Assembly: GCF_037081715.1 (NCBI RefSeq)
Contig: NZ_JAZDDH010000001.1
Span: forward strand, 992,001 to 1,056,000
From: Halalkalicoccus sp. CG83
Lineage (GTDB): Archaea > Halobacteriota > Halobacteria > Halobacteriales > Halalkalicoccaceae
Length of the DNA: 64,000 bases
Direction: 5' to 3'
In this document: positions 1-64,000 of the stretch, in pieces
Layout: each line of letters opens with the position of its first letter
How positions within the stretch are numbered: the first letter of the stretch is position 1
Translations under genes and position numbers: made by a program
The notes under the pieces: generated by a model
Told to the model about the DNA's origin: nothing
Databases searched by the model: none
The model's input: only the letters and a program-made list of their open reading frames with translations

Positions 1-39
1 CGATTCCAGCGACGGGTCGTTCGTCCTTCCGTTCGTACC

Positions 40-255
40 TCACTCCGTGAGGGTGTTCAGGTACTCCTCGCCGGAGTCGGTGAGGACGTAGACCCCTGCC
101 GACGTCTGACGGATGTACCCCTCCTGCTGGAGTTCGTAACAGCGCTGGTCGGTCGTGATCGGATGTGCCTCGATCGCCTCCGCGAGCGAGGAGACCGACG
201 TGTCCTCGCGTTCGTCGAGAGCTCTCAACAGCGTTCGTTTCAGGTCTCGATCCAT
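40..255 (-). CDS. Small winged-helix DNA-binding protein
   Basis: About 71 residues. The pattern is helix, helix, then a hairpin: a basic first helix (MDRDLKRTLLRALDE), a recognition-type segment around ITTDQRCYELQQEGYI, and a wing ending VYVLTDSGEEYL. This matches the small MarR/ArsR-like winged helices common in haloarchaea. The start at 255 is preferred because a TATA-like tract (284-291) lies about 30 bp upstream, as expected for a leaderless transcript. In-frame ATGs at 291 and 384 would add 12 or 43 residues of low-complexity, non-domain sequence. It lies divergent to the ferredoxin gene and may regulate it or itself; no operator was identified. Confidence 0.7.
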   Translation of the reverse strand: MDRDLKRTLLRALDEREDTSVSSLAEAIEAHPITTDQRCYELQQEGYIRQTSAGVYVLTDSGEEYLNTLTE

Positions 256-502
256 GAACGGTACTGTCCCATCCACGTCGCATGTTAACATAGATGTTCC
301 GATGCCCGCATCGGCGGGCTCGGCGTTCGAGACGAGCGTTACCGGCGCCTGCGAGCTGTCGGTCACCGCCCCGTTCGATCCCACCAGGGGGTCCGATCCG
401 GTGATCGTGACGCGGGCCGGCCGCAGGACGCCGATCCCGTGTCGGCGCCGGACGCTCGCTGCCGGCCGAGCACCATCCGCGTATCGTACATCATCGTCCC
501 TC

Positions 503-512
503 AGGTATATGT
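503..512 (+). promoter_or_regulatory. TATA-like promoter of the ferredoxin gene
   Basis: A GTATAT element (505-510) sits 26-31 bp before the ATG at 536. This spacing fits a leaderless haloarchaeal promoter and supports the chosen ferredoxin start over the much longer in-frame extension. Confidence 0.6.
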
Positions 513-535
513 GTGTTAGCGTCGTTCACGGATGC

Positions 536-994
536 ATGGACATCGAGCTCCCGGCGGTCCGATCGCACGCCGAATCGGAGGCCGAGGACCGGCCGCCGTC
601 GACCGTCGAGTACCTCGACTACCGGACGATCGAGGAGAACGGCTGGGACCTCGAGGACGACGACCTCTTCGAGAAGGCCGCTGCCGCCGACCTCGAGAAG
701 AGCGAGTACGGCGTCATCGAGGCCGACCGCAACGAGTCCCTGCTCCGGACCGCCGAGGAGAACGACCTGAAGTGGCCGTTTCAGTGCCGGTCGGGATCGT
801 GTGCGATGTGCACCGCCGTCCTCAAGGAGGGCGAGGCGGAGATGGACGTGAACCTGTTTCTGGAGGACGAGGAGGTCGAGGAACGCGGAATGCGCCTGAC
901 GTGCACCTGCCGGCCGAGGAGCGACGAGGTCCGAATCGTCTGTGGCGCGATCAGGATGGAGTACGTGCGGGACGTCGCCCAGAACCGGGGGTGA
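536..994 (+). CDS. 2Fe-2S ferredoxin, haloarchaeal plant-type
   Basis: 152 residues with the beta-grasp fold of haloarchaeal ferredoxins. An N-terminal extension carries the acidic VEYLDYRTIEENGWDLEDDD block typical of the halophilic insertion. The cluster loop CRSGSCAMC (C-x4-C-x2-C) follows, with the fourth ligand in LTCTC. Family members are usually near 129 residues; this one has about 23 extra N-terminal residues and an additional Cys next to the fourth ligand. It is a cytoplasmic one-electron carrier, classically reduced by pyruvate and 2-oxoglutarate ferredoxin oxidoreductases. Here it could also serve the two aldehyde ferredoxin oxidoreductases at 6-14 kb (inference). It differs enough from the usual halophilic ferredoxin to be a secondary paralogue. 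Confidence 0.93.
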   Translation: MDIELPAVRSHAESEAEDRPPSTVEYLDYRTIEENGWDLEDDDLFEKAAAADLEKSEYGVIEADRNESLLRTAEENDLKWPFQCRSGSCAMCTAVLKEGEAEMDVNLFLEDEEVEERGMRLTCTCRPRSDEVRIVCGAIRMEYVRDVAQNRG

Positions 995-1019
995 ACCGGG
1001 GGTTCCGACCGACTCGAGT

Positions 1020-1760
1020 CTACGTGTCGTCCTCGACCACCGAACGGAGCGTCCGTGCGGCCTTCGTCGTCTTCCCGTCGTGGTTCCAGGGTTGGGCGTC
1101 GGTCCGCCGTTCGATCCGCTCGATCCGTTCGAGCGTCCGTTCGGGTGATTCAAGCGCCGTCGGATCGACTCTCGCGACCGACGCGACCGCCGAGGCGGCA
1201 CACCGGCGGACCCGAGGGTCGTCGTCGTCGAGCGCGCGCTCGTAGGCCCCGACCGTCTCGGGGAACCGGGCGGGATCGGCGAGGACCGCGGCGGCGAACA
1301 CCGAGAGGACGGCGGTTCTGATCCGCGGGCTGGCCGCCGAAGAGAGCGCCGCGGCGGGTTCGTCGGCGACCGAGACGGCCCCGGGAAACCGCTCGCCGAT
1401 CCGGGCCAGCCCGCGGATCGCGGCCATCCGAACCGCCGGTGCGTCGTCCGCGAGCAGCGCGGTCAGCTCCGGTACCGCCCTCACGACCGACGTAGGGGTC
1501 GCCTCGGCCAGTTCGGCGAGGCCGACGGCGCCCGACAGGCGAAGCGAGCCGTGCGGGTCGGCGAGCAGCGCGATCAGCGCGTCCGAATGCGGCTCGACGA
1601 GCCGGGGATCGTGTCGGGCCGCCGTCCGAAGCGCCCTGCCGGCGTCGACCCGATCGTGGGTGTCGGTCGCGTCCAGACGTCGGTACAGCCGCTCGGCGTG
1701 GTCGGCGATCACGTCGGGGTCGTCGCTCACCAGCCGTTCGAGCGATTCGTGATCGCTCAT
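1020..1760 (-). CDS. HEAT-repeat alpha-solenoid protein
   Basis: 246 residues made almost entirely of helical pairs of about 35 residues. Recurring signatures include SDALIALLADPHGSLRLSGA, VPELTALLADDAPAVRMAAI and ERALDDDDPRVRRCAASAV; the D-x-VR-x-AA pattern is characteristic of HEAT repeats. No catalytic motif, signal peptide or membrane segment is visible. Such proteins are scaffolds for protein-protein contacts, and the partner cannot be read from the sequence. It lies upstream of, and on the same strand as, the wHTH gene, separated by the ferredoxin gene on the opposite strand. Gene start ATG at 1760; no paralogue lies nearby. Confidence 0.8.
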   Translation of the reverse strand: MSDHESLERLVSDDPDVIADHAERLYRRLDATDTHDRVDAGRALRTAARHDPRLVEPHSDALIALLADPHGSLRLSGAVGLAELAEATPTSVVRAVPELTALLADDAPAVRMAAIRGLARIGERFPGAVSVADEPAAALSSAASPRIRTAVLSVFAAAVLADPARFPETVGAYERALDDDDPRVRRCAASAVASVARVDPTALESPERTLERIERIERRTDAQPWNHDGKTTKAARTLRSVVEDDT

Positions 1761-1833
1761 CCCTCGACTCCGCCGACCGGCTCCGAGGACGTGAGACGAA
1801 CGTTCGCGCGGACCGACGGGGCCGGCTGGATCG

Positions 1834-3552
1834 TCACTCGCCGAGCGAGAACACCACGAGCCGGTCCCCGCGAGGCCCGCGGCCGACGAACCCGCTGCCG
1901 CCGACCTGGATCGCGACGTACTGCTTCTCGGTGCCGGGATCGTACCAGCTCACCGGGTCGCCGCTGACGGCCTTGTCGCTGACGTCGAACTCCCAGAGAC
2001 GCTCGCCGTTCTCGCCGTTGTACGCGATCATGTTCCCGTTCTGCGTGCCGGCGAACAGCAGGCCGGTCGCGGTGGTCATCGTCCCGCCCCAGAGGTAACG
2101 GTCGCTGTCGATCCAGTCGCGCCACGCCACCTTCCCCGTCGCGGGGTCGACGGCGACGATCGCGCTGATGTGGCCGTTGTACTCGTCGGGGATCAGCTCC
2201 TCGTCGGGTTCGACGTCGACGATCCCGCCCCAGAACTTCTCGCCGGGGTTGTACTCCTCGTTTCGCCAGTAGATCTCGTGGGGCGTGTTGAGCGTCTTAT
2301 GATAGCAGAGGCCAGTCTCCGGGGAGTAGGCCGGCGGCTGCCAGTCGTGGCCGCCGAGCAGCCCCGGCAACATGACGTAGTCGCGTTCCTCCTCGACGTG
2401 GGGGACCATCGTCATCATGTTGACCTGCTGGGTCATGGGCTGGCCCCGCACGAGGAGCTTCCCGGTGTCGGGGTCCATCGTGTAGGTCCAGGAGGTCTTC
2501 CCGCCGTTGTAGACGACGTCCTGCTTCAGATCGAGGTGGTCGATCTCCAGGTCGCGGATGATCATCCGCTGGTGGGCCGAGTCGTAGTCCCAGATGTCGT
2601 GGGCGGACTCCTGGTGGACCCACTGGATCTCGCCGGAGTGGGGATCGACACAGAGCGTCGAGCAGGTGTTGCGGTTCGGGCCCGGTCGGACGGTCCCGTT
2701 GAAGTCCGGGCTGGGGTTGCCGACGTTGTAGTAGAGCAGTTCGCGTTCGGGGTCGAACGTCGCCGTCATCCAGTTGGTCCCGCCGGACTGCTTGATGCTG
2801 TCGCCGACGTACTCCTCCTCGGGGCAGTTGTTGAGCCGCCAGAGCTCCTCGCCGGTCTCGGCGTCGAACGCGCAGTGGAAGCCCCGGACGCCGAACTCGC
2901 CGCCCGCGCTGCCCGTAAAGAGCATCCCGTTCCAGACGATCGGTGCCCACGTCGCCGAGTACCCCTCCTTGTGGTCCGCGGTGCTCGCGTACCACACCTC
3001 CTCGCCGGTGTACCGGTCGAGCGCCTGCACCCCTGAATCCAGCGACGTCATGTAGATCTTGTCGTTCCAGACCGCGACGCCGCGGTTGTTGTCGTCACAG
3101 CACAGCACCGCGTCGTCGGGAGCGGCGAACGTGTAGCTCCAGAGCACCTCCCCCTCGCGGGCGTCGATCGCCTTCACGTGGCTCGGGCCGTTGGTCTGGT
3201 ACATGATCGGCGGGTCGCCCGGCACGATCAGCGGGCTTCCCTCCATACTGGAGTTCGCTCCCACCTCCATCTCGTACTCGAGCTCGAGGTCAGCGACGTT
3301 CTCCTTCGTGATGGTGTCGCAGGGTGTGTAGCGGTGGGCCTCGTAGTTCTTGGAGAACATCAGCCAGCTCTCGGGGTCCTCGCCGGACTCGTCGAGCATC
3401 TCCTGGGTGACGTCGAACCGGGGGATCCGGTCGGTATCGGTCTGATGGAGAACGGACTCGTCGGGTGCGTTGAACACCTGATAGCCCAGCTCGGTCTCCT
3501 CGACGATCGTGTCGCTCGCGGCCTTGATTGCCTTGTCGTCCTCGATTGCCAT
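1834..3552 (-). CDS. PQQ-type quinoprotein dehydrogenase (methanol/ethanol family)
   Basis: 572 residues, an eight-bladed propeller of the quinoprotein alcohol dehydrogenase type with repeated tryptophan-docking motifs (DAREGEVLW, DAETGEELWR, DPHSGEIQW, DPATGKVAW). Seen directly: the vicinal disulfide pair Cys151-Cys152 in CCDDNNRG, the metal-ligand Glu219 in GGEFGVRG, Asn279 in VGNP, and the catalytic Asp322 in WDYD. Asp324, two residues after the catalytic Asp, is the residue that separates lanthanide-using XoxF-type enzymes from calcium MxaF-type enzymes. There is no signal peptide, although relatives are periplasmic. A GGAGAGGAG Shine-Dalgarno supports the start at 3552. It is the second gene of an operon, 26 nt after the unknown gene at 3579-4496. 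Substrate unknown. Confidence 0.88.
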   Translation of the reverse strand: MAIEDDKAIKAASDTIVEETELGYQVFNAPDESVLHQTDTDRIPRFDVTQEMLDESGEDPESWLMFSKNYEAHRYTPCDTITKENVADLELEYEMEVGANSSMEGSPLIVPGDPPIMYQTNGPSHVKAIDAREGEVLWSYTFAAPDDAVLCCDDNNRGVAVWNDKIYMTSLDSGVQALDRYTGEEVWYASTADHKEGYSATWAPIVWNGMLFTGSAGGEFGVRGFHCAFDAETGEELWRLNNCPEEEYVGDSIKQSGGTNWMTATFDPERELLYYNVGNPSPDFNGTVRPGPNRNTCSTLCVDPHSGEIQWVHQESAHDIWDYDSAHQRMIIRDLEIDHLDLKQDVVYNGGKTSWTYTMDPDTGKLLVRGQPMTQQVNMMTMVPHVEEERDYVMLPGLLGGHDWQPPAYSPETGLCYHKTLNTPHEIYWRNEEYNPGEKFWGGIVDVEPDEELIPDEYNGHISAIVAVDPATGKVAWRDWIDSDRYLWGGTMTTATGLLFAGTQNGNMIAYNGENGERLWEFDVSDKAVSGDPVSWYDPGTEKQYVAIQVGGSGFVGRGPRGDRLVVFSLGE

Positions 3553-3560
3553 TGTAGTGT

Positions 3561-3569
3561 CTCCTCTCC
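3561..3569 (-). promoter_or_regulatory. Shine-Dalgarno site of the quinoprotein gene
   Basis: On the minus strand this reads GGAGAGGAG, eight bases before the ATG at 3552, inside the short operon gap. True Shine-Dalgarno sites are rare in this window, so this one fixes the start and excludes the long upstream extension of the frame into the preceding gene. Confidence 0.7.
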
Positions 3570-3578
3570 GTTGGTTCG

Positions 3579-4496
3579 TTATCTCGCCCGGCTGGGCGCG
3601 CGTTTCTCCTCGGTGATCCAGAAGACGTCCTTCATCATCTCCTCCTGGCTGACGATCAGTGTCGCCGCACCGGCGGTCAGTGCCGCGGTTAGCTGGGCGT
3701 TCGTGAGCGAGGCCTCCTCGCCCGCCGCGATCCCTCGAGCCGCCCGCGCCATCAGATACAGTCCGCCGAGCATCTCCTCGGCGTGCCAGTTGGCGTCGTC
3801 CAGTATCGTCTCCGTGATCAGGATCTCCTTCCGCCAGAGGTGTTCGTCGAGCGCGTTGAGCCACAGCAAGGCCCCGCCCATCGCGCGCTGGTGCAGCGGC
3901 GGGACGTAGTCGACGTTGAACTCGACGCCGTCGGGGATCTCCCTGGTCGGCGTCCACCGCGAGAGCCGCGTGTTGTTGTTCACCACGTTCATCATCATCG
4001 CGGTGCGCTCGTGGTCGTCGAATCCACACTTCTCGAGCGCCTCTGTCAGCGGCTCGGCCTGGACGAGTTCGTGGGCGGTGTGTTCGACGTGCTCGGGCGT
4101 GAACGCCGGCAGGTTCGCCTCCACGCTCTCGAAGAACCCCACCTCCTCGAGGTGGTCGTAGACGAGCCAGAACGGATCGAGGAGCTCCCGATAGAGCTCC
4201 TCGGCACCCTCCTCACCCCGCGGGACGCCGACCTCGCGGATCGACGCCAGTCGTTCGAACCGTCTCGGCATCTCCTCCAGTGCCTCCTCCAGAAGCTCGC
4301 CGGCGAGTTTCCCCGAGAGGTCGCTCCGGATCGCCTCCCCCATCGAGACGAGCTCCGGAGCGGTCTCGGTTCGCACCTCCGCCCGGATCTCATCGAGTGT
4401 CGGACCGTCGCCGCCCGTCGGCCGATCGTACCCGAAGGCCGACGCCAGCTCCCGTCGGTCGTCGGACGTGAGCTCCGGTGTGTGTCTTTGTGACAT
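3579..4496 (-). CDS. Unrecognised helical protein, operon partner of the quinoprotein dehydrogenase
   Basis: 305 residues, not recognised. It looks mostly alpha-helical and soluble, with acidic surfaces and no signal peptide. Possible metal or active-site positions are clustered: HVEHTAHELV near residue 152, an invariant-looking HERTAMMMNVVNNNTRLSRW segment, LHQRAMGGALLWLNALDEHLW, and NWHAEEMLGGLYLMARA. Repeated His/Glu pairs on helices resemble four-helix metal-binding folds, but that is only an impression. It is the first gene of the operon, 26 nt before the PQQ dehydrogenase, with a promoter at about 4534-4543. It could be a partner, maturation factor or electron acceptor of that enzyme (inference). 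Confidence 0.85.
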   Translation of the reverse strand: MSQRHTPELTSDDRRELASAFGYDRPTGGDGPTLDEIRAEVRTETAPELVSMGEAIRSDLSGKLAGELLEEALEEMPRRFERLASIREVGVPRGEEGAEELYRELLDPFWLVYDHLEEVGFFESVEANLPAFTPEHVEHTAHELVQAEPLTEALEKCGFDDHERTAMMMNVVNNNTRLSRWTPTREIPDGVEFNVDYVPPLHQRAMGGALLWLNALDEHLWRKEILITETILDDANWHAEEMLGGLYLMARAARGIAAGEEASLTNAQLTAALTAGAATLIVSQEEMMKDVFWITEEKRAPSRAR

Positions 4497-4533
4497 TACC
4501 CACGGACATCTTAGGATCGTTATGTAATAGTGG

Positions 4534-4543
4534 TTTTATAATG
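4534..4543 (-). promoter_or_regulatory. TATA element of the quinoprotein operon
   Basis: On the minus strand this reads CATTATAAAA within an AT-rich block (4510-4555) that stands out from the surrounding GC-rich DNA, about 38-47 bp before the ATG at 4496. This would leave a short leader. A second AT-rich tract at 4521-4530 is an alternative. Confidence 0.5.
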
Positions 4544-4679
4544 AACAACAATTGCCTCTATCGGTGGTCGACAACTGACGAACAGCGCCCTCCGAACCGG
4601 GTCGATGGCGAACTCGGGATCGACCGGGGACGAGGGGCCGCCACATTGGATTGATTACCGTCATCGGCGTACGTCCGCC

Positions 4680-5852
4680 ATGAACGAGCTCGACTACGCG
4701 CTCGATACGGTCGACGAGGCGACTTTCGAGGACCTCGCCGCCGCGTTCCTTCGCTCGCGGGGCTACCGGACCAGGGAGATCGGCGTCTCGGACGCGCTCG
4801 AGAACTGGAACGCCCGCGTGGCGATGCGCGTCCGGTCCGGAATCGCCCACGCGAGCGTCGCCGAGGACTGGCAGGAACAGCTCCGATCGGACGCAGAGGA
4901 GGTGAAGCGACTGGAGGAGGAGAGCGACGAGCGCTACCACCTCTTCGTGTTCGTCACCAACCAGGACGTCAGCGGTCAGCAGGAGTTCGACATGGAGGAC
5001 GAGATCGCCGAGGAGTACGGCTGGCGGCTCAGGCTCTACCACCGCCAGGACCTCCTCGGCGAGATCTACAACCACGTTCCGGGGCTGGCGAAACACCACC
5101 TCGACGTGAACTTGGGGTTCGACACGGACCACCTGGCGAACCTCGAGGAGCTCCTCGCCGAACGGCTGAACGCCATTCAGGAGCGCCGCGGGGAGGCCAC
5201 CGACCTCGATCCGGGGCCGACGGTGGCGGTCCACGTCGTCCCGAACGGGGTGTTCTCGACGCGAAAGACCCGCTCGACGGCCGACATCCCTGATCCGAGC
5301 GTCCTCGCCGGATCCGGCTCGCCGGCGGTGGACGCCCGGGGGAAGCTGAAGGTCGCCTACGACTACGACGACTCGCTCGCTTATCGGGGGTACGCGCTGC
5401 TTCGGAACGACGGCCTCTACGAGTCGGTGACGACCAGGCTCTTCTCCGAGTCGGACGGACTGACGCTGCGTGCCTCCGTCGAGGACGACCGCCCGGGACT
5501 CGACGCGGCCGTCGTCGTCGCGATACGGGACGCGCTCGCGCACCTCCGAAGCATGGGCTACTCGGCGACGGCGTCCGTGTGGATCTCGGTACTGGACGCG
5601 TCGGACGCGAGGCTCGACCCCGGGCCTGTCGAGCGGTCGTCGGTGTCCTCGCCCGCGCTCGGCGTCGACAGATACAGCACGGAGGCGGTGACCGCCTCGA
5701 TCGCCGACCGGGAGTTCGCGGAGATCGTAGAGGATCTCGAACCGGCGCTCTCGGAACTCTGGCGGGAGTTCGGTTACGAGGCCGGGACTCGAAACGTCGA
5801 GGACGGCGAGTGGACCGGCGAGGGCGCGAGCGGTGACCTCCCGTTCCCCTGA
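4680..5852 (+). CDS. Unknown protein with a possible Mrr-like nuclease-fold N-terminus
   Basis: 390 residues. The N-terminus (FEDLAAAFLRSRGYRTREIG, about residues 13-35) looks like the opening helix and strand of Mrr/PD-(D/E)xK domains. It is followed by a strand YHLFVFVTNQDV and an acidic helix, then RLYHRQDLL, which resembles the 'vTN...dL' pattern of such folds. A complete D-E/QxK catalytic set is not evident, so activity is doubtful. Residues about 180-390 are not recognised. An upstream in-frame ATG (4605) would add 25 unstructured residues. It is a single gene; a defence or DNA-repair role is only a guess. Confidence 0.75.
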   Translation: MNELDYALDTVDEATFEDLAAAFLRSRGYRTREIGVSDALENWNARVAMRVRSGIAHASVAEDWQEQLRSDAEEVKRLEEESDERYHLFVFVTNQDVSGQQEFDMEDEIAEEYGWRLRLYHRQDLLGEIYNHVPGLAKHHLDVNLGFDTDHLANLEELLAERLNAIQERRGEATDLDPGPTVAVHVVPNGVFSTRKTRSTADIPDPSVLAGSGSPAVDARGKLKVAYDYDDSLAYRGYALLRNDGLYESVTTRLFSESDGLTLRASVEDDRPGLDAAVVVAIRDALAHLRSMGYSATASVWISVLDASDARLDPGPVERSSVSSPALGVDRYSTEAVTASIADREFAEIVEDLEPALSELWREFGYEAGTRNVEDGEWTGEGASGDLPFP

Positions 5853-5855
5853 CGC

Positions 5856-6284
5856 TCACTCCACGTCGTCGTGGGTGAGCAGGTCGCGCTCGACGCCCGC
5901 CGGGAGGGGATCGTAGGTGATCACCTCGAGGAGGTTGCCGTCCGGATCGAGGAAGTAGAACCCCTCGAACTCGCCCCAGTCGTACGGCCCCTGTTTGGGG
6001 AACTGATCGTCGAGGATCTCGATTAACGCCTCGTAGCGGTCCCGATCGGTCGCGAACGCGACGTGTGCCTTATCGAGCGGGTGCTCGAGACCCGTTTCGT
6101 CCCAGCCCTCGGCCCGACCGGTCTCGGCGAGCGTGACGACGGTCTCGCCCGCCCGGAACATCGCGTGCTCGCCCTGGAAGTCGCTGGGCGGCCGGACCAG
6201 TTCGAGTTCGAGGCGATCCCGGTAGAACTCGTAGCAGGCGTCCAGATCGTCGACGTCGACGTTGATGTGGTCAACGGCGTCCAT
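5856..6284 (-). CDS. VOC (glyoxalase/bleomycin-resistance fold) family protein
   Basis: 142 residues with the paired beta-alpha-beta-beta-beta modules of the VOC superfamily. It opens DHINVDVDDLDACYEFYRD, has a mid-protein HVAFATD and ends FYFLDPDGNLLEVITYD. His6, the His of HVAF and Glu of LLEV are likely metal ligands. Enzymes of this fold include glyoxalase I, extradiol dioxygenases and fosfomycin-resistance proteins; the substrate is not predictable here. The gene ends 3 nt from the stop of the convergent gene at 5852 and starts 97 bp from the divergent AOR gene. Confidence 0.85.
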   Translation of the reverse strand: MDAVDHINVDVDDLDACYEFYRDRLELELVRPPSDFQGEHAMFRAGETVVTLAETGRAEGWDETGLEHPLDKAHVAFATDRDRYEALIEILDDQFPKQGPYDWGEFEGFYFLDPDGNLLEVITYDPLPAGVERDLLTHDDVE

Positions 6285-6347
6285 ACGATGGGATACGAAC
6301 GTCGATACAAAGGGGTTTCCCGGGGTCTCGACGTCGCGGCCGGGATA

Positions 6348-6356
6348 GCTTTATCC
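6348..6356 (+). promoter_or_regulatory. TATA-like promoter of the first AOR gene
   Basis: GCTTTATCC lies 25-33 bp before the ATG at 6381, which fits leaderless transcription. It fixes the AOR start; the long in-frame extension would overlap the VOC gene. Confidence 0.6.
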
Positions 6357-6380
6357 CCGGACGGCCGCTCAGTCGAGCCG

Positions 6381-8042
6381 ATGCGCCACGCCGAGGGACC
6401 GCTGCTCACGGTGGACCTGAGCGACCGAACCGTCGACGAGACGGGCTGTAGCGACGTTCTAGGGGCCTTCATCGGCGGACGCGGGGTCGGGACGAAGCTC
6501 GCATACGACCGGCTCCCGTTCGACGCCGATCCCCTCGGAGAGGAGAACCGGCTGTTCCTCACCACGGGCCCGCTCCAGACCTCGCGAACGAGCTTCACCG
6601 GCCGCATGAGCGCCACCGCCCTCTCGCCGCTGACGGGCGGGCTGCTCTCCTCGAACGCCGGGGGCTTCCTCTCGCGTAACTTCGCCGCGACGGGCTACGC
6701 CGCCGTCGAACTCGTCGGCGCGAGCGACGAGCCCGCGGCGATCCACGTCCGCGACGACCGCGTCGAGTTCGAACCGGTGCCCGGACTCGAGGGCGCGCTC
6801 GTCTCCGAGGTCACCGAGTACGTACGCGAGACCCACGGCCTCGACGCCGAGCACGTCGCCTGCGTCGGGCCGGCGGGCGAGAATCTCGTTAGGTTCGCCT
6901 CGATCATGACGAGCGAGCACCGGACGTTCGGTCGCGGCGGACTGGGCGCCGTGCTCGGCTCGAAGAACGTGAAGGCGATCACCTTCGACGGCGATCTCGA
7001 GCCATCGGTCGAGCTTCCCGACGCGGCGACGGAGATCCACCGCGAAGCGGCGACCGCCGATCACGTGATGAAGCGCCAGGGGACCGCCGGCCTGACCGCG
7101 TTCGCGAACGAGGTGGGGGCGCTTCCGACGCGCTACTTCTCCGAGCTCTCGTTCGAGGGCGCCGGTGAAATCGACGGCGACGCGGTCGAGACGAGGAAGG
7201 TCGGGAAGGGGACGTGCTCGCAGTGTGCGTTCGCGTGCAAGCTCCCCACCAGGGACGAGAGAACGGGTCTCGAGACCGAGGGACCGGAGTACGAGACGGT
7301 GATGGCGTTCGGCTCGAACGCCGGCGTCGGCGATATCCGGGCGGTGATGAAGTCGAACGACCTCTGTGACGAGTTCGGGCTCGACACCATCTCCTGTGGC
7401 GACGTCGTCTCGGCGTATCTCGCGAGCGAGGACCGGTTCGGCGACGCCGATCTCGTCCACGAGACGGTCGAACGGATCGCGTACCGCGAGGGTATCGGCG
7501 ACCGGCTGGCCGAGGGGATCGACCGCGTCCACGAGGAGCTCGGCGTGGAGAACTGGACGGCCAAGGGGATGGAGTTCGCCGCCCACGACGGCCGGGCGCT
7601 CAACGGCCAGGCGCTCGCGTTCGCGACGGCCAACCGGGGGGCGGACCACCTCTACGGCAGCATGTACACCCACGAGTACCCCCTCGTCTCCCCCGACGCG
7701 GCGTTCGATCCCGAGGGGTTCGAGGGAAAGCCCGAACGGTTAGTGAGAAAGGAGAACCACAACGCTCTGCTCGACTCGGCCATCGTCTGTCGGTTCTCGC
7801 GCGACGTCGTGAGCGAGGATCGGCTCGCCGCCCTGCTCGATGCCGACTACGAGGCGCTGCTCGCGGTCGGGGAACGGGTCGTGGACCTGGAGCGGCGGTT
7901 CAACAACGAGCGAGGTTTCGACCGCGTCGACGACTCGCTGCCCTACGACCTGCCGGGGTTCGAGGCGGCGCTCTCGGAGTACTACTCGATGCGGGGATGG
8001 GGCGACGACGGTACCGTCCCGCCCGGCCGGGTCGACGGATAG
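6381..8042 (+). CDS. Aldehyde ferredoxin oxidoreductase family protein (short form)
   Basis: 553 residues with AOR domain order: an N-terminal beta domain with LTVDLSDRT and a GGRGVGTKL pterin-binding turn, then SFTGRMSATALSPLTGG, FGRGGLGAVLGSKNVKAI, and the 4Fe-4S ligands Cys279, Cys282 and Cys286 (CSQCAFAC), with a fourth candidate Cys470. Family members bind a bis-pterin tungsten (rarely molybdenum) centre and oxidise aldehydes to acids, reducing ferredoxin in the cytoplasm. This copy is about 90 residues shorter than the AOR at 12735 and is clearly a different subfamily. It ends 2 nt from the convergent cupin gene, with three substrate-binding-fold genes beyond. The true substrate is unknown. 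Confidence 0.92.
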   Translation: MRHAEGPLLTVDLSDRTVDETGCSDVLGAFIGGRGVGTKLAYDRLPFDADPLGEENRLFLTTGPLQTSRTSFTGRMSATALSPLTGGLLSSNAGGFLSRNFAATGYAAVELVGASDEPAAIHVRDDRVEFEPVPGLEGALVSEVTEYVRETHGLDAEHVACVGPAGENLVRFASIMTSEHRTFGRGGLGAVLGSKNVKAITFDGDLEPSVELPDAATEIHREAATADHVMKRQGTAGLTAFANEVGALPTRYFSELSFEGAGEIDGDAVETRKVGKGTCSQCAFACKLPTRDERTGLETEGPEYETVMAFGSNAGVGDIRAVMKSNDLCDEFGLDTISCGDVVSAYLASEDRFGDADLVHETVERIAYREGIGDRLAEGIDRVHEELGVENWTAKGMEFAAHDGRALNGQALAFATANRGADHLYGSMYTHEYPLVSPDAAFDPEGFEGKPERLVRKENHNALLDSAIVCRFSRDVVSEDRLAALLDADYEALLAVGERVVDLERRFNNERGFDRVDDSLPYDLPGFEAALSEYYSMRGWGDDGTVPPGRVDG

Positions 8043-8044
8043 TC

Positions 8045-8449
8045 TCAGTCGTCCGACTCGGCCCGCCCGGGTTCGACCTCGGATTCGGCGTTGGTCTCGG
8101 TCTCGCGAGCGGCCGTTCCCCAGTCGGGCTCGGAGCGCGGCGGGCTGAGGACGCCGACGCCGACGGCCGGCTCGTCGCCGCGGTTCTCCGCGCCGTGGAG
8201 CTCGTCGCTCATGAACGCGTAGGAGTCGCCCGGCCGGAGTTCGCGCTCCTCGTCCTCGAGAACCGCGGTGAGCACGCCGCTGACGACGAACCCGATCTGC
8301 TCGTTGTGGTGGCGGTGGGCCGGCAGCGTCGCGCCGGGCTCGATGCGCCAGAACTTCATCGAGCTCCGCGCACCCGTCGCGAGGTCCGCGAGCCGGACGC
8401 CCTCGACGACCTCGTCGAACTCCCGATCGGGTTCGGTAACGTGCTCCAT
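8045..8449 (-). CDS. Cupin-domain protein
   Basis: 134 residues, a single cupin barrel. Motif 1 is GATLPAHRHHNEQIGFVVSG (His-x-His-x-x-Glu-like metal site, about residues 38-58), and motif 2 is LRPGDSYAFMSDELHGAEN with the final His ligand. A charged tail of about 30 residues follows and is probably disordered. Single-domain cupins are small metalloenzymes or ligand sensors. It is transcribed divergently from the three substrate-binding-fold genes across a palindromic promoter region and runs convergently into the AOR, so it may belong to the same pathway. No helix-turn-helix is present, so it is not a regulator by itself. Confidence 0.88.
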   Translation of the reverse strand: MEHVTEPDREFDEVVEGVRLADLATGARSSMKFWRIEPGATLPAHRHHNEQIGFVVSGVLTAVLEDEERELRPGDSYAFMSDELHGAENRGDEPAVGVGVLSPPRSEPDWGTAARETETNAESEVEPGRAESDD

Positions 8450-8481
8450 GAGTGTACGTAGCAACGGCGTGGTGGCGGCGA

Positions 8482-8512
8482 CTAATAAAGGTTTAGCGTT
8501 AACGTTTATTAG
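8482..8512. promoter_or_regulatory. Palindromic divergent promoter/operator
   Basis: A perfect inverted repeat: CTAATAAA (8482-8489) and TTTATTAG (8505-8512) with a 15-nt spacer that itself contains the palindrome CGTTAACG (8497-8504). Each arm, read outward, is a TATA box: the right arm ends 21 bp before the ATG at 8534, and the left arm is about 33-40 bp before the cupin ATG at 8449. One dimeric regulator bound here could shut or open both transcription units. Confidence 0.6.
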
Positions 8513-8533
8513 GGTTCGCCCGCAGGCGGTAGT

Positions 8534-9433
8534 ATGGCAGGCGATACCAGGGTACGGCTGTTCCACCTCCCGTTCTCGTTCATGCTGCCCCAGCGGGTCG
8601 CGAGCGAGCGAGGCTACTTCGCAGACGAGGGACTCGACGTCGAACTCGTCGAGCGCGACCGGGAGGACGTCGACTGGAAGTACATCCCGGCCGAGGAGAC
8701 GCTCACCGGAGATCACGGCGTCGACCTCTACCCGATCTGTAAGTGGGAGTCGATCAAGCGGACCTGGGACATGAACGACGGCCACGTCGTCGCGAAGGGG
8801 ACGTTCGCCGACCAGCCCTACACGGTCTACGTCCGACCCGAGAGCGGGATCGAGTCGCCAGCGGATCTGGCGAACGTCCCCGTCGGGGTGAACGAGCGGA
8901 CGGGACAGGAGTACACCGTCGTCCGGGCGCTCGAGGAGCACATGTCACCGGAGGACGTGGCGATCGAACACCAGGGGATGCCCACCGACCGGCTGCGCGC
9001 GCTCCGCGACGGGGAGTGCGAGGCGATCTCGCTGCTCGAGCCCCAGAGCACGCTCGCCGAACACCTCGGCTTCGAGCCCGTCCTCGAGTTCGAGAACCAC
9101 ATGGGGATCGTCGGCGCGACCGACCTGGAGGGCGAGGCCCTCGAGGCGTTCATGCGGGCGTACGACCGGGCGGTGCGGACGATCAACGACGAACCCGACG
9201 CCTTTCGCGACGACTACCTCTCGATGCTGGAGATGGACGCGAAGGTCGCGCCCGATCTGTTCGAGGCGGTCGACCGCGGGGAGCTGCTCCGGGAGATCGA
9301 GGTCCCGAGATACGAGGCGCCCGAGCCCGCGGATCGCGAGGAGATGAGCGCCCACCTCGAGTGGATGAAGCGCCGACAGCTCATCGACGGGACCGCCGAC
9401 GTCGACGTGATCGTGGGACCGGCCGTCCAATGA
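8534..9433 (+). CDS. Substrate-binding-protein-fold protein 1 (NMT1/THI5-like), no signal peptide
   Basis: 299 residues. It opens LFHLPFSFMLPQRVASERGYFADEGLDVELVE, the signature of the TauA/SsuA/NMT1-THI5 superfamily, and has a second-lobe SPADLANVPVGVNERTGQEYTVVRALEEH with a ligand-loop HMGIVGATDLEG. There is no signal peptide, lipobox Cys or Tat motif, so the protein should be cytoplasmic, unlike an ABC transporter receptor. It is the first gene of a three-gene operon with 4-nt ATGA overlaps. No permease or ATPase gene lies nearby. Cytosolic enzymes with this fold exist (THI5, MqnA/MqnD, dihydroxyphthalate decarboxylase), so an enzymatic role is plausible. The THI5 CCCFC motif is absent. 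Confidence 0.85.
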   Translation: MAGDTRVRLFHLPFSFMLPQRVASERGYFADEGLDVELVERDREDVDWKYIPAEETLTGDHGVDLYPICKWESIKRTWDMNDGHVVAKGTFADQPYTVYVRPESGIESPADLANVPVGVNERTGQEYTVVRALEEHMSPEDVAIEHQGMPTDRLRALRDGECEAISLLEPQSTLAEHLGFEPVLEFENHMGIVGATDLEGEALEAFMRAYDRAVRTINDEPDAFRDDYLSMLEMDAKVAPDLFEAVDRGELLREIEVPRYEAPEPADREEMSAHLEWMKRRQLIDGTADVDVIVGPAVQ

Positions 9434-10419
9434 GCATCACCGATCAACAGGCGGCGATCGACGCCGTCCACGACGATCGAGAGGGACTGCCCGTCATGCG
9501 GGCGCGTTTCGAACACAACGGTAGTCCGCGGTACATGCTCTATACGATGAAGCGTCTGGGGCTCGATCACGAGCACGGCTTTCACCTCGACGTCGAACTC
9601 GTCTCGGACGCGCTCGAGGGCGGCATGGAGACCGTCGAGGCGCGTCTCCAGGACGGCGACGCCGACCTCATCGACATCGACTACATCTCGACCGCCCGCG
9701 AGCGCGCCGAGGGTGCGGGGATCGTCGCGATCCACCCCTACGGCCGGACCGTCGGGGGGCTCGTCGCGCCCGACGACACGGAGATCGAGGGACTCGAGGA
9801 CCTCCCTGGCCACCGGATCGGCGTCGTCCGCCGGCTCGACAAGAACTGGATCCTGGCGCGGGCGGCGTGTCGCGAGTTCCACGGCTTCGACCCCGACGTC
9901 GAGGCCACGCCGGTCGAGGCCGGCTCGAAGGTCGGGCTGACCGAGCTGCTCCACGACGGCGAGGTCGACGCGATTCTCCAGTTCTGGCCGATCGTTCCCG
10001 AGATCACCGAACGGGGGCCGTACCACGAGGTGTTACCGGTGTCGCGGCTGGTCCAGCGGCTCTCGGGCACGGACAACCGCCTCCCGATCTCGACGTTCCT
10101 CACGAGCGAGGAGTTTCTCGCGGAGAACCCCGAGACGGTCGAGGGGTTCAGAGGGGCGTACCGCGACGTGGTCGACCGTCTCGTCGAGGAGGACGAGCTC
10201 TGGGAGGCGGTCGGCGAGAGGCTGATGACCTACGACGACCCCGCCGTGGTCCGGGCGGTTCGGGACGGCTGGCGCGACATGGTCGTGCGCGACTGGGACC
10301 GCGAGACGATCGAAGGGATGGAGCAGCTGTTCGATCACCTCCTCGACGTCGCCGGCGCCGACGCGCTCGGCGTCGACCGCATCCCCGAGGGGACGTTCAG
10401 GCTGGAGGTCGACCCATGA
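9430..10419 (+). CDS. Substrate-binding-protein-fold protein 2, no signal peptide
   Basis: 329 residues, second gene of the operon; its ATG overlaps the previous stop by 4 nt. Two-lobe periplasmic-binding fold: RARFEHNGSPRYMLYTMKRLGL opens the first lobe, DADLIDIDYISTARERAEGAG the ligand cleft, and EGLEDLPGHRIGVVRRLDKNWILAR the second lobe. It is divergent from its two neighbours, so this is not a recent tandem duplication. There is no export signal. It resembles the 'ABC substrate-binding / 4,5-dihydroxyphthalate decarboxylase-like' grouping in overall layout (family-level impression only). Substrate unknown; likely to form a complex or sequential pathway with the flanking two proteins. Confidence 0.8.
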   Translation: MSITDQQAAIDAVHDDREGLPVMRARFEHNGSPRYMLYTMKRLGLDHEHGFHLDVELVSDALEGGMETVEARLQDGDADLIDIDYISTARERAEGAGIVAIHPYGRTVGGLVAPDDTEIEGLEDLPGHRIGVVRRLDKNWILARAACREFHGFDPDVEATPVEAGSKVGLTELLHDGEVDAILQFWPIVPEITERGPYHEVLPVSRLVQRLSGTDNRLPISTFLTSEEFLAENPETVEGFRGAYRDVVDRLVEEDELWEAVGERLMTYDDPAVVRAVRDGWRDMVVRDWDRETIEGMEQLFDHLLDVAGADALGVDRIPEGTFRLEVDP

Positions 10420-11387
10420 ACGAGGTCACGTTCCAGCTCAACTGGGAGCCTAACGGGTTCCAGGCGCCGTACTTCCTCGCGCGGGCACGGGGCTACTACG
10501 AGGAGGAGGGCCTCGACGTACAGTTCGTCGAGGGCCACGGCTCGCCGTTCGCCGCCGAGCAGGCCGCACGCGGCCGCGCCGACGTCGGGCTGGCCGGGGC
10601 GAGCGCCGTCCTCGCCAAGCAGAGCGAGGGGTTCGAGCCGCTCGCGGTCGCGGCGGTGACGAAGAAGACCCCGGCCGCGGTCTACACCCTTCGAGACGTC
10701 TTCGGCGAGCCGCTCGAGGACCCCACACAGCTCGCCGGGCGGACGGTCGCGCCCTCGGCGACGAAGACGCGCATCCTCGCCGCCCAGTTCCTCGAGGACG
10801 CCGGCGTCCGCGACGAGGTCGAGCTGCTGGACGTCGACCCCAACACGCACCACCGCGTCCAGCACAAGCTGCTCGACGGCTCGGTCGACGCCGCGGTCGG
10901 CGTCGTCACCAACGGACTGGAGCTCGAGCGCGAGCACGACCGGATCGCCGACGAGCTCCCGATCGGCGAGTACCTCGGCGTCTACGGGATGACGCTCGTG
11001 ACGAACGCGGAGTTCGCGAACGAGAACGCGGGGACCCTCCGGGGCTTCCTCAGGGCGACCGCCCGCGGGTGGGCAGCGGCGACGGAGGACCCCGACGCGG
11101 CGGTCGACGCGCTGATCGAGCGCAACGCGACGCTCGAGCGCCGTCGGTGGATCGAGACGCGGAAGTTCGAGGCCGCCGCGAACGACCTCCAACTCACCGA
11201 GCACGTCCGCGAGGACGGCTGGGGGGCCCACCGCGAAGAACGGTGGCGGCGGCTCGGCTCGATGCTCTCGGATACCGACCTGCTCGACGGACCGATCGAT
11301 CCCGACTCGGTCTGGACCAACGCCTATCTCGATCGCGAGTCCGAGATCGTTCGCGGCTACGCCGACCGGATCGGCCGAGTCGGATAG
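10416..11387 (+). CDS. Substrate-binding-protein-fold protein 3 (NMT1/THI5-like), no signal peptide
   Basis: 323 residues, third gene of the operon, again with a 4-nt ATGA overlap. It is the closest of the three to canonical NMT1/THI5 proteins: EVTFQLNWEPNGFQAPYFLARARGYYEEEGLDVQFVEG, then AAEQAARGRADVGLAGASAVL and QLAGRTVAPSATKTRILAAQF. Thiamin-pyrimidine-binding receptors (ThiY) and the pyrimidine synthase THI5 both look like this. There is no signal peptide and no THI5 cysteine cluster. An HMP/thiamin link is therefore possible but unproven. Absence of ThiX/ThiZ-like transporter genes in the neighbourhood argues against a simple uptake system. Confidence 0.85.
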   Translation: MNEVTFQLNWEPNGFQAPYFLARARGYYEEEGLDVQFVEGHGSPFAAEQAARGRADVGLAGASAVLAKQSEGFEPLAVAAVTKKTPAAVYTLRDVFGEPLEDPTQLAGRTVAPSATKTRILAAQFLEDAGVRDEVELLDVDPNTHHRVQHKLLDGSVDAAVGVVTNGLELEREHDRIADELPIGEYLGVYGMTLVTNAEFANENAGTLRGFLRATARGWAAATEDPDAAVDALIERNATLERRRWIETRKFEAAANDLQLTEHVREDGWGAHREERWRRLGSMLSDTDLLDGPIDPDSVWTNAYLDRESEIVRGYADRIGRVG

Positions 11388-11447
11388 CACCGGTCCGCGC
11401 CGGCTCACCCCGTCGATCCTTCGGCCGACACGATCCGGCGGTTACGG

Positions 11448-11567
11448 CTATCCGTCGTCCTTCTCTCCGTTCTGATGGCCCATCCCGTGATCCTTCAGCT
11501 CCCGCTGGGTCTCGAACCGCTCGCCACAGAGCGGACAGACGAAGGGTTTGCCGCCTCTCTCTCCCAT
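11448..11567 (-). CDS. 39-residue C2H2 zinc-finger protein
   Basis: A small gene encoding a single finger: FVCPLCGERFETQRELKDH followed by GMGH, giving C-x2-C-x12-H-x3-H, with short charged tails. This is the classic C2H2 spacing and it fills the whole protein. Haloarchaea encode many such micro-zinc-finger proteins, several linked to biofilm formation, motility or regulation (family knowledge). It is convergent with the third substrate-binding-fold gene. No strong TATA is visible upstream of 11567. Function unknown. Confidence 0.8.
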   Translation of the reverse strand: MGERGGKPFVCPLCGERFETQRELKDHGMGHQNGEKDDG

Positions 11568-11736
11568 CCGTATCGATCACTCTACCGATGACCGCCGCGG
11601 ACCTTGTCTCTGTCGTCCGGACTCGACGGCACACGGTGGAACCGCCGATAGGTCGCGATCGCCACTCCCTCGAACGCGGTTCGCGGGGCCCGAGCGGTAT
11701 AGTCCGTCGGCCGTAGGATTGCGTCCTTCAGTAGCG

Positions 11737-11742
11737 TTTTAT
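11737..11742 (+). promoter_or_regulatory. TATA-like promoter of the TrkA-N gene
   Basis: TTTTAT lies 23-28 bp before the GTG at 11765. It supports a leaderless GTG start for the channel-like protein. Confidence 0.5.
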
Positions 11743-11764
11743 CACGTCACCGTGTGTACCGACC

Positions 11765-12529
11765 GTGACCCCGAGTATCGTGGGTTTGGTTACCAATCGC
11801 GTGCTGCTCCGGCGTGCGATGCTGCCGCTCGCGGCCTTCGGGAGCGTCGTCGTCGCGGGCGTCGTCGGGTTCAGCGTTCTCGCCGGCGTCGGTACGATCG
11901 AGGCGGCGTTCTGGCTCATCGATCCCACGAGCCTCGATCTGTACTTCGATCGGGAGGGCGGACCGGAGACGCTGGCGAAGGCGTACGCCATCGTCGTGAC
12001 GGCGGGGCTGGTGGTTACGGGGCTCTGGATCGGCGAGACGGTGCTCTCCACCGCGTTCGGCGGTCACATTCAAGACCAGTTCAGACACATGCAAACGGAT
12101 CGAACCATCGACGGGCTCGAGGACCACGTGATCATCTGCGGGCACGGCATGTTCGGCCGGACGATCACGACCCGGCTCACCGAAGGCGGAGACGACGTCG
12201 TCGTCATCGAACTCGAGGAGGCGGAGTACGAACGCGCTCGCGAGGACGGGCGGTTGGTCGTAGAGGGCGACGCACGTCGCGAGACGACGCTTCGGGAGGC
12301 GGGAATCGAACGAGCACGCACCGTCGTGACGGCCATCGACGACTCGAACGCGAACATCCAGGTCGCCATCCTGGCCAGCCAGATCGCGCCGACGGTCCAC
12401 CTCGTCGTCCGGGTGGGCGACGAGATGTACGAGCCGTTGGCACGACGGGCGGGCGCCGACGAGGTCGTCATCCCCGAGGTGGTGAGCGGCGAGCAGGTGA
12501 CCGAGACGCTGGAGCCACCCTCCAGGTAG
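11765..12529 (+). CDS. Channel-like membrane protein with TrkA-N (RCK) domain, no selectivity filter
   Basis: 254 residues with a GTG start. Two N-terminal transmembrane helices (about 17-42 and 75-98) flank a pore-helix-like GTIEAAFWLIDPTSLDLYF; where potassium channels have TVGYG this has TSLDLYF. A cytosolic NAD-binding TrkA-N domain follows: HVIICGHGMFGRTITTRL (GxGxxG, about residue 122) and VVIELEEAEYERA, ending before a TrkA-C domain would begin. The layout is that of a potassium-channel subunit, but the missing filter suggests a non-conducting sensor or an altered pore. It stands alone between the SBP-fold operon and the second AOR. Confidence 0.85.
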   Translation: MTPSIVGLVTNRVLLRRAMLPLAAFGSVVVAGVVGFSVLAGVGTIEAAFWLIDPTSLDLYFDREGGPETLAKAYAIVVTAGLVVTGLWIGETVLSTAFGGHIQDQFRHMQTDRTIDGLEDHVIICGHGMFGRTITTRLTEGGDDVVVIELEEAEYERAREDGRLVVEGDARRETTLREAGIERARTVVTAIDDSNANIQVAILASQIAPTVHLVVRVGDEMYEPLARRAGADEVVIPEVVSGEQVTETLEPPSR

Positions 12530-12734
12530 TCGGCGTCGAACCGGGTGTGCAAGCCGAACGGTGCCTCCCGACGGGCGTCCATCCCGGCGAGAGGCGTTCC
12601 GGAACGGACCGTCCGATCGGTCCTACGTCGCGACCGGGGGTGTCGCTCCGCTCCGGAGGGAGTAACCGAATCTCGTTACACTTCCACGGTAAGAACTAAC
12701 ATAAGCCGTCCCCTAACAACTATCAGAGATTGTC

Positions 12735-14672
12735 ATGACTGATTTGGGCGGCTTTCAGAACCACCTCGCACGCATCGACCTCACGGACGGCGACGTCACC
12801 TACGAGGACGTCGACGACGAGGACGCGAAGAAGTACATCGGTGCTCGCGGCCTCGGCGTCAAACACGTCTTCGACCAGGGTCCGGACGTCGATCCCGAGA
12901 GTCCGGAGAACCTGCTGGCGTTCATGAACGGCCCCCTCACGGGAACCCAGGCCGTCATGAGCGGACGCATCGCCATCTGTACGAAATCGCCGCTGACGGG
13001 CACCGTCACCGACAGCCACCACGGCGGCTGGTCGGGCGCCCGGCTCAAGTGGGCCGGCTTCGACGGCCTGCTCGTCGAGGGCGAGTCCGACGAACCGGTC
13101 TACGCCTACGTCGAGGACGGCGAGGTGGAGCTGCGCGACGCCTCCCACCTCACCGGCAAGGGCGTCCACGAGACCCGCGACGAACTCGGCGAGGAGCTCG
13201 ACGGCTCGTTCGGCAAGAACATGTCGATCATGGCGATCGGTCCCGGCGGCGAGAACGGCGTGAAGTACGCCTGCATCATGAACGAGGACGACCGCGCCTC
13301 GGGCCGCGGCGGCACCGGCTGCGTGATGGGCAACAAGAACCTCAAGGCAGTCGTCATCAAGTCCGGCACCAAGATGCCCAAGCCCGCCGACCAGGAGACG
13401 TTCATGGAGGGCCACCAGCAGGCGATGCAGGTGATCCAGGAGTCCGACGTCACCGCGCCCAACGAGGGCGGGCTCTCGATGTACGGCACGAACGTCCTGA
13501 TGAACATCACCGAGGAGATGGACGGCCACCCCACGAAGAACGGCCGCTACACCTCGGGAATCTCCTACAACAACGAGGAGCAGGGCGGCGAGACCGTCAT
13601 CGACGCCGAGCGCATCAGCGGCGAGAACGTCCGCGAGAACATCCTCGTCGACGAGCCGACCTGTCATTCCTGTCCGGTCGCGTGTAAGAAGGAGGTCGAG
13701 GTCCAGACGATGCACAAGGGCGAGGACATGAACGTCCGAATGGAGTCCTTCGAGTACGAGTCGGCGTGGGCGCTCGGCACCAACTCGCTGAACGACGACC
13801 GCGACAAGATCGCGGTGATGATCGACCGCTGTAACGACCTGGGGATCGACACCATCGAGACGGGCAACATCCTGGCGATGGCGATGGAGGCCACCGAGAA
13901 GGGCTACCTCGACGACCTCGGCGAGGGCATCGACTGGGGCGACGAGGAGGAGATGATCGAGATGATCAAGCGGATCGGCAACCGCGAGGGCGAACTCGCG
14001 GACATGCTCGCGGAGGGCCAGGAGGGCTTCGCCGACGAGATCGACGGCCACGACTGCCGCCTCGACGTGAAGGGCCAGTCGATTGCGGCCTACGATCCCC
14101 GCTGCATGAAGGGGATGGGCATCGCGTACGCCACCTCGAACCGCGGGGCGTGCCACCTGCGCGGCTACACGCCCGCCGCGGAGATCCTCGGCATCCCCGA
14201 GAAGGTCGACCCCTACGAGTACGAGGGCAAGGGCGAGCTGACGGCGACGTTCCAGGACCTCCACGCGATCTCGGACAGCTTCGACATCTGCAAGTTCAAC
14301 GCCTTCGCGGAGGGGATCGAGGAGTACGTGCTCCAGTACAACGGGATGACCGGCCTCGACGTCAGCGAGGACGAGCTGATGGAGTCGGGCGAGCGCGTCT
14401 ACAACCTCGAGCGCTACTACAACAACCTCGCGGGCTTCGACGGGAGCGACGACTCCCTCCCGGAGCGGTTCCTCGAGGAGGGCGGCATGCCCGGCCAGGG
14501 CGCCTCGGAGGGCGAGTACTGCGAACTCGACGAGATGAAGGAGGAGTACTACGAGCACCGCGGCTGGGTCGACGGCGTCGTCCCGGACGAGAAGCTCGAG
14601 GATCTCGGCATCGACGTCGGACCCGGCACCGGCGTTTCAACCGGTGATTCGCCGGCGCCCGCCGACGACTGA
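12735..14672 (+). CDS. aor: Aldehyde ferredoxin oxidoreductase (AOR)
   Basis: 645 residues, full-length AOR: LARIDLTDGDVTYEDV and KKYIGARGLGVKHVF at the N-terminus, then GRIAICTKSPLTGTVTDSHHGG, SGRGGTGCVMGNKNLKAV, the 4Fe-4S ligands Cys310, Cys313 and Cys317 (CHSCPVAC), and Cys519 in DICKF. The family holds a bis-pterin tungsten site and oxidises aldehydes with ferredoxin as acceptor. The C-terminus has a short Gly/Ser/Ala/Asp tail. The gene is monocistronic with a T-tract terminator just after it. It is the more conventional of the two AORs in the window and probably the housekeeping one. Confidence 0.95.
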   Translation: MTDLGGFQNHLARIDLTDGDVTYEDVDDEDAKKYIGARGLGVKHVFDQGPDVDPESPENLLAFMNGPLTGTQAVMSGRIAICTKSPLTGTVTDSHHGGWSGARLKWAGFDGLLVEGESDEPVYAYVEDGEVELRDASHLTGKGVHETRDELGEELDGSFGKNMSIMAIGPGGENGVKYACIMNEDDRASGRGGTGCVMGNKNLKAVVIKSGTKMPKPADQETFMEGHQQAMQVIQESDVTAPNEGGLSMYGTNVLMNITEEMDGHPTKNGRYTSGISYNNEEQGGETVIDAERISGENVRENILVDEPTCHSCPVACKKEVEVQTMHKGEDMNVRMESFEYESAWALGTNSLNDDRDKIAVMIDRCNDLGIDTIETGNILAMAMEATEKGYLDDLGEGIDWGDEEEMIEMIKRIGNREGELADMLAEGQEGFADEIDGHDCRLDVKGQSIAAYDPRCMKGMGIAYATSNRGACHLRGYTPAAEILGIPEKVDPYEYEGKGELTATFQDLHAISDSFDICKFNAFAEGIEEYVLQYNGMTGLDVSEDELMESGERVYNLERYYNNLAGFDGSDDSLPERFLEEGGMPGQGASEGEYCELDEMKEEYYEHRGWVDGVVPDEKLEDLGIDVGPGTGVSTGDSPAPADD

Positions 14673-14697
14673 CCCCGACGACGCGATAGCGCAACGG

Positions 14698-14705
14698 TTT
14701 TTTTT
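14698..14705 (+). terminator. T-tract terminator after the second AOR
   Basis: A run of eight T residues 25 nt after the AOR stop, preceded by GC-rich sequence. Archaeal RNA polymerase terminates at such U-tracts without needing a hairpin. The GH68 gene begins 21 nt further on, so the tract may also lie in its core promoter. Confidence 0.5.
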
Positions 14706-14726
14706 GCGATCCACGCAGTTCGAGGC

Positions 14727-16034
14727 ATGAACCCCGACGGAGCCATCGGCGTGCCCGGAACGCCGGCGTGGACCCGCGAGCAGGCAACGCGGGTCGAGCG
14801 AACCGACGACGTCGTCGCACCGGTCATCTACCCGCCTCAGGAGGACGACGCCCCGGACGTCCACGGCTGGGACACCTGGGTGCTCCGCGAGCGCGACGGC
14901 ACCATCGCCACGGTCGACGGCTGGCGTGTGATTCTCTCGCTCACCGCGCCCAGCGACATGCTCCCCGGTAAGCGCCACGACGTCGCCGAGATCCGCTACT
15001 TCTACTCGCGGGACGGGAAGAACTGGATCGACGGCGGCCCCGTTTTCGACCGCGAGAACTGCCTCGGCTCGCGTCAGTGGGCCGGTTCAGCCCTGCTCGA
15101 CGACGACGGGCAGGTGTACGTCTTCTACACCGCGGCCGGACGCGCAGTCGAGGAGGAGCTCTCCTATCACCAGCGCCTCGCGGTCGGTGCTGGCGGGACC
15201 GTCGAGACGGACGCCGACGGTCTCTCGATCGAGGGCTCCTGGGAGCACGAGGTCCTCGTCGAGCCCGACGGCGAGCGCTACGAGCGCGAGGAGCAGTACC
15301 GCGGGATGATCTACACCTTCCGCGACCCCTGGTTCTTCGAGGACCCCGCGACCGGCGAGACCTGGCTGCTGTTCGAGGCGAACACGCCCGTCCCGGAGGG
15401 GAGCGACGTCTGCGGCGGTGATCCCGTTCAACAGGAGTTCAACGGCAGCATCGCCACCGCCCGCTCCGAGACGGGCGACCCGACCGACTGGACCCTCGAG
15501 GATCCGCTGCTCGACGCCGTCTGCGTCAACCAGGAGCTCGAGCGTCCACACGTCCTCGTCCGCGACGGTCGGTACTACCTCTTCTTCTCGAGCCACGACC
15601 ACACGTTCGCGCCCGGGCTCGAGGGATTCGACGGGCTCTACGGCTTCGTCGCCGACTCGTTTCGCGGGGAGTACCGGCCGCTCAACGGCTCGGGACTCGT
15701 CGTCACCAACCCGGCGAACGCGCCCTACCAGGCGTACTCCTGGCTCGCCTTCCCCCACGGCGAGGAGCTGCTCGTGAGCGGCTTCTTCAACTACTACGAC
15801 CTGGGACCGCTCACGATCGACGACGTCGGCCACCTCCCGCGCGAGGAACAGCTCGCGAAGTTCGGCGGCACCCTTACGCCGACGCTGCGTCTGCGGCTCG
15901 AGGGCGACCGAACGCGGATCGTCGGCACGCTCGAACACGGTCACATCCCGCTCGAGGACGAGAAGCTCCCGCCGCTGGACCACGACCGCGTCGGCGACCG
16001 CACCGCCGACGATCGGTACCGCCGCCGGTTCTGA
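14727..16034 (+). CDS. GH68 fructosyltransferase (levansucrase/inulosucrase type)
   Basis: 435 residues, a five-bladed GH68 propeller. The catalytic triad is visible: nucleophile Asp49 in GWDTWVL, transition-state stabiliser Asp200 in FRDPWFF, and acid/base Glu272 in ELERPHVL; the SRQWAGSAL segment is the sucrose-binding WSGSA equivalent. The enzyme splits sucrose and transfers fructose to a growing fructan or to water. No signal peptide, Tat motif or lipobox is present, so either export is non-classical or the enzyme works inside the cell. It is convergent with a GH32 fructosidase (11-nt gap), making a fructan/sucrose locus. Product linkage (levan or inulin) cannot be told from the sequence. 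Confidence 0.92.
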   Translation: MNPDGAIGVPGTPAWTREQATRVERTDDVVAPVIYPPQEDDAPDVHGWDTWVLRERDGTIATVDGWRVILSLTAPSDMLPGKRHDVAEIRYFYSRDGKNWIDGGPVFDRENCLGSRQWAGSALLDDDGQVYVFYTAAGRAVEEELSYHQRLAVGAGGTVETDADGLSIEGSWEHEVLVEPDGERYEREEQYRGMIYTFRDPWFFEDPATGETWLLFEANTPVPEGSDVCGGDPVQQEFNGSIATARSETGDPTDWTLEDPLLDAVCVNQELERPHVLVRDGRYYLFFSSHDHTFAPGLEGFDGLYGFVADSFRGEYRPLNGSGLVVTNPANAPYQAYSWLAFPHGEELLVSGFFNYYDLGPLTIDDVGHLPREEQLAKFGGTLTPTLRLRLEGDRTRIVGTLEHGHIPLEDEKLPPLDHDRVGDRTADDRYRRRF

Positions 16035-16045
16035 GGCCGCCCCCC

Positions 16046-18172
16046 TTACTCTCCTGCCTCCCACGCCGAGCCGAGCTCCCAGATCTCGAACTCCTCGAAC
16101 ACGGCGCTGCCGCCGCGTGCGTACGCCGAGAGGCCGTCGCTGTCGGGCCGTGTCGGGTAGACGCGCGTCGAGAGACAGCGTCGCTCGTTGACGAACAGTT
16201 CGAGGGTCGAGCCGTCGAGAAACGCGCGCAGTTCGAGCGGTCGCTCGAGGTCGTCGATCGCCATCCGCCGGGGGTCGCTCGCCGCGGACTCGTCGAGGCT
16301 CGAAGTCTCCCGGTCGACGATCAGCTCCTCGTCGGTGAGTCTGATGGGGGTGCGTTCGACGTCGTCGGGCGACTCGAAGACGCCGATCCCCGCCTCCTCG
16401 GCGTCGCTGTGGAGCGTCGCACGCAGTTCGAGCGATCGCCCGCGAACGTCGAACTTTCGTTCCTCGTCGGCGACGTCGAGGTCGACGTGGCGGGCATGCG
16501 AGCGACGAAGCGCCTCGAGTTCGGGCGCCGGACGCTGTCTGAGCTCGCCGTCCTCGGCGAAGAGCTCGCGGGGGATCGAGAGCGTCCCCGACCAGCCCGC
16601 CTCCCACTGGGTGCGTTCGTCGCGCGTCTCGAGGAGCCACCCCCACAGCAGGTAGCGGTCGTCGCCGAACAGCGACTGGGGGGCGTAGAGGTCGCCGTGA
16701 TCGAGCAGTGCCCGCTTCTCGGCCTCGAACCGGCCGTCCTCGACGCTGCCGAGGAAGTAGATCACGTCCTCGTAGTTCGAGACGTGGAGCAGCCTCGTCT
16801 CCCCGAGGTCCAGCAGTTCCGGACACTCCCACATCCCGCCTGCGCCCTCCCAGTCGCCGACCAGCAGCGGCCCGGCGTACTCCCAGTCGCTCAGCGTCTC
16901 GCCGGTGTAACGGAGCACCGCTCCGCCCTCGCCGTCGATTCCCGCGCCGATCAGCTGCTGCCAGCGGCCGTTCTCGTGCCAGACGCAGTGATCGCGGAAC
17001 TCCGCCTCCCAGTGGTCCGAGGCGATCACCTCGAGATCCGCGGGTGGCTCGGGGATGATGGGGTTGTTCGGGTCCTTCTCCCACGTTCGCAGTCCGGGGT
17101 CGGACGTGGTCGCCCGGCAGGGAAGCTGGCTGCGGCCCCGACCCCCCGTGTACAGCAGCGTCGGGGTGCCGCCGTCGTCGATCGCACAGCCCGACCAGCA
17201 GCCGTCGCGGTCGGGGCCGTCGGGCGAGGGCGAGAGCGCAACCGGTTCGTCCTCCCAGTGGACGAGGTCGTCGCTGACGGCGTGGCCCCAGTGAATCGTT
17301 CCGTGCATCGGCCCGCCAGGGTTGTACTGGTAGAAGACGTGATAGCGGTCGTTCCACTCGATCAGCCCGTTGGGGTCGTTGAGCCAGTTCGCGGGCGGCG
17401 TGAGGTGGTACCGTGGCCGCAGCGGATCGTCGGCGAGGCGTTCGCGCATCGCGCTCAGCCCCTCGCTCGATCGCGGCTCGGGCGTTCCGACGTGATCGCC
17501 GCGCGCGAGCACCGCGAGCAGGCTCCCGACCAGCCGGGAACGGTTGGTCGCCGGCTCCCCGTCCGCGGGGTCGTCGAACGCGAGCGCGCTCCCGGCGCCC
17601 AGCACCGACCCCTCGCCGACCGTCCAGGAGACCAGCGGCAGCCGGTGGAAACCGTCCTCCTCGCCGCGGATCGCCCCCGCGAGCGGCTCGCCGCGGTCGG
17701 GCAGGACCGTTTCGTAGCGGGCGTAGGGAGCTTCCCGGCCGGGTTCGCAGGTCGGAACGCGAAGGCCGTCGAACTCGTCGAACGCCGTATGGTCGGCGTA
17801 GAGCGACTTCAGCAGATAGCCCGTCGGCACCTCGGCCTCCTCGACTCCGGTCGCGTCGGGGGCGATCGAGTCGACGCCGAGCTCCGGAACGGCAGAGAGG
17901 GCACGCAGGCTCAACAGGAGGCCGCCGCCGCGCTCGACGTATTCGTGGATCGCGTCGGCGGCGGCGCCGATCTCGGGCTCCTCGAGGGCGGCGTCGCGGT
18001 GCCACCAGAGCGCGTCGTACCGGTCGAGGTCGATGCTCCCGCTCGCGACCTCCGGGAGCGACACCCGTTCGACGACGGGGGCGACGGCCGTACACCACTC
18101 GTGGGCGGCGCGTTGTTCCGGGGAGAGGGCGGCCGCGTGGAGGAATCCGATACGCACGGCGGAGTCGAACAT
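16046..18172 (-). CDS. GH32 beta-fructosidase with fused N-terminal amidotransferase-like domain
   Basis: 708 residues. Residues about 1-230 form a class I glutamine-amidotransferase/ThuA-like alpha/beta domain (VRIGFLHAA, DRYDALWWHRDAAL, YVERGGGLLLSLRAL). Residues about 255-708 are GH32: nucleophile Asp266 in NWLNDPNG, Asp394 in FRDH (usually RDP), acid/base Glu449 in ECPEL, and a C-terminal beta-sandwich ending FEEFEIWEL. It hydrolyses terminal fructose from sucrose or fructans. No signal peptide is seen. A TATA element at 18194-18201 lies 22-29 bp before the ATG at 18172, so this start is preferred over 18187. Convergent with the GH68 gene. Confidence 0.93.
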   Translation of the reverse strand: MFDSAVRIGFLHAAALSPEQRAAHEWCTAVAPVVERVSLPEVASGSIDLDRYDALWWHRDAALEEPEIGAAADAIHEYVERGGGLLLSLRALSAVPELGVDSIAPDATGVEEAEVPTGYLLKSLYADHTAFDEFDGLRVPTCEPGREAPYARYETVLPDRGEPLAGAIRGEEDGFHRLPLVSWTVGEGSVLGAGSALAFDDPADGEPATNRSRLVGSLLAVLARGDHVGTPEPRSSEGLSAMRERLADDPLRPRYHLTPPANWLNDPNGLIEWNDRYHVFYQYNPGGPMHGTIHWGHAVSDDLVHWEDEPVALSPSPDGPDRDGCWSGCAIDDGGTPTLLYTGGRGRSQLPCRATTSDPGLRTWEKDPNNPIIPEPPADLEVIASDHWEAEFRDHCVWHENGRWQQLIGAGIDGEGGAVLRYTGETLSDWEYAGPLLVGDWEGAGGMWECPELLDLGETRLLHVSNYEDVIYFLGSVEDGRFEAEKRALLDHGDLYAPQSLFGDDRYLLWGWLLETRDERTQWEAGWSGTLSIPRELFAEDGELRQRPAPELEALRRSHARHVDLDVADEERKFDVRGRSLELRATLHSDAEEAGIGVFESPDDVERTPIRLTDEELIVDRETSSLDESAASDPRRMAIDDLERPLELRAFLDGSTLELFVNERRCLSTRVYPTRPDSDGLSAYARGGSAVFEEFEIWELGSAWEAGE

Positions 18173-18193
18173 CACCCACGCTTGCACCCAGCC

Positions 18194-18201
18194 GGATAAA
18201 A
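18194..18201 (-). promoter_or_regulatory. TATA element of the GH32 gene
   Basis: Minus-strand TTTTATCC lies 22-29 bp before the ATG at 18172. It supports leaderless transcription from the internal Met rather than from the ATG at 18187. The rest of the gap to 18454 shows no gene or clear repeat. Confidence 0.55.
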
Positions 18202-18454
18202 CGGGTTTGATTGGATCCTTTGGAACTCTCCGAACGTGATGGCCTCCGCGTGTCGAGAGACCCGGGACGGAGATCTGGTACGAGGGACGCGACCCGATAG
18301 CGGGGATCGAAGCCAGAGGTCGGTTTCATCGAGCCGTCTCACAGGCTCGCCCGGATGACGCGTCGGACGCCGTCGACGCCTGCTCGACCGACGGAAGGGG
18401 GTGATCGCAGCCGCGGGAGGCCGATGGAGCCGCGACGTTTTCGGGGAGGCGGTT

Positions 18455-18856
18455 CTATGTGCCCGGGACGCCCAGCGCTTCGGGCGTGATAATGCCGAGG
18501 GTGTTGAGCGCGAAGAGGATGAGGATGGCGACGATCCAGGCGATGAGCCCGATGCCGATCGCCGTCCCCCAGCCCCCGGGGTACTGCAGGTTGATGACGC
18601 CGATCCACACGAGGAGCATGAGGAGCGGACCCAGCAGCGGGATCCAGCCGACGAAGAACCCCACCAGGGTGTACACGATCGCCCCGATCAGCGCGGTGAC
18701 CGCCGCCCGGAGGAAGCCGGTGTCACGGTCGATCATCACCTGGGCGCCGAGGTGGATCGCCGCCGTACCGATGAGCAAACTGACCAGAAAGACGAAGACG
18801 GCACTGATGATCGCCTCTTCGTTGCCGTTCGCCTGCAGGAGGACGCCGCTGATCAT
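18455..18856 (-). CDS. Small multi-pass membrane protein, unknown
   Basis: 133 residues with four predicted transmembrane helices (about 14-36, 48-68, 70-90, 96-120) and short loops. The N-terminal stretch MISGVLLQANGNEE has no Cys lipobox. No enzymatic motif is present; the family appears to be haloarchaeal, but I cannot name it. It lies 16 nt after the amphi-Trp gene on the same strand and is probably co-transcribed with it. Confidence 0.8.
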   Translation of the reverse strand: MISGVLLQANGNEEAIISAVFVFLVSLLIGTAAIHLGAQVMIDRDTGFLRAAVTALIGAIVYTLVGFFVGWIPLLGPLLMLLVWIGVINLQYPGGWGTAIGIGLIAWIVAILILFALNTLGIITPEALGVPGT

Positions 18857-18872
18857 GCTACTAGACTGGCCA

Positions 18873-19208
18873 TCATCGATCCGTTTCGAGTCCGGACCCT
18901 GTTCCCGTCTCGGACTCCTCCGAGTCCGGTTCCGACTCGTCGGCGGGCTCGGACTCGGCGGTGTCCTTCGCGGGATTCCACTTGAACTCGAGGGTCATCT
19001 CCTCGACGTTCTTCCGAAGACGGCGCGAGCGTTCGGTCACCGTCGTCTCCGTATCGATGCTATCGGATGGCGACAGGTGAACCTCCTTGTTTCCGACCGG
19101 GATCGCGACGACGCCCCGTCCCGAGTCCAGTTCGTCGGCGATCGACCGAAGAAACTCGGCCGTCTCCGCCCGCGTCATGCTCGTGTCGTGAGTCGTCGTT
19201 TCGGCCAT
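18873..19208 (-). CDS. Amphi-Trp domain protein
   Basis: 111 residues. The core matches haloarchaeal amphi-Trp proteins: TRAETAEFLRSIADELDSG, VVAIPVGNKEVHL, and a final MTLEFKWNP strand. An acidic Glu/Asp/Ser-rich tail of about 35 residues follows. The start at 19208 is chosen because a minus-strand CCTAAAAG element lies about 25 bp upstream and the extra 56 residues of the longer frame are basic and domain-less. Role unknown; probably a small ligand- or protein-binding module. First gene of a two-gene unit with the membrane protein at 18455. Confidence 0.85.
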   Translation of the reverse strand: MAETTTHDTSMTRAETAEFLRSIADELDSGRGVVAIPVGNKEVHLSPSDSIDTETTVTERSRRLRKNVEEMTLEFKWNPAKDTAESEPADESEPDSEESETGTGSGLETDR

Positions 19209-19434
19209 AGTACCACTTCTCACTTTTAGGGACGAACCAATGAAGATTGGGATCCGAACCTCGATCGGCGCCGCTCTCCACATCGTCCGCGAGCGATCAG
19301 CGCGTCTCTCGCTGATCGAGTCATTCGCCACGGCTTCAAGGAACCCGGTAGTAGGGACGCGTATCCCGTTCAGCACGCTACTTCCGTCGACCGACGATGG
19401 TTTGCAGTTTTCACGACGGTCGTTCGATCCACGC

Positions 19435-21264
19435 TCAGGACGATTCGCCGTCCGCGTTCGCGTTCGCGTCGACGTCGCTCTCCATCACGTGGATCCCCTT
19501 CGACTGGAGGTGGCGTACCTGCCTCCGGGCGAACTCCTCCTCCTCGGTGCCGCGGGTGGCGAGGACGTACATTCGAGCGCCGCCGACGGGGCGCATCGTT
19601 CGTCCGGCACGCTGGGCGCCCTGGCGGCGAGAGCCGCCGAGCCCGGAGGCGACGATCGCGAGGCTGGCGTCGGGCAGATCGATCCCCTCGTCGCCGACCC
19701 GCGAGACGATCAGCGTGTCTCGCGCGCCGTGGCGGAACTCGGAGAGCAGGCGTTCGCGCCTCGCATACCGGGTCTCGCCGCTGAGGAAGGGGACTGAGAG
19801 CGCCTCCTCGTATCGCTTCCCCTGTTCGAGCCAGTCGACGAAGACCAGCGTCTTCTCCTCGTCGTGCTCGGAGAGCAGCCGGCGGATCTCCGGCAGCTTC
19901 CCGGGGTTCGAGGCGGCGGTCTGTCGGCGCTCGTGGCCCGTCGTGCTCGCGTACTCGCTCTCGGCCTCGTCGCTCCCCCAGGGAACGTAGCGGATCTCGA
20001 CCTCGGGTTCGACGACGTAGCCCGCGTCGAACAGCGCCGACCAGTCGGTGCCGATCGGCGGACCGATCAGCGTGAAGATCTCCGCCTCGTCGTCGCTCTC
20101 GCGTACGGGCGTCGCCGAGAGTCCAAGGCGGTGTTTCGACTGCAGGTCGGCGCTTCGACGGAAGACGGGACTGGGGATGTGGTGGGCCTCGTCGTAGACG
20201 ATCAGCCCCCAGCGGCGCTCGTCGAACAGTCGACGGTGGCGGTCCATCCCCGCCGTCTGGTAGGTGGCGATCGTCACCGGCCGTACCTCCTTCTCGCCGC
20301 CGTGATACTCGCCGATCTGCTCCTCGCCAAGCGAGGTGTTCGCGAGCAGCGACTCGCGCCACTGGGCGGCGAGTTCGCGGCTGGGGACCAGGATCAGCGT
20401 CTCGCCGCCGACGGCGGCCATCGCGCCCATTCCGGCGACGGTCTTGCCGCTTCCGGGCGGGCCGACGAGCACGCCCGCCTTCTGCTCTGTGAACCGCTCG
20501 ACCCACTCGCGCTGGTAGTCCCGAAGTTCGAGACCGAGCGCTATCTCGAGGGGGTCGCCCGGATCGAGGTCGCGGTCGTCGCGAACGGGGTAGCCCTCGT
20601 CGTACAGCAGGCGCTTGATCTCGGCCTCGCTTCCCTCGACGACCCAGCTCTCGGTGTCCGAGATGGGCGCGTGGAGCTGGTCCTCGTCGAGCAGCCGGCG
20701 GGCGACGTTGCCCATCAGACTCGCGCTGTCGGCCTCGAGGACGGTGTAGCCGTCCTCGTGGGTCCGGAGGACGAACTGCCGGGCGCGCTTCCACTGGCGT
20801 TCGACCCACTCCTCGAGGCCGGGGTGGCGCTCGCCGAGCACCGCCCGCATCGCCGAGAGCAGTTCGCCGAGGTCGTCGTACGGCGCTCCCCAGACGTCCT
20901 CCTCTCGAATCCGATAGAGGTATCCCCCGGAGCCGCTCGTGTCGACGAGGTAGGCGAACTGCGAGAGGCGCGCTCGCGTGAACTGGTCGGGGTGCTCGAC
21001 GACGAGTTCGCGGCGATCGGGGAAGGCGACGACGTGCTCGCGCGAGACCTGGCGGTTCCAGTCGACCGGGTACCAGACGACGGGGTCGCGTTCGACGTCG
21101 CGCCGACCCACCCGTCCCGCGTCCGTCAGTTCGGAGAGCCAGCGATCCGCCTCCTCCTGGGTGCACTCGAGCGCGCGAGCGACCTCCTCGGCGGTCACGA
21201 CCGGGTGACCGAGCGCCTGGAGCGCGTCGTAGAACTCGTCGATCGATCGATCGGTCTCCGTCAC
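19435..21264 (-). CDS. XPB/Rad25-type superfamily 2 DNA helicase
   Basis: 609 residues. An N-terminal winged-helix-like segment (TAEEVARALECTQEEADRWL) and a damage-recognition-type region precede the helicase core. Core motifs: Walker A GPPGSGKT (about residue 270), DEAH, SAT, and in the second RecA domain LVFVDWLEQG and QRAGRTMRP. Archaeal XPB unwinds DNA in nucleotide excision repair, often with the nuclease Bax1, which is not seen here. The C-terminus is a short acidic tail. It is the last gene of an operon led by a MoaD/SAMP-like protein, 52 nt after the preceding gene. Confidence 0.92.
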   Translation of the reverse strand: MTETDRSIDEFYDALQALGHPVVTAEEVARALECTQEEADRWLSELTDAGRVGRRDVERDPVVWYPVDWNRQVSREHVVAFPDRRELVVEHPDQFTRARLSQFAYLVDTSGSGGYLYRIREEDVWGAPYDDLGELLSAMRAVLGERHPGLEEWVERQWKRARQFVLRTHEDGYTVLEADSASLMGNVARRLLDEDQLHAPISDTESWVVEGSEAEIKRLLYDEGYPVRDDRDLDPGDPLEIALGLELRDYQREWVERFTEQKAGVLVGPPGSGKTVAGMGAMAAVGGETLILVPSRELAAQWRESLLANTSLGEEQIGEYHGGEKEVRPVTIATYQTAGMDRHRRLFDERRWGLIVYDEAHHIPSPVFRRSADLQSKHRLGLSATPVRESDDEAEIFTLIGPPIGTDWSALFDAGYVVEPEVEIRYVPWGSDEAESEYASTTGHERRQTAASNPGKLPEIRRLLSEHDEEKTLVFVDWLEQGKRYEEALSVPFLSGETRYARRERLLSEFRHGARDTLIVSRVGDEGIDLPDASLAIVASGLGGSRRQGAQRAGRTMRPVGGARMYVLATRGTEEEEFARRQVRHLQSKGIHVMESDVDANANADGESS

Positions 21265-21316
21265 TCTCCGCCGGTACGGCCCCGGCGGCTAAACGGCTTT
21301 CACTTCTCCGCTCGTC

Positions 21317-21685
21317 TCACGACGACTCGCTCGCGGTGCCGACGACCACCGCGGATCGAAGATCGAGGGCGGTCTCGAACTCCTCCCGGCGCCCGAGACG
21401 CTTTCCGAGGCGTTTGAGCTGCTCCTCGTGGACCCGACGGAGCGCGTCGGTCTCGCGCCTGTCGAGCGAGAGGCGATCACCGATCGTCTCCCAGTGGTCG
21501 TCGGGTACGAAGAAGTACCGCGTGGTCTCGCCCTCGTGGGCGCACTCGTAACGACGGTGGTACTCCTCCAGACGGGGACCGAGCGCCTCCTGGGCCCGCT
21601 CGACGAGCGCGGGCAGACGATCGCTGGCGACGCTCGCCTTCGCGCCCGCGAGCAACAGCACCTGCCCTTCGATCGGGTGGCTCAT
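21317..21685 (-). CDS. Unknown 122-residue haloarchaeal protein in the SAMP-XPB operon
   Basis: 122 residues, helical and strongly charged, not recognised. Features: LVERAQEALGPRLEEYHRRYECAHEGETTRYFFV, then a long helix with TDALRRVHEEQLKRLGKRLGRREEFETAL. The single Cys and the two His around CAHEG are too few for a zinc site alone. No membrane segment. It starts 1 nt after the stop of the preceding 84-residue gene, so it is translationally linked to it. Its conserved place upstream of the helicase may reflect a DNA-related or general housekeeping role (inference). Confidence 0.8.
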   Translation of the reverse strand: MSHPIEGQVLLLAGAKASVASDRLPALVERAQEALGPRLEEYHRRYECAHEGETTRYFFVPDDHWETIGDRLSLDRRETDALRRVHEEQLKRLGKRLGRREEFETALDLRSAVVVGTASESS

Positions 21686-21686
21686 C

Positions 21687-21941
21687 TCATCCGCCCGCGC
21701 GCATCGCCTTCTGCGCGAACCGCTCGATCAGCGGCTCCAGGGTCTCCTCGTCGCCCTCGAAGACGACGGTCACCTCGGTCAGCGTGAGCGTCGAGCCGAC
21801 GCCCACCGTCTCCGAGGAGAGCGTCGCCTCCCAGCCGTCGCCGACGACCCGGTCGTCGCTCTCGACCTCGCCGCCGAGGTTCTCGAGGTAGTGGCGCGCG
21901 AGGCGCTGGCTGATGCCCCGAAAGGAGCGCTCTTCTCTCAT
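21687..21941 (-). CDS. Small protein adjacent to MoaD/SAMP gene (DUF1952-like)
   Basis: 84 residues: an N-terminal helix ERSFRGISQRLARHYLENLG, then alternating beta strands (GWEATLSSETVGVGSTLTL, EVTVVFEG) and a C-terminal helix LIERFAQKAMRAGG. In some bacteria a similar small domain is fused behind MoaD, which makes a DUF1952-type assignment reasonable though unverified. Its ATG overlaps the stop of the MoaD/SAMP-like gene, so the two proteins are probably made together. The protein itself ends in Arg-Ala-Gly-Gly, a C-terminal diglycine of its own. Confidence 0.75.
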   Translation of the reverse strand: MREERSFRGISQRLARHYLENLGGEVESDDRVVGDGWEATLSSETVGVGSTLTLTEVTVVFEGDEETLEPLIERFAQKAMRAGG

Positions 21942-22219
21942 CGTCCACCCGCGACCGGCGGGAAGAGGCTCACCGTATCGCCGGACTCGAGGGGGGTGTC
22001 GGGGCCCTGGGCGTGTGCCACGTCCCGACCGTTCTTCAGGATCGAGAGCTGCGGTCTGATCTCGCCGTTCTCGAGGAGGCGTCCTTCGAGACCGTCGAAC
22101 TCGGTCTCGAGATCGGCGAGGACGTCGCCGACGGTCGTCCCCTCGTCGTAGGATCGCTCGATCGTCTTCTCGCCGATCGCCTCGCGATAGGTGGCGAACG
22201 AGCGAAGTTCGATCTCCAT
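21938..22219 (-). CDS. MoaD/SAMP-family ubiquitin-like sulfur carrier (SAMP3-like)
   Basis: 93 residues, beta-grasp fold: MEIELRSFATYREAIGEKTI, TVGDVLADLETEFDGL, and the C-terminal SLFPPVAGGR. The VAGG terminus is that of MoaD/SAMP proteins, which are adenylated by UbaA and either conjugated to lysines or used to carry sulfur to molybdopterin. It resembles Haloferax SAMP3 more than SAMP1 from memory. Unusually, an Arg follows the diglycine. Met at 22219 is favoured because a minus-strand GTTTATACC (about 22244-22252) lies 25-33 bp upstream; 22225 is an alternative. First gene of the operon to the XPB helicase. Confidence 0.88.
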   Translation of the reverse strand: MEIELRSFATYREAIGEKTIERSYDEGTTVGDVLADLETEFDGLEGRLLENGEIRPQLSILKNGRDVAHAQGPDTPLESGDTVSLFPPVAGGR

Positions 22220-22318
22220 GGCCATCAGGAGGGACCGCCACGGTATAAACATCGGTTGCGTCGGCAAGGTACGAGATCACGACGTGGGGTCCGCCGATCC
22301 TCGCCTCGCTCGGTGGGC

Positions 22319-22756
22319 CTACGTCCGGAGCTGTGCCCCCAACTCGCCGGCGAGCGCGCCGGCGATCCCGGCGAGCGCGACGAGCGCGGCGAACTCGAGC
22401 GCCGATAGCGCGTCGTAGGCGAACACCAGCGGGACGCGAAGCGGCGACCCTTCGCCGAACGACGTCGAGACCCCCACCGCGAGCATCAGTACGGCCGCGC
22501 ACGCGACGACCGCGACCCCCTGTACCCCGCCGCTGACGTCCGGCCGGGAGAGATAGCCCGCGACGGCGCCGCCGCCGAGCAGCGACGCCGTCGTGACCGT
22601 GAGGCTCACGCTCTCGGGCGTCGGCCCGACGATCGCGACGAAGACCGCGAGGATCGCCGGGAGGAGCCCGGCGGCGACCGCACCACCGTCGAGCGCGCGG
22701 TCGCCGCCGACGTCGGTTCGGAGCCGTCGGGCGATCGCCCGGTCCTCGTCGCTCAT
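22319..22756 (-). CDS. Four-helix membrane protein, unknown (DUF5518-like)
   Basis: 145 residues. After a charged N-terminal 25 residues come four hydrophobic, glycine-rich helices (about 28-46, 52-70, 78-97, 113-140) with G-x-x-x-G patterns such as GGGAVAGYL and GIAGALAGELG. The layout is reminiscent of haloarchaeal DUF5518 proteins, but I am not certain. No catalytic residues are seen. Its start codon overlaps the preceding stop by 4 nt, so it is co-translated with the 128-residue protein at 22753. Confidence 0.8.
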   Translation of the reverse strand: MSDEDRAIARRLRTDVGGDRALDGGAVAAGLLPAILAVFVAIVGPTPESVSLTVTTASLLGGGAVAGYLSRPDVSGGVQGVAVVACAAVLMLAVGVSTSFGEGSPLRVPLVFAYDALSALEFAALVALAGIAGALAGELGAQLRT

Positions 22757-23139
22757 TCGACGGCGTCGCTCAGCCGAATGCCGTCGTCGACGAGGCGGGC
22801 GTGGCGCTCCCGATCGAGCGCCTCCGAGAGCTCCTCGTGGTCGTAGAGCTGCTGGATCACCGCGTACTGGAAGTCACACCACACCTCGGCGTAGATCGAC
22901 GACTGGCCCCAGGCGCGAAGCTCGACGATGTACCCGTCGTACGACTCCCAGCGTTCCTCGAGCCGGTCGAGGACGTCCGCCGCGGCGCTCGCGGCCTCGT
23001 TCTCGCCCTCCGCGATCGCGGCGTTGACGTAGCCCTCGTACTGGTCGAGTTCGCGCTGCATCGCCATGAGCGCCTCGTCGCTGTCCTCGGGCAGCGTCTC
23101 CGCGAGCTCTCGAGGAACCGCCAGGCTGATCTCGTCCAT
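22753..23139 (-). CDS. Unknown soluble helical protein (128 residues)
   Basis: Mostly helical, acidic: ISLAVPRELAETLPEDSDEALMAMQRELDQYEGYVNAAI, a long charged helix VLDRLEERWESYDGYIVELRAWG, then QYAVIQQLYDHEELSEALDRERHARL. No metal or nucleotide motif is present. It was not recognised but appears well formed and has haloarchaeal codon use. It is first of a two-gene unit with the membrane protein (ATGA overlap), following arcS by 79 bp on the same strand. Confidence 0.8.
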   Translation of the reverse strand: MDEISLAVPRELAETLPEDSDEALMAMQRELDQYEGYVNAAIAEGENEAASAAADVLDRLEERWESYDGYIVELRAWGQSSIYAEVWCDFQYAVIQQLYDHEELSEALDRERHARLVDDGIRLSDAVE

Positions 23140-23218
23140 GTGGGCGCAGAGGACCGGCGGGGACAAAAAGCCACGCGCCATGGCCGTCTCATGCGGTACG
23201 CGATCCGGCCTGGGTGCC

Positions 23219-24967
23219 TTACCGTTCCTCGACGTGGCGGACGTCGACCGCCACGCCTCTGGAGCTCCCTTCCATCTCGCGGCCGAACATCGTCGCCCGG
23301 CCGACCGCGAACGCCTTCGGACCCTCCACGACCACCTCGTCGCCGGTCCTGATGGCCTCGTCGGCCTCGACGATTCCCGGCGCGAGGACGTTGCCGTGGG
23401 GAACGAACGCATCGATATCGACGCGTTTCGTTCGAACGTCGCTCTCGACCCACCGCCGGGCGCCCGCGAGCGTGAGCGAGAGGCTCCCGTACTGGGGAAC
23501 CATCGCCGCGAGCTGTTCTCCACTCCGGTCGTGGGCCCGCAGCTTGGGATACCGGCTCTGGATCGAGAGCTCGGAGAAGAGCGCGTCGCCCGCCCCCTCG
23601 CCGAACTGGTAGTCGGCGATCGCCTTCACGGTGTTGTGCTGGCGCTCCCGCTTGCCGTACTTGAGCTCGCCGTCGAGCGCCCGCATGAGGTTCGCGATCG
23701 AGTCGGTGGTGGTCGGGTGGTCCTCGACCGTGTACTCGATCGGCGCGTCGACGTGGGGTTCGACCCGATCGACGATCTCGCGGTAGTCGCCGGGCAGGTG
23801 GGCGATGATCCGCGGGTACTCGTTGCGCTCGAGATACCGCCGGAGGACGCGCGCGACGAACTCGATCTCGGTCTCGGTCCACCGGCCCGTGACGGCGGCG
23901 TCGTAGTGCTGGGCGGGGTAGGTCGTCTCGAGCTCCTGAGGGACGACGCCGATCGGCGAGGTCATCGAGACCAGGTGCGCGCGGTACTGGATCGCGTCGT
24001 GGAACTGCTCGTGGCTCTGAGACTCGCTGTAGGGCTTGGTGGCCGAACAGGGGACCAAAACGAGCGGGTTGTCGAAGCGGTTCTCGTATCGGGAGGTCAC
24101 CCGCTCGGCGAAGCGCTGGATCTCCACCCGACGAAGGGTGTCGTCGGTCGTCGCGCTGATCTCCGCGCGGCGGTAGATCGGCGTCCGCTCCTCGAGGTAG
24201 CCCCACTGCTCGTCGAACTCCCGGAACGCGGCGGTCAGCCAGGGCGCGTGGCGCGCCTGTCCCTCGACGTAGTCCCTGAGCCGGCCTGCGCGGATCCGCT
24301 CGCGAACGGTCGCGAGCTCGGCGCGAAGCACGTTCTCGTTGTGCTCGGCGCAGTCCTCGCGGGTGAACTCCTCGCGGGGAACGCGACACGCGGGACACGC
24401 ACAGGGCAGCTCCTCGAGATCGGAGAGGAAGTGCTCGCCCTCGCTCGTGAGGTACTTTCCCTGGGTGCCTTTCACGACCGCGCGGTGGGCGTCGAGCAGG
24501 TCGACGCCGGCGTAAACCAGGAGAGAAGCGTTTCGCGGCGTCGCGACCCCGGAGAGATAGAGCGCGGTGTCGGCGGGAATCGCCTCTCTGACGTCGACGA
24601 TCGTCTCGCGAAAGGCGCTCGCGTGGCCCGCGATCCCCCCGGCGGTCGAGAGCGCGTAGACGTCCGCACCGAACTCCCCCGCCGTCGTGGGAGAGACGAC
24701 CACGCCGCTGGGGTAGTCGACGTCCGGGTAGGAAACGGCGAACGCCTCCTCGACCTTCTCGTCGGTGCCGCTCGGGAACGAGCGGTGGGGGAGCAGCGTG
24801 ACGTGCTCCTCGCTGCCCTCGGGGAGCTCGCGCTCCTCGGGCCAGAGGCTACCCGCGTCCTCGAGGAAGTCCTCGGCGAGCGCGGGCGTCGTCCTCGGTT
24901 GGGCGAGACGCACCTCGCCGAGCCGGGCCGCGCCGTCGCGCTCGTGGACCTCGAAGTAGTCGGTCAT
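23219..24967 (-). CDS. arcS: Archaeosine synthase ArcS (TgtA2)
   Basis: 582 residues. The N-terminal half is TGT-like but lacks a working transglycosylase site. It is followed by a CPACRVPREEF Cys cluster and the ArcS signature PCSATKPY...SQSH beginning at Pro306. The C-terminus is a PUA domain (VPHGNVLAPGIVEADEAIRTGDEVVVEG). ArcS acts on preQ0 at tRNA position 15 inserted by TgtA, adding lysine or nitrogen to give archaeosine. The tgtA gene lies 4.7 kb away on the same strand. Cytoplasmic. Length and domain order are standard for Euryarchaeota. Confidence 0.95.
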   Translation of the reverse strand: MTDYFEVHERDGAARLGEVRLAQPRTTPALAEDFLEDAGSLWPEERELPEGSEEHVTLLPHRSFPSGTDEKVEEAFAVSYPDVDYPSGVVVSPTTAGEFGADVYALSTAGGIAGHASAFRETIVDVREAIPADTALYLSGVATPRNASLLVYAGVDLLDAHRAVVKGTQGKYLTSEGEHFLSDLEELPCACPACRVPREEFTREDCAEHNENVLRAELATVRERIRAGRLRDYVEGQARHAPWLTAAFREFDEQWGYLEERTPIYRRAEISATTDDTLRRVEIQRFAERVTSRYENRFDNPLVLVPCSATKPYSESQSHEQFHDAIQYRAHLVSMTSPIGVVPQELETTYPAQHYDAAVTGRWTETEIEFVARVLRRYLERNEYPRIIAHLPGDYREIVDRVEPHVDAPIEYTVEDHPTTTDSIANLMRALDGELKYGKRERQHNTVKAIADYQFGEGAGDALFSELSIQSRYPKLRAHDRSGEQLAAMVPQYGSLSLTLAGARRWVESDVRTKRVDIDAFVPHGNVLAPGIVEADEAIRTGDEVVVEGPKAFAVGRATMFGREMEGSSRGVAVDVRHVEER

Positions 24968-25122
24968 GGTTCAACTGGCCGCGAGACGTGAATGAGACTG
25001 TCGATCCGCACCGTGGATCGTCCCCCGTCTCGGTACGAACTCACCGCGCGAGCGGGTCGGAGAACGCGATCCGCGACGTACTCGTGATGCCCGTCCTGCA
25101 GGCATACGGCTTCAGCGCCCGC

Positions 25123-25142
25123 CGATCCGGCTGCGCGGATCG
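25123..25142 (-). terminator. Hairpin immediately after the Cld-like gene
   Basis: A perfect 7-bp stem, CGATCCG and CGGATCG with a 6-nt loop, abutting the stop codon at 25143-25145. There is no U-tract after it. It may be a transcript-end or stability element rather than a true terminator. Confidence 0.3.
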
Positions 25143-25883
25143 TCACTCGGGGGACGTCGCGAGCAGTTCCTCGATCGGGCGAATCGTCCCGACGATCGTC
25201 GGGTTCCCGTACTCCGTATATCGGAACTCCTCGATCGTCTGGAGCTCGCGGACGAGGTCCTGAAACGCGATCGGGTCGTCCGTCTCGAAGTACGTGAGGA
25301 AGTCGACGTCGTCGAGCCCCGTCGAGCGATAGAGCTGGCGCTTCACGGTCTCGAGGTAGTCGAGCGTCGGCTCGACGTGTTCGCGCATCGACTCGACCCG
25401 CTCGGCCTCCGAAAGGGTCCACCACTCGGCCGACTTCCGGGTCGGGATCACGATCGCGTATCGAGGCGGCGCCCCCTCGTAGCTGCGTGCGTCGAGTTCG
25501 GCGGCGAGGTCGGGAAGTTCGGGAACGTACTCCTCGGATGCGGTCACGCCGAGAAACGACTCCTCGAGGGTCGCCCGCCTCCCCAGCGTCGTTCGGCAGA
25601 TCCCTCGGAGGAACCCCTGGACGGCGGCGAGCTCCGCGGCGTGTACGCGCAGGAGGAAGTCGTACGGCGGGGAGAGCCCCCGCGTGAGATACGCGTCGAC
25701 CAGACAGTCCGACTCGGCGACCAGCGTACGTACGTCGACGGCGTCGTCCGGATCGGAGTCGTCGAGGAACGGACACGAGTAGGCGGCGAAGGCGCAGGCG
25801 ACACCGCTCTCGGCGATCGAATCCGGGTCCGCCGTCGGCGGCACGTCGCCGTCCATGTCCGGGTCCTCGGATCCGCGGAGCAT
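25143..25883 (-). CDS. Chlorite-dismutase-like (Cld/HemQ superfamily) protein
   Basis: 246 residues. The second half has the family pattern: YAIVIPTRKSAEWWTLSEAERVESMREHVEPTL, KRQLYRSTGLDDVDFLTYFETDDPIAFQDLVREL, then RYTEYGNPTIVGT. The LDD.DF..YFE and 'Y....P...G' blocks are hallmarks of Cld and of HemQ-type coproheme decarboxylases. The first 100 residues are divergent. Function may be heme biosynthesis or a heme-dependent reaction. It is downstream of a siderophore-synthetase gene (25-nt gap) and FetA/FetB, an iron-themed neighbourhood. An alternative start at 25856 is possible. Confidence 0.8.
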   Translation of the reverse strand: MLRGSEDPDMDGDVPPTADPDSIAESGVACAFAAYSCPFLDDSDPDDAVDVRTLVAESDCLVDAYLTRGLSPPYDFLLRVHAAELAAVQGFLRGICRTTLGRRATLEESFLGVTASEEYVPELPDLAAELDARSYEGAPPRYAIVIPTRKSAEWWTLSEAERVESMREHVEPTLDYLETVKRQLYRSTGLDDVDFLTYFETDDPIAFQDLVRELQTIEEFRYTEYGNPTIVGTIRPIEELLATSPE

Positions 25884-25908
25884 AGCTCTAGGGACGCTCG
25901 AGTCCGCC

Positions 25909-27963
25909 TCACGCCAGCGGGTTCGGCACCCGGCTGGTGACGTACTCGTGGCGCTTTCCCCGAAGCCGCATCGCGGTCAGCGCCTTGTGTTCGATCGGAT
26001 CGGCGAACAGCGCTCCCTCGTCGCGGGCGATTCGCCGGTCGCGGACGTCGGAATCGGCGCGGAGCGCCTCGAAGGCGCGTTCGCACTCGGCCCGGACGAG
26101 CCTCCAGCAGGTCGCCTCGTCGATCGGGCAGTGCCACGTCAGGGTGGCGATCAGCTCCGCAAGGTGGTTCTGGAACAGCGCGTAGTAGAGCTTCCGGTAG
26201 AGGTCCTCGCGGTCGTCGGCAGCGACGTCGGAGTCGGGGTAGGCGTCGACTGCGATCCCGTGTGCCGCGAGCCGGTCGTCGAGCGCGCGGATCCCGCCGA
26301 AATCCCGGATCAGCGTCGCGACCGGCCGACCCTCCTCGAAGACGACGTAGCTGTTCTGGGCGTGTGACTCGAGGGCGACCCCGTACTTCGAGAGGAGCAG
26401 GAGCTGTTCGGGGACGACCGCCTCCAGGTACTCCTCGAGGAACGAGTCGACGCCCGCCCCCGTCGTCTCCTCGTATCGGTCGACGACCTCGCGGATCAGC
26501 GGCCGGTCCGTCACCGGCGAGCGCGCGAGCAGGCTCGAGGCGGGGACCGGGACCGCTCCTTCCGAGACGAACGGGTGTGCGTAGGGGCTCTCCCGGAGCA
26601 GCCCCGCGAGGTGCCGGGCGTCGTCGTAGTCCTCGCCCTCGGGATGGGGACCGCCGGACGCGTGGTAGCCCGCCGTGGCGGGTTCGTCGAGGAATCCGAG
26701 CGAGGAGAGCGACTCGCGCGTCTCGATCGAGCGTAACACGTCGGTCACGCGGGGACCGTTGTGGACCGCCTGGGGCGAGAGCGTTCGGACGACGTTGGTC
26801 GTCTGCACCCCGATTGCGAGCTTGAGATGCGGGGGCGGGCTCTCCGGGGTCCGGTCGGTCGCGTAGGGCACGACGGTGCGGAGGTTGAGAAGCGGCGTGG
26901 CGGGATGGGTGTAGCCCGGGACGGGGACGACGCGGCCGTCGGCGATCCGGTCGGCGTAGCGGTCGGGGAGGGAGTGGTGGTACTGCCAGGGGTGAACGGG
27001 GACGACGGCGTACTCCTCGGGCGAACGGCCCGCTGGGAGCGACTCTCGGACGGTGCCCGCGAGTCCCTCGAATCCGCCGTAGAGACGGTCCGTGAGCGAC
27101 GTTTCTCCGGCGGCCGTCACCCGCGCGGCGTGATCGACGTGGACGGCGACGAACCGGAGGTCGATCCGTCCGGTGAACTCCGGAGCGTAGGCGAGCGCGG
27201 CTCCCGGCGACATCCCGCGGCGGATCTTCGCGGCCGGGTGGAAGGGATGGCCCTCGACGACGAGCCGCTCGAGGGACGCGGCGGGATCGGCGGCCGGCGC
27301 GGCCGCAGCGACCTCTGTAATCGAGGCGTCTCCCTCGGGCGCTCGAGCCACGAACCGTCGGCGAGCGAGCCGTGCGAACGCGAGGTTGGCGGCGCTCTCG
27401 TCGAGTTCGGCCCCGATTCGGCGTGCCTGCTCGTCGTCGGGGAACGCACCCTCGCGCACCAACGGTTCGACGAGTTCGTTCGGATGGCGCACTCGATTCG
27501 CGCCGTCGGGCCTCCACCGGTGGACGTCGTCGAGTCGGATACGACCGTAGCCGTGACGGGCGGCGATCGGCGCGACGAACGCGCTCTCCGAGGCGGGAAA
27601 CGGAAGGACGGCCACCTCCCGCGACCGGGAGTCGACGTCGGCGAGCAACCGCTCGGCGGTCGTCCTCGACAGCGGCGACGGTGCGTCGGTGGGGATCTCG
27701 GGCGCCGATCCGGACAGCGTGATGGCGGGCGGCAGCTCCACAGGCGAGCCCCGAAGCAGCCCGACGACGAGCCGGTGGAGGATGCTCCTGCGCGCGCCGG
27801 GGAGCTCCCGGAGGTAGCCGGACTCCGCCGGCTCGGCCAGGTCGTGGTGTCGCGCGTGGGCCGTCGCCGCGTCGAGGACGGCCAGCTCGGCGTCGGTCAG
27901 CGAGAGCGCCGAGGCCGACGCTGATGCTGACGTGAGCGCTGCGGTCGACTCGTCCGATGGCAT
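25909..27963 (-). CDS. IucA/IucC-family NRPS-independent siderophore synthetase
   Basis: 684 residues. Diagnostic NIS synthetase motifs: EGHPFHPAAKIRRGMS (about residue 240), VPVHPWQYHH (about 340), ESHAQNSYVVFEEGRPVATLIRDFGGIR (about 555) and a ferric-iron-reductase-like C-terminal helix bundle (YALFQNHLAELIATLTWHCP). These enzymes adenylate a carboxylate such as citrate and condense it with an amine or alcohol. The Ala/Ser-rich N-terminal 30 residues are poorly conserved, so the start is less certain. No hydroxylase, decarboxylase or acetyltransferase of a siderophore pathway is in the window. Confidence 0.93.
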   Translation of the reverse strand: MPSDESTAALTSASASASALSLTDAELAVLDAATAHARHHDLAEPAESGYLRELPGARRSILHRLVVGLLRGSPVELPPAITLSGSAPEIPTDAPSPLSRTTAERLLADVDSRSREVAVLPFPASESAFVAPIAARHGYGRIRLDDVHRWRPDGANRVRHPNELVEPLVREGAFPDDEQARRIGAELDESAANLAFARLARRRFVARAPEGDASITEVAAAAPAADPAASLERLVVEGHPFHPAAKIRRGMSPGAALAYAPEFTGRIDLRFVAVHVDHAARVTAAGETSLTDRLYGGFEGLAGTVRESLPAGRSPEEYAVVPVHPWQYHHSLPDRYADRIADGRVVPVPGYTHPATPLLNLRTVVPYATDRTPESPPPHLKLAIGVQTTNVVRTLSPQAVHNGPRVTDVLRSIETRESLSSLGFLDEPATAGYHASGGPHPEGEDYDDARHLAGLLRESPYAHPFVSEGAVPVPASSLLARSPVTDRPLIREVVDRYEETTGAGVDSFLEEYLEAVVPEQLLLLSKYGVALESHAQNSYVVFEEGRPVATLIRDFGGIRALDDRLAAHGIAVDAYPDSDVAADDREDLYRKLYYALFQNHLAELIATLTWHCPIDEATCWRLVRAECERAFEALRADSDVRDRRIARDEGALFADPIEHKALTAMRLRGKRHEYVTSRVPNPLA

Positions 27964-28029
27964 GCGGCGTGCTACGGCCCGAGCACAAATAGAACGGTAG
28001 GGATCGACGCGCGGTCCGGGCGGAGTGCC

Positions 28030-28851
28030 TTACGCCTCCGTCGTCCCGAGGACGGCGGGATCGAGCTGATCGGCGTCGGTGAAGACGTAGCCGCTGACGA
28101 GGTACGTGCTCGTCATGCTGGTCAGCCCGGCGGCCGAGAAGAGCATCAGCATGATGACGAACTGGTACTGAGCGGCGTAGATCGGGTTGGCGCCGGCGAT
28201 GATCATCCCGGCCATCATCCCCGGAATCGAGACGATGCCGAGGCTCTTCACCCGATCGACGATCGGGATCAGCGCGCCGTAGACGCTCGTCGAGACGTAC
28301 GCCTCGACGGCCCGCTCGGGCGGGGCACCGAGGCTCAACACCGCCTCGATCTCCTCGCGGTTCGACTCGAGCTCGCCGACGAATCGGTCCAGCGCGAGCG
28401 AGTTGGTCTTCATCGACATCGCGATGACCATGCTCCCGACGACGATCAGGTCGCGCATCGTCGTCTCGATCGCGCCCGCGAGGCTCATCGCGACGATCAC
28501 CGATCCGGTGCCGAACGCGATCGAAACCACCGAGGTGCGGAACGCGCCCGGGATCTGCGCCCCCCGCTCGTGAGAGATCCAGGCCGCAGCGCCGATCATG
28601 AACGCCAGGACGACGCCCGCCCACGCGAGGTGCGCGTTCAACAGCAGCCCGATCACCGAGCCCGCGGCGAGGATCTGGACGAACCCCCGTCCTACCGCTG
28701 TCCCGGTCTCGTGGTGGAACTCGAAGCGGCGGACGGCGGCGACCGCGAGCACAACGACGACGAGGGCGACGCTGAGGCCGATCTGGGCGAACCCCCGGAG
28801 CACGGTCGAATCGACCGACTGGCTCGCGAGCCGTTCGACCGCCGCGATCAC
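28030..28851 (-). CDS. FetB/YbbM-type ABC permease
   Basis: 273 residues with about seven transmembrane helices and the UPF0014 signature segments GRGFVQILAAGSVIGLLL, SMKTNSLALDRFVGELESNREEIEAVLSLGAP, and SIPGMMAGMIIAGANPIYAAQYQ. E. coli FetAB exports iron. Here the pair sits beside a siderophore synthetase, so involvement in iron homeostasis is likely by family and context. The start overlaps the FetA stop by 4 nt (ATGA), making a coupled pair. The upstream ATPase gene is at 28848. Confidence 0.9.
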   Translation of the reverse strand: MIAAVERLASQSVDSTVLRGFAQIGLSVALVVVVLAVAAVRRFEFHHETGTAVGRGFVQILAAGSVIGLLLNAHLAWAGVVLAFMIGAAAWISHERGAQIPGAFRTSVVSIAFGTGSVIVAMSLAGAIETTMRDLIVVGSMVIAMSMKTNSLALDRFVGELESNREEIEAVLSLGAPPERAVEAYVSTSVYGALIPIVDRVKSLGIVSIPGMMAGMIIAGANPIYAAQYQFVIMLMLFSAAGLTSMTSTYLVSGYVFTDADQLDPAVLGTTEA

Positions 28852-29519
28852 GGCGCCACCGTCCGCGGCACTCCCACCCTCGTCACCCGTCCGTCCTCGA
28901 AGCGTGCGACCCGGTCGCCGAGGCGTCGGGCCTGCTCGACGTCGTGCGTGACCACGACGCAGGTCAGCTCGTAGGCGGAGATGAGGTCGCCGAGAAACCC
29001 CTCGATTCGCCGTTCCGTCTCGGAGTCGAGGCTCGAGGTGGGCTCGTCGAGCAGGAGGACCTCGGATTCGTTCGCCAGGGTGCGGATGATCGAGACGCGC
29101 TGGCGCTCGCCGCCCGAGAGCCGCTCGATCTCCCGGTCGGCGTAGCCGTCGAGGTCGACCGCGGCGAGCAGTCGGTCGATCCGCTCCTCGTCGACCGGCT
29201 CGTCACGGATCCGAAACGCGGTGGTGGCGTTCTTGAGGACGGTGCCGTCGCGCAGCGCCGGTCGCTGTGGGATCAGTCCGATCCGTCGGCGTAGTGCCTG
29301 GGGATCGATCTCGCGATAGTCCGTCCCGTCGAGGTAGACGGTGCCGCTCGTCGGCTCGTCGAGCCGGTTGAGCAGGCGCAGAAACGACGACTTCCCGGCC
29401 CCCGAGGGACCGATGATCGCAAGCACCTCCGACTCGGGGACGGCGAGCGAGACGTCCTCGACGATGGACTCGCCGTCGACGACCCGGGTAAGTCGCTCCG
29501 TCTCGAGCTTCGGCTGCAT
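28848..29519 (-). CDS. FetA-type ABC ATP-binding protein
   Basis: 223 residues. Walker A GPSGAGKSS (about residue 37), Q-loop IGLIPQRPAL, signature LSGGERQR, Walker B LLLDEPTSSLD and an H-switch THD are all present. It drives the FetB-like permease encoded by the overlapping gene at 28030. The size and motif spacing match FetA/YbbL ATPases. It is the first gene of the pair; transcripts may continue into the siderophore synthetase (66-nt gap after FetB). Confidence 0.92.
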   Translation of the reverse strand: MQPKLETERLTRVVDGESIVEDVSLAVPESEVLAIIGPSGAGKSSFLRLLNRLDEPTSGTVYLDGTDYREIDPQALRRRIGLIPQRPALRDGTVLKNATTAFRIRDEPVDEERIDRLLAAVDLDGYADREIERLSGGERQRVSIIRTLANESEVLLLDEPTSSLDSETERRIEGFLGDLISAYELTCVVVTHDVEQARRLGDRVARFEDGRVTRVGVPRTVAP

Positions 29520-29637
29520 GCCATCTCCTCGCCGTCGAGGAGCAAAGGCTACGTGGGTTATTCACACCCACGAATCCGCACCTCACGAACGCCGGACGGC
29601 GACCCGACTTCGCGTGCGGGATCGGAACCCCGAGGAA

Positions 29638-31134
29638 CTACTCGGACGTGCTTTCCGATCCGACGCGCACGAGTTCGACGCGAGCGGGAACGCGATCCAG
29701 CGCCGCGTCGGGCCAGTCCCGGCAGACGAGCGTCCACTCCGTCCCCGGGTTCGCTTCGACGACGCGTGCGACGCCCGTCGCCGCGGCCTCGTAGGCCCGG
29801 TCGTCCGTCCGGTCGGGCACCTCCGCAGAGAGGGGATAGGTCTCCGCGAGCCCCGGCGGCACCGGTCCGAACGGCGGGAGGACCGACCAGCGCTCGTCGT
29901 ACGCTTCCCGCTCCCCGTCGGGCGTCCCGTCCTCCGCGAGGAGGACCGTCTCGGGCGTGGAGAATCGCGCGAGTCGTTGGTGATGGCGCCCGACCTCGGG
30001 ACGCTGTGCGCTCTCGCTCGAGAGGTAGAAGAACGTCCCCTTCGAGCCGGGATCGGTGCGTTCTAGCTGCTCGGCGTGCTCGAGCAGCGCCCGGTAGCCA
30101 TCGAGCATGGCCGAGTGACCGCGGGCACGCGCCTCGACCAGTTCGAGGAGGTCGCCGTCGCGGATCGCCGCCTTGATCGTGCGGATCTCCCCGAAGGTGA
30201 CGTGGAGGTTGTGCTTCGAGAGCAGGCGTTCGCGCTCGTCGCTCTCCCGTATCTCCTCGGGAACGTACTCGGTGCAGACCGGACACGAACACGGGAGGTA
30301 GTCGAGGTCGGCGAGGTGCTCGGTGCCCCGGACCGTGAGGTAGCGGCCGTCGCGGGCGTAGAGCGCGTAGGCCGCCGAGTCGAACAGGTCACAGCCCATC
30401 GCGACCGCGAGCGCGAACATCATCGGGTGGCCCGCGCCGAAGAGGTGGACGGGTGCGGCGGGGCCGAGCCCCCGTTTCGCGGCGGCGACGACGTCCACGA
30501 CGTCGCCGAACCGGTACTCGTTCATCAGCGGGACGACCGCGCCGACGGGAAAGACGTCCAGACCCGTATCGGCGGCGTGGCCGCCGGCCCGCTCGCGGAG
30601 GTCGGGGTAGGTCGCCCCCTGGACCGGCGCGGAGACCAACATCTCACCGGCCTCGAACGCCGCGGCGTCCTCGAGCCGCCGTTGGGTGGTCTCGAGTTCC
30701 TCCTCGGCGCGCTCGCGCGAGACGCCCGGCGGCGTGGGGAGGTCGACCGGCGTGGCGATGTCCGAGCCGATCCGGCGCTGGAACTCGAGGATCCCCTCGT
30801 TCGTGACGTCGATCTCGCCGTACTCCGCGAGCTGAAAGGAACCAGAATCGGTCATGATCGCACCCGGGAAGTCGAGGAGGTCGTGGAGCCCCTGCTCGAG
30901 GACGGTCTCGCGGAGTTCCTCGCTCCCGTGGAGGACGTAGGAGTTGGTGATGAGGATCTCCGCGCCGAACTCCTCGGCGAGCGCCCGAGGGGGGATCGTC
31001 TGGATGTGGGGGTTCACCACCGGCAACAGCGCGGGCGTCTCGACGGTGACGCCCGCACGCGGGACGCGCAGCCGACCGATCCGACCGGCGGCGTCCCAGT
31101 CGCGCGCCTCGAAGAGCTCGCGTGCGTCGCTCAT
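29638..31134 (-). CDS. tgtA: tRNA-guanine(15) transglycosylase TgtA
   Basis: 498 residues. The TIM-barrel core carries [44 protein letters not shown] (catalytic Asp), [13 protein letters not shown] and [14 protein letters not shown]. The zinc site follows as CSCPVC with a later Cys/His ([10 protein letters not shown]). It exchanges guanine-15 in the tRNA D-loop for preQ0, the step before ArcS. The archaeal C-terminal extension continues past the barrel but seems to lack a PUA domain. Start at 31134; the longer frame would overlap the methyltransferase gene. Confidence 0.95.
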
Positions 31135-31189
31135 TGGGCGCGCTTTGCGGCTCCGGGCGGTAAGGGTTGCGAGTCGTTCCTCCCGTCGG

Positions 31190-31747
31190 TCACGCCCGCT
31201 TCCGGCGCGCGACCAGCCACACCGTCGCCTCGTCCTCGGTGATCTCCATCGGCTCGTCGTAGCGGACGATCCGCAGGTCGAGACAGGCCCTGAGGAGATC
31301 GTTCGGGCGAAAGCGAAAACGATGGGAGTCGTCGCCGGGCGGCCGCAGGCGGTGTTCGTAGAGCAGGACGCCGCCCGGCGCGAGCGCACGCTTGAGCGCC
31401 GGAACCACGTTCAGGCTGTAGTAATGAGTTACCACGATCACGTCGTACGCTTCGCGGGGGAGTTCGTACTCCTCGACGTCCTCCCGAACGAACTCGATCG
31501 CGTCGCTGACGCCGCGCTCCGCCGCCCGCTCGTGGGCGATCTCCAGGCCCGCCTCCGAGATATCGATCGCGTCGACCGCGTAGCCGCGCTCGGCGAGGAA
31601 GATCGCGTTGCGGCCGCCGCCGGTCGCGACGTCGAGCGCTCGGCCGTCCGGAAGCTCCTCGACGTGCTCGGTGAGCACGGCCGCCGGATCGGTCGGCGGC
31701 TCTTCCTCCGAGTAGCGTTCGTTCCAGCGTTCCCGTTCGTCGTTCAT
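31190..31747 (-). CDS. Class I SAM-dependent methyltransferase (TehB-like)
   Basis: 185 residues, a Rossmann-type methyltransferase: motif [21 protein letters not shown], acidic loop [12 protein letters not shown], motif [13 protein letters not shown], motif [13 protein letters not shown]. The short single-domain form resembles TehB and Methyltransf_25-type enzymes whose substrates range from tellurite to small molecules. Its ATG overlaps the NUDIX stop by 4 nt, so the two are co-translated. Substrate unknown. Confidence 0.9.
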
Positions 31748-32286
31748 GGCTCGAACGCGTCGTATTGGAGCACGCCGAGTGCAGTCCGACCGTCCTCGAC
31801 GTCGCCGGTCGCGACCGCCTCGCGAAGCGACTCCCAGTCCGTAGTGTCGACGCGGATCGACTCGTTGAAGTCGAGCTCCCGTTCGCCCGTCGGCTCGCAG
31901 TCAAACGCGGCGAAGTAGTGATGGCGGGCGTCGAGCAGGCCGTTCGCGGGCTCGACGCTCGTCAGGAACTCGATCCGCCCGGCCTCGTAGCCGGTCTCCT
32001 CCTCGAGCTCTCGGCGAGCGGCCGTCTCGCGGCTCTCGTCGCCCTCCATGCTCCCCGCCGGCAGCCCGCGGTTGACCCGTTTGACCGCCTGGCGCCACTC
32101 CTCGATGAGGACGACCTCGCCCTCCGGGGTGAACGGAAGGACCACGACCGCATCGGGTTCGGTGGCGTAGTCGAAGTCGGTCTCCGTACCGTCCGGCAGT
32201 CGGACGGTCTCGTGGATCACGTCGAATCCCGGACACGCGTACGCGACCTCCTCGTCGATCGTCTCCCACTCGAGCGGATCGCTCAT
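31744..32286 (-). CDS. NUDIX hydrolase (ADP-ribose pyrophosphatase-like)
   Basis: 180 residues. The Nudix box is intact: GSMEGDESRETAARRELEEETGYE (G-x5-E-x7-R-E-x2-E-E-x-G, about residues 79-101). The preceding strand EVVLIEEWRQAVKRVNRGLPAG matches ADP-ribose pyrophosphatases of the NudF type, where the RQ-x-R loop contacts ribose. It hydrolyses a nucleoside diphosphate linked to another moiety. First gene of an overlapping pair with the methyltransferase. The start at 32286 avoids an Arg-rich extension in the longer frame. Confidence 0.92.
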   Translation of the reverse strand: MSDPLEWETIDEEVAYACPGFDVIHETVRLPDGTETDFDYATEPDAVVVLPFTPEGEVVLIEEWRQAVKRVNRGLPAGSMEGDESRETAARRELEEETGYEAGRIEFLTSVEPANGLLDARHHYFAAFDCEPTGERELDFNESIRVDTTDWESLREAVATGDVEDGRTALGVLQYDAFEP

Positions 32287-32302
32287 GTTCTCCGATCGGT
32301 GG

Positions 32303-32680
32303 TTACGTCGAAAAACCCTCGCCCTCGCCCTCGAAGTAGCGGTGGTGATGGTTCGCACAGCCCGGGTTGAACGCCGCATCACAGGCGGGACAGGCGTGTC
32401 CGCAGGCGAGGTACGCCGCGATCGTCAGTTCCGCTTCGCACCGACCACACCGGACGGCGCGCTCGTCGCGGGCGTCGACGGGCCAGCGTTCGGCCTCGTG
32501 GTCCGCACGCGCCGCGTGGCACTCGAAGCAGGCGTAGTACGCCCCGCAGCACGGAAACCGGATCGCGATCACGTCCCGCGGGCCGTCGTAGTGGGCACAC
32601 CGCGTCTCGTCGTCCAGCCCGACGCCTCGGACCGGGCTCGGATCCTTCGCCACGTCCCGGGTGACTCGGGCACACGCCAT
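32303..32680 (-). CDS. CHY-type zinc-finger protein
   Basis: 125 residues. After VRGVGLDDETRCAHYDGPRDVIAIRFPCCGAYYACFECH come further ligand pairs: CGRCEAEL, CGHACPACDAAFNPGC and NHHH. The C-H-Y triad and this Cys/His spacing define CHY zinc fingers, which bind three zinc ions. In eukaryotes they occur in RCHY1 ubiquitin ligases; archaeal functions are unknown. Start at 32680 is chosen because the extra 30 residues of the longer frame lack domain character; not certain. Confidence 0.88.
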   Translation of the reverse strand: MACARVTRDVAKDPSPVRGVGLDDETRCAHYDGPRDVIAIRFPCCGAYYACFECHAARADHEAERWPVDARDERAVRCGRCEAELTIAAYLACGHACPACDAAFNPGCANHHHRYFEGEGEGFST

Positions 32681-32780
32681 CAACGTGTCGCCAAACTCGC
32701 CGAGGATCGGTCGAGACGGACGATGCGGGTCGAACGGCGTCCCTCGCTCGCCTGACCGGCCTTCGACCACGAGGAGGCGT

Positions 32781-33869
32781 TCAGCGATCAGCGTCGGTCG
32801 GATCGCGCTCGATCTCCTCTACGTCCTCGCGCTCCACTCCGTCGAACTCCAGAACGAAATCCGGCCCGAACGCGGTCGCCGGGGTTTGGAAGCCCGTCCC
32901 GACCTCACCCTCGAGCGTCCGCCGGGCGGCCTCGACCGCAGTGTGGGCGGTTAGTTCGTACGTGTCGGGGGTCAACAGGCGCGCGGCGGCCCGCTCGCCG
33001 TCGTCGTTCTCGACCTCGCCCCGGATCCTGGTGACGCTTTGCGCCCGCTCCTCGGCGGTCGGCCCGGAGAACGCCGCGTCGGCCAGCCGCTTCAGCGCCC
33101 ACTGGACCGGCCTCGTCCCGAACGCGGGCGCGAGCGGACGCGTCCGTCGCATCAGCTCGATCGCGGGCTCGGGCACGGTGGCGTAGACCTCGATGTTCGG
33201 GATGCCGGTGGCGTAGTAGGCCGTCGAGACGTCGCCCCAGGGGACGGTCACCGCCGGTTTCGGTCCCTGCCCGAAGTCGAGCCGGCGCGTGCGCCAGGCC
33301 GCCGGGACGGTGCGGATCGCGCCGTCCTCTCGGATCGCGCCCGAACGCGGTAGCTCCTCGACGATCGCCTTGATCGTCCCCGGCGAGAACGTCCCCAGTC
33401 CGTCGATCGCGAGGGTGAGCCGGGTCGCGGAGGGGAGTCGCGTCTCGAGATACCCCGCCAGACAGTCCGTCGGGACGACGTCGAAGCCCGTGCCGGGAAG
33501 CAGGGTGACGCCGGCCGTCTCGGCGTCCCGGTCGCGTTCGGCGATCGCCTCGAGGACGTCGATCTCGCCGGTGATGTCGAGGTAGTCGGTCCCCGCGTGC
33601 AGACACGCCGAGTAGAGCGGCTCGGCGGTGCTCGAGAACGGACCGGCACAGTTCAGCACGACCGAGACGTCCTCGAGGGCCCGTTCGAGGACCTCTGGAT
33701 GCTCGAGGCTCAACACGCGGTGCTCGCAGCCGAGTTCGAGCGCCTGCTCCTCGATTCGCTCGGCGTTTCGGCCCGCGAGAACCGGCGAGAGCCCCTCGTC
33801 GACTGCTCGACGCGCGATGAGTGCCCCCGCGTAGCCGTACGACCCGTAGATCAGTAGCTCGTCTCCCAT
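32781..33869 (-). CDS. Saccharopine dehydrogenase-like oxidoreductase
   Basis: 362 residues. The Rossmann N-terminus YGSYGYAGALIARRAVDEGL (G-x-x-G-x-x-G) is followed by VLAGRNAERIEEQALELG, VVLNCAGPFSSTAEPLYSACLHAGTDYLDITGE and LLPGTGFDVVPTDCLAGYL. These features match the saccharopine-dehydrogenase-like and trans-acting enoyl reductase family, which in mycobacteria reduces enoyl intermediates of lipids. In haloarchaea the substrate is unknown. It is cytoplasmic, monocistronic, and ends 100 nt from the CHY gene start on the same strand. Confidence 0.9.
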   Translation of the reverse strand: MGDELLIYGSYGYAGALIARRAVDEGLSPVLAGRNAERIEEQALELGCEHRVLSLEHPEVLERALEDVSVVLNCAGPFSSTAEPLYSACLHAGTDYLDITGEIDVLEAIAERDRDAETAGVTLLPGTGFDVVPTDCLAGYLETRLPSATRLTLAIDGLGTFSPGTIKAIVEELPRSGAIREDGAIRTVPAAWRTRRLDFGQGPKPAVTVPWGDVSTAYYATGIPNIEVYATVPEPAIELMRRTRPLAPAFGTRPVQWALKRLADAAFSGPTAEERAQSVTRIRGEVENDDGERAAARLLTPDTYELTAHTAVEAARRTLEGEVGTGFQTPATAFGPDFVLEFDGVEREDVEEIERDPTDADR

Positions 33870-33944
33870 GCCCGTCCGTAGCGTCGTCGGGAAGAAAACT
33901 CACGGGGTCGACCGTGATTCGATTCGTCGAACTCTCGTCGGTAC

Positions 33945-34679
33945 TCAGCCTTCTATCCGAACCGAGATCGCCGAGAGCCCGCCCTCGAGTTCGCGCACCT
34001 CGTCGTTGTACGCCTCGACGAACGCCGGGAAGTCGTCGACGAGGTTACGAACGTCGGGCGCCGAGGGCGGGCCGTACTGCGAGAGCAGGTAGATCCCACC
34101 CTCGCCGCCGACGCGCAGGTAGGAGGCGACGCTTCCCTCGCGTTTGAGCTCCCAGCGGCTCCCCGAGACGCGCGTCCCGAACGTCCCGTAGTCTGTGCCG
34201 TCGTACCGGTGGAGCTGTGCCGCCATCTCGTCGCAGACCTCCCGGATCGCGTCGAGCACCCGATCGCGTTCTGCGGCGACCGACTCCGTCGAGACCGGCG
34301 TCGGGAACTCGACGTCGACGTCGTCGAGGACCCCCGAGAGCGACGCGATGTGTGCGTTGTACGCCTCGACGAACGCTCCGTAGTCGGCCATCGCCCGCGC
34401 GAGCGCCTCGGGGTCGGGTGGGCGTTTCGTCGAGACGACGTAGACCGCCTCGCCCGATCGCGGGTCGAACCGGAGATACTGGATCGCGCCCGCCTCGTAC
34501 TTGAGCGTCCACTCGCCGGCGTCGGTCGCGAACGCCCGCTGGCCGTAGTCGCCGCCCTGGAGCACGGCCAGTTCGCGCGCGATCCGTCCGGCGTGGTCGG
34601 TCACTCGGGCGACGACCTCGTCGCGCCGCTCGGCGGCGTCCTCCGCGCTCTCGACGTCTAACTCGGTCCCCTCGACCAT
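33945..34679 (-). CDS. Internally duplicated unknown protein
   Basis: 244 residues made of two homologous halves. Each has a helix, then YGQRAFATDAGEWTLKYEAG / YGTFGTRVSGSRWELKREG, a strand AIQYLRF / VASYLRV, YVVSTKRPPDP / YLLSQYGPPSAP, and a helix ending AFVEAYN (present in both). The duplicated alpha-beta unit is not recognised. No signal peptide or membrane helix is present. The ATG at 34679 is preferred over 34724; a GTTAACC tract lies about 25-30 bp upstream. Function unknown; the symmetry suggests an intramolecular dimer. Confidence 0.85.
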   Translation of the reverse strand: MVEGTELDVESAEDAAERRDEVVARVTDHAGRIARELAVLQGGDYGQRAFATDAGEWTLKYEAGAIQYLRFDPRSGEAVYVVSTKRPPDPEALARAMADYGAFVEAYNAHIASLSGVLDDVDVEFPTPVSTESVAAERDRVLDAIREVCDEMAAQLHRYDGTDYGTFGTRVSGSRWELKREGSVASYLRVGGEGGIYLLSQYGPPSAPDVRNLVDDFPAFVEAYNDEVRELEGGLSAISVRIEG

Positions 34680-34769
34680 CACCGTCGATAGGGCGACCGG
34701 ACGGTTAACGCTGCTGACCGGCACGCATCACGAACGCGAGTACCGATCCGCGCCTCGAACGTGTCCCGC

Positions 34770-34940
34770 TCAGCGAGCGATGTATCGAGCGACGAGGACG
34801 ATGGGAACGACCGGGATCGCCAGTCCGGTGACCAGCAGGAAGACGGCGATCACCGCCTTCTCCAGTTGGCTCGAGTCGTCCCAGATCGACCGTGACATCT
34901 CGTCGATGGCCTCCGCGGTCCGCTGTATCAGTCCGGGCAT
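34770..34940 (-). CDS. 56-residue single-pass membrane protein
   Basis: A small gene. The N-terminal half is amphipathic and charged (MPGLIQRTAEAIDEM). One transmembrane helix follows, AVIAVFLLVTGLAIPVVPIV, about residues 29-50, ending with the positive ARYIAR. This topology (charged, helix, basic end) is common for small haloarchaeal membrane proteins of unknown role. Codon third positions are strongly GC as in neighbouring genes, which supports it being real. Confidence 0.7.
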   Translation of the reverse strand: MPGLIQRTAEAIDEMSRSIWDDSSQLEKAVIAVFLLVTGLAIPVVPIVLVARYIAR

Positions 34941-35079
34941 CGGTCGTCTCTGACGTCACAGACGGTTGTAAACCTCCCGGAACCCGCGGACGGTCCGTCC
35001 CGGATGGCGTTCGGAGGTGCGGCGAAACGAGAGCTATATGGGGCGAAGGGCGATTTAGTCGGGTGGACGGTACGATCGG

Positions 35080-35673
35080 ATGGACCTCACCGCACTCGAC
35101 GCGCTCGTCGGCAACGAGCGCCTCAACGTCGTGTTGGCCTGGACGCTTACCGGGTTCGTCGTCCTCGCCGCCGCCGGAAGCCTGATCGGTGGCGATCTGC
35201 TGTGGGCCGGATTCGCGGTCGGCGTCGCGTGTCTGGCGTTGTTTCCCGCGATCGCGTTTCGGAACGCACGGGCGGTGCTGCCGTGGGAGGTGCTCGCGCT
35301 GGCCGCGCTGCCGCTCATCGGGCGGACGTTCGGATCGGGGAGCGTCAGCGAGTTCGCCACCTACCTCTCCGTCGCGGCGATCGCGCTGCTCGTCGCGGTC
35401 GAACTCCAGGTGTTCACGCCGGTCAGGATGACGTCCGGCTTCGCGGTCGCGTTCGTCGTCATCGCGACGATGGCGACGGCGGGCGCGTGGGCCGTCGTCC
35501 GGTGGATCGCCGACCTCTACCTCGCCACCGGCTTTCTCGAGAGCGAGGAGGCGCTGATGTGGGAGTTCGTCGCCTCGACGGCCGCGGGCATCGTGGCCGG
35601 CGTCGTCTTCGAGCGCTACTTCCGCCGGCGTGCACGGGCCCTCGAGCGGCGGACGGGTGGTGGGACGACGTGA
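35080..35673 (+). CDS. Multi-pass membrane protein, unknown (pair member 1)
   Basis: 197 residues with about six hydrophobic helices (about 17-37, 41-61, 66-80, 88-110, 116-140, 160-178) and a basic C-terminal tail FRRRARALERR. No motif is recognised. Its stop overlaps the GTG start of the next membrane-protein gene by 4 nt, so the two are co-translated and probably form one complex. A GATTTAGTC tract about 30 bp upstream of 35080 is a likely promoter. Confidence 0.8.
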   Translation: MDLTALDALVGNERLNVVLAWTLTGFVVLAAAGSLIGGDLLWAGFAVGVACLALFPAIAFRNARAVLPWEVLALAALPLIGRTFGSGSVSEFATYLSVAAIALLVAVELQVFTPVRMTSGFAVAFVVIATMATAGAWAVVRWIADLYLATGFLESEEALMWEFVASTAAGIVAGVVFERYFRRRARALERRTGGGTT

Positions 35674-36323
35674 GCGTCCGCGAACGCCTGGGGCTCTCGG
35701 CGCGGAGGGGGCGCTACCTCGCCTGGTTCATGGAGGTCGTGCTCGTCGGAATGTTCTTCATCGGGCTCGACCGGGGCGATACGGGCATCGTCGTCAACAC
35801 CGGAGTGGCGCTCGCGGTGACGCAGCTTCCCCCGATCCTCGAACGCGAGTACGGGATTACGATGGATTCCGGACTCGTCCTCTGGATCACGGCGGCGGTC
35901 TTCCTCCACGCGCTCGGCACGGTGGGCCTGCCCGGCTCGTCGGTCAACCTGTATCGCTCGGTCTGGTGGTGGGATCACCTGACCCACGGGCTGTCGGCGT
36001 CGGTCGTCGCCGCCGTCGGCTACGCCACCGCGCGGGCGCTCGACCTACACACCGACGAGATTCACCTTCCGCCTCGGTTCATGTTCGTCTTCATCCTCCT
36101 GTTCGTGCTCGCGTTCGGCGTCCTCTGGGAGGTTCTCGAGTTCGCCATCGCGGGGATCGGTCCGTTGCTCGGGCTCGGTTCCGTCCTCACCCAGTACGGC
36201 CTCGAGGACACGATGCTCGATCTCGTCTTCAACGTGTTCGGGGCCGTGATCGTCGCCATCTGGGGAACCGCACACCTCAACGACCTCGTCGGCGTTCTCA
36301 CGGCCCGTCTCGACGGTCGCTGA
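35670..36323 (+). CDS. Multi-pass membrane protein, unknown (pair member 2)
   Basis: 217 residues with a GTG start overlapping the previous stop (GTGA). About six transmembrane helices; conserved-looking polar residues lie in WWWDHLTHGLSAS, FGVLWEVLEFAI and EDTMLDLVFNVFGA. The HLTH, EVLEF and DxxxD positions within membrane helices suggest a metal or proton site, a pattern known from DUF2238-type membrane proteins. That assignment is a suggestion only. Forms a unit with the preceding membrane protein. Confidence 0.82.
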   Translation: MSVRERLGLSARRGRYLAWFMEVVLVGMFFIGLDRGDTGIVVNTGVALAVTQLPPILEREYGITMDSGLVLWITAAVFLHALGTVGLPGSSVNLYRSVWWWDHLTHGLSASVVAAVGYATARALDLHTDEIHLPPRFMFVFILLFVLAFGVLWEVLEFAIAGIGPLLGLGSVLTQYGLEDTMLDLVFNVFGAVIVAIWGTAHLNDLVGVLTARLDGR

Positions 36324-36453
36324 GCGACGATCGTTCTCGACGTTTCAATGGCACCCGCACACTGGAGAACGAGGAACGCCGTCAGGTCCGCGGGACGGGC
36401 TGCAAACGGACCGGCACGAGCCGCTTATCTCGCTCGGGTACGTTCGGATCGAT

Positions 36454-37485
36454 ATGTTCGTCGGCCACGCGCTGCTCGCGTTCGCGCTCGCCGCGGGCGG
36501 TGCGCGCTGGACGGGTCGCTCCCCGGAGCGATCGCTGTCGATCGGACTCGCCGCCGGGGCGTTCGCGACCGTCCCCGACGTCGACATGCTCTACGCGTTG
36601 GTGGGACTGCTCTCCGGGGTCGGCGGGACGCTCGACGCCGTGAACGCGTTCTGGAGTGCGAGCACCCACGTCCACCGAATCGTGACCCACTCGCTGGTCG
36701 TCGGGGTCGCCGCCGCCCTCGGGTTCGCCCTCTGGAGTCGCGGCCTCGAACGGGAGGGTGCGGGGATCGGTGCGCTCAGGACGCGTCCCGACGCGCTCTC
36801 GGGGCTCGCCGTTCTGGTCGCTCTCGTCGCGGTCGCCGGGCTCGCAAGCGGTTCGCTCGGGCTCGTGGTGATGTCGGCGTTCGTCCTCGCCGGACTCGCG
36901 GTGGCGACGCTCGCAGTCGAGTTCGGCGGTCTCGGTCCGCGGACGGTCCTCGCGACGGCGCTGCTCGGGCTGTTGAGCCACCCGTTCGGCGACCTCTTCA
37001 CCGGTGAGCCGCCACGACTCCTCTACCCGTTCGGCGCACGCCTCCTCACCGATCGGGTACTGCTCAGTCCGGACTCGACGCTGCACCTGCTGGGAACGTT
37101 CGGCGTCGAACTCGCGACGATCTGGCTGGCCGCGCTCGTCTACTGCCGGCTGACCCATCGGTCGCTCCGTACGCACGTCCGCTGGCGGGCGGCGCTCGGC
37201 GTCGCCTACGCGGGGGCCGCGCTGGCGCTGCCCGCACCGACGGTCGACTCGTCCTACCGGTTCGTCTTCAGCGTGCTCGCGGTCGGGGCCGTCGGCCCCG
37301 CACCGCTCGTCGGACGAGCCTATCGCGAACGCCGTGCGATTCGAGGTGTCGGTCGCACCCACGGTGTCGGACGCGAGTTCCGGACGAGCGCGTTCGGTGA
37401 CGAGGCGCTGACGCCGCTTCTCACCGGGCTGGCGGCGATCACGCTGGCCGGGATCTCCTTCGCGGTGGTCCACTCTCTGACCTGA
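36454..37485 (+). CDS. YdjM-type membrane-bound metal-dependent hydrolase
   Basis: 343 residues. It begins MFVGHALLAFALAAG and includes the metal-site motifs VPDVDMLYA and HVHRIVTHSLV (about residue 74), then SHPFGDLFTGEPPRLLYP, with several transmembrane helices. His5, Asp44-Asp46 and the H-H-R-x-x-T-H-S motif are the hallmarks of the PF04307 (YdjM/DUF457) family, of uncertain substrate. A GCTTATCTC promoter-like element lies about 30 bp upstream. Single gene. Confidence 0.88.
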   Translation: MFVGHALLAFALAAGGARWTGRSPERSLSIGLAAGAFATVPDVDMLYALVGLLSGVGGTLDAVNAFWSASTHVHRIVTHSLVVGVAAALGFALWSRGLEREGAGIGALRTRPDALSGLAVLVALVAVAGLASGSLGLVVMSAFVLAGLAVATLAVEFGGLGPRTVLATALLGLLSHPFGDLFTGEPPRLLYPFGARLLTDRVLLSPDSTLHLLGTFGVELATIWLAALVYCRLTHRSLRTHVRWRAALGVAYAGAALALPAPTVDSSYRFVFSVLAVGAVGPAPLVGRAYRERRAIRGVGRTHGVGREFRTSAFGDEALTPLLTGLAAITLAGISFAVVHSLT

Positions 37486-37596
37486 TCTGATCTACCTCGC
37501 GGGTCGGACCGACGGCGAGGGCGGCGGGCGACGTATCGAACCCGGGACGGCCCGTCGACGAGCCGTAATGACGGAACACGAGGGACGCCACTCGAC

Positions 37597-38385
37597 TCAA
37601 CTGAGGACATCGGAATCGTCGATGCGCGCGCCGAGCAGGTGGCGCGTACCGACGACCAGCCCGTGGTCGGGGCCGCTGGCCCAGATGGCGGTCTCGGTTC
37701 TCCGCCCGGGGAGGGTCTCGTCCGTCAGCGCGCTGATCAGCACCGACCGTCGATCGACCATCACGATCCGGCCAAGCCACTTCCCCTCCAGCTTCGCCGG
37801 ATCGTTCGCCAACGTGGTCACTGTCGCCTTCGCCGAAGGCACCTCCTCCTCGATGCGTTGCTTTGCGTCCTCGGACGACAGTTCGACGATCACCGTCATC
37901 TCCCGATCGACGGCCGCCGACAGCAAGTCGTACAGCTTCCGATCGAGCAACCCGTCGTCGACGACGAGCACGTAGACTTCGTCCTCCCCATCCTCGATCA
38001 GACTGCCGATCCGGTTGGTCACGTGGTCGTGATCCGCGATCGCCCACGCCCCTTCCTCCTCCAGGTGCTCCGACCGTCGTAGTCCGGCCAGCGCCGCCTC
38101 CGCGGCGTCCAGCGTGGAGTCGTACTCCTCGCGAAGGATCTCAAGGGCGGCGTCCTTCGAGAGCGCCCGGTACTGACGCGGCTCGGACTGCTGTACGTCC
38201 ACCAGCCCCCGTCTGTGCAGCCGCTCAACCGCGTCGTAGACCCGGGAACGGGGCACCGTCGAGAGGTCGCTGATCTCCTTCGCACTGGCCTTCGGGACCC
38301 GCGACAGCCCGACGAAACAGCGCGCCTCGTACTCGGTCAAACCCAGCTCCTCGAGCAGCTGGACCGCTTCATCTCCGGTTGGCAT
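37597..38385 (-). CDS. TrmB-family transcriptional regulator
   Basis: 262 residues. N-terminal winged helix LLEELGLTEYEARCFVGLSR, SAKEISDLSTVPRSRVYDAVERLHRRGLV (about residues 9-65) is typical TrmB. A coiled linker (DAAEAALAGLRRSEHL) follows, then a phospholipase-D-like effector domain TVIVELSSEDAKQRI with VMVDRRSVLISAL. TrmB proteins of haloarchaea control sugar metabolism and gluconeogenesis genes. Its targets here are not known; no sugar genes flank it. Monocistronic. Confidence 0.9.
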   Translation of the reverse strand: MPTGDEAVQLLEELGLTEYEARCFVGLSRVPKASAKEISDLSTVPRSRVYDAVERLHRRGLVDVQQSEPRQYRALSKDAALEILREEYDSTLDAAEAALAGLRRSEHLEEEGAWAIADHDHVTNRIGSLIEDGEDEVYVLVVDDGLLDRKLYDLLSAAVDREMTVIVELSSEDAKQRIEEEVPSAKATVTTLANDPAKLEGKWLGRIVMVDRRSVLISALTDETLPGRRTETAIWASGPDHGLVVGTRHLLGARIDDSDVLS

Positions 38386-38442
38386 CGAACACGGAACGAA
38401 TCGCGTCGGTACGGGTAGAACGTTGTGGTTCGACCCGTCGGG

Positions 38443-38814
38443 TCACTCGACCTGATCGGCGAGTCCCTCGAACTCGTCGACGACCTCGCGTCCGGTCTCG
38501 GTCAGGGCGACCGTTCGTTCGGATCGGTCGAACGCCACGGCGTTCGCGGCCGCCAGCTTCGGGACGTGGGCGTGATAGAGCGAAACGTGAACCCGTCGGA
38601 GATCCGTCGCCGAAACCGCCCCTTCCTCCGAGCCCGTCTCCCGGACCGCGACCGCCTGCGCGAGATCGGCGAGTTCGACCCGCTCCTCGCTCTCGTTCAG
38701 GTGGTACAGCACGTCCCGACGACGGCGGTCGGAGAGAATCCCGTATAACGCGTCCCCGGAGAGCCCCTCGCTCGCGGCTCGGCCGCTCTCGGAGTGAGGG
38801 ATCGAGTGATCCAT
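38443..38814 (-). CDS. DUF7344-type winged-helix protein
   Basis: 123 residues. The core LSGDALYGILSDRRRRDVLYHLNESEERVELADLAQAVA, DLRRVHVSLYHAHVPKLAAANAVAFD and TVALTETGREVVDEF is the haloarchaeal DUF7344 winged-helix layout, in which DNA binding is expected. The start at 38814 is supported by GGATAAGTAC about 26-35 bp upstream; the longer frame adds a Pro/Thr/Ser-rich extension without domain. Target genes unknown; it is divergent from the 49-residue zinc-binding gene at 38935. Confidence 0.85.
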   Translation of the reverse strand: MDHSIPHSESGRAASEGLSGDALYGILSDRRRRDVLYHLNESEERVELADLAQAVAVRETGSEEGAVSATDLRRVHVSLYHAHVPKLAAANAVAFDRSERTVALTETGREVVDEFEGLADQVE

Positions 38815-38934
38815 TACGAGAGGTACGCTTACGGCGTACTTATCCTCACGCGAGTTCGGACGGGGTAACACCGCCGTTGTCACTGGCGGAGTCACGGACG
38901 TTTTAGGTGACGTCCACGCCAAGAATCGATCGAT

Positions 38935-39084
38935 GTGGGGGAGACGAGAACGAAGGCCGCGGCGCGATGCAAGGAGTGTGAGACGGCGTTCGTGGTCTGG
39001 ATCCTGCCGGACGGAGAGGTCTCCCCGATCGGAACCGACGGCGACTGCTCCTGTGGAGGGTCGGCGTTCCGCGTACTCTCGTGA
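38935..39084 (+). CDS. 49-residue small zinc-binding protein
   Basis: A small gene with a GTG start. Two cysteine pairs, CKEC (residues 12-15) and CSC (38-40), flank FVVWILPDGEVSPIGTDG. The two-knuckle arrangement is that of the many haloarchaeal small zinc-finger proteins (CPxCG-related). TTTTAGGTG at 38901-38909 lies about 26-34 bp before the GTG, consistent with leaderless transcription. Function unknown. Confidence 0.72.
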   Translation: MGETRTKAAARCKECETAFVVWILPDGEVSPIGTDGDCSCGGSAFRVLS

Positions 39085-39197
39085 TCGTGAGTTTCCAGCG
39101 AGGTACTACGAGCGAACCGAACGGTCCGGGTTCGACCTCGCCGAGATCCGAACCGCAGCGGCGCCGCGCCGAAAATGGGTTAGTCGGTCGTAAACCG

Positions 39198-39371
39198 TCA
39201 GTCGTCGGCCGGCATCCTTCGAGTATCGAATCGTCCGTCGGACTCGGCGGCCTCCGCACCGTCGTCGGACTCCTCGATCCGCCCCTCGCCGCCCCGGTGC
39301 CAGACCGAGGTGAGTTCGTCGGCGAACGGCGGACAGTGGTCGACGTCCTTCATGGTGTGTCGTTCGGGCAT
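39198..39371 (-). CDS. 57-residue acidic small protein
   Basis: It reads MPERHTMKDVDHCPPF, ADELTSVWHRGGEG, then an acidic tail. A GGTTATACCC promoter element lies about 27-36 bp upstream of 39371, which is the strongest support. One Cys and three His (HTM, DHC, WHRG) could hold a metal, but this is speculative. No family was recognised. The opposite strand has no competing good frame here. Confidence 0.62.
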   Translation of the reverse strand: MPERHTMKDVDHCPPFADELTSVWHRGGEGRIEESDDGAEAAESDGRFDTRRMPADD

Positions 39372-39509
39372 GCGTACAGCGTCGGAGGTTCCGGAAGGGT
39401 ATAACCCTTCTAGCGGACGAGTTCCCAGAAGTCGGCGTTTCGGGCGTCGAATCCTCGCCGTTGATCGGCTTCCATACTGCCCGCTCGCGGAGTTGCTCGC
39501 GGGCAGAAA

Positions 39510-39763
39510 TGGGCCGGCTCAGATTCGAACAGCACAAACCTCGCTCCGCTCGGTTCGCTGGCTCGAATCTTCACGGATGCGTTTTCCACGCAATTCAGGC
39601 TCCTCGCTTCGCTCGTCGCGTAGAATTGCGGGAAAATGGGCCGGCTCAGATTCGAACAGCACAAACCTCGCTCCGCTCGGTTCGCTGGCTCGAATCTTCA
39701 CGGATGCGTTTTCCACGCAATTCAGGCTCCTCGCTTCGCTCGTCGCGTAGAATTGCGGGAAAA
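39510..39763 (-). repeat. Two perfect 127-bp tandem repeats carrying the tRNA-Pro 3' end
   Basis: Two units, 39510-39636 and 39637-39763, appear identical. Each begins with the last 20 bases of the tRNA gene (T-loop to acceptor) plus the flanking AAAT, then about 107 bp of low-complexity sequence. The same 127-bp period leads into the true tRNA gene at 39764. Each unit also holds an inverted repeat, CGCAATTC and GAATTGCG (39589-39596 with 39623-39630 in the first). A further inverted repeat, CTGCCCGC and GCGGGCAG (39477-39484, 39499-39506), borders the array. The layout looks like repeated recombination or integration at a tRNA 3' end. Confidence 0.9.
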
Positions 39764-39836
39764 TGGGCCGGCTCAGATTCGAACTGAGGTTACGGCCACC
39801 CGAAGGCCGAAGGATACCAAGCTACCCCACCGGCCC
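39764..39836 (-). tRNA. tRNA-Pro (anticodon CGG)
   Basis: 73 nt. The acceptor stem GGGCCGG pairs with CCGGCCC with discriminator A; D-arm with G18-G19; anticodon stem CGGCC/GGCCG with loop TTCGGGT (anticodon CGG, reading CCG); T-arm CTCAG-TTCGAAT-CTGAG. CCA is not encoded, and T residues follow immediately. A GCTTAAAGA element about 30 bp upstream is the likely promoter. The 3' end is duplicated twice downstream in 127-bp tandem repeats. Confidence 0.93.
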
Positions 39837-39880
39837 GCACCCGAACCAAGGCGAGTGCCGTCTTTAAGCGTTCCGAAAGG

Positions 39881-40477
39881 TCAGTATCGCTCGAACCCCT
39901 CCGTGTCGAGCCAGTTGTGCGCGACCGTGATCGCGTGGTTCGCGTGCAGCCGTTTCGGGCCCACTCGCACCCGTTCGTCCGCCCGCGACTCGAGCAGCGC
40001 GGCCTCGCCATCGGCGAACTCCCGGTGGTCCGAGAGGACGAACACGGGGTCCGCTGGCGGCTCGACCTCGACGGCAGGCTCGCCCTCCTCGTGAAGCTGA
40101 ACGACCGTTCCCGACTCGCTCGCGGCCTCGAGGATCGGGCCGAAGCCGCGCCGCGAGAGGTGGACGCCGGGGGAGGTCTCGACCTCCATATGGCCGATCG
40201 CCTCCTCGCGCTCCTCGAGGGCCTTGCGGATCAGCGCCGCGGTGCTTCGCTCGTCGGGGTTGAGTCGCCTGAGCTCCGAGCCCTCGAACCGGACCGTGAA
40301 CTCGTCGCTGAGCACGAGGTAGGTCCGGACGTCCTCGCGGATGGCATGCGAGAGGAAGAAGGCCGACGAGACGCACCGACATAGCACGTCGAGGCGGCCC
40401 GCGCCGCCCGCCAGATCCGAGAGCGAGAAGTCGGGCGTAGTGGGGACGTCGTGACCGGAGACGATGAACTGGCGCAT
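39881..40477 (-). CDS. trmY: tRNA pseudouridine(54) N1-methyltransferase TrmY
   Basis: 198 residues, SPOUT-fold. Diagnostic segments: [35 protein letters not shown] at the start, [22 protein letters not shown], and the C-terminal [14 protein letters not shown] that forms the knotted SAM site. TrmY methylates pseudouridine 54 in the tRNA T-loop to m1-pseudouridine, after Pus10 has made the pseudouridine. It is transcribed divergently from pus10, 142 bp apart, so substrate-supplying and methylating enzymes are neighbours. Confidence 0.95.
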
Positions 40478-40619
40478 GCCCGTTCTCGCCGGCCGAGGGC
40501 CATACGTCCGTCGACGAACGTCAGACCCTTACCCCCCCGAACCCTGGTCTCGGTATGATCGGAGTCGAGCGACGACGCCGTCGCCGTGGCGCTTTCGACG
40601 CGAACCCGGAGGAGCGGCG

Positions 40620-41957
40620 ATGACCGGCGACGTCCTCGAGGAGGCCCGCCGGATCGTCGCACAGGACCCCGTCTGCAACCGTTGTCTGGGACGCGTCTTC
40701 GCCGAGCGAAGCTTCGGGCTGACCAACGACGAGCGCGGAACCGCGCTTCGGACCGCGCTCGCGCTGGAGGACGACGAGCCGTACGAGGCGCCCGAGATCG
40801 AAGCGTGCTGGGTCTGTGAGGGCCACAGCGCGACGTTCGAGACGCTCGCCGAACGCGTCGTCGAGTCGCTCGAGGGGATCGGGTTCTCGACCTACCAGGT
40901 CGGCACCCGGGTGCCGCCGCTGCTCGAGGAGAACGAGCGCCTCCTCCGGGAGTCCGCGGAGCTCCCGGTCGACGCGGGCGAGGCGTTCAAGTCCGAGTGC
41001 AACCGCGAGGTCGGAAAACGCGTCGGCGCGATGACCGGAACGGAGGTGGACTTCGAGCGCCCCGACGTGCTCGCGCTCTGTACCCTCGAAGGCGGGGACG
41101 CGGGCGACGTCTCGACCCACGCGGTGGACGTCCAGATCAACCCCGCGTTCGTCTACGGCCGCTACCGGAAGCTCGAACGCCACATCCCCCAGACCGAGTG
41201 GCCTTGCCGGGAGTGTGGCGCCACCGGCAAGCAGCTCTCGGCGGACGGCGGCGAGGAGCCCTGCGAGGGCTGTGACGGCACCGGCTATCGCTACGACCGC
41301 AGCGTCGAGGGGCTCACGACTCCTGCGGTCGTCGAGGCGATGAACGGCGCGGAGGGCGTCTTCCACGGCGCCGGCAGGGAGGACGTCGACGCGCGGATGC
41401 TCGGTTCGGGCCGGCCGTTCGTCATCGAGGTCAAACGCCCCCGCGAGCGCGAACCCAATGTCGCATCGCTCGAAGCCGAGATCAACGAGCGCGCCGGGGG
41501 CGCCGTGGAGGTCGAGGGGCTGCGGCTCGCGACCCACGAGATGGTCGAGCGCGTGAAGGGGCTCGACGCGAGCAAGACGTATAGAATGGACGTCGAGTTC
41601 GTCGAACCGGTCGACGCCGAGGGGCTCGAGGCGGCCCTCTCGGAGCTCTCCGGCGCGACCGTCGAGCAGGACACCCCCCAGCGCGTCGATCACCGCCGCG
41701 CGGACCTCACCCGCGTGCGCGAGGTCTACGACGCCGACGGCGAGCTGATCGAGCCGCGTCGCGCCGAGCTCACCGTCCACGGCGAGGGCGGCCTCTACGT
41801 GAAGGAGCTGGTGAGCGGCGACGACGGACGTACCCGCCCGAGCCTCGCCGGGCTCCTGGGTACCGAGAGCGTCGTCACCGCCCTCGACGTGATCGACGTC
41901 GAGGGCGAGGCGGAGCCGTTCGACGACCCCGCCTATCTCGCCGTCGACGGAAGCTGA
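40620..41957 (+). CDS. pus10: tRNA pseudouridine(54/55) synthase Pus10
   Basis: 445 residues. The N-terminal THUMP-containing region has CNRCLGR (about residue 18) and CWVC (about residue 63) zinc-knuckle cysteines and a second pair CRECG/CEGCDG. The catalytic Asp257 sits in GREDVDARMLGSGRPF; KRPREREPN and SKTYRMDVEF follow. Pus10 makes pseudouridine at 54 and 55 in archaeal tRNAs. The start ATG at 40620 excludes a Pro/Arg-rich extension of the longer frame. Divergent from trmY. Confidence 0.95.
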   Translation: MTGDVLEEARRIVAQDPVCNRCLGRVFAERSFGLTNDERGTALRTALALEDDEPYEAPEIEACWVCEGHSATFETLAERVVESLEGIGFSTYQVGTRVPPLLEENERLLRESAELPVDAGEAFKSECNREVGKRVGAMTGTEVDFERPDVLALCTLEGGDAGDVSTHAVDVQINPAFVYGRYRKLERHIPQTEWPCRECGATGKQLSADGGEEPCEGCDGTGYRYDRSVEGLTTPAVVEAMNGAEGVFHGAGREDVDARMLGSGRPFVIEVKRPREREPNVASLEAEINERAGGAVEVEGLRLATHEMVERVKGLDASKTYRMDVEFVEPVDAEGLEAALSELSGATVEQDTPQRVDHRRADLTRVREVYDADGELIEPRRAELTVHGEGGLYVKELVSGDDGRTRPSLAGLLGTESVVTALDVIDVEGEAEPFDDPAYLAVDGS

Positions 41958-42043
41958 ACGCGTCTCCCCTCTCGGCGCTCGCTTCCGATCCGGCCGAAAC
42001 GACTTAGTTGTGACAGTCCGTACCACGGCATGGGTGAACGCCG

Positions 42044-42181
42044 ATGTGTCACCACATGAACGAACGAGCCCGAGAGTTCGTCGAGAGCGAGGACGAGGAG
42101 GTAGTGGACCTCGAAGAGCTCGAAGACGAGGCCGACGCCGACGAGCCGACCGTCCGCACGACGGTGAACGCCGACGACTGA
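42044..42181 (+). CDS. 45-residue acidic protein (MCHH start)
   Basis: A small gene beginning MCHHMNERAREFVES, followed by an extremely acidic stretch (EDEEVVDLEELEDEADAD) and ending TVNADD. Small proteins with this start and acidic body occur in haloarchaea, but I know no function. The Cys-His-His start could bind metal. Codon third positions are GC-rich as in neighbours. A weak AT-rich tract (42001-42010) lies about 35 bp upstream. Confidence 0.65.
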   Translation: MCHHMNERAREFVESEDEEVVDLEELEDEADADEPTVRTTVNADD

Positions 42182-42437
42182 ACGGCCGAACCCATTTATT
42201 CTCGCCCGACCTGCGACGGACATGGTAGCCTTCGGGATCAACTGATCACGAACACACCCGTTGGCAGAGCAGAGATACGTTTCCAGAACGATCCGCCGAA
42301 AGACACATCACCAAAACGACTATAGCTTGCGGTGTGGTATCATTACATTCATAGCGTGAGAGGCTCGATTCGAGCGTTTTCACGGCGTGTGAACGTCTCA
42401 CCGGAGGAGAAGGTTCCGGTGGAGACGAACTGATACG
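42182..42437. other. 256-bp intergenic region with AT-rich patches
   Basis: No gene beyond a possible 7-codon leaderless frame (42222-42245) was found. CATTTATTC (about 42193-42201) is TATA-like, and AT-rich tracts at about 42310-42355 probably hold the promoter of the lipoprotein gene at 42438. It contains no clear repeat. Confidence 0.5.
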
Positions 42438-43289
42438 ATGAGTACGACAGACGCGGACATCAACGGGGAACCGACGGACGACCGAACGGGACTCGGGTCG
42501 TCGAGATCACAACGCGGTGTGTCCGAGCCGAGCACGCCGACGCGGCGGGTCGGGCGGCGACGGCTCCTGCAGGCCATGGCCGCTACGGGCGTCGTGGCGC
42601 TCGCCGGCTGTCTCGGCGCCGAGTCCGATTCGGACGGCGCGAGCGGTGATCCGGCCGATGACGAGAGCGGGGGTGACGGTGGAGACGGAGGGGGTGGAGA
42701 CGGAGCCGCCGAGACGACCGCGCTGTTCGGCCAGAGCGCTCGATTCGCCGACTCGTACGCCTACGAGATGCGGAGCCTCGAGACGGGAGAGCCGTCGGGG
42801 TGGAGCGGACGGGTCGACGGGGAGGACAGCTACATGCGAATGGAGGACGAGGGCGGAGTGATGGAGATCTACTCCATCGACGACGAGACCTACGTCATCC
42901 AGGACGGCGGGTGTTTCCTCGTTCGCTCCGGGGAGTTCGAAGGGACCGAGGGCGAGGACGTCGACGAGCCCGACGTGGAGGCTCACGAGGAGGAGGCCGC
43001 GGCACATCCGGAACTGGAAGCGGTCGGTCGGGACACGATCGACGGGGAGGAGGTGTACGTCTTCGAGCTATCGGCGAGCGAGGCCGCGGAACACGACGAC
43101 GCCGTCACCTACTACGTGAGCGTCGAGACCGGCTACCTGCGCCGGATGGAATCCGAGGATACCGTCGTGGACTTCTACTCGTGGGGGAACGTTGACCCGA
43201 TCGAACCGCCGGAGATGGAGTGCATGGAGACGGGCGGATGGGACGAGCCCGGAGAGATGCCTGCGATCCGTCTTCCCCGCAGGAGGTGA
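42438..43289 (+). CDS. Tat-exported lipoprotein, unknown
   Basis: 283 residues. The twin-arginine signal RRVGRRRLLQAMAATG is followed by a lipobox ALAGC with the lipidated Cys at residue 58. A Gly/Asp linker (about 62-95) precedes a globular domain with beta strands (YAYEMRSLETGEPSGWSGRV, EIYSIDDETYVIQDGGCFLV, YYVSVETGYLRRMESED). The last part resembles LolA/LppX-type lipid-binding beta barrels. It overlaps the SD of the membrane-protein gene at 43293, so the two are translated together and anchored at the outer face of the membrane. Confidence 0.88.
   Translation: MSTTDADINGEPTDDRTGLGSSRSQRGVSEPSTPTRRVGRRRLLQAMAATGVVALAGCLGAESDSDGASGDPADDESGGDGGDGGGGDGAAETTALFGQSARFADSYAYEMRSLETGEPSGWSGRVDGEDSYMRMEDEGGVMEIYSIDDETYVIQDGGCFLVRSGEFEGTEGEDVDEPDVEAHEEEAAAHPELEAVGRDTIDGEEVYVFELSASEAAEHDDAVTYYVSVETGYLRRMESEDTVVDFYSWGNVDPIEPPEMECMETGGWDEPGEMPAIRLPRRR
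43282..43289 (+). promoter_or_regulatory. Shine-Dalgarno site overlapping the lipoprotein stop
   Basis: GGAGGTGA, a near-perfect match to the anti-Shine-Dalgarno, spans the TGA stop of the lipoprotein and sits 6 nt (from GGAGG) before the GTG at 43293. Such sites are rare here. It sets the start of the membrane protein and couples its translation to the lipoprotein. Confidence 0.75.
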
Positions 43290-43292
43290 CCG

Positions 43293-44276
43293 GTGGCGCT
43301 CTACTTCGGAAGGGCCACGCGGGTCTTCTTCAGGACGCTCCCGTTCGTCGCGCTACGGATGGTCGTCGGGGCGTCGTTCGGCCTCGTCACGGTGGTGTAC
43401 TTCGGGGTCGTCGGCTGGCTGGTGTTGACGCTACTCGATGCGGGAACGGTTTCCGGTCCGATCGGGGGGATCGGACTGCTCGTCGCCACCCTCGTGTTCC
43501 TCGCGGCGATGCGCTTTGCGAGGCGGTACGTCCTCTACATGGTCGCGGCCGGCCACATCGCCGTCATCGCCCACGTCGTCGAGACCGACGAGACGCCGCC
43601 GAATCAGATCGCGTTCGGAACGAACACGGTGAGGGATGACTTCATGGGGGCCAACGCGCTGTTCGCCGTCGACCAACTGATCAAGGCCTCGATCAAGCAG
43701 TTCAACGGGACGGCCGTCCCGCTGTCGCGCTGGGTACGGTTCGTCCCGGCGCTCGAACACGTCCTGACGGTGCTCCGGAAGGCGCTCGCGCTCGCGGCCA
43801 CCTACCTCGACGAGGCGATCCTCGCGTACGTCTTCGTGAGTGACGAGGAGGACAACTGGCGGGCGGCCAGCGACGGCGTGGTGCTCTACGCGAAGACCTG
43901 GAAGTCGGTACTGGGATCGACCCTGCTGATCGTCGTCGGGACGTACGTGGTCGGGTTCGCACTCCTGCTGTCGTTAACACCGCTTGCGGCCGTCTTCGGC
44001 GGCCTCTCGCCGACGTTCGAGGTACTCGGATGGGTCGTCGTGGCTGGCGTGGCGGTGGCGATCTACCTCGGCGTACTCCGACCGTGGGTCAAGACCGTCG
44101 TGATCACGACGTTTCTCCTCGAATCCCGCGGACTGACGCCCGACAGCGAGACGATGGAGTTCATCGTGGGTCGTTCGGACGGGTTCGGACGCCTCGTGGC
44201 CAACGTCGAGGCGGGGAAGCCCGACGAGCGAGACGCGGACTCCGATCCGTTGGGTGACGGTCGAAGCTCGGGTTGA
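43293..44276 (+). CDS. Multi-pass membrane protein, unknown
   Basis: 327 residues with about five or six transmembrane helices (about 12-42, 55-78, 80-105, 150-170, 205-230, 240-262). Recognisable features: GTG start with strong SD, the polar loop IAFGTNTVRDDFMGANALFAVDQLI, and a cytosolic acidic tail PDERDADSDPLGDG. No enzymatic motif is present. Paired with the Tat lipoprotein, so the two may form an envelope complex. Not recognised as a known family. Confidence 0.85.
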   Translation: MALYFGRATRVFFRTLPFVALRMVVGASFGLVTVVYFGVVGWLVLTLLDAGTVSGPIGGIGLLVATLVFLAAMRFARRYVLYMVAAGHIAVIAHVVETDETPPNQIAFGTNTVRDDFMGANALFAVDQLIKASIKQFNGTAVPLSRWVRFVPALEHVLTVLRKALALAATYLDEAILAYVFVSDEEDNWRAASDGVVLYAKTWKSVLGSTLLIVVGTYVVGFALLLSLTPLAAVFGGLSPTFEVLGWVVVAGVAVAIYLGVLRPWVKTVVITTFLLESRGLTPDSETMEFIVGRSDGFGRLVANVEAGKPDERDADSDPLGDGRSSG

Positions 44277-44336
44277 GCGGACGACGCCCAACCGACGTCC
44301 CGTTATCTACTTCACCCGTGCGCGCCAGCGACCGGC

Positions 44337-44975
44337 ATGGCCGTCTTCGGGATCGACGAGGCAGGCAAGGGACCGGTGCTGGGGCCGATGGTCGCCGCGA
44401 GCGTGGTCGGCGACGAGTCGGTCCTCCCCGAGGGGATCGACGACTCGAAGCGGCTCACGCCGGGCCGTCGCGAGGAACTGGCGCGGGCGATCCGCGGGGA
44501 CGAACGGATCGCCGTCGGCGTGAGCGCGATCGAGCCCCCGCGGATCGACGATCCCGAGACCGACATGAACACGCTGACCGTCGCGGCCCACGCCGAGGCG
44601 GCCGCCGGCGTCGTCCGGGAGGGGATGGCGGGGATCTGCGACGCCGGCGACGTCGACGCCGATCGGTTCGCCCGCCGAGTCGCCGAACGGCTCCCCGACG
44701 TCGACCTCGTCGCCGAGCACCGCGCCGACGAGAACCGCTCGATCGTGAGCGCGGCGAGCGTGATCGCGAAGGTCGAACGCGACGCCCGCATCGACGCGCT
44801 CTCGACGGAGTACGGCGACGTCGGTAGCGGCTACCCGAGCGATCCGACGACGCGGGCGTTCCTGGCTGACTACGTCGCCGACCACGGCGAGCTTCCGGCG
44901 TGCGCGCGGACCTCCTGGCAGACCTGCGAGGACGTGCTCGCGGCCGCGGATCAGCGAACGCTCGCGGAGTTCTGA
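44337..44975 (+). CDS. rnhB: Ribonuclease HII
   Basis: 212 residues. The N-terminal catalytic motif FGIDEAGKGPVLGPMVAA gives Asp6 and Glu7, and LVAEHRADENRSIVSAASVIAKVERD holds further catalytic and conserved positions. GSGYPSDPTTRAFL and ARTSWQTCEDV are typical RNase HII C-terminal blocks. The enzyme nicks RNA in RNA-DNA hybrids, including single ribonucleotides in DNA. Size is standard. Start ATG at 44337, preceded by a CGTTATCTAC promoter tract about 25-30 bp away. Confidence 0.95.
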   Translation: MAVFGIDEAGKGPVLGPMVAASVVGDESVLPEGIDDSKRLTPGRREELARAIRGDERIAVGVSAIEPPRIDDPETDMNTLTVAAHAEAAAGVVREGMAGICDAGDVDADRFARRVAERLPDVDLVAEHRADENRSIVSAASVIAKVERDARIDALSTEYGDVGSGYPSDPTTRAFLADYVADHGELPACARTSWQTCEDVLAAADQRTLAEF

Positions 44976-44996
44976 AGGCAGAAGCGAACGGTCGGC

Positions 44997-45653
44997 TCAG
45001 TTCTGGAGCGGATCCGCCCCGGCGAAGACGGTCGTCCGAACGATCTTGCGTTCGGCACGACGCAGTCGCTCGGAGGCGGCCTGTCCGGAGATGCCGAGCC
45101 TCTCGCCGATCTCGACGAGGTTCGTCCTCCGGGGCACCTCGAAGAACCCTCCCTCGAAGGCGGTGACCAGCGCCTCGTGCTGGCCGTCGGTCAGTCCGTA
45201 TCGGTCCGAGGCCGTCATCGGCGAGGACCGATCGAGCCGGCGCACGTCGAAGTGCACCCCCAGTTCGTGGCAGTCGTGCTGGACGGCCCGGAGGGCGTCG
45301 CCGTCGCTCGCACGGATGCGAAAGATCCACTCCTCGGGCGTGCCGCTGGCCCGTTCGATCAGGAGGTCGGACCGGAGGAGGGAGGGACAGGGCGGCGGCC
45401 TCGTCCACTCGATGCGGTACAGCGGCTGGTTCGCTTCCCGGTCGATCGGCATGAACGCCTCGACGCGCTCGTCGTCCGCCACTGCAGCCTCGAACGCGTC
45501 AAGGTCGTCGGTGTCCGTCACCCTGAGGTACTGATTGGCGTCGCCGTCGACGGGGACGTGTCTCGTGAACTCGACGTGTGTGTCCGTCCGTTCGAGCGCG
45601 TCGCCGGGCGGGATCGTCGACGATGGAACGGTGACGTCAGCAACGATTGGCAT
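44997..45653 (-). CDS. Bacterio-opsin activator-type HTH_10 regulator
   Basis: 218 residues. The C-terminal HTH_10 (bacterio-opsin-activator type): LTDGQHEALVTAFEGGFFEVPRRTNLVEIGERLGISGQAASERLRRAERKI (about residues 150-205). The N-terminal domain is a beta-rich sensor seen in this family (EFTRHVPVDGDANQYLRV, WIFRIRASDGDALRAVQHDC). Such regulators respond to unknown ligands or redox cues. It is convergent with rnhB. Target unknown. Confidence 0.9.
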   Translation of the reverse strand: MPIVADVTVPSSTIPPGDALERTDTHVEFTRHVPVDGDANQYLRVTDTDDLDAFEAAVADDERVEAFMPIDREANQPLYRIEWTRPPPCPSLLRSDLLIERASGTPEEWIFRIRASDGDALRAVQHDCHELGVHFDVRRLDRSSPMTASDRYGLTDGQHEALVTAFEGGFFEVPRRTNLVEIGERLGISGQAASERLRRAERKIVRTTVFAGADPLQN

Positions 45654-45770
45654 ATCCTACGTAGTCGTGAGCGCCTAACAAGCGTTGGGGTCACGGAGAC
45701 GACACGTTCCGTGTGGAATCGGATCTCTGTCCGCTCACGCGGGTAGCGGCCCGCTCGCCGTCGGGAACGG

Positions 45771-47339
45771 TCACGAACGGGTCAACAGCACCCGGAGGAC
45801 GTCGCCGTAGGCCGGCCGGGTGACGAGCACGCCGATCAGCACGCCGACGATGGTGAAGAGCGCGAACCCTGTGAGATCGCCGAGGCTCATGAACGCGAGC
45901 GGCGACATGGCGACGATCGTCGTCGCCGCGGCCGCACCGATCACCCAGAACGCCTTGCGAAAGCGCGATTCGAACACGCGTCCCGTCGAGACGTCGCCCT
46001 CCTGGAGGATCTCGTCGGCGATGATGATCAGGTCGTCGACGCCGGTGCCGACGACGGCGATGAAGCCGGCGATCGCCGCCAGATCCAGCGGATAGCCGAC
46101 GGCTGCGGCGAATCCCAGGAGCAAGAAGACCTCGGCGCCGGCCGTGAGGATCATCGGGCCGGCGATCCGCGGGCGACCGTAGCGGCCGGCGACGACGCCC
46201 GCGACGGCGATCATCGAGATCAGTCCCGTCACCAGCGAGTAGAGCTTGAAGTCCTCCGCGAGGCTGGGCTCGAGGTAGTACTGGGTGCCGGCCTCGATGT
46301 CGAGCGGTGCGGGCGTGGCGCCGGCGAGCAGGTTCACCCGGAGCGTGCGGACGTCGTCGATCGACTCGCCCGTCATCACGAAGTTCCGGGAGTTCTCGTA
46401 CTCGCCCGACTCGATGCTGCCCGCGAGGTCCTCGCCCATGTTCGCCGCGTAGACCACCTCGCCGTCGACGGCGGTGAGCAGACAGTAGCCCGGCTCGTCC
46501 GGGTTCTGCTCCCAGTTGCAGGCGTAGATCCCCTCCTGGGTGGTGAATCCTCGCTCGCGCATCGTCGCCGAGAACTCCTCGGCACCCTCCTCGGTGAGCG
46601 TGATGCTCACGTGCGGGCCGTAGGGCGGCTCGTCCTCGGGCTGGCCCACCGACTGGATGTCCTCCTGTTCGATCACCGTCGTCCGTCCGTAGCCGTCGTC
46701 CTCGGGGTAGGTGGCGTACACCTCGACGACGCCGCGGTCCTCGATCAGGTCGATCACGCTCTCTCTGTCTTGGCCGGGCACCTCCACGACGACGAACTGC
46801 TCGCCGGTCGACGACGTCGACTTCTGGACGTTGCCGGCGGCGAACGGCGACTCGCGGAGCTTCTCCTCCAGCACCTCCACCGCGTCGTCGACGGTCTCCT
46901 CGGTCACCCCCTGGCGGATCGTGTCCTCGCCGACGTCGTACCCGGCCGCCTCGAGCGCCGCGCGGAACTCCTCCTCGGTCACCCCGTCGGTCGTGACCTC
47001 GATCGTTCCCTCGCCCTCGCGCTCGCCGGGGTAGGCGTTGACGTCGCGACCGTCGATCCCGAGCTCCGACGCGACCGTCGACTCGATCTCGGCCTGCTGG
47101 CCGGGCCGGACGTCGAGCCCCTCGGCGGTCAGGCCCGCGAGCGGGGCGCGCACCCGCGTCCCGCCCGAGAGCTCGAGGCCGAACTGGAGGTTGGTGGGCC
47201 CGGTCCGGGCGGCCGGCTCGCCGGTCGCCGCGTCGCCCGGCGCGAACGTCGGAAGGAACAGCACCGCAACGCTGACGAGAACCAGCACGACCAGCAGACC
47301 GATGCGCCAGTGTTTCTTCGCGAGGCCGACCGCGTTCAT
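45771..47339 (-). CDS. secD: Protein-export membrane protein SecD
   Basis: 522 residues with six transmembrane segments: one N-terminal (about 10-30), then a large extracytoplasmic P1-type domain (TNLQFGLELSGGTRVRAPLAG, GVVEVYATYPEDDG), and five more in the C-terminal third. The D1-to-D6 region with GFIAVVGTGVDDLIIIADEILQEG is the SecD signature. It pairs with SecF, pulling preproteins using the proton/sodium motive force. Starts in a 4-nt overlap with secF. Confidence 0.95.
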   Translation of the reverse strand: MNAVGLAKKHWRIGLLVVLVLVSVAVLFLPTFAPGDAATGEPAARTGPTNLQFGLELSGGTRVRAPLAGLTAEGLDVRPGQQAEIESTVASELGIDGRDVNAYPGEREGEGTIEVTTDGVTEEEFRAALEAAGYDVGEDTIRQGVTEETVDDAVEVLEEKLRESPFAAGNVQKSTSSTGEQFVVVEVPGQDRESVIDLIEDRGVVEVYATYPEDDGYGRTTVIEQEDIQSVGQPEDEPPYGPHVSITLTEEGAEEFSATMRERGFTTQEGIYACNWEQNPDEPGYCLLTAVDGEVVYAANMGEDLAGSIESGEYENSRNFVMTGESIDDVRTLRVNLLAGATPAPLDIEAGTQYYLEPSLAEDFKLYSLVTGLISMIAVAGVVAGRYGRPRIAGPMILTAGAEVFLLLGFAAAVGYPLDLAAIAGFIAVVGTGVDDLIIIADEILQEGDVSTGRVFESRFRKAFWVIGAAAATTIVAMSPLAFMSLGDLTGFALFTIVGVLIGVLVTRPAYGDVLRVLLTRS

Positions 47340-48196
47340 CGGGCGATTCCCTCGTACTTGTACCAGCGCAGCAGGCTCACGTTCAACATGTAGGTGTTCA
47401 TCAGGTCGGCGAGCAGCCCGAAGACGAGGACGACCCCGATCGCGGGCAGAAGCGGGATCGCGAGGAGCGTCGCCACCGCCGTCATGACCACCATCGCGAC
47501 GATCGAGGTCAGCGTCATCGTCACCCCCGTCCGCGTCGCGCGGTAGGTGCTCTCGTAGAAGTCGCCGTGGCGGCGAAGGACGTGGTTGTTCAACAGCAGG
47601 TCGGAGTCGACGCTGTAGCCGATCAGCATCAGCAGGGCGGCGACCGTGCCAAGCGAGAGCTGGATGTCGAAGAGGTTCATCAGCGCGATCGGGATCACGA
47701 TGTCGCTGAACGCCGAGAGCACGATCGCGATCGAGGGGACGAACGTGCGAAACAGCAGCGCGACGAGCAGGCTCATGCCGACGAACGCGACGGCGACCCC
47801 GATGACGGCCTGGAACTGGGTCTGGGCGCCGAACGTCGCCGACGTGCTCGAGATCGAGATCACCTCGTAACCGGCCTCGGTGGCCTGGGACTCGAGGGCG
47901 GCCGTGTCGGTCGACTGGAAGGTGAGGATGTACTCGTCACCCTGGGCGGCGATCGGCTGGACCGACTCGGGGCCGGGGTCGAAGGCCGCCTCGATCTCCG
48001 ACTCGGGGGCGTCGCTTCGGATCTGGAGCTCCGTCCCGCCGGTGAAGTCGATGCCGGGGTTGGCCGGCATGCCGGTGACCGCCCAGGTCCCCGCGATGAT
48101 CAGAACCGAGACCGCGAGAACGGCGAGAGGAACCGCCGCGAGCTGGCGGTTCGAGTACCGGGGATAGTCGACCTCCGGTACTACGGAATCGAACAT
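47336..48196 (-). CDS. secF: Protein-export membrane protein SecF
   Basis: 286 residues, six transmembrane segments: an N-terminal one (about 20-40), an extracytoplasmic P4-type domain (MPANPGIDFTGGTELQIRSDAPESE) and a C-terminal bundle with LLMLIGYSVDSDLLLNNHVLRR and GVTMTLTSIVAMVVMTAV. Domain order is standard. GCTTATTCC (about 48219-48228) lies 23-32 bp before the ATG, which selects the start at 48196. It precedes secD with a 4-nt overlap; transcribed first. Confidence 0.95.
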   Translation of the reverse strand: MFDSVVPEVDYPRYSNRQLAAVPLAVLAVSVLIIAGTWAVTGMPANPGIDFTGGTELQIRSDAPESEIEAAFDPGPESVQPIAAQGDEYILTFQSTDTAALESQATEAGYEVISISSTSATFGAQTQFQAVIGVAVAFVGMSLLVALLFRTFVPSIAIVLSAFSDIVIPIALMNLFDIQLSLGTVAALLMLIGYSVDSDLLLNNHVLRRHGDFYESTYRATRTGVTMTLTSIVAMVVMTAVATLLAIPLLPAIGVVLVFGLLADLMNTYMLNVSLLRWYKYEGIAR

Positions 48197-48278
48197 GTGC
48201 CCCGGTGCGGGGTGGCTCGGAATAAGCCTTCCCATCGCTGGGGCGTGCGTTTTTGACCCCGTAGAACCTTCGTAACGT

Positions 48279-48605
48279 ATGGCCCGAACCGACGCGAACG
48301 CGGCGACGCGGATCGTCGTCTCCTACCCCGAGGACCTCAGCGACTGGGGCCGGTTCCAGGTGGAGAAACCGCCGTTCCGCGCCTACCTCACGAAGACGCT
48401 CGGCAGGGTGGAGACGGGCGACGAGCGCGAGGAGTTCGTCGGCGTGGGCTGCTGTGGCAACACCCTCGACGTCCCCCTGCGGATCGAATCGGTCGAGGGC
48501 GGATCCGAGGTGGTCCGCGACACCGAGATCGAGTACGTCGTCCGGGAGGCCTGCGGGATCGAGGGCGGCTGGCGCGTCCAGAGCGCGGGCGGGCCGACGG
48601 CGTAG
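48279..48605 (+). CDS. Unknown 108-residue haloarchaeal protein
   Basis: Mostly beta with a conserved-looking GVGCCGNTLDVPLRI (about residues 53-67) and C-terminal EYVVREACGIEGGWRV. The pair of adjacent Cys plus a later Cys suggests a disulfide or metal site. No signal peptide. It is divergent from secF (82 bp) and its stop is 11 nt from the convergent gene at 48617. Not recognised as a named family. Confidence 0.8.
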   Translation: MARTDANAATRIVVSYPEDLSDWGRFQVEKPPFRAYLTKTLGRVETGDEREEFVGVGCCGNTLDVPLRIESVEGGSEVVRDTEIEYVVREACGIEGGWRVQSAGGPTA

Positions 48606-48616
48606 TACCGTACCGT

Positions 48617-48832
48617 CTACTCGTCGATCAAGACCCGGGGCTCCCCGTCCTCAGGCTTCGGTTCCTGACCGATGGAGCCGGTGAGCCGACGCCGCTTGTG
48701 CTCCTGGACGAGGAGACCGAGCAGTTCGTCGTAGCTCTGGCTCTCGGCCTTCAGCTCCCGGAGCTGGTTCCACCGCTTCTCGGTCACCGGGATGAGCTCC
48801 GTCGTCTCGGAGACCTCTTCGTCCTCAGTCAT
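48617..48832 (-). CDS. Small VapB/RHH-type DNA-binding protein
   Basis: 71 residues: TELIPVTEKRWNQLRELKAESQSYDELLGLLVQEHKRRR has the strand-helix-helix order of VapB/ribbon-helix-helix antitoxin-like proteins of haloarchaea (DUF7557-like). A C-terminal acidic tail follows. A strong TATA GGATATATG (48861-48869) lies about 29-37 bp before 48832, choosing this start over 48883. No adjacent toxin gene is present: the neighbours are a 108-residue convergent unknown and DUF5812. Confidence 0.78.
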   Translation of the reverse strand: MTEDEEVSETTELIPVTEKRWNQLRELKAESQSYDELLGLLVQEHKRRRLTGSIGQEPKPEDGEPRVLIDE

Positions 48833-48908
48833 GTCGTGTACTGTATACTCCCGACCGAACGGATATATGTACCGAAAGTCCATGGAGGTTCGTGAGGATT
48901 GGTGTGAG

Positions 48909-49373
48909 TCACGGGAGATACCGGACGCTGACGATCCCCTCGTCGGCGCGGATCTCTACCCTGTCGACGCCGTAGCGGGCCGCCCGCGCGAGCGTCTCCT
49001 CGTCCTCGAGGACCTCCGTGGCCGCCGCCTCCGTGCGTTCGGGCGGCACCGTGAGGACGTGGAGTTCGCCGATCCCCGCGCGGTCGGTCCGCGTCACCTC
49101 GCCGACGGGCTGGTCCGCGGCGATCTCGCGCTCCTGGTTCGTGGGCGGTTCGTCGCTCCGTTCGACCGAGAGCTGGCGTCGCTCCTCGATCTCCCGGAGT
49201 TCCCAGGCCGCCTCGATGGGTGGCTCGGGGGCCACCGTCCCCTCGATCACGTCGCCCGCCTCCAGGTCGGGGTTCGCGGCGAGGGTGTGGATCTGGCCCG
49301 TCTCGACGTCTCGGAGGACGGCGTCCTCGGCTCCGGCGTGCGTCACGAGGAACGTCCCCGTCGTCTCCTCCAT
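48909..49373 (-). CDS. DUF5812 family protein
   Basis: 154 residues, beta-rich: TGTFLVTHAGAEDAVLRDVETGQIHTLAAN, DVIEGTVAPEPPIEAAWELREI, and the C-terminal TEVLEDEETLARAARYGVDRVEIRADEGIVSVRYL. The layout matches haloarchaeal DUF5812, of unknown function. It contains an OB-like opening but no identifiable site. No membrane segment. Follows the small RHH gene on the same strand at 76 nt. Confidence 0.85.
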   Translation of the reverse strand: MEETTGTFLVTHAGAEDAVLRDVETGQIHTLAANPDLEAGDVIEGTVAPEPPIEAAWELREIEERRQLSVERSDEPPTNQEREIAADQPVGEVTRTDRAGIGELHVLTVPPERTEAAATEVLEDEETLARAARYGVDRVEIRADEGIVSVRYLP

Positions 49374-49422
49374 ACCCCCGAGAGACGGCGGAGCCGCTTG
49401 TCGATTACGCCTCGCCCCGCGC

Positions 49423-49947
49423 TCACCGAAACCGCCGGTGAAGGAGAGCGATCGTGACGACCGCGAACACGGGCGGGAGCAGCCCCAACACTCCCGGAAG
49501 GCCGTAGAGCGCCTCCACGACGACGGCGAGCCCGCCGGTCGTCGTCTGCTGGTGTTCGGGCGGCACCGAGATCAGGAGTCCGAGGTACAGCGCCGCGACG
49601 AAGAGGTAGCCACCGACCGCGAGCGCGGCGTCGTAGGTGGCGTCGGCTCCCTGTCTCGTCCGGTGGCGCCGCGCGACCAGCAGGACGGGCGCGAAGATCG
49701 GCGCGATCACGAGCAGGGCGACGAGGACGAAAAACGAGCGCATGAGCGTGATCGTCTCGCTCGCGCCGAGGGTGGAGGCGATCACGCCGATCAGCGCGAG
49801 GGTGAACAGCAGCGTCAGCCCGATGCCGAGCGCGGCGCTGACGAACACGTACGCCTTGTAGACCGACGACTCGCTCGCGACGTAGGAGTAGCGAAACGAG
49901 CCGAACAGCCCCCCGTAGGTTCGCTCCTCGGCGTCGGCCTCTGCCAT
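49423..49947 (-). CDS. Four-helix membrane protein, unknown
   Basis: 174 residues. After an acidic/aromatic start (TYGGLFGSFRYSYVASESSVYKAY), four transmembrane helices follow (about 32-60, 68-90, 103-125, 135-168). The FRYSYVASES motif near the N-terminus resembles small haloarchaeal membrane proteins, but no name is certain. Divergent from pgi by 79 bp, sharing a promoter region. Confidence 0.8.
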   Translation of the reverse strand: MAEADAEERTYGGLFGSFRYSYVASESSVYKAYVFVSAALGIGLTLLFTLALIGVIASTLGASETITLMRSFFVLVALLVIAPIFAPVLLVARRHRTRQGADATYDAALAVGGYLFVAALYLGLLISVPPEHQQTTTGGLAVVVEALYGLPGVLGLLPPVFAVVTIALLHRRFR

Positions 49948-50026
49948 GGTCGACGGTTGGTTCGAGGGCAGGATAAGCGGCCCGATCGGTCACAACCCTT
50001 TTGCGCCGAGCCCGCGCCCACGCCGT

Positions 50027-51319
50027 ATGGAGATCGACATCGGCAACGCGCTCGAGTCGACGGCGACCCCCGGCGTCTCGCGCGACGCCCTCGAGCGCCT
50101 CGACGAGCGCGTCGCCCACGCTCACGAACGGGTCGAACGCGGACGGGCGAACGGGGAACACGGCTACGCAGCGCTTTCCCTCCCCGACGTCGTCGACCTC
50201 GACGCGATCCGGACGGCGGTCGAGCCGTTCTCGGACGTCGAAACGGTGCTGACGGTCGGCATCGGCGGCAGTTCGCTCGGCGCGGCGACGCTCTCGGCGG
50301 CGCTCGAGAGTGCAGTCGACGCCTACGCGCTCGACAACGTCGACCCCGCACACGTGACGAGGCTGTTCGACTCGATCGACCTCTCGCGGACGGTCGTCCA
50401 CGTCGTCTCCCGCTCGGGGACGACCGTCGAGACGCTCGCGAACTTCCTTGTCGTCCGCGAGGCGATGGAACGCGAGGGGGTCGACTGGAGCGAACGGACG
50501 CTCGTGACCACCGGCCCGGAGGGCAACCTGCGGGGGCTCGCCGAACGCCACGACCTGCCGGTGCTCGACGCGCCCGACGGGGTGCCGGGGCGTTTCTCGG
50601 TGCTCTCGTCGATCGCGCTGCCGGTCGCCGCCCTGCAGGGCCACGACCTCGAGGCGCTGTGTGAGGGCGCCGCACGCGGGGCCGAGGCGCTGTCGGGGTC
50701 GTTGTTCGAGTCGCCCGCCTACGCCTATGGCGCGACCAGCTACGCGCTCGCCGAGCGGGGCTGGAGGGTCAACGCGATGATGCCGTACGCCGAGTCGCTC
50801 GAGACGTTCGCGGAGTGGTTCGCCCAGCTGTGGGCCGAGAGCCTCGGCAAGGAGGGACTCGGCCAGCTACCCGCGCGAGCGCTCGGCGCGACCGACCAGC
50901 ACTCCCAGCTCCAGCTCTACCGGGCGGGCCCGCGCGACGCGATGGTATCGCTGGTCCGCCCGCGCGAGCGCACCGAACTGCCGATACCCGGGACCGACCT
51001 CGAGGGGCTCTCGTACCTCTCGGAACACGATCTGGGTACCGTTCTCGACGCCGAGTTCGAGGCGACGGAGGCGAGCCTCGCCGCCGCGGGTCGCCCCTCC
51101 GTTCGGATCGAGATCGATCGCGTCGACGAACGCTCGCTCGGCCGACTGCTGTACGGGATGGAAGCCGCCACCGTGCTGGCCGGCGAGCTCTACGGAATCG
51201 AGACGTTCACCCAGCCCGCCGTCGAGTGGGGCAAGAACGCGGCCCGCGGCCTGCTCGGCGCCGACGAGTCCGAGGAGGCGAGGGCGGTCCAGGAGAAGGA
51301 CCGGCTGGTGATCGACTGA
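50027..51319 (+). CDS. pgi: Glucose-6-phosphate isomerase
   Basis: 430 residues. PGI/SIS fold: TVGIGGSSLGAATLSAALE (about residue 77), HVVSRSGTTVETLANFLVVREAM, and the C-terminal EWGKNAARGLLGADE. Interconverts glucose-6-phosphate and fructose-6-phosphate. The enzyme is of the standard PGI superfamily rather than the cupin PGI of some archaea. Start ATG at 50027, about 27 bp after a CCCTTTTGCG tract; the longer frame overlaps the divergent promoter. Confidence 0.95.
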   Translation: MEIDIGNALESTATPGVSRDALERLDERVAHAHERVERGRANGEHGYAALSLPDVVDLDAIRTAVEPFSDVETVLTVGIGGSSLGAATLSAALESAVDAYALDNVDPAHVTRLFDSIDLSRTVVHVVSRSGTTVETLANFLVVREAMEREGVDWSERTLVTTGPEGNLRGLAERHDLPVLDAPDGVPGRFSVLSSIALPVAALQGHDLEALCEGAARGAEALSGSLFESPAYAYGATSYALAERGWRVNAMMPYAESLETFAEWFAQLWAESLGKEGLGQLPARALGATDQHSQLQLYRAGPRDAMVSLVRPRERTELPIPGTDLEGLSYLSEHDLGTVLDAEFEATEASLAAAGRPSVRIEIDRVDERSLGRLLYGMEAATVLAGELYGIETFTQPAVEWGKNAARGLLGADESEEARAVQEKDRLVID

Positions 51320-51385
51320 TCGGCCGAATCGTCGGCCCATCGGAGCGTCCGATGGTATATACCTCGGCGACTCCAACCGGGAGCC

Positions 51386-52123
51386 ATGACGACGGAGACG
51401 ACACGCGTGCGACGGCTCGCCGTCGGGAGCGCCCTCGGGGTCGGGGGACTGTTCGTCGGGACGGTGCTGCCGCTGGTCGCGATCCTGCTCGTCGGCGCGT
51501 TCGTCCCGCTGGCGTTCGGCGAGCTGTTCGCGGTCGGCACGCTCTTCTTCGGCGTGGGTCTCGTGCTCGTCTCGGTCTGGTTCGTCACGTCCACCGGCCG
51601 GGGGCTGGGCTACTTCGACCTCCGGCTCCCCGGCCTCCGCGATCTCCTCTACGTCGTCGGCGGGCTCGTCGCCCTGGTCGGCGTCGCGATCGCCGTCGGA
51701 CTCGTCTTCTCGGCGCTGAACGTCCCCACGGCCCAGAACAGCATCGAGAACACCGCACGCGAGGGCGGCGCGGAGGTGTTGCTGTGGGCGATCCCGCTCG
51801 CGTGGCTCGCGATCGGGCTCGGCGAGGAGCTGGTCTTTCGCGGCGTGGTCCAGAACTACCTCGAGGAGGAGTTCTCCACGGCGGGTGCGATCCTCGCGAG
51901 CAGCGTGATCTTCGCGTTGGTGCATATCCCCGCCTACTACAGCCCGAACCCGGCGGCGACGGGGAGCGTTCTCGTGGTGGTGTTCTGCCTCTCGGTGATC
52001 CTCGGGGTCACCTACGTCCGGACGCGAAACCTCCTCGTGCCGATCCTGATCCACGGGACGTACAACGCGATCGTCTTCCTCTCGCTCTACGTTGCACTAA
52101 CTGGGGACGTCCCTGGCGTCTGA
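51386..52123 (+). CDS. CPBP-family intramembrane metalloprotease
   Basis: 245 residues with several transmembrane helices. The CAAX-protease/bacteriocin-processing signature is intact: GEELVFRGVVQNYLEEE (EExxxR), SSVIFALVHIPAYY (FxxxH), and the C-terminal PILIHGTYNAIVFL. Members cleave peptides within the membrane or act as scaffolds. Its substrate is unknown. 66 bp after pgi on the same strand. Confidence 0.93.
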   Translation: MTTETTRVRRLAVGSALGVGGLFVGTVLPLVAILLVGAFVPLAFGELFAVGTLFFGVGLVLVSVWFVTSTGRGLGYFDLRLPGLRDLLYVVGGLVALVGVAIAVGLVFSALNVPTAQNSIENTAREGGAEVLLWAIPLAWLAIGLGEELVFRGVVQNYLEEEFSTAGAILASSVIFALVHIPAYYSPNPAATGSVLVVVFCLSVILGVTYVRTRNLLVPILIHGTYNAIVFLSLYVALTGDVPGV

Positions 52124-52159
52124 CATAACTTTATGTAGGTTGACGTAGTAGAACGTCGC

Positions 52160-52321
52160 ATGCCCCGCCGGTACAGCCTCGTCTGTGAGGACCGCACCGC
52201 TGCCCAGATCACCGCCCTCACGAGGGAGTACGGTCTCACCGAGAGCGAGGTTCTGAAGCAGCTCATCGAAATCGGTCTCGAACAGCGCGAGAGACGGCCC
52301 GGATCCCGGCTGCAGGCGTAG
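52160..52321 (+). CDS. 53-residue ribbon-helix-helix protein
   Basis: A small gene. The pattern MPRRYSLVCEDRTAAQITAL (strand), TREYGLTESEVLKQLIEIGL (helix-turn-helix) matches CopG/Arc-type ribbon-helix-helix DNA-binding proteins. CTTTATGTAG (about 52127-52136) lies 24-33 bp upstream, a good leaderless promoter. It is convergent with nob1, with 2 nt between stops. No neighbouring toxin gene is present; targets unknown. Confidence 0.82.
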   Translation: MPRRYSLVCEDRTAAQITALTREYGLTESEVLKQLIEIGLEQRERRPGSRLQA

Positions 52322-52323
52322 GA

Positions 52324-52782
52324 TTAGCTCGGGTTCTTCCGGGCGAGCTCGCTGCCACAGATCTCACAACGATCGAGGCGCTCGTCGAACTCGCGACCAC
52401 AGCCCTGACACTGGAAGGTCCATCGGCGCTGCTCGCTGATCCCCTCCCTGGCGATCACCTCGACGGCGACGTTGAGCTTCTCCGAGACGTTCTGCATCGC
52501 GTAGTCGTCGGTGACGAGCGTTCCGTCGAGCTCGAACGCGGCGGCGATCAACCGGACGTCCGTCCGCGAGAGCTCCTCGAGGTCGCCGAGCTCGCGCGCG
52601 GCGCGTTTGACGGTGTCGATGGTCTCGTCGGTCGGAATGTGGACGTGCATCCCCGATCCCTCCATCGCGTCGTACCGGTAGGCGCTCTCGTCGGTGAGCT
52701 CCTCGCGGACGAGCGGGATCGTCGCGGTCCGTTCGGTGGTGTGGTACTCGTTGATGAACGCCGACGAGTCGAGAACGTACAT
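52324..52782 (-). CDS. nob1: Nob1-type PIN endoribonuclease
   Basis: 152 residues. PIN domain with catalytic acidic residues (YVLDSSAFIN with Asp5; later TDVRLIAAAFELDGTLVTDDY), then a C-terminal zinc ribbon CQGCGREFDERLDRCEICG. This order defines archaeal Nob1, which trims the 3' end of 16S rRNA in pre-small-subunit ribosomes. Abuts the PRC-barrel gene at 52783 (adjacent stop and start). The order Nob1-PRC-barrel-aIF5B is a recurring haloarchaeal arrangement. Confidence 0.93.
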   Translation of the reverse strand: MYVLDSSAFINEYHTTERTATIPLVREELTDESAYRYDAMEGSGMHVHIPTDETIDTVKRAARELGDLEELSRTDVRLIAAAFELDGTLVTDDYAMQNVSEKLNVAVEVIAREGISEQRRWTFQCQGCGREFDERLDRCEICGSELARKNPS

Positions 52783-53028
52783 CTACCGCTTCACGACGAT
52801 GTAGTCCTTGACCGCCTGCACGCGCTCGACCGGCATGCGGAGCCGGCCCTCCTCGTCGGCGTCGAAGCCGAGCTGATCGGACGTGAGATCGTCGTTCGGG
52901 GTGACGACGAGGTCGTAGAGCTCGCCCGTCTTGATGTCCATGGTGATGTTGTAGAGCATCCCGAGTTCGGTGCCGTCGGCACCCATCACTGCCTTCCCCG
53001 AGAGGTTCTCCGCGAGTATCTCAGACAT
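52783..53028 (-). CDS. PRC-barrel domain protein
   Basis: 81 residues, a complete PRC-barrel: AENLSGKAVMGADGTELGMLYNITMDIKTGELYDLVV and the C-terminal MPVERVQAVKDYIVVKR. PRC-barrel proteins act in RNA processing (RimM-like) and other complexes; haloarchaeal ones have also been linked to cell division (CdpB). GTTTATTAACG (about 53051-53061) lies about 25-33 bp before 53028. Transcribed with nob1. Confidence 0.9.
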   Translation of the reverse strand: MSEILAENLSGKAVMGADGTELGMLYNITMDIKTGELYDLVVTPNDDLTSDQLGFDADEEGRLRMPVERVQAVKDYIVVKR

Positions 53029-53151
53029 ACCCGTGCAATGCCAACGGACGTTAATAAACGCCACGGGCGCGAACGCGGCGCTCGGGCGGTCTACGATGGA
53101 CTTAACTACCGCGACCCGCACCGGTAGAACAGAGACTTCTCGGGTGGTAGG

Positions 53152-54960
53152 ATGTCGAACACAGATACAACACAGGACCCCTCGTCGACGAGCCTCAGAA
53201 CGCCGATCGTCGCCGTGTTGGGCCACGTCGACCACGGGAAGACCAGCCTACTGGACAAGATCCGCGGCTCCGCGGTCATCGAGGGCGAGGCGGGGGCGAT
53301 CACCCAGCACATCGGCGCGACCGCGGTCCCGCTCGACACCGTCTCGCGGGTCGCCGGCGAGCTGGTCGACCCGACCGACTTCGACCTCCCCGGCCTGCTG
53401 TTCATCGACACGCCGGGACACCACTCCTTTACCACCCTTCGCTCGCGCGGCGGCGCGCTCGCCGACATCGCCATCCTCGTCGTCGACGTCACCGACGGCT
53501 TCCAGCCCCAAACGGTCGAGGCGATCAACATCCTCGAGCGCTCCTCGACGCCGTTCGTCGTCGCCGCCAACAAGATCGACACCATCCCGGGATGGAACCC
53601 CCGGGAGAACTCGCCCATCCAGGACACCTACGACGCCCAGAGCGACCGCGCACGGTCGAGGCTCGACGAGCGTCTCTACGAGCTCATCGGCGAGCTCTCC
53701 GACGAGGGGTTCTCGGCCGACCTCTACTGGCGCGTCCAGGACTTCCAGAAGAACGTCGGCGTCGTCCCCGTGAGCGCGATGACCGGCGAGGGCGTGCCGG
53801 ACCTCCTCACGGTCCTGATGGGCCTCTCCCAGCGCTACATGAAGGAGGCGATGGAGATCGACGTCTCCGGGCCCGGCGCGGGCACCGTCCTCGAGGTGAA
53901 AGACGAGAAGGGGTTCGGCGCGACCGTCGACGTCGTGCTCTACGACGGCACCGTCCGGGAGGACGAGACCATCGTCGTCGGGGGAACCCATGACCCGATC
54001 GTCACCGACGTGCGCGCGCTGCTCCAGCCCCGCCCGCTCGCCGAGATTCGAGCGGAAAGCCGGTTCGACCGGGTCGACGAGGTCGGCGCGGCGGCGGGGC
54101 TGAAGATCGCCGCACCCGACCTCGAGGACGCGATGGCGGGCGCACCCGTCCGCGTCGTGAGAAACCGCGAGATCGACGACGTGATCCGCGAGGTCGAGGC
54201 CGAGCTCGCCGAGGTCGAGGTGAGCACCGAGGAGGAGGGCGTCGTCGTCAAGGCCGACACGCTGGGCAGCCTGGAGGCGATGGCGAACGCGCTGGCGGAG
54301 GCCGAGATCCCGATCGTTCGCGCGGAGGTCGGCGACATCGCCCCTCGTGACGTCTCGGTCGCCAGCACCGCCGACGATCCCATTCATCAGACGATCCTGG
54401 GGTTCAACGTCGACGTGCTCGCCGACGCCAGTCGACGGGCCGAGGAGAGCGACGTCCGGATCTTCCGCGACGACGTGATCTACCAGCTCGTCGAGGAGTA
54501 CGACGAGTTCGTCGAGGACTCACAGCGCGCCCAACAGGAGACGATCCTGGACAACATCTCCCGACCGGGACGCTTCCAGCTGCTGATGGACCACACCTTC
54601 CGCCAGAACGACCCCGCGGTCGTCGGCGTCGAGGTGCTCGGCGGCACGGTCAGGAACAACGCCCAGGTAGCGAAGTTCGAGGGCAACGAGCCGGTCCGGG
54701 TCGGCCGGATCAAGGGGATCCAGGAGCAGGGCGAGGACGTCTCCGAGGCCCGCCAGGGAAAGCGGGTGAGCGTCGCCATCGACGGACCGACCGTCGGCCG
54801 CCAGATCGAGGAGGGCGACGAGCTCTGGATCGAGCTCCCCGAGAAGCACGCGAAGATCCTCGAACAGGAACTCGCTGAGGACATCCCGGCCGACGAACGG
54901 GAGATCCTCCAGATCTACCTCGACAAGCAGCGCCGCCGGGACCCGTTCTGGGGGAAGTAG
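53152..54960 (+). CDS. infB: Translation initiation factor aIF5B (IF-2)
   Basis: 602 residues. The GTPase domain has [19 protein letters not shown] (about residue 24), the switch with [29 protein letters not shown] and NKID. Domain 2-4 follow with [26 protein letters not shown] and the C-terminal linker to [28 protein letters not shown]. aIF5B drives subunit joining in archaeal initiation. Size is standard. Divergent from PRC-barrel/nob1. Confidence 0.96.
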
Positions 54961-55186
54961 CGACGGATCCGGTGCTCCAAGTCGTCGTTCGATGCCGCCG
55001 GATTCGACGGGCATCCGACCGACGGCGTGGACGGATCGAAACGCGACTTCCCTCGTCCGATCGTCCTCGACTGACCAGTCGTGGGGCCGTCCAAGTCCCT
55101 GCCGTACGTAACTGAATACGGTTACGATATGGCAAGTATGTGCCCGGATCAGGTTGTTTCATACCGACGCTTCCCGATTCGACCGT

Positions 55187-55426
55187 ATGGTACGGGACGT
55201 TCTCTCCGGCCCCGCGCTTCAGGCCCGAAGACGGGCCATCGTCAAGACGCTCTGCTATCGTCTGTTCATGCTGCTGATCACCGTCATCGTCGCGTGGACG
55301 ATCGTCGGTGACGCAGGCGACGCGCTGAACATCGGAATCGCGACGAACCTGACGAAGACCGGGACGTACTACGTCTACGAACGGGCGTGGGACCACATCA
55401 CGTGGGGCGTCTCGAACCCCGCTTGA
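55187..55426 (+). CDS. DUF2061 membrane protein
   Basis: 79 residues with two transmembrane helices (about 24-44, 55-72) and the DUF2061 pattern RRRAIVKTLCYRLFMLLITVIVAWTIVGD, ALNIGIATNLTKTGTYYVYERAW, then HITWG. Function unknown. The Met at 55187 is chosen over 55154 because TTTCATA lies about 24-30 bp upstream and the first 11 residues of the longer frame are not part of the family. Confidence 0.85.
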   Translation: MVRDVLSGPALQARRRAIVKTLCYRLFMLLITVIVAWTIVGDAGDALNIGIATNLTKTGTYYVYERAWDHITWGVSNPA

Positions 55427-55695
55427 GCGTCGGCGGTGGACGTCCGCCCGGTATGGTGGACGTCTCCGCGTCGTTCTCCTCGGGCCGGGGATGTGTGGCG
55501 GTTCGATAGCAACGAGTGCGTCGGCGATAGCGTCCATTTCGACGCAGGTTCGATCGGTTTGACCACCCCTCGTGTGAGTGGTTCGGCGGATCGGGGGAAT
55601 GATCGGTCAGAGACGGTGGAGATCTACGCTGTATTGGCGATCGGGTGTACATCCGTCATCTCAACACTTAACCAACCGACGACTGTAGATCCGTC

Positions 55696-55896
55696 ATGGA
55701 CACGCCGGAGCATCAGTCGTTTTGGGCCTGTGACAACTGCCACGTCGTTCATTCCATGGACAATGACCCACCCGAGACCTGCTCCGTTTGCTCCGCTGAA
55801 GGGTTCTCACTCGTCGTAAACGTCCCCGGTGCCGAATACACTATCGACGTGATCCGAGAGCAGAGCGATCAAGATCGACGGTTTGGACACGAGTAG
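55696..55896 (+). CDS. 66-residue rubredoxin-like zinc ribbon protein
   Basis: The body is a zinc ribbon: FWACDNCHVVHSMDNDPPETCSVCSAEGF (C-x2-C, C-x2-C at about residues 12-32), followed by a short basic/acidic tail. It resembles DUF7130-like haloarchaeal zinc ribbons; no certain name. CTTAACC (about 55668-55674) lies about 23-29 bp upstream. A T-rich tract (55918-55922) 22 nt after its stop may terminate its transcript. The 269 bp before it show no gene. Confidence 0.82.
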   Translation: MDTPEHQSFWACDNCHVVHSMDNDPPETCSVCSAEGFSLVVNVPGAEYTIDVIREQSDQDRRFGHE

Positions 55897-56003
55897 CTGA
55901 CATCGAAGAGAGGGCGTGTTTTTAAGTAAACTGCCACCCTCAAAAGGGGTCGTTCGTAACCGAGCGACGCAGTAGTCGTGACGAACCGAGAACGGACGCG
56001 TCC

Positions 56004-56390
56004 TCAGCGTGCCGTCGGCGTGACGTCGTCCGGGACGGCCTGCTTCACCTGGAGGGCGGCGCTCGCCGCCAGCCCGCGGGCGACCTCCTCACAGTCCTCC
56101 TCGGTGATGTACTCCTCGCCCTCGAGATCGGGCTGGAAGCCGGCGCTGATCGGGTGGCCCGCCGGCGGCTGGACGGCCACGGTCGCCTCGGGACCGCCCG
56201 AACCCTGGCTGACCTCCGCGCCGACGACGTACTCGTCAGGGAGGTAGGTCCGCACGCGCCGAGTGATCTCGGCGAGGTCGCCCCGTAGCGTCCGACGCTG
56301 GTCCGTCGTGAGCTCGGGGACGTCGTCGAGTGCCCGCTGTCCGGCGTCGGTCGTTCCGGGGAGGCCGGCGTACGGCGTGTTTCCGTTCAT
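56004..56390 (-). CDS. DUF5811 family protein
   Basis: 128 residues. MNGNTPYAGLPGTTDAGQRAL and LTTDQRRTLRGDLAEITRRVRTYLPDEYVVGAEV, then EYITEEDCEEVARGLAASAALQVKQAVPDD match haloarchaeal DUF5811. The function is not known; it is soluble and mostly helical after a beta stretch. The start ATG at 56390 gives the family N-terminus. Convergent with the zinc-ribbon gene; on the same strand as pdaD downstream. Confidence 0.88.
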   Translation of the reverse strand: MNGNTPYAGLPGTTDAGQRALDDVPELTTDQRRTLRGDLAEITRRVRTYLPDEYVVGAEVSQGSGGPEATVAVQPPAGHPISAGFQPDLEGEEYITEEDCEEVARGLAASAALQVKQAVPDDVTPTAR

Positions 56391-56467
56391 GAAGGAATCA
56401 CCCGAGCTACGGGTGCGCCGGTCAAAAACCCGTCGGCTACCGGCGTTCGGCGGTTCGTCCCCCGTCG

Positions 56468-56938
56468 TTACCAGAGCGGCCGTCCACGGCCGTAGACCGC
56501 GAGCGCGACCGCCGTCGCGAACTCGTCCTCCCTCGGCGTCGCCTCCCGGACGACGGATTCGGTCTCGCCGAACGTCCACTCCCGGAGCTCCTTGCCCGCC
56601 TCGAGCCCCCGCTCAGCGCGCTCGCGCGCTCGCTCTGGCGACTCCGCGCCGGCGGCCTCGTAGAACAGGCCCGGTCCCTCCTCGCTTCTGACCCACGCGA
56701 GCGCCGCGCTCACCGGATCGTCGGCGCTCGTCGCACGTGCCTGGACGACCGTCAGCCCGTAGCCGACGGGGCCGAGGTCGGGTGCGGTGTCGACGACCTC
56801 GACGCTCGCGTCGGCGGGGACCACCGAGGAGACGGAGACGAGGTTGTAGTCGTGGACGTTCGCGTCCGCGAGCGCGGCGTCGTAGGAGGACATCTCGGTG
56901 GGAGCGCTCGCGGCTCCGTGGACGATCCGAATCTGCAT
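56468..56938 (-). CDS. pdaD: Pyruvoyl-dependent arginine decarboxylase
   Basis: 156 residues. The self-cleavage Ser-Ser site is visible in YNLVSVSSVVPADASVEV (about residues 31-46): cleavage before the second Ser generates the pyruvoyl group. The rest of the sequence (GPVGYGLTVVQARATSADDPVSAALAWVRSEEG and YEAAGAESPERARERAERGLEAG) is standard for archaeal PvlArgDC, which makes agmatine for polyamine synthesis. Length is typical. Divergent context with no partner gene visible. Confidence 0.92.
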   Translation of the reverse strand: MQIRIVHGAASAPTEMSSYDAALADANVHDYNLVSVSSVVPADASVEVVDTAPDLGPVGYGLTVVQARATSADDPVSAALAWVRSEEGPGLFYEAAGAESPERARERAERGLEAGKELREWTFGETESVVREATPREDEFATAVALAVYGRGRPLW

Positions 56939-56992
56939 GCCAGCCCTCGACGTGGCGCGGCAGAAGGGGTTTCGGTTCCCGCCCCGGGCCGT

Positions 56993-58216
56993 TCAGTAGA
57001 CGTAGAAGTTCGGTGCGTCGGCGTCGCCGGCGCTCTCCGCGATCTTCTCGAGTGCCTCCTCGAAGTCCTCGGTCCGGACCTCGGTGCGGTCGTCACGGAC
57101 CGCGAACATCCCCGCCTCGGTACAGAGGCTCGCGAGCTCCGCGCCGGTGAACCCGCCGGTGTCGGCCGCGAGCGACTCGAAGTCGACCTCGTCCGCGAGG
57201 TTCATGTCGGCGGTGTGGATCTCGAGGATCCGTTCGCGGCCCTCCTCGTCGGGTTCGGGAACCTCGATGAGTCGGTCGAACCGGCCGGGTCGCAGCAGCG
57301 CCCGGTCGAGCATGTCGAAGCGGTTGGTGGCGGCGATGATGCGGATCTCGCCGCGGTCCTCGAAGCCGTCGAGTTCGCTGAGCAGCTGCATCATGGTGCG
57401 CTGGACCTCGGCGTCGCCCGAGGTCTTCGACTCCGTTCGCTTCGAGGCGATCGCGTCGATCTCGTCGATGAAGATGATCGCGGGTTCGTGCTCGGAGGCG
57501 AGTTCGAAGAGGTCCCGAACCAGCCGCGCCCCCTCGCCGATGAACTTCTGGACGAGCTCGGAGCCGGCCATCTTGATGAAGGTGGCGTCGGTCTCGTTGG
57601 CGACGGCCTTCGCGAGCATCGTCTTGCCGGTACCCGGCGGGCCGTGCAACAGGACGCCGCCCGGTGGCTCGATCCCGACCTCGTCGAACTGGTCGGCGTC
57701 GACGATCGGGTCCTCGACGGCCTCGCGGACCTCGCGGATCTGCTCGTCGATGCCGCCGATGTCGGCGTAACGCACGTCCGGACTCTGATCGACCTGCATC
57801 GCCTGCGCTCGAGCGTCGGTCTCGACGTCCAGCGGCGTCTCGACGCCGAAGGAGTCGTTAACCGCGACGCGGTCGCCCGCCTCGAGCTTCTCCTCGAGCG
57901 CGGGGTCGAGTTCGGTGAGCACCTCCTGGTTGGTGCCGTGCTGTTTGATGATCGCGCCGTCGTCGGTGAGCTCCTCGACGGTGGCGATGTAGAGCGCGGC
58001 GGTCTTGAGCGCGGTGTTCTCGCGTTCGAGCTCGTCGACGCGCTCGTGAAGCGTCTCGCGTCGCTCGCTCGCGTCGTCGACGCGCTCCTCAAGCTGGTCG
58101 TTGATCTTCACGACGTCGACGAAGTGGTCGCGGAGGGCGGCGAGACGCTCGCCGTCGGACATCTCGGGGTCGAGTTCGAGATGTGGTCGATCGGGAACGG
58201 AAGGGCTGTGGGCCAT
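56993..58216 (-). CDS. pan: Proteasome-activating nucleotidase (PAN)
   Basis: 407 residues. N-terminal coiled coil (about 30-80), OB domain, then an AAA+ ATPase: Walker A GPPGTGKT (about residue 190), Walker B IIFIDEIDAI, sensor ATNRFD and arginine-finger region RPGRFDRL. PAN unfolds substrates for the 20S proteasome. The C-terminus ends FYVY, whereas the canonical gate-opening signal is hydrophobic-Tyr-X. CTTTTAACGC lies about 28 bp before 58216. Standard gene. Confidence 0.94.
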   Translation of the reverse strand: MAHSPSVPDRPHLELDPEMSDGERLAALRDHFVDVVKINDQLEERVDDASERRETLHERVDELERENTALKTAALYIATVEELTDDGAIIKQHGTNQEVLTELDPALEEKLEAGDRVAVNDSFGVETPLDVETDARAQAMQVDQSPDVRYADIGGIDEQIREVREAVEDPIVDADQFDEVGIEPPGGVLLHGPPGTGKTMLAKAVANETDATFIKMAGSELVQKFIGEGARLVRDLFELASEHEPAIIFIDEIDAIASKRTESKTSGDAEVQRTMMQLLSELDGFEDRGEIRIIAATNRFDMLDRALLRPGRFDRLIEVPEPDEEGRERILEIHTADMNLADEVDFESLAADTGGFTGAELASLCTEAGMFAVRDDRTEVRTEDFEEALEKIAESAGDADAPNFYVY

Positions 58217-58285
58217 TTGTGTACCCTCTAAGGAATCGCGTTAAAAGTGCCTTTGGGTCGCGGTCGATTTACCGGTCGGTGCTCC

Positions 58286-60082
58286 TCACGCCTCGATCAG
58301 CGAACGCATCTCGTCGAGGTACTCGTCGTAGACCGACAGGGCGTCCTCGATCGGCTCCGGCGATCGCATGTCAACGCCCGCGACGTCGAGCAGTTCGAGG
58401 GGATATTTCCGGGAGCCCGAACGCAGGAACTCGCGGTACTGCTCCGCGGCGGGCTCGCCCTCCTCGAGGATCTTCCGCGAGATCGAGACGGCCGCGCTGA
58501 TCCCCGTGGCGTACTGGTAGACGTAGTACGCCCGGTAGAAGTGTGGGATGCGCATCCACTCGCGGTCGATCCGGTCGTCGACCGCGGCGGGCTCGTAGAA
58601 CTCGCGTTTGAGCTCGCCGTAGAGCTCGTCGAGTCGATCGGGCGTGAGCGCGCCGTCGGCCTCGCTGATCTCGTGGGCGCGATGCTCGAAGTCGGCGAAC
58701 ATCGTCTGGCGGTACAGCGTCGAGCGGAACCGTTCGAGGTACTCGTTGAGCACGTGCAGCCGGAACTCCTCGTCCTCGACGGTCTCGAGCAGGTGGTGGG
58801 TCAAAAGCGCCTCGTTCACCGTCGAGGCGACCTCCGCGACGAAGATCTCGTAGCCGCTGTAGACGTAAGGCTGGCGTTCGCTCGTCAGCTCGGAGTGCAT
58901 CGAGTGACCCAGCTCGTGGGCCAGCGTGTACATCGAGGGGATGTCGTCCTGGTAGTTCATCAGGATGAAGGGCTGGGTGTCGTACGTCCCGCCCGAGTAG
59001 GCACCCGACTGCTTGCCGGCGTTCTCGTAGACGTCGACCCACCGCGAGTCGAGCCCCTCCGCGACGCGCGACTGGTACTCCTCGCCCAGCGGAGCGAGCG
59101 CCCTTACGACGTGATCGGTCGCCTGCTCGTACTCCAGGTCGGGGCTCTCGCTCCCGGCGATCGGCATGTAGAGGTCCCACATCCGGAGTTCGTCGACGCC
59201 CAGCGCGTCGCGCTTGAGTTCGGCGTGGCGATGCAGCACGTCGAGGTTCTCCCGGACGGTGTCGACGAGGGTATCGTACACCTCCGGGGGGACGTTCGGC
59301 CCGTCGAGCGCCGCCTCGCGGGCGGTGTCGTAGTTCCGTGCGCGCGCGAGCTTCACGTCGGCCTTGACGCTGTTCTTGTACGCGCTTCCGACCGTGTTGC
59401 GGACGTCAGCCCAGGTGTCGTAGAACCCCTCGTAGACCTCGCGGCGGAACTCTCTATCCTGATGCTTCTGGAGCTTCGTGAAGTTCGACTGGGTGATCTC
59501 GACGGCCTCTCCGTCGGGGTGCTCGACCGTCGGGAACTCGACGTCGGCGTTCGCGAGCATGTTGTAGATCTCGCCCGACGCGCCCGTCACCTCGCCCAGT
59601 TCGGCGAGCAGGCTCTCGATCTCCGCCGAACGGGTGTGTGGTTTCATTCGCAGCACGTCGTCGAAGTAGTGCTCGTACTCCTCGAGGGCTGACTCCTCGT
59701 CGATCAGCGCCTCGAGTTCGCCCTCCGAAAGCTCCTGGAGCTCCGGCTCGATGAAGCTCGCGGCGCTCGAGGCCTCCGAGGCGAGCGACTGCGAGCGAGC
59801 GGTGAGCGCCTGGTACTGTTGGTCGCGGGTGTCCTCGTCGCGGCGCATCCGCGCGTAGGCGGCCACCTTCGAGACCTCGCGCATCAGCGTCTCGCGCAGC
59901 TCCAGCACCTCGCGGAGCGTCGCGCCGTCCTCCGTGGTCCGGCCCTCGTACTCCCGAAGCTCCTCGATCCTCGCTTCGGCCGTCTCGTAGGCGGCCTCCC
60001 AGTCCTCGTCGGTGGCGTAGATGCTCTCGAGATCCCAGACGTACTCCTCCGCGATCTCGGCGCGTTCGGGAACCGAACTCAT
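58286..60082 (-). CDS. pepF: Oligoendopeptidase F (M3 family)
   Basis: 598 residues. The zinc-binding HELGH is at His389-His393 (LAHELGHSMHSEL); the family C-terminal block FRSTLYRQTMFADFEHRAHE follows. M3 oligopeptidases hydrolyse short peptides in the cytoplasm. The N-terminal half carries EYVWDLESIYATDEDWEAA, a typical PepF start. Minus-strand CGTTTAGAGC (about 60103-60112) lies 21-30 bp upstream. Single gene, just upstream of PAN on the same strand. Confidence 0.95.
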   Translation of the reverse strand: MSSVPERAEIAEEYVWDLESIYATDEDWEAAYETAEARIEELREYEGRTTEDGATLREVLELRETLMREVSKVAAYARMRRDEDTRDQQYQALTARSQSLASEASSAASFIEPELQELSEGELEALIDEESALEEYEHYFDDVLRMKPHTRSAEIESLLAELGEVTGASGEIYNMLANADVEFPTVEHPDGEAVEITQSNFTKLQKHQDREFRREVYEGFYDTWADVRNTVGSAYKNSVKADVKLARARNYDTAREAALDGPNVPPEVYDTLVDTVRENLDVLHRHAELKRDALGVDELRMWDLYMPIAGSESPDLEYEQATDHVVRALAPLGEEYQSRVAEGLDSRWVDVYENAGKQSGAYSGGTYDTQPFILMNYQDDIPSMYTLAHELGHSMHSELTSERQPYVYSGYEIFVAEVASTVNEALLTHHLLETVEDEEFRLHVLNEYLERFRSTLYRQTMFADFEHRAHEISEADGALTPDRLDELYGELKREFYEPAAVDDRIDREWMRIPHFYRAYYVYQYATGISAAVSISRKILEEGEPAAEQYREFLRSGSRKYPLELLDVAGVDMRSPEPIEDALSVYDEYLDEMRSLIEA

Positions 60083-60395
60083 GGGCGTGTTACGTGTCAG
60101 AGCGCTCTAAACGTTGGCGGTCTACACCACGTCGGCCCTCGATCGGGGACCGGCCGACCTCGTCGCTCGCCGCACACCGTCGGTACAACCGCATGCGGAT
60201 CGCCTCGCCACGGTCGTTCGGGATCGCCCGGTCCGAGAGGCGGGAGCTTCGGTAGGCTCGTCAGCTCGGAGCAAAGGGGGTGCTCCATCCGTTCGGCGGA
60301 CCTCTACCATCGGGACTATAACGACATTTACGTATACGTGCCAAGAATTAAATCAACAACGAATGCATCGAATATCAGTCGGCTGGAGATCGTAG
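60083..60395. other. 313-bp intergenic region, AT-rich on the right
   Basis: The left end holds the pepF promoter. The right third (about 60310-60395) is clearly AT-rich compared with the rest and probably contains the promoter of the gene at 60396 (for example ATTTACGTATAC and AATTAAATCAAC). No gene, repeat or RNA was recognised in it. Confidence 0.4.
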
Positions 60396-60668
60396 ATGAC
60401 GAGAGTGAGCAACTGGATTCGAAACCTGTTCCCGGATTCGCTGAGTGAGGTGCGAGTCCGGAACTTCGAGCGCTGTGTCGAAGACTCGCCGGGAACGCGG
60501 ATCGTCGACGAACTGCCGCTCGGAAACGGACAGGAACTGACGATCCGTCTCGCGCCGGACTCCTCCACGAGCAGCGACCTGGTGGGGCTACTCAACAACG
60601 CCAACGTCACGATAACGAAGCTCTCGACCGAAGAAGGGGCAGCCTACCTCGAGGTACGGATCGAATGA
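60396..60668 (+). CDS. Unknown 90-residue protein
   Basis: SNWIRNLFPDSLSEVRVRNFERCVEDSPGTRI, a middle ELTIRLAPDSSTSSDL, then LLNNANVTITKLSTEEGAAYLEVRI. It appears to be an alpha/beta domain of unknown family. It is small, soluble and has no signal peptide. Upstream is an AT-rich promoter-like region. Low-to-moderate evidence that it is expressed; context gives no function. Confidence 0.65.
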   Translation: MTRVSNWIRNLFPDSLSEVRVRNFERCVEDSPGTRIVDELPLGNGQELTIRLAPDSSTSSDLVGLLNNANVTITKLSTEEGAAYLEVRIE

Positions 60669-60798
60669 GTGTCCGACGTCGGGGTGAGACTCGAGCGCCC
60701 CGCTTTGGCGTTCACCGCGTTCGATCGCGGACGACCCGCGACCGCCAGCAGCACGGTACGAACGTAACCACCATGAGGCGAGCCCCGTACGTGACGGT

Positions 60799-62136
60799 AT
60801 GAGCGACGTCGACATCGATGCGGTTCTCGGACGCGCCTGGCACGACGAAACGAGTTGGGAGCTGCTCACCCGGTTGACCGAACTCGAGGAGCGCATGGGC
60901 GGCCACCCCGGCGAACGTCGCGCCGCCGACCTCGTCGCGAGCGCGTTCGAGGAAAGCGGCGTCGAGCGCGTGAAGCTACGGGAGTTCGAGATGTGGCGCT
61001 GGAACCGCGGCCGGGCCGAACTGGCGGTCACCGAGCCGATCGAGCGGAGTTTCGGGACGCTCGCGCTACCGTACTCACCCGCCGGCGACGTACACACGGA
61101 GCTCGTCGACGTCGGTTACGGCACCCCCGATGAGATCGAAGCGAGCGACGTTCGGGGGAAGATCGCGGTCGCGAGCACGACCACGCCGCCGGAGAAGGGA
61201 CGGTTCGTCCACCGCATGGAGAAGTTCGGCCACGCCGCCGCCGCGGGCGCGGAGGCGTTCGTCTTCGCGAACCACGTCCCCGGCCAGCTCCCCCCGACCG
61301 GGGCGCTGCGGTTCAACGCTGAGGCGGCGATGCCCGGCGTCGGCGTCTCGAAGGAGGCCGGCGCGTGGCTCACCGAGTACGCGGAGCGTGGCGGCCGGGC
61401 GAAGCTCTCGGTCTCCGCCACCACCGAGCGCGATACCAGCCAGAACGTCGTCGGCACGCTCGGACCCGAGACCGACGAGGAGATCGTCCTGCTCGGTCAC
61501 TACGACGCCCACGACATCGCGGAGGGCGCGCTCGACAACGGCTGTGGGATCGCGACCGTCGTCGGTACGGCACGGATCCTCGCCGGGATGGAGCCCGCGC
61601 TCGAACGCCGGGTCCGCGTCGCCGGCGTCGGCTGTGAGGAGGTGGGCCTGATGGGAAGCGAGGCGCTGGCCGACGAACTCGATCTCGAGAGCGTGGCGGC
61701 GGTCGTCAACGTCGACGGGGCGGGTCGGTTCAGAAACCTCCAGGCGTACACCCACGGCTCCGATCGGATCGAGACGCTGGTCGAGGAGACGTGCGACGAG
61801 TGGGACCAACCCGTCGCGTTCTCGCGCGATCCCCATCCCTACAGCGACCACTGGCCGTTCCTCCACCGGGGCGTGCCCGCCCTCCAGCTCCACAGCCAGG
61901 CACCGAGCGGCGCGGAACGTGGTCGTGGCTGGGGCCACACCCACGCCGACACCCGCGACAAGGTCGATCCGCGAAACCTCCGCGAACACGCCATGCTCGC
62001 GGCGTTGCTGGTCCGCGAGCTCACGCGAAGCGAGTTCCCGCGAATCGGAAATGAGACGCTCCGTGAACAGCTTCGTGAGACGGACGCCGAGGCGGGGATG
62101 CGTGCGGCCGAGGTCTGGCCCGAGGGCTGGGATTAA
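60799..62136 (+). CDS. M28-family zinc aminopeptidase with PA insertion
   Basis: 445 residues. Zinc ligands lie in LLGHYDAHD (His and Asp), GCEEVGLMGSEA (Glu-Glu), NVDGAGR and THADT; the fold is M28 aminopeptidase. A PA-type insertion (about 95-200: PYSPAGDVHTELVDVGYG, DVRGKIAVAS) precedes the catalytic half. No signal peptide, so it should act in the cytoplasm. Substrate peptides unknown. It runs convergently into truA with a 4-nt overlap. Confidence 0.92.
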   Translation: MSDVDIDAVLGRAWHDETSWELLTRLTELEERMGGHPGERRAADLVASAFEESGVERVKLREFEMWRWNRGRAELAVTEPIERSFGTLALPYSPAGDVHTELVDVGYGTPDEIEASDVRGKIAVASTTTPPEKGRFVHRMEKFGHAAAAGAEAFVFANHVPGQLPPTGALRFNAEAAMPGVGVSKEAGAWLTEYAERGGRAKLSVSATTERDTSQNVVGTLGPETDEEIVLLGHYDAHDIAEGALDNGCGIATVVGTARILAGMEPALERRVRVAGVGCEEVGLMGSEALADELDLESVAAVVNVDGAGRFRNLQAYTHGSDRIETLVEETCDEWDQPVAFSRDPHPYSDHWPFLHRGVPALQLHSQAPSGAERGRGWGHTHADTRDKVDPRNLREHAMLAALLVRELTRSEFPRIGNETLREQLRETDAEAGMRAAEVWPEGWD

Positions 62137-62939
62137 CCCATCCGCTGCCCGATCCGAGCGGCGACCCGCGCGCCGGTCTCTCGCTCCACTCGCTTCGCCT
62201 CGAACACCGCGCGAGCACTCTCCGCTGCCCGCTCGTCGACCTCGAACTCTACGTCGTAGTCGACGTCGCTCAGAACGAGCGGCTCCGGCGGAGCCGAGGC
62301 GATCCCCTCCGGTCCCGACAGCCGCTCTTCCGAGAGGACGCGGTCGATGAACGCGAGGTCGCGCTCGCCCCTGCCGACTGCCTCGACCAGCGAGACGATC
62401 CGTCGGACCAGTTGTCTCAGGAAACCGTCCGCGCACAGCGTCACGATCGCGTACGAGCCGTCGCGCTCGAGTCGCGCCTCGTAGATCGTTCGAGTGGTGT
62501 CGCCCGAGTCGGACGTGAGGTTGTGGAGGTCGTGGGTGTCGACGAGCGCGCCGAGACACGCCCTCGCGCGTTCGTCGTCGAGGTCCGGAGCGTGGAGGTG
62601 ATAGACGTACTCCCGCGAGCGGGCGTCGTAGGTGGCGTGAAACTCCTCGCCGACCTCCGTAGAGGCCCACGCTCGTACGTCGGCCGGGAGGTCGCCGTTG
62701 AGCGCGGCCGGCGTGAGCCACTCGGGACAGTCGAGGGCGACCGTCTGGGCGAGCGCGGAGACGCCGGCATCGGTACGCCCGGCCGCGGCGTAGCCCTCCG
62801 GTTTCTCGTCCTCGAGTACGCCGAGTTCGCGGAGCGCACGAAAGAGGGTGCCCTCGACGGTCGAAACGTCGGGCTGGCTCGGCTGGCGCTGAAATCCGTG
62901 ATAGGGAGTTCCGTCGTATGCGACCCGAAACGCGCGCAT
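62133..62939 (-). CDS. truA: tRNA pseudouridine(38-40) synthase TruA
   Basis: 268 residues. The catalytic Asp57 lies in GRTDAGVSA, and FRVAYDGTPYHGFQRQP and RDGSYAIVTLCADGFLRQLVRRIVSLV are standard. TruA makes pseudouridines at 38-40 in the anticodon stem. The C-terminus is slightly longer than in bacteria. Ends in a 4-nt overlap with the convergent M28 gene, so the two transcripts overlap at their 3' ends. Confidence 0.95.
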   Translation of the reverse strand: MRAFRVAYDGTPYHGFQRQPSQPDVSTVEGTLFRALRELGVLEDEKPEGYAAAGRTDAGVSALAQTVALDCPEWLTPAALNGDLPADVRAWASTEVGEEFHATYDARSREYVYHLHAPDLDDERARACLGALVDTHDLHNLTSDSGDTTRTIYEARLERDGSYAIVTLCADGFLRQLVRRIVSLVEAVGRGERDLAFIDRVLSEERLSGPEGIASAPPEPLVLSDVDYDVEFEVDERAAESARAVFEAKRVERETGARVAARIGQRMG

Positions 62940-63028
62940 ACGGACGCTACCGGAGCCGACCCGTATAGCGTTCCCGGCTCACACCTGACGGTTTCGGGGA
63001 CTCCGGCCGGAGGGTCCGACTCCGATGG

Positions 63029-64000
63029 TCAGTCGGACGGCCACGCCATGATCTCCTCGTCGAAATTGCTCGGCGGGACCGGCCCCGAGAGGAGGGGGTC
63101 ATCGGTCCCCTCCATCCACTCGCGGAGCTCCTCGCGAAGCTCCGCGGTCGTCCCCTCGTAGCCGTCGGCGTCGGCAACGTTCTCGCGTTCGTGGGGATCG
63201 GCCTCGAGGTCGTAGAGCTCCTCGTAGGGACGGTTCGGACGCTCGAACTCGTCGCGGACCTCCTCGCCCGAGGGGCTGTGGCGGACGTCGTGGGTGAGAT
63301 AGACGTTCGGAAGCCGCCAGAAGTTCCGGACGTACTTGAACCGCCGGGTGCGGATCGCACGTACCGGATTGTAGGCGTCGTGCCACGTCATTTCGGTGAA
63401 CAGACGCTCGCGGGCGTCGTACTCGTCTTCCTCCTCGCGTAGCAGCGGAAGGAAGCTCCGTCCCGAGATCCGCTCGGGGATCGGTTCGTCGAGCAGGTCG
63501 AGGATCGTCGGCAGCACGTCGACGTTGCTGATCAGTTCCTCGTACCGTGTCCCCGGTTCGATCGTACCGGGAAGCGACACGAGGAGGGCAATCTCGATGC
63601 CGGGATCGTAGAGCGAGCCCTTGGCTCGGGGCATCGCGAGTCCGTGCTCGGTCGTGAAGATCACGAGCGTCTCCTCGTCGATGCCGGCGTCCTCGAGGGC
63701 GTCGATGACCCGTCCAACTCCCCGATCGATCGCCCTGACCATCCCCTGCGCGTCGGCCAGGTCGCGTCGGATACCGGGCTCGTCGGGGAGGTACGACAGC
63801 GGCTCGACCTCGTCCGGATCGGACGGGTCGTAGGGATCGTCCGCGAAGAGGAACCGATCGTCGTCCTCGATGCGGTGGAGCTCGAAGAAGCCGATCGAGG
63901 CGAAGAAGGGATCGTCGAGTCCGCCGTCCTCCAGCCGGTCGGCGAACGTCCCGCTCACCTTCTCGGCGCGGTCGGTCTCGTGGATCGACGGCGGGACGTC
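63029..64000 (-). CDS. Sulfatase (partial, 5' end outside window)
   Basis: The visible 323 residues run in frame to the window edge (codons to 64000), so the N-terminus with the formylglycine-site Cys/Ser-x-Pro-x-Arg is not seen. C-terminal sulfatase features: FFASIGFFELHR, DDAGIDEETLVIFTTEHGLAMPRAKG (metal site and Lys), and SNVDVLPTILDLLD. The ORF apparent start at 63958 (GTG) is internal. Substrate unknown; the enzyme hydrolyses sulfate or phosphonate esters. Near truA, divergent ends. Confidence 0.92.
   Translation of the reverse strand, partial: DVPPSIHETDRAEKVSGTFADRLEDGGLDDPFFASIGFFELHRIEDDDRFLFADDPYDPSDPDEVEPLSYLPDEPGIRRDLADAQGMVRAIDRGVGRVIDALEDAGIDEETLVIFTTEHGLAMPRAKGSLYDPGIEIALLVSLPGTIEPGTRYEELISNVDVLPTILDLLDEPIPERISGRSFLPLLREEEDEYDARERLFTEMTWHDAYNPVRAIRTRRFKYVRNFWRLPNVYLTHDVRHSPSGEEVRDEFERPNRPYEELYDLEADPHERENVADADGYEGTTAELREELREWMEGTDDPLLSGPVPPSNFDEEIMAWPSD

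Follow-up and report, generated by a model that had tools for sequence, protein, structure and literature searches.

What do three adjoining proteins of the NMT1/THI5 substrate-binding-protein (SBP) fold do in a haloarchaeon when they are leaderless, have no transporter gene next to them and stand beside a cupin and an aldehyde oxidoreductase (AOR)-family enzyme? The locus lies in a window of 64 kb, the whole stretch of DNA analysed, and a sequence-only reading of it had proposed an unknown pathway in which the three SBP-fold proteins act with the AOR and the cupin. The features of the window that bear on this question are as follows.

1834-3552, minus strand: PQQ-dependent dehydrogenase (PF01011) with vicinal CC and a W-D-Y-D lanthanide-type site; signal peptide absent
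3579-4496, minus strand: F6, predicted to be all-helical, partner gene of the dehydrogenase; no Tat-type signal on the window copy
5856-6284, minus strand: VOC/glyoxalase-superfamily protein, a conserved core member
6381-8042, plus strand: short AOR-family oxidoreductase of 553 aa (AFOR_N and AFOR_C), accessory
8045-8449, minus strand: Cupin_2 protein by domain match, divergent from P1
8482-8512, no strand: putative palindromic element between the cupin and P1 genes, covering TATA-like boxes on both strands
8534-9433, plus strand: P1, leaderless NMT1/THI5-fold protein of 299 aa
9430-10419, plus strand: P2, leaderless PqqT homologue of 329 aa
10416-11387, plus strand: P3, leaderless ThiY/THI5-like protein of 323 aa

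The coordinates and domain matches bear out the earlier description of three adjoining SBP-fold genes: the P1/P2 and P2/P3 junctions are both 4-nt ATGA overlaps, and all three products match PF09084 (NMT1/THI5) at E values of 3e-11 for P1, 5e-9 for P2 and 6e-34 for P3. Mutual BLASTP gave E 0.95 for P1/P2, E 0.04 for P2/P3 and a single 28-residue stretch for P1/P3, in agreement with the view that the triplet is not a recent triplication. The proteins had also been described as leaderless, with neither a Tat motif nor a lipobox, and this holds for their orthologues, since an RR motif is present in 0/59 P1, 0/61 P2 and 0/53 core P3 sequences and N-terminal hydrophobicity is low in a simple test (not SignalP). 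A missed signal peptide, which had been named as a possible refutation, was rejected on the same motif and hydrophobicity tests. No permease or ATPase matching the cluster was found in the 64-kb window; the sole ABC pair found there, at 28030-29519, is UPF0014/FetAB-like and was rejected as the matching transporter. P1-P3 are thus unlike the SBPs of ABC importers, having neither a signal peptide nor an adjoining permease or ATPase in the window. The window further contains a second, longer AOR-family protein (12735-14672, 645 aa), whose family occurs in 6/53 cluster neighbourhoods, and two adjoining proteins at 14727-18172 that are glycoside-hydrolase-like by eye, with an N-D-P-N-G motif in the one at 16046-18172.

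Comparison of neighbourhoods across haloarchaea confirmed that the cluster is conserved, its core being present in 51-53 of 53 distinct loci, and showed the conserved unit to be VOC–cupin–P1–P2–P3. At these loci P2 was found in 52, the divergent cupin in 51, P3 in 51, the VOC gene in 50 and the AOR gene in 13. The cupin therefore stands as a partner, as had been supposed, whereas the AOR, which does lie beside the cluster in the window, was rejected as a core partner because it adjoins the cluster in only 13/53 loci. Two features had been overlooked at first, namely the VOC gene in the conserved core and the PQQ dehydrogenase with its partner F6 just upstream. Orthologues of P1 (61-77% identity) occur in ~40/292 haloarchaeal genomes, in genera including Natrinema, Natrialba, Natronococcus, Halomarina, Haloplanus, Halorientalis and Halalkalicoccus. 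At one locus (L057) P2 and P3 are missing from the gene calls, yet both were recovered by search, indicating a gene-calling failure, and in two genomes of one genus (g25) P3 is not beside P1-P2. A palindromic element similar to that of the window occupies the cupin–P1 gap in most of the 53 loci; none was seen by eye upstream of F6. One P1 copy (G118:C3:527476-528357) carries an in-frame TGA and is perhaps decaying.

A sequence search of the PDB with P2 found 9b1u/9ooz at E ~2e-25, and with a P2-family profile these entries were the only matches at E<=0.001 (E 9e-31); their identity as PqqT was taken from the fold search (Foldseek) on the P1 model. The titles of the PqqT entries (9b1u, 9b1v and 9ooz) describe the protein bound to PQQ, as in 9b1u, or to PQQ plus Gd3+, and a PQQ-bound Y161W variant. 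The homology extends over nearly the whole length at only ~30% identity. In the alignment L-D-K-N-W is common to PqqT and P2, and Tyr161-Trp162 of PqqT aligns with Phe185-Trp186 of P2, so that both conserved motifs of the P2 family, L-D-K-N-W and F-W, have counterparts in PqqT. The reported affinity of PqqT for PQQ corresponds to a Kd of 50 nM (PMC12124388, PMC12828617), and a variant K142D is named in a review. Eight annotated bacterial relatives of P2 were inspected, and each of them has PQQ dehydrogenases, quinoprotein-associated genes or pqqABCDE as neighbours and an ABC ATPase gene immediately downstream or one gene further on. P2 therefore resembles PqqT of Methylorubrum extorquens and related SBPs in sequence, in the aromatic-W pair and in the association with PQQ dehydrogenase genes, but it lacks a signal peptide (0/61) and a dedicated permease alongside, and it is translationally coupled with two more SBP-fold proteins and accompanied by the cupin and VOC genes. 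Judged from its sequence, P2 is a homologue of the PQQ-binding PqqT and would itself be expected to bind PQQ. Since P2 is homologous to PqqT, the formerly unknown pathway acquires PQQ as its likely subject; the SBP-fold and cupin part of that proposal stands and the AOR part does not.

The cluster is also seen in the company of quinoproteins. Eighty haloarchaeal genomes were compared, 40 of them carrying P1 and 40 lacking it, and a PQQ dehydrogenase of the D-Y-D type is present in 39/40 cluster-positive vs 1/40 cluster-negative genomes, where the 39 include one genome (G163) with a split gene and a PF01011-only match, and 38 have a protein matching that of the window at E<=1e-60. F6 is likewise distributed 39/40 vs 1/40, and P2 orthologues 40/40 vs 0/40; Fisher p values for the genome-level associations are 3e-20 or less. 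Because the sampled genomes are related, the genus-level association (12/13 vs 1/24, p 9e-8) and the contrasts within two genera (g6 and g13) are the safer evidence. The exceptions are G037, which has the cluster and no PF01011 protein, and G047, which has the dehydrogenase and no cluster.

The window dehydrogenase lies ~5 kb upstream of the cluster, and its nearest solved relative is the quinoprotein ethanol dehydrogenase 6zcv/6zcw, PedH of P. putida, whose activity is lanthanide-dependent. The residues of the metal and PQQ sites vary little or not at all among the dehydrogenases: E219, N279, D322 and D324 of the metal site, as well as W261, R157 and K352, are invariant in 36/36, and the CC pair is present in 35/36. 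The PF01011 propeller, the CC pair, the E/N/D of the metal site and the extra D of D-Y-D are shared with PedH (described in PMC12997753) and XoxF; in contrast to these, the window enzyme is archaeal, signal-less, as are the dehydrogenases of the window type generally, and partnered by F6, and it does not reach the curated cut-off of NCBIfam TIGR03075 (400.9 vs 480.05 bits). The PQQ dehydrogenases of heterotrophic marine Thaumarchaeota (PMC7300363) are also archaeal quinoproteins, some with D-Y-D, but they have no CC pair and often carry signal peptides, and a PQQ synthase is reported there. A PDB search with F6 found no match below E 1. A Tat-type twin-arginine motif is found in 7/45 F6 homologues (L079, L119, L124, L128, L130, L131 and L132), and in these cases F6 adjoins a dehydrogenase without any signal.

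The next question is where the PQQ would come from. In a search for standard PQQ synthesis genes by way of PqqC and PqqE, PqqC was found in 0/80 haloarchaeal genomes, while the same search detected it in two bacterial control records, and PqqE gave no match above a cut-off that no positive control exceeded. As there is no sign of standard synthesis genes, uptake from outside is suggested. In a candidate importer block, genes for two permeases and an ATPase accompany those for an SBP with a lipobox, ~39% identical to P3, and for an HTH protein whose sensor domain (34%) is of the P3 family; the block adjoins the cluster at 8 loci and a PQQ dehydrogenase at others. Counted as full-length or clearly closer hits, the importer lipoprotein SBP is present in 22/40 cluster-positive vs 1/40 cluster-negative genomes, and the HTH-SBP regulator in 36/40 vs 2/40. 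Importer and regulator are both of the P3 family and co-occur with the cluster; the earlier description of a cluster without a transporter consequently holds locally and fails for the wider system. In the genome of the window, the HTH-SBP regulator lies ~22 kb upstream, and the importer lipoprotein SBP was not found.

P1 has the conserved motifs Y-P-[IV]-C-K-W-E-S and N-x-R-T-G-Q-E-Y, and its predicted structure is confident (pLDDT 90), with the invariant C-K-W-E-S at a strand-helix junction of the model. Foldseek neighbours of this model are SBP-fold proteins, among them ThiY, THI5, SsuA, PqqT and DszB. Distant leaderless relatives of P1, from other haloarchaea and a coral-associated bacterium, occur in ABC operons that already encode an SBP, which fits a cytosolic partner of an importer. 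P1-like proteins at L061, L062, L064, L065 and L066 (family f53) are leaderless, show 26-28% identity and head ABC operons with a proper NMT1_2 SBP. P3, the ABC lipoprotein SBP and the HTH-SBP regulator are members of one family. The PDB sequences closest to P3 are those of ThiY, THI5 and an SBP with bound thiamine; the fold of the HMP synthase THI5 and of ThiY is common to P1 and P3, with significant sequence similarity for P3. In a by-eye alignment with THI5, whose catalytic residues are Lys62 and His66, P3 has A-G-A-S-A-V-L where THI5 carries these two residues. In the cupin H45, H47, Q51 and H85 are invariant, and the VOC protein has invariant metal-type ligands.

Collectively, homology and co-occurrence give good support for a system-level link between the cluster and PQQ, and we consider it rather likely that the cluster is a cytosolic module for PQQ acquisition and delivery serving haloarchaeal quinoprotein dehydrogenases. 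PQQ, or a PQQ-metal complex, would be taken from outside, in about half of the genomes via the co-occurring ABC importer, and P2 would hold it in the cytosol. P1 and P3 may bind or process related ligands, the HTH-SBP protein of the P3 family may sense the ligand, and the cupin and VOC proteins, with their metal-type ligand sets, could preserve the quinone or convert it. Together with F6, the dehydrogenase would then fold in the cytoplasm in its loaded form, and a Tat signal on F6, where there is one, would direct export of the folded complex with the cofactor in place. Such loading before export is proposed as the reason why the PQQ binder would be cytosolic here and periplasmic in Gram-negative bacteria. 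The model is built on the P2–PqqT homology, co-occurrence, synteny, the absence of PqqC, the active-site residues of the dehydrogenase and the Tat motif of F6, from which we infer PQQ binding by P2, the direction of transport, the ligands of P1 and P3, the roles of the cupin and VOC proteins and export as a complex. Counting against it are the low identity of P2 to PqqT, the dehydrogenase-free genome G037, the lack of the importer SBP in the window's genome, the resemblance of P3 to thiamine-pyrimidine proteins, the two g25 genomes without P3 beside P1-P2 and a Tat-exported plastocyanin next to the dehydrogenase in 13 loci. The results point to haloarchaea that metabolise PQQ and perhaps rare earths as well. 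No description of haloarchaeal PQQ or lanthanide enzymes was found in the literature searched. They would place PQQ binding and cofactor loading in the cytosol rather than the periplasm, make it testable how quinoproteins mature when the enzyme folds before export, and offer a first clue to the ligands of leaderless proteins with the SBP fold, which are usually annotated as transporter parts.

The failure to find PqqC and PqqE in the 80 genomes could also be explained by a non-canonical, PqqABCDE-independent route that yields PQQ or a quinone resembling it, in which P1, P3, the cupin and the VOC protein would be enzymes and P2 would carry the product to dehydrogenases that receive it in the cytoplasm and are partly exported by Tat. 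SBP-fold enzymes do exist, THI5 and DszB being among the structural neighbours of P1, and the position of the invariant C-K-W in the P1 model and the metal-type ligands of the cupin and VOC proteins suit such a role. This route is nonetheless unlikely, as P3 is without the catalytic Lys/His of THI5, importer and regulator fit uptake better, and a biosynthetic precedent is lacking. The D-Y-D site of the dehydrogenase, the crystallisation of PqqT with PQQ and Gd3+, and the import of lanthanide by ABC systems of ped/lut loci (PMC6839425, PMC7391723) speak for a cluster that handles lanthanide or lanthanide-PQQ/chelate complexes instead of PQQ itself; given that PQQ is the reported high-affinity ligand of PqqT, we regard this as improbable.

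Two further explanations leave PQQ aside. An AOR-cupin-SBP pathway unrelated to PQQ would account for the 13/53 loci at which the AOR adjoins the cluster and for the AOR gene of G037, the sole cluster genome without the dehydrogenase, but the AOR is missing at 40/53 loci and the near-perfect association is with the PQQ dehydrogenase, which makes this pathway very unlikely. Synthesis or salvage of the thiamine pyrimidine (HMP) by THI5/ThiY-like proteins would be in line with the nearest PDB sequences of P3; however, ThiC is found in 27/40 cluster-positive vs 25/40 cluster-negative genomes, so that P3 is unlike THI5 also in having no link to this thiamine gene, and the cluster co-occurs with the PQQ dehydrogenase instead. 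With no ThiC association and the THI5 residues missing, thiamine was rejected as the main reading and its probability is slight indeed.

Several observations around the dehydrogenases accompany the preferred PQQ module. A Tat-signal plastocyanin-domain protein (family f16; L047:11064-12170 and 12 other loci) lies beside the PQQ dehydrogenase, which suggests extracellular electron transfer, though the window-type enzyme is signal-less. Upstream of the window (L059, G000:C1:972001-992000) there is a second dehydrogenase-F6 pair with the HTH-SBP regulator, together with a Cdc48-type AAA ATPase, a ferredoxin and two cation-exchanger family genes. Na+/Ca2+ exchanger family proteins (family f9, e.g. 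L040:16138-17355) recur near the modules and possibly serve in metal supply.
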